Below are positions 1-7,371 of a stretch of DNA of 7,371 nt, piece after piece. The notes under the pieces were generated by a model. It searched no databases, was not told the origin of the DNA, and saw only the letters and a program-made list of their open reading frames with translations. The stretch is from positions 1-7,371 of the forward strand of contig NZ_SPQM01000190.1 of the NCBI RefSeq assembly GCF_004570345.1. The letters are read 5' to 3'. A program made the translations under genes and the position numbers. This stretch comes from Blastococcus sp. CT_GayMR20 (GTDB taxonomy: Bacteria; Actinomycetota; Actinomycetes; Mycobacteriales; Geodermatophilaceae). How positions within the stretch are numbered: the stretch's first letter is position 1; each line of letters opens with the position of its first letter.

Positions 1-331
1 CGCCGACCCGGCCGCTCAGCACGCTGGCCACGACGTTGCGCGCCGTCTCATGGGTGGCGCTGGGCAGCAGGCCGACCGCGGCCAACCGGTCGCCGAGCTC
101 CGGCTCAGAGCCTGCTCGCAGGCGGCGGAGCTGGACGTTCCCCCGGCTGGTCAGCTCGAGTGTGCCGTCGCCGAGCTCGCGCGCGGCCGCGCTCAGGGTC
201 CGCAGCTGTACCCGGGTCAGGGCACCTCCGGGAACCCGCACCCGCGCCAGGGCGCCGTCGGCAGCGGGGTGCGTCTGCAGCGCGCCGGGGCACGCGTCCA
301 CCCGGTCGCGGGGCGGGCGGGGAACGGTCAT
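1..331 (-). CDS. cobG: Precorrin-3B synthase CobG, N-terminal part (runs off left edge)
   Basis: CobG is the O2-dependent Fe-S enzyme of the aerobic cobalamin pathway; it converts precorrin-3A to precorrin-3B. Only the first 110 residues are in the window. Read on the minus strand from an ATG at 331-329, the protein begins with the family opening: R8-D-R-V-D-A-C-P-G16 and a H21-P-A-A-D-G26 stretch. It continues through the nitrite/sulfite-reductase ferredoxin-like half-domain, with L60-T-S-R-G-N-V-Q-L68 and a later H94-E-x2-R98-N-V-V-A-S-x2-S106-G107. The C-terminal siroheme and 4Fe-4S ligand cysteines would lie outside. The ATG sits where the homology begins, but the ribosome site before it is weak (CGGGG only). 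The gene is divergent from cobN with a 199-base gap, so its promoter must lie under or beside the cobN riboswitch DNA. The related SirA/NirA reductases are the main alternative, but the neighbouring cobN favours CobG. Confidence 0.88.
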   Translation of the reverse strand, partial: MTVPRPPRDRVDACPGALQTHPAADGALARVRVPGGALTRVQLRTLSAAARELGDGTLELTSRGNVQLRRLRAGSEPELGDRLAAVGLLPSATHETARNVVASVLSGRVG

Positions 332-361
332 GGCCCCGGCGAGGCTACTGCGGCCAGGAGT

Positions 362-500
362 GCCAGGTACGGTCCCGTCATCACGGCAGTCAGCGAGGAA
401 GTCGGTGCAAGGCCGACGCGGTCCCGCCACTGTGAGCCCGGCTCCGCACATCCAGGAGCGTGGGTGAGCCAGACACTCCGGCTGCCGTGCCCGACGACCC
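362..500 (+). ncRNA. Cobalamin (AdoCbl) riboswitch upstream of cobN
   Basis: A classic B12 riboswitch core is visible. GAGGAAGTCGGTGCAAGG (395-412) is followed by CCGACGCGGTCCCGCCACTG (413-432), and the B12 box GAGCCAGACACTC lies at 466-478. Supporting helices are CACGGCAG (382-389) with CTGCCGTG (482-489), a P2-like 8-bp helix that brackets the core; GTCGG (401-405) with CCGAC (413-417); and GCTCC (441-445) with GGAGC (455-459). The outer ends are approximate because P1 is weak: GGT 371-373 with ACC 497-499 and GTC 377-379 with GAC 493-495. It lies directly upstream of cobN on the same strand. By analogy with known B12 riboswitches it should repress cobN when adenosylcobalamin is bound, most likely by hiding the ribosome site, since no U-tract terminator is seen. 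Confidence 0.93.
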
Positions 501-523
501 GGGGCGCGGACCCCGAGTGAGGA
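500..523 (+). promoter_or_regulatory. Putative riboswitch expression platform and cobN ribosome binding site
   Basis: A 5-bp hairpin, CGGGG (500-504) with CCCCG (511-515) around loop CGCGGA, stands between the riboswitch core and the Shine-Dalgarno GAGGA (519-523). That Shine-Dalgarno lies 7 bases before the GTG at 531 and fixes the cobN start. The segment GGACC (508-512) can pair with GGTCC (420-424) in the L5-like loop. This resembles the L5-L13 kissing contact known in this class. The pairing and its role are inferred. Confidence 0.5.
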
Positions 524-530
524 ACGCGCC

Positions 531-3500
531 GTGAGCGACCCCGCCTTCGCCCTGCTGTCCACCAGCGACACCGACCTGCTCTCCGCGCGGGCCTCGGGCG
601 CCGGTTGGCGGCTGGGCAATCCCGCCCGGCTCGACGGATCCGGCCTCGCCGCCGTGGTCGAGGGCAGCGCGGTCGTCGTCGTCCGCATCCTGGGGGTCCG
701 GCGGCAGTACGAGGAGCTGCTGGCTCCGCTGCTGGCCGGGCCCGCGCCCGTCGTCGTGCTCGGCGGGGAGCAGGTGCCCGACGCCGAGCTCATGGAACTT
801 TCCACCGTGCCGATGGGCGTCGCGACAGAGGCGCACGGCTACCTCGCGCAGGGCGGGCCCGACAACCTCACCCAGCTGCACCGCTTCCTCTCCGACACCG
901 TGCTGCTGACCGGTGAGGGGTTCGAGCCGCCGCGCGTCGCGCCCGACTGGGGCGTGCTCTCCCGGGAGCCACGCCGCACGGACGGTCCGACCGTCGCCGT
1001 CCTCTACTACCGGGCGCACCACCTGGCCGGGAACACCGCGTTCGTGGAATCGGTGTGCGGGGCGGTCGAGGACGCCGGCGGCCAGGCGCTCCCGGTCTTC
1101 ACCGCGTCGCTGCGGTCGGTCGACCCAGGACTGCTGGAGACGCTGCGGAGCGCGGACGCCATGGTCGTCACGGTGCTCGCGGCCGGTGGCGCGCGGCCGG
1201 CCACCGCGCAGGCAGGTGGGGACGACGGTGCCTGGGACGTCGGCGAGCTCGCTGCTCTCGACGTGCCGGTGATCCAGGGTCTGTGCCTGACGCGGTCGCG
1301 CGAGGAGTGGGCCGCCGACGACGACGGGCTCTCACCTCTCGACGTCGGTAACCAGGTGGCGATCCCGGAGTTCGACGGCCGGCTGATCAGCGTGCCGTTC
1401 TCCTTCAAGGAGACCGACGCCGACGGGCTGACGCACTACGTCGCCGATCCCGAGCGGGCAGCCCGGGTGGCCGGCACCGCGGTGTCCCACGCCCGCTTGC
1501 GGCACACCCCGCCCGGCGAGCGCCGGATCGTCGTGATGCTGTCGGCCTACCCGACCAAGCACGCACGCATCGGCAACGCGGTCGGCCTGGACACACCCGC
1601 GTCCGTCGTCCGCCTGCTCGCCGCGATGGCCGGGCAGGGCTACGACATCGGGCCCCTCGACGCTCCCGACGCCCTCCCGGGCGTGGCCGACCTCGACGGC
1701 GACGCCCTGGTGCACGCCCTCATCGCGGCCGGCGGTCAGGACGCCGACTGGCTCACCGAGGAGCAGCTCTCGGGCAACCAGGTCCGGATCCCCGCGGCGG
1801 AGTACCGAACTTTCTTCGCGACCCTGCCCGCCGACCTCCGCGAGGCGATGGAGCAGCACTGGGGCCCGGCCCCCGGGACGCTCTTCGTGGACGGGGAGGA
1901 CATCGTCTTCGCCGCGTTGCGGGCGGGCAACGTCGTGGTGATGGTGCAGCCGCCGCGTGGCTTCGGGGAGAACCCGATCGCCATCTACCACGACCCGGAC
2001 CTGCCGCCGTCCCACCACTATCTGGCGGCGTACTGGTGGCTGCGTTCGGTCTTCGGGGCGCACGCCCTGGTGCACGTGGGCAAGCACGGCAACCTCGAGT
2101 GGCTGCCCGGAAAGACCGTGGGGCTGTCCGCCTCGTGCGGGCCGGATGCCGCACTCGGCGACCTGCCACTGGTCTACCCGTTCCTGGTCAACGACCCCGG
2201 TGAGGGGTCGCAGGCCAAGCGCCGGGCGCACGCGACGCTGGTCGACCACCTGGTGCCGCCGATGGCGCGAGCCGACTCCTACGGCGACATCGCGCGGCTG
2301 GAGCAGCTGCTCGACGAGCACGCCAACATCGCGGCGATGGACCCCGGCAAGCTGCCCGCCGTCCGGGCGCAGATCTGGACCCTGCTCCAGGCGGCCAAGC
2401 TCGACTCCGACCTGGGGCTGAACGAGCGGCCGGCGGACGACCACTTCGACGAGATGATCCTGCACGTCGACGGGTGGCTCTGCGAGATCAAGGACTCGCA
2501 GATCCGCGACGGTCTCCACGTGCTCGGGACACCGCCGGCCGGGCAGAGCCGCGTCGACCTGGTGCTCGCCATGCTCCGTGCCCGGCAGATCTGGGGCGGT
2601 TCCGTCGCGCTGCCGGGCCTGCGCGAGGCCCTCGGCCTCACCGAGGACGGCACCGCCGGACTGCAGGCGACCGACGCCGTCGAGGCGCAGGCGGAAGCGC
2701 TGGTCAGCGGCATGGAGGCACGCGGCTGGACCGGTGACGCCGTGGCCGACGTCGTGCGCGAGGTGCTCGGGAAGGAGGACGACGCCGTGGCCGCCGTCCT
2801 CCGATTCGCCGTCGACGAGGTCGTGCCCCGGCTGGAGCGCACCACCGACGAGCTGGACGCAACCCTGCACGCCCTCGAGGGCGGCTACGTGCCCGCGGGA
2901 CCCTCGGGATCGCCGCTGCGCGGGCTGATCAACGTGCTGCCGACGGGCCGGAACTTCTACTCCGTCGATCCGCGCGCGGTGCCCTCGCGGCTGGCCTGGG
3001 AGACGGGGCAGTCGATGGCGGAGTCCCTCGTCGACCGCTACCGGGCCGACACGGGGGAGTACCCGCGCTCGGTGGGGCTGTCGGTCTGGGGCACGTCGGC
3101 CATGCGCACCTCGGGCGACGACATCGCCGAGGTGCTCGCCCTTCTGGGGGTCCGCCCGGTGTGGGACGAGGCGTCGCGGCGGATCACCGGCCTGGAACCC
3201 ATCCCGCTCGACGAGCTGGGCCGGCCGCGGATCGACGTCACCGTGCGGATCAGCGGCTTCTTCCGGGACGCGTTCCCGCACGTGGTGACCATGCTGGACG
3301 ACGCCGTGACGCTCGCGGCCTCCCTCGACGAGGCCGACGACGCGAACTTCGTGAAGGCCCACGTCGACGCCGACCTGGCCACGCACGGCGACCGGCGGCG
3401 GGCGACCACCCGGGTCTTCGGCTCCAAGCCCGGCGCCTACGGGGCGGGACTGCTGTCGCTGATCGACTCCCGGAACTGGCGCGGGGACGCCGACCTGGCC

Positions 3501-4151
3501 GAGGTCTACGCGGTGTGGGGCGGCTACGCGTACGGCCGCGACCTGGACGGCGTGCAGGCCCGGCCGGACATGGAGGCCGCCTACAAGCGGATCGCCGTGG
3601 CGGCCAAGAACGTCGACACCCGCGAGCACGACATCGCCGACTCCGACGACTACTTCCAGTACCACGGCGGCATGGTCGCGACGGTCCGCGCGCTGACCGG
3701 GACCGCACCGGCCGCCTACATCGGCGACTCCACCCGGCCGGAGTCGGTCCGCACGCGCTCGCTGACCGAGGAGACCGCACGCGTGTTCCGCGCGCGGGTG
3801 GTCAACCCGAAGTGGCTGGCGGCCATGCGCCGGCACGGCTACAAGGGGGCGTTCGAGCTGGCTGCCACCGTCGACTACCTGTTCGGCTACGACGCCACGA
3901 CCGGCGTGGTGCCCGACTGGATGTACGAGAAGCTCGCGCAGACCTACGTGCTCGACCCGGAGAACCGCGAGTTCATGGAGACGTCGAACCCGTGGGCGCT
4001 GCACGGGATCGCCGAGCGGCTGCTGGAAGCGGTCGACCGGAAGATGTGGGCCGAGCCCGACCCGGCGCTGCTCGCCGAGCTGCAGCAGGCCTATCTCGAC
4101 ACCGAAGGGGACCTGGAGGGCGGCGAGTCGCCCGCCCGCATCGGCTCGTGA
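531..4151 (+). CDS. cobN: Cobaltochelatase large subunit CobN
   Basis: CobN is the large, porphyrinoid-binding subunit of ATP-dependent aerobic cobaltochelatase. With CobS/CobT, or ChlI/ChlD-type AAA+ partners in many actinobacteria, it inserts Co2+ into hydrogenobyrinic acid a,c-diamide in the cytoplasm. The 1206-residue product matches the usual actinobacterial length, so it looks complete. Landmarks: an N-terminal domain with repeated V-V-V/V-V-L-G-G-E motifs to about 110; V155-A-V-L-Y-Y-R-A-H-H164; the family hallmark H515-V-G-K-H-G-N-L-E-W-L-P-G-K528; a V852-W-G-T-S-A-M-R859 block; Y993-A-V-W-G-G-Y-A-Y-G-R1003; and a C-terminus ending M-W-A-E-P-D-P then T-E-G-D-L-E, typical of CobN. The start is GTG with GAGGA 7 bases upstream, behind a cobalamin riboswitch. 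No partner subunit is in the window. Magnesium chelatase BchH/ChlH is the main paralogue, but the divergent cobG and the B12 riboswitch settle the assignment. Confidence 0.97.
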   Translation: MSDPAFALLSTSDTDLLSARASGAGWRLGNPARLDGSGLAAVVEGSAVVVVRILGVRRQYEELLAPLLAGPAPVVVLGGEQVPDAELMELSTVPMGVATEAHGYLAQGGPDNLTQLHRFLSDTVLLTGEGFEPPRVAPDWGVLSREPRRTDGPTVAVLYYRAHHLAGNTAFVESVCGAVEDAGGQALPVFTASLRSVDPGLLETLRSADAMVVTVLAAGGARPATAQAGGDDGAWDVGELAALDVPVIQGLCLTRSREEWAADDDGLSPLDVGNQVAIPEFDGRLISVPFSFKETDADGLTHYVADPERAARVAGTAVSHARLRHTPPGERRIVVMLSAYPTKHARIGNAVGLDTPASVVRLLAAMAGQGYDIGPLDAPDALPGVADLDGDALVHALIAAGGQDADWLTEEQLSGNQVRIPAAEYRTFFATLPADLREAMEQHWGPAPGTLFVDGEDIVFAALRAGNVVVMVQPPRGFGENPIAIYHDPDLPPSHHYLAAYWWLRSVFGAHALVHVGKHGNLEWLPGKTVGLSASCGPDAALGDLPLVYPFLVNDPGEGSQAKRRAHATLVDHLVPPMARADSYGDIARLEQLLDEHANIAAMDPGKLPAVRAQIWTLLQAAKLDSDLGLNERPADDHFDEMILHVDGWLCEIKDSQIRDGLHVLGTPPAGQSRVDLVLAMLRARQIWGGSVALPGLREALGLTEDGTAGLQATDAVEAQAEALVSGMEARGWTGDAVADVVREVLGKEDDAVAAVLRFAVDEVVPRLERTTDELDATLHALEGGYVPAGPSGSPLRGLINVLPTGRNFYSVDPRAVPSRLAWETGQSMAESLVDRYRADTGEYPRSVGLSVWGTSAMRTSGDDIAEVLALLGVRPVWDEASRRITGLEPIPLDELGRPRIDVTVRISGFFRDAFPHVVTMLDDAVTLAASLDEADDANFVKAHVDADLATHGDRRRATTRVFGSKPGAYGAGLLSLIDSRNWRGDADLAEVYAVWGGYAYGRDLDGVQARPDMEAAYKRIAVAAKNVDTREHDIADSDDYFQYHGGMVATVRALTGTAPAAYIGDSTRPESVRTRSLTEETARVFRARVVNPKWLAAMRRHGYKGAFELAATVDYLFGYDATTGVVPDWMYEKLAQTYVLDPENREFMETSNPWALHGIAERLLEAVDRKMWAEPDPALLAELQQAYLDTEGDLEGGESPARIGS

Positions 4152-4153
4152 CG

Positions 4154-4190
4154 GGAGAGGCCCCCGTCGGAATCCGACAGGGGCCTCTCC
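4154..4190. terminator. Long stem-loop between cobN and tRNA-His, probable bidirectional terminator
   Basis: GGAGAGGCCCC (4154-4164) pairs perfectly with GGGGCCTCTCC (4180-4190), 11 bp. After one C-A mismatch a further 5 bp follow, GTCGG (4166-4170) with CCGAC (4174-4178), closing on AAT. It starts 2 bases after the cobN stop codon and ends 3 bases before the encoded CCA of the convergent tRNA-His. There is no U-tract on either strand, as is common for actinobacterial hairpin terminators. It can serve cobN and the tRNA transcript from opposite sides. Confidence 0.8.
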
Positions 4191-4193
4191 ACG

Positions 4194-4270
4194 TGGGGTG
4201 AGTGACGGGGCTCGAACCCGCGACACCCAGGATCACAACCTGGTGCTCTACCAACTGAGCTACACCCACC
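4194..4270 (-). tRNA. tRNA-His (anticodon GTG)
   Basis: On the minus strand all four arms fold. Acceptor GTGGGTG pairs with CACTCAC (one G-U). The D-stem is GCTC/GAGC with loop AGTTGGTA. The anticodon stem CCAGG/CCTGG closes loop TTGTGAT, with GTG at plus-strand bases 4236-4234. The T-stem GCGGG/CCCGT carries loop TTCGAGC. The base before position 1 is G (4270) and position 73 is C (4197). This is the extra G-1:C73 pair that identifies histidine tRNA to HisRS. CCA is encoded (4196-4194). The total is 77 bases with G-1 and CCA, matching the usual bacterial tRNA-His length. Confidence 0.97.
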
Positions 4271-4311
4271 ACGTCCCGGCCGGACGCGAGCGCCGGTGGG
4301 GAACCGGAGCA

Positions 4312-4317
4312 ACGATA
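4312..4317 (-). promoter_or_regulatory. Possible -10 box for tRNA-His
   Basis: TATCGT on the minus strand fits the actinobacterial TANNNT -10 pattern and lies 41 bases before the tRNA 5' end. I see no good -35 box. The tRNA could instead be processed from an orn read-through transcript, so this is tentative. Confidence 0.3.
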
Positions 4318-4353
4318 CCGGAGACGGTCCGCCGCCCGGTGGGCCCGGGGGAG

Positions 4354-4375
4354 CGGCACGGCTCACGCCGTGCCG
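4354..4375 (-). terminator. Hairpin with GUGA tetraloop over the orn stop codon
   Basis: A perfect 9-bp inverted repeat, CGGCACGGC and GCCGTGCCG, closes a 4-base loop. In the orn mRNA this loop reads GUGA, a GNRA-class tetraloop, and its UGA (4365-4363) is the stop codon of orn. No U-tract follows. It may terminate transcription or protect the mRNA 3' end, and it separates orn from tRNA-His. Confidence 0.6.
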
Positions 4376-5031
4376 GCGGCATCCTCCGCGGGGTTCGCGT
4401 CGCCCGACGCGAGCAGCTCGGCGAACGAGCCGACGACCTCGTCGGCGGCGTTCTTCGCCTGCTCGCTGTTCGGCCCCGGCGCCGGCACGAACAGGGTGCG
4501 GCGGTAGTAGGCCAGCTCGCGCACCGACTCGATGATGTCGGCGAGCGCCCGGTGGGCCAGGCCCTTCGGCGGCTGGGCGAAGTAGACGCGCGGGAACCAG
4601 CGGCGGGCCAGCTCCTTCACCGAGGAGACGTCGACCATGCGGTAGTGCAGGTGGTCGTCGAGCTCGGGCATGTCCCGGGCGAGGAAGCCGCGGTCGGTGC
4701 CGATGGAGTTGCCGCAGAGCGGTGCGGTGCGGCGCTCGGGCACCCAGCGCTTGATGTAGGCCAGCAGCTGCTGCTCGGCCTCGGCGACGCTCAGGGTCGA
4801 GGCGCGGACGGCGTCGGTGAGCCCCGACTTCCGGTGCATCTCGACGACGACCTCGTTCATCCCGTCCAGGTCGGCGTCGTCCGCCGAGATGATCAGGTCC
4901 AGGCCCGGGTCGAGGACGTTGAGCTCGGAGTCGGTCACGAGCACCGCGACCTCGATCAGCTTGTCCTTGACGATGTCCAGGCCGGTCATCTCGCAGTCGA
5001 TCCAGACCAGGTGCCCTGCGCTCTCTGCCAC
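4363..5031 (-). CDS. orn: Oligoribonuclease Orn
   Basis: Orn is a cytoplasmic 3'-5' exoribonuclease that finishes RNA decay by degrading 2-5-nt fragments, including pGpG from c-di-GMP turnover. The 222-residue protein shows the DEDDh exonuclease set: D12 and E14 in [10 protein letters not shown]; a central N59-E-V-V-V-E-M-H; D113 in [11 protein letters not shown]; and H160 with D165 in H-R-A-L-A-D-I. The core is family-length to about residue 185. A short Ala/Glu-rich tail follows, as in other actinobacterial Orn. The start is GTG at 5031-5029, placed at the point where the family homology begins. There is no convincing Shine-Dalgarno, but a -10-like TACTGT ends 8 bases before the start codon, suggesting a leaderless mRNA. 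The next gene downstream on the same strand is tRNA-His. The gene is divergent from the membrane protein at 5177. Confidence 0.96.
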
Positions 5032-5039
5032 GTCGCCCG

Positions 5040-5045
5040 ACAGTA
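5040..5045 (-). promoter_or_regulatory. Putative -10 box of a leaderless orn promoter
   Basis: TACTGT on the minus strand fits TANNNT. Transcription starting about 7 bases downstream would fall at or within 2 bases of the orn GTG (5031). Together with the poor ribosome site this predicts a leaderless orn mRNA. No clear -35 box is seen. Confidence 0.4.
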
Positions 5046-5110
5046 CGCACCGTCCGCACCGCGTGCCCCGCCTGCCCGGGCACTACCGCACCGGCTGGTG
5101 CCGCGCCATT

Positions 5111-5145
5111 CGGAGGGTCGGAATCGGCGGCTCCGCCGCTAGGGT
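5111..5145 (+). promoter_or_regulatory. Putative promoter of the membrane-protein gene
   Basis: CGGAGGGTCGGAA (5111-5123) is followed after 16 bases by TAGGGTCGG (5140-5148). TAGGGT fits the actinobacterial -10 pattern TANNNT and would give a start near 5152, about 25 bases before the GTG. The same 13-base block occurs upstream of the gene at 6533 with nearly the same spacing to TAGCGTCGG. Between the two boxes lies the inverted repeat CGGCGG-CT-CCGCCG (5125-5138). Which sigma factor would use it is unknown; GGAA in the upstream block recalls ECF-type -35 elements. Confidence 0.5.
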
Positions 5146-5176
5146 CGGGGGAGTCCACCGAGTCGAGGAAGTTCCC

Positions 5177-6367
5177 GTGCCCTCTCCTGCTGCACCCGCC
5201 CCCGCTCTTCCGGCGGTCCCGTCGGCACCGGGTTCCCTGCTCGCCGGGGTCGCCCACCCCATCGCCCTGATCCGCTGGTTCTGGGCCGCCTACCTGACCC
5301 CGGGACGCCCCGGCCGGGCGACGACGCAGACCGAGCTGCGGTGGATCTACACCGCCTGGCTGGGCGCCTTCCTCCTCAAGATGCTGGGGTCGACCTGGGA
5401 CGTCTCCTGGCACTTCCGGTGGCTGCGCGACGACCTGGCCCCGCCGCACCTGCTCAACTCCGCCGGCACCGCGGTCGTCATCGGCCTCGTCGTCTTCCAC
5501 AGCTACACCGGCTACGGCGTCGACCGCCGCGCCCTGCGCCTCATGCAGTGGGGCATCGGCATGTTCCTCATCGCCGTCCCGATCGACATCCTCAACCACC
5601 GCATCAACGGGCTGGACATCACCAGCTGGAGCCCCAGCCACGCCCTGCTGTACCTGGGGACGGCGGTCATGCTGGCCGGCGCCATCCGCGGGTGGTGGCT
5701 CTACGCCGCGCCCGGCAGCATCCGGGACCTGGTCTCACTCGGCCTGTGGCTGTTCTTCGTCGAGAACGCGCTCTTCCCGAACCAGCACCAGGAGTACGGC
5801 GTCCTGTCGCTGGAGGCCTACGACGCGGGGCGGACGACGGCCGAGCCCCAGCTGCTGGACTTCGCGGCGTCGCAGGGCCAGTCGCCGGAGATGTTCATGC
5901 TGCCGGTGCCGTCCTGGGTGCACCCGGCGTGGCTGATCTGCGCCGGGCTGCTGTCGCTGGTGATCGCCCGGAAGGTCGTCGGTCTGCGCTGGACCGCCAC
6001 GGCCATCGCCGGCACCTACCTGCTGTACCGGGCGGTCATGTGGCTGGTCCTGGTCGGCATGGGCTTCCCGCCGTCCGTGCTGCCGCTGGTCCTCCTCGTG
6101 GGTGCCGTGCTCGTCGACCTGGCCGTCACCCACCGGGTGCCCGGCTGGCTCGCGGGGCCGCTCGTGACCGGCGTCGTCTACGGCGTCGCGGTCGGCCAGG
6201 AGGCACTGGGGCTGCTCCCGCCGTGGAACTGGTGGTCGGTGCTGCCGGTCGCCGTCGGCTTCAGCGTCCTGTGGGCCGGCGTGGACCTGTCCGCCCGCAG
6301 CGGCTGGCTGGCCCGCTGGGCGGCCGCCGACGGGCCGTCCGTTTCACGGGAGCCCGCGCACGTCTGA
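5177..6367 (+). CDS. Polytopic membrane protein with paired D-x3-H...P-x-H motifs (PmoC/AmoC-like signature)
   Basis: I do not recognise a named family. The 396-residue protein has an Ala/Pro-rich N-terminus (to about 22) and some 8-10 hydrophobic segments, roughly at 57-72, 90-110, 118-139, 153-176, 181-200, 247-266, 270-294, 297-315, 321-345 and 350-370. Two charged motifs sit at membrane edges: W74-D75-V-S-W-H79, R84-D85, P89-P-H91; and D137-I-L-N-H141, S152-P-S-H155. Each is followed by L-x-x-x-G-T-A-V. D-x3-H-x(11-13)-H resembles the metal sites of PmoC/AmoC (CuC and CuD in the methane enzyme). A third polar stretch is E196-N-A-L-F-P-N-Q-H204-Q-E206, then W247-V-H249-P. The start is GTG with GAGGAAG at 5165-5171; longer in-frame extensions overlap orn and are not credible. 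No pmoA or pmoB is in the window. Metal binding is inferred and the function is unknown. Confidence 0.85.
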   Translation: MPSPAAPAPALPAVPSAPGSLLAGVAHPIALIRWFWAAYLTPGRPGRATTQTELRWIYTAWLGAFLLKMLGSTWDVSWHFRWLRDDLAPPHLLNSAGTAVVIGLVVFHSYTGYGVDRRALRLMQWGIGMFLIAVPIDILNHRINGLDITSWSPSHALLYLGTAVMLAGAIRGWWLYAAPGSIRDLVSLGLWLFFVENALFPNQHQEYGVLSLEAYDAGRTTAEPQLLDFAASQGQSPEMFMLPVPSWVHPAWLICAGLLSLVIARKVVGLRWTATAIAGTYLLYRAVMWLVLVGMGFPPSVLPLVLLVGAVLVDLAVTHRVPGWLAGPLVTGVVYGVAVGQEALGLLPPWNWWSVLPVAVGFSVLWAGVDLSARSGWLARWAAADGPSVSREPAHV

Positions 6368-6532
6368 TCTCCGGCTCTCCGGCGCGGAGGGTCGGAAGGT
6401 GCGAGCCGATGACGTAGCGTCGGAGGCAGCTGCCGGCGTCAGGTTCGCCCGCACACGGGGAGCGCGCGCCTCGCGGCGCCAGGCGGCCGGTCGCGACCAG
6501 ACCACGAACCGATCGCCCGGAGGACATACGAC
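6368..6532 (+). promoter_or_regulatory. Intergenic region with putative promoter and palindrome before the 6533 gene
   Basis: CGGAGGGTCGGAA (6385-6397), then 17 bases, then TAGCGTCGG (6415-6423) repeats the arrangement seen before the gene at 5177. TAGCGT is a plausible -10, giving a start near 6427 and a leader of about 105 bases. Within that leader is a perfect 10-bp palindrome, GGTCGCGACC (6489-6498), and a strong Shine-Dalgarno GGAGGA (6519-6524). I see no clear terminator for the preceding gene: only a weak CTCCG/CGGAG pairing just after its stop, so read-through from 5177 is possible. Confidence 0.45.
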
Positions 6533-7371
6533 GTGCTGGCCCTGACCCCGGTGCCGCTGCAGACGGCAGGGGAGCGCGCGCTCTTCGGGGAGCTCACCCG
6601 GTGGGACACCGGCGCCTCGGTGCGGGCGGCCGTCGTCGCCTCCATCCCGCAGATCGACGGCGTCCTGGGACGCCGGGTCTCCGACGCCGTCCTGTTCGTC
6701 CCGGAGGGAATCGCGGTCATCCGGATCGTGGAGGTGCTCCGGCAGAACGGGGCCGTGACGGCGGTGCCGGACGGGGCCTGGACGATCACGCCCGAGTCGG
6801 GCTCCAGCCAGGTGCTGCAGCTCTCCGGCGGCGGCTCCTCGCCGCTGGACGGGCTGATGCGCGCGGGCATGGACGCCGCGATGAAGCTGCGCCGCGCCGG
6901 CCTCGAGCCCGGCCGGATCGCGCGGCTCACCGTGCTGGTGGGCGACATCACCGGGCTCAGCCCCTCCGACGGCGATCTCGGCGAGGGCGACCAGGTCGCC
7001 CTCCTGGAGCCGCGGTCGCTGCTGCTCGGGTTCGCCCGCTCCAGCCGGTACGCCAGCGTCGACAATCCCCGCCTGTGGACGACGGCCGACGTCCGGGCCG
7101 CCCTGGAGGGCCTCGGTCTCGAGGGGCGCGGACCGACGGTCGAGGAGCTGAACGGCGAGGGCTTCCCCTACTCGCCGTACGTGCTGCGCCGGCCGGAGCT
7201 GCTGACCCCGGCGGCGATGGCGGCCTCGCCGTCCCCCGGTGCCACTGCTCCTTCGTCCGCCCCGCCGCCGACGCCCACGCCGGCTGCGGAGCACGGTCCG
7301 GTCCGCGAGCAGCCGAGCCCGGCCGCGATCGCGCAGGCGGTGGCCGCCTCCGCCGCGGCCGCGCACGCGGC
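6533..7371 (+). CDS. Unrecognised soluble protein with Pro/Ala-rich tail, 5' part (runs off right edge); possible degenerate NERD-like domain
   Basis: No confident family. The visible 279 residues start at GTG 6533, fixed by GGAGG at 6519-6523, 9 bases upstream. A globular alpha/beta region covers about 1-224. A low-complexity Pro/Ala/Ser stretch starts at about 225 and is still open at the edge, suggesting a linker to a further domain. The first 70 residues loosely follow the NERD nuclease-related pattern: G13-E14-R-A-L-F-G-E-L21, then D51-A-V-L-F-V-P-E-G59-I-A-V-I63. Where NERD proteins have the E/D-x-K catalytic pair, this one reads R64-I-V-E-V, so the site looks lost. Later segments are L132-T-V-L-V-G137 and S162-L-L-L-G-F167 (strand-like) and T183-x2-D-V-R-A-A-L191 (helical). 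No signal peptide or membrane segment is seen. It shares a promoter-like signature with the preceding membrane-protein gene, hinting at common regulation. The NERD relation is a guess. Confidence 0.75.
   Translation, partial: MLALTPVPLQTAGERALFGELTRWDTGASVRAAVVASIPQIDGVLGRRVSDAVLFVPEGIAVIRIVEVLRQNGAVTAVPDGAWTITPESGSSQVLQLSGGGSSPLDGLMRAGMDAAMKLRRAGLEPGRIARLTVLVGDITGLSPSDGDLGEGDQVALLEPRSLLLGFARSSRYASVDNPRLWTTADVRAALEGLGLEGRGPTVEELNGEGFPYSPYVLRRPELLTPAAMAASPSPGATAPSSAPPPTPTPAAEHGPVREQPSPAAIAQAVAASAAAAHA

Follow-up and report, generated by a model that had tools for sequence, protein, structure and literature searches.

The window, here the whole stretch of 7,371 nucleotides analysed from Blastococcus sp. 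CT_GayMR20, carries a gene for a 396-residue membrane protein with PmoC-like and PmoA-like parts, flanked by genes of other kinds:

531-4151, plus strand: CobN cobaltochelatase (PF02514), a neighbour of the 396-residue protein gene
4194-4269, minus strand: tRNA-His gene between cobN and the exonuclease gene (ARAGORN)
4363-5031, minus strand: oligoribonuclease-type exonuclease (RNase_T; PF00929, E 1.3e-30), the divergent neighbour
5177-6367, plus strand: gene for the PmoC-like and PmoA-like membrane protein (396 aa, from translation)
5327-5704, plus strand: PmoC-like half (residues 51-176), in which both metal motifs sit on a set of four transmembrane helices
5399-5449, plus strand: CuC-type motif D75-x3-H79-x11-H91 with R84, D85 and P90 (translation, conservation)
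5585-5641, plus strand: CuD-type motif D137-x3-H141-x13-H155, with Asp at the position of PmoC Asn227 (translation, conservation)
5717-6298, plus strand: PmoA-like half, residues ~181-374 (helix correspondence with the relative P0159)
5774-5800, plus strand: FPNQHQEYG, residues 200-208, within the fifth helix (181-216; invariant columns in profile A1)

The reading frame opens with GTG, is coding over 5177-6364 and closes with TGA at 6365-6367. Naming of the two motifs follows the PmoC ligands given for CuC in PMC12576850 and for CuD in PMC12576850 and PMC11194816 (both in excerpt), and the bounds of the PmoA-like half were drawn by hand from helix correspondence with residues 161-341 of P0159. 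The RNase_T exonuclease gene is context and lies outside the system. At the window edge (~2-400, minus strand) the start of a CobG-type reductase was judged by eye. Downstream of the membrane protein gene, the gene at 6533-7371 (plus strand) gave no Pfam match above cut-off; by eye it resembles a 616-residue Klenkia gene at the equivalent spot (L056, 2418-4265).

The original prediction had read two PmoC/AmoC-type motifs, D-x3-H-x11-H and D-x3-H-x13-H, in this protein, with 62 residues separating their Asp residues. Translation and a script locate both motifs at the claimed positions, with codons at 5399-5401 (D75), 5411-5413 (H79), 5447-5449 (H91), 5585-5587 (D137), 5597-5599 (H141) and 5639-5641 (H155), and D75 and D137 are indeed 62 residues apart. 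The same script places W74, D75, W78, H79, R84, D85, P90 and H91 in the first motif region and D137, N140, H141, G145, D147, W151, S152 and H155 in the second. The PmoC ligands it had named, Asp156, His160 and His173 for CuC and Asn227, His231 and His245 for CuD, agree with the excerpted account in PMC12576850; the PmoC sequence used for comparison is identical to chain 7ev9_C over 260 aa.

Conservation was assessed across 552 members (361 search-derived proteins and 191 locus ORFs, many of them near-duplicates). At the CuC-type positions the residues were D in 542/542, H in 542/542 and H in 541/542, and at the CuD-type positions D in 546/546, H in 546/546 and H in 547/547, the other rows being gapped; the single exception is the second CuC-type His of P0138. 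This conservation is not fully independent, because overall similarity, the criterion by which members were picked, itself depends partly on the motifs. Freely varying D and H positions, which would have spoken against the assignment, were thus not observed, the six ligands being near-invariant and retained down to ~20% identity to the window protein (66-sequence alignment and the 552 members). Spacing between the Asp and the first His is constant (542/542 in the first motif, 546/546 in the second), and the second-motif His pair is separated by x13 in 544/546. The first-motif His pair varies (x11 in 266 of 542, x14 in 139, x12 in 119, x13 in 17 and x16 in 1), PmoC having x12 and the Blastococcus protein x11. 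Accordingly, the CuC ligand set of CuMMO subunit C (D-x3-H...H) is present in the family, whereas the CuD set N-x3-H-x13-H is altered by replacement of Asn with Asp in 546/546 members, both His and their spacing being kept. Invariant columns in the 66-sequence alignment comprise W74, D75, H79, R84, P90, H91, P135, D137, H141, G145, W151 and H155. FPNQHQEYG is invariant in all 14 members of A1, and remote members often have E-[FLY]-D.

Homologue searches revealed a broad family. The window protein retrieved 1140 proteins at E<=1e-3 (best 120 listed), a remote short relative 122 (best 120 listed) and eight long relatives 1476 (best 120 listed). Among the matches listed, the closest named homologues are Blastococcus proteins, and source names include Rubrobacter, Solirubrobacterales, Mycobacterium, Frankiales and one Chloroflexales record. 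A genome scan gave 126 loci, the best 80 of which (L001-L080) divide into Geodermatophilaceae or records resembling them (L001-L073) and other actinobacteria (L074-L080). One of these records, L002 (SPQJ01000045.1), bears the label 'UNVERIFIED_ORG: Bacillus sp. AZ43', apparently in error, and holds a copy of Blastococcus type (87% identity). Profile A1, built from 14 family members, matched 44/396 Actinomycetota genomes at E<=1e-3, nearly always through remote relatives (ORFs of 181-1063 residues), many aligning in two separate stretches. In Geodermatophilus nigrescens a window-type copy occurs together with a long relative (L085).

Established models did not recognise the members scanned. Neither Pfam nor NCBIfam contained a family matching the window protein, and PF04896 (AmoC) and PF02461 (AMO) matched neither it nor the 14 A1 members nor L093, L095, P0159, P0226 and P0230, in scans that recovered the subunits of L196 as positive control at 5.8e-58 and 5.4e-70. 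The family may lack a name because its scanned members match no Pfam or NCBIfam model; a precomputed PF20176 (DUF6541) assignment was found for P0079, 1 among 360 listed homologues. A PF04896 search of 11 actinobacterial and 14 control genomes returned zero matches in either set, the controls included, and so carries no weight. PDB sequence searches with the window protein, profile A1 and one long relative returned none at E<=10. The IMG/VR scan gave nothing for the window protein or for a PmoA segment. Searches of an open-access library for fused or PmoC-like proteins listed no account of the family, and the words 'fusion' and 'fused' are absent from the main texts of PMC9038741 and PMC6215863.

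Family HMMs, built from alignments without any CuMMO sequence, were searched against 7,871 ORFs from 275 loci. Of these ORFs, 87 encode PmoC, for the most part in viral copies that resemble one another, and 4 encode PmoA. In IMG/VR, 117 viral contig stretches encode PmoC relatives; among the 80 listed (L116-L195), 17 are at least 80% identical to M. capsulatus PmoC. PmoC was the top non-family match of profiles A5 (E 1.8e-5) and A2 (2.9e-5). With A5, PmoA followed at 6.7e-4, non-family ranks 1-28 were PmoC or PmoA throughout and the first unrelated ORF appeared at rank 29 (3.2e-3); with A2, PmoA scored 9.6e-3 and the first unrelated ORF 0.057 at rank 44. PmoC covers profile positions 7-108, in the N-terminal half, and PmoA positions 152-328, in the C-terminal half. 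Two reversed and 12 block-shuffled control profiles gave PmoC at 0.017 in one of the 12 shuffles and otherwise at 4.7 or worse, and PmoA at best at 2.5; a CopD control profile scored PmoC at 140 and PmoA at 520.

Other profiles were less decisive. A1 placed PmoC within its first 12 rows (best 0.026), PmoA being absent from them; the first two non-family matches of A6 were PmoC (0.037, 0.048), unrelated ORFs following from 0.055, and PmoA was again absent from the first 12 rows. A3, with 24 gappy rows, ranked an ORF named by eye as amino-acid permease-like (3.7e-5) ahead of PmoC (0.0025). That leading match is a chance hit, and because of it we prefer A5 and A2 with their controls to single E-values. 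In the reverse direction, the first 21 non-PmoC rows of a PmoC profile search were all family members (best E 0.0072; four of them second copies of the same gene), the window's own protein not being reached. In a PmoA profile search, the rows directly below PmoA were family members, although with E no better than 0.41.

Profile-profile comparison with hhalign gave A5 against PmoC a score of 34.0 (P 5.4e-4), whereas the null runs reached at most 19.2 when columns were permuted (150 runs) and 32.2 when blocks were shuffled (150 runs). A2 and A3 gave P 6.7e-4 to 7.9e-4, with hhalign probabilities for A5, A2 and A3 of only 25-31%. D, H, R and H are in register in the first motif, as is [ND]-x3-H in the second, whose last His aligns with A2 and A3 but not with A5; for A1 the alignment was restricted to the first motif (P 1.3e-3). 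The C-terminal half against PmoA was not significant alone by hhalign. The ordered double-motif pattern, composed with family sequences already known, occurs in 247/7,871 ORFs, all of them family members or PmoC, and the motif match exceeds chance. It is very improbable, in our view, that the protein is an unrelated helical membrane protein that owes its D-x3-H...H motifs to coincidence or convergence: two subunits of one enzyme are matched, each by another half and in operon order (by sequence, and for PmoA also by structure), and the shuffled and reversed profiles do not reproduce these matches. At family level, the protein is homologous to both PmoC and PmoA.

The AlphaFold model of the window protein (pLDDT 92.5, pTM 0.90) places the helices of the PmoC-like half at residues 51-81, 89-111, 117-144 and 153-176. 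The six candidate ligands are predicted to lie at helix ends on one side of the membrane, and not on the opposite faces that would have counted against the assignment. In the structure search PmoC appeared at rank 3 across the copper-site region, PmoC before chain residue 111 (9cl1 numbering) being left unmatched; for this model Foldseek found nothing at E<=0.001 in either the PDB or the viral set, and PmoA was not among the 50 matches listed. For the relative P0159 (model pLDDT 93.6), the 14 best VIA rows were PmoA/AmoA chains, at only 11-17% identity in the aligned chains, as were the eight best Foldseek rows (prob 1.00, E 0.009-0.085). A PmoA-type fold is thus present in the predicted structure of P0159, and the window protein may share it by homology (24% identity, alignment A2).

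These profiles and the P0159 model bear on what the original prediction had called a distant, stand-alone PmoC-like protein. The distant PmoC relationship is upheld by conserved candidate copper ligands and family-level profile matches; the stand-alone part is not borne out. The length in excess of PmoC corresponds to the PmoA-like half, so the protein is best described as a C-A fusion, an assignment that we regard as highly likely at family level.

Copper genes adjoin many relatives. A convergent CopD gene (PF05425) is adjacent in 27/29 loci from the taxonomic order of Microtetraspora, 9/30 from that of Crossiella and 5/7 of the loci L074-L080, and CopC then follows in 19, 0 and 2, respectively. 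The Microtetraspora-order sample represents 29 of 45 matching genomes and the Crossiella-order sample 30 of 33; L202 repeats the genome of L075, and loci L202-L260 span only ~1.5 kb each side. Neither CopD nor CopC was found near the gene in the 73 Geodermatophilaceae-type loci L001-L073 (up to 8 kb each side, less at contig ends). A copper-type island lies at 3386-14882 of a Mycolicibacterium vanbaalenii JOB5 plasmid (L274), where a long relative annotated 'hypothetical protein' is directly preceded by CopC (PF04234, E 2.7e-23) and annotations also include a cytochrome c oxidase assembly protein, heme-copper oxidase subunit III, a TlpA family protein, DUF305 and CbtA. In neither the window nor the fetched family stretches did any ORF score as PmoA, PmoB or PmoC at E<1e-3, which agrees with the earlier remark that no PmoA or PmoB stands beside the gene, at least as a separate gene.

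Such surroundings would also suit a copper-handling protein of CuMMO ancestry, acting in membrane copper transport or storage with CopC and CopD (import) or in delivery to cytochrome oxidase. In addition to the CopD/CopC adjacency and the company of the JOB5 relative, the lack of PmoB in the window and fetched stretches, an unsystematic look that picked out no hydrocarbon-pathway gene next to the members inspected, and the Asp at the CuD position all point that way. However, a carrier would not obviously need the His pairs of both CuMMO sites, the first Asp and the PmoA-like half, all of which are kept, and extended pmo/amo operons also include copC and copD (PMC6189053, excerpt); we consider this explanation unlikely. 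The family may more plausibly be read as a single-chain, two-part relative of the CuMMOs (pMMO, AMO and butane monooxygenase), probably copper-binding and activating O2 on a small substrate, a reading we favour by a modest degree. An Asp-His-His set suits zinc or iron as well as copper, and a CuMMO-fold metalloprotein using one of these metals would fit the Geodermatophilaceae-type loci, with neither CopD nor CopC nearby. The CuC site of the first pMMO crystals contained zinc (PMC12576850, excerpt). Against this, copper genes adjoin many relatives outside those loci, as well as one long relative, and we judge use of zinc or iron quite improbable.

Further genes accompany some of the long relatives. 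In five of eight long-relative stretches (L263, L268, L270, L272 and, with the weakest match, L261), genes for a small lipoprotein and for a ~428-residue membrane protein lie downstream; the arrangement is operon-like, and the long PmoC-PmoA-like proteins measure ~614-651 aa. These lipoproteins show a weak cupredoxin likeness (best PF13473 match E 1.9e-4, below cut-off). In one of them the end of NosZ is matched (E 8.9e-6, well short of the model cut-off), and HVH was read in those of L268, L270 and L272. Three of the ~428-residue proteins gave no Pfam match above cut-off. In 8/137 listed proteins longer than 430 aa (P0224, P0226, P0228, P0229, P0231, P0236, P0237 and P0241), HDPGQG follows a signal-peptidase-like A-x-A or similar and opens the C-terminal domain; cleavage before it could leave His as the first residue of the mature chain. 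PmoB likewise has an N-terminal His, in AHGE at its mature N-terminus. Since hhalign aligned the C-terminal domain of long members with the PmoB N-terminal domain only weakly (P 0.017 and 0.14), a PmoB-like domain is a lead only.

In the single-chain two-part reading, residues ~40-180 would correspond to the PmoC helices carrying the CuC (D75, H79, H91) and CuD (D137, H141, H155) positions, and residues ~181-374 would be the PmoA counterpart, in the C-A order of the pmoCAB operon and without PmoB. Copper would bind within the membrane near the periplasmic face, probably as a single ion occupying one or the other of two neighbouring mononuclear sites as in pMMO, where it sits at either CuC or CuD, ~6 Å apart, CuD being the presumed active site (PMC12576850, PMC11194816, excerpts). 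The metal may be supplied by CopC/CopD or a cupredoxin-like partner, and once bound could activate O2 on a small substrate. With Asp replacing Asn in the CuD set, copper should tend towards a more oxidised state than it has in pMMO, an expectation that leans on a remark about the CuC carboxylate ligand in the excerpted PMC11194816; the chemistry may therefore differ from methane hydroxylation. We place an oxygenase function of the family at even chances. More tentatively, and with somewhat less than even confidence in the whole, the family could be a single-chain CuMMO branch: a copper oxygenase, as yet undescribed, that acts on a trace gas or another small molecule, outgroup to the three-subunit enzymes, whose members of ~500-670 residues add a C-terminal domain to the C and A parts and which would be widespread in Actinomycetota not known as methane or ammonia oxidisers.

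CuMMOs catalyse the first step of methane and ammonia oxidation. A one-chain relative from common soil actinobacteria would offer a much smaller system for testing the disputed CuC/CuD chemistry by mutation and would serve as an outgroup for pMMO and AMO evolution, which, if the reading is true, would show how the three-subunit enzymes arose. It would also be a candidate oxygenase in organisms where, according to the searches made, none has been sought.

Compared with PmoC/AmoC/HmoC (PF04896), the family shares D-x3-H-x4-R-[DE]...P-x-H followed in the same order by [ND]-x3-H-x13-H, together with the W-H and P-x-H flanks and placement at helix ends; it differs in lying below Pfam detection, in having Asp for Asn227 and in fusion to a PmoA-like half, which differs from PmoA/AmoA (PF02461) in the low identity noted for P0159. 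CopC-CopD are genomic neighbours of some family genes, yet the CopD profile misses the family itself (best E 26). CuMMOs are described as three-gene products, usually of an xmoCAB operon (PMC6215863, excerpt), and a three-gene operon with subunit B was absent from the window and the fetched family stretches. The plasmid of Nitrosomonas sp. sh817 (L197), typed as conjugative, has a lone amoC, neither amoA nor amoB being annotated within the 3.7 kb covered. The actinobacterial butane monooxygenase of Mycolicibacterium chubuense NBB4 belongs to the same superfamily, by the profile matches, and to the same phylum; the actinobacterial hydrocarbon monooxygenases are Pfam-detected three-gene C-A-B operons, whereas the present family is encoded by one gene.
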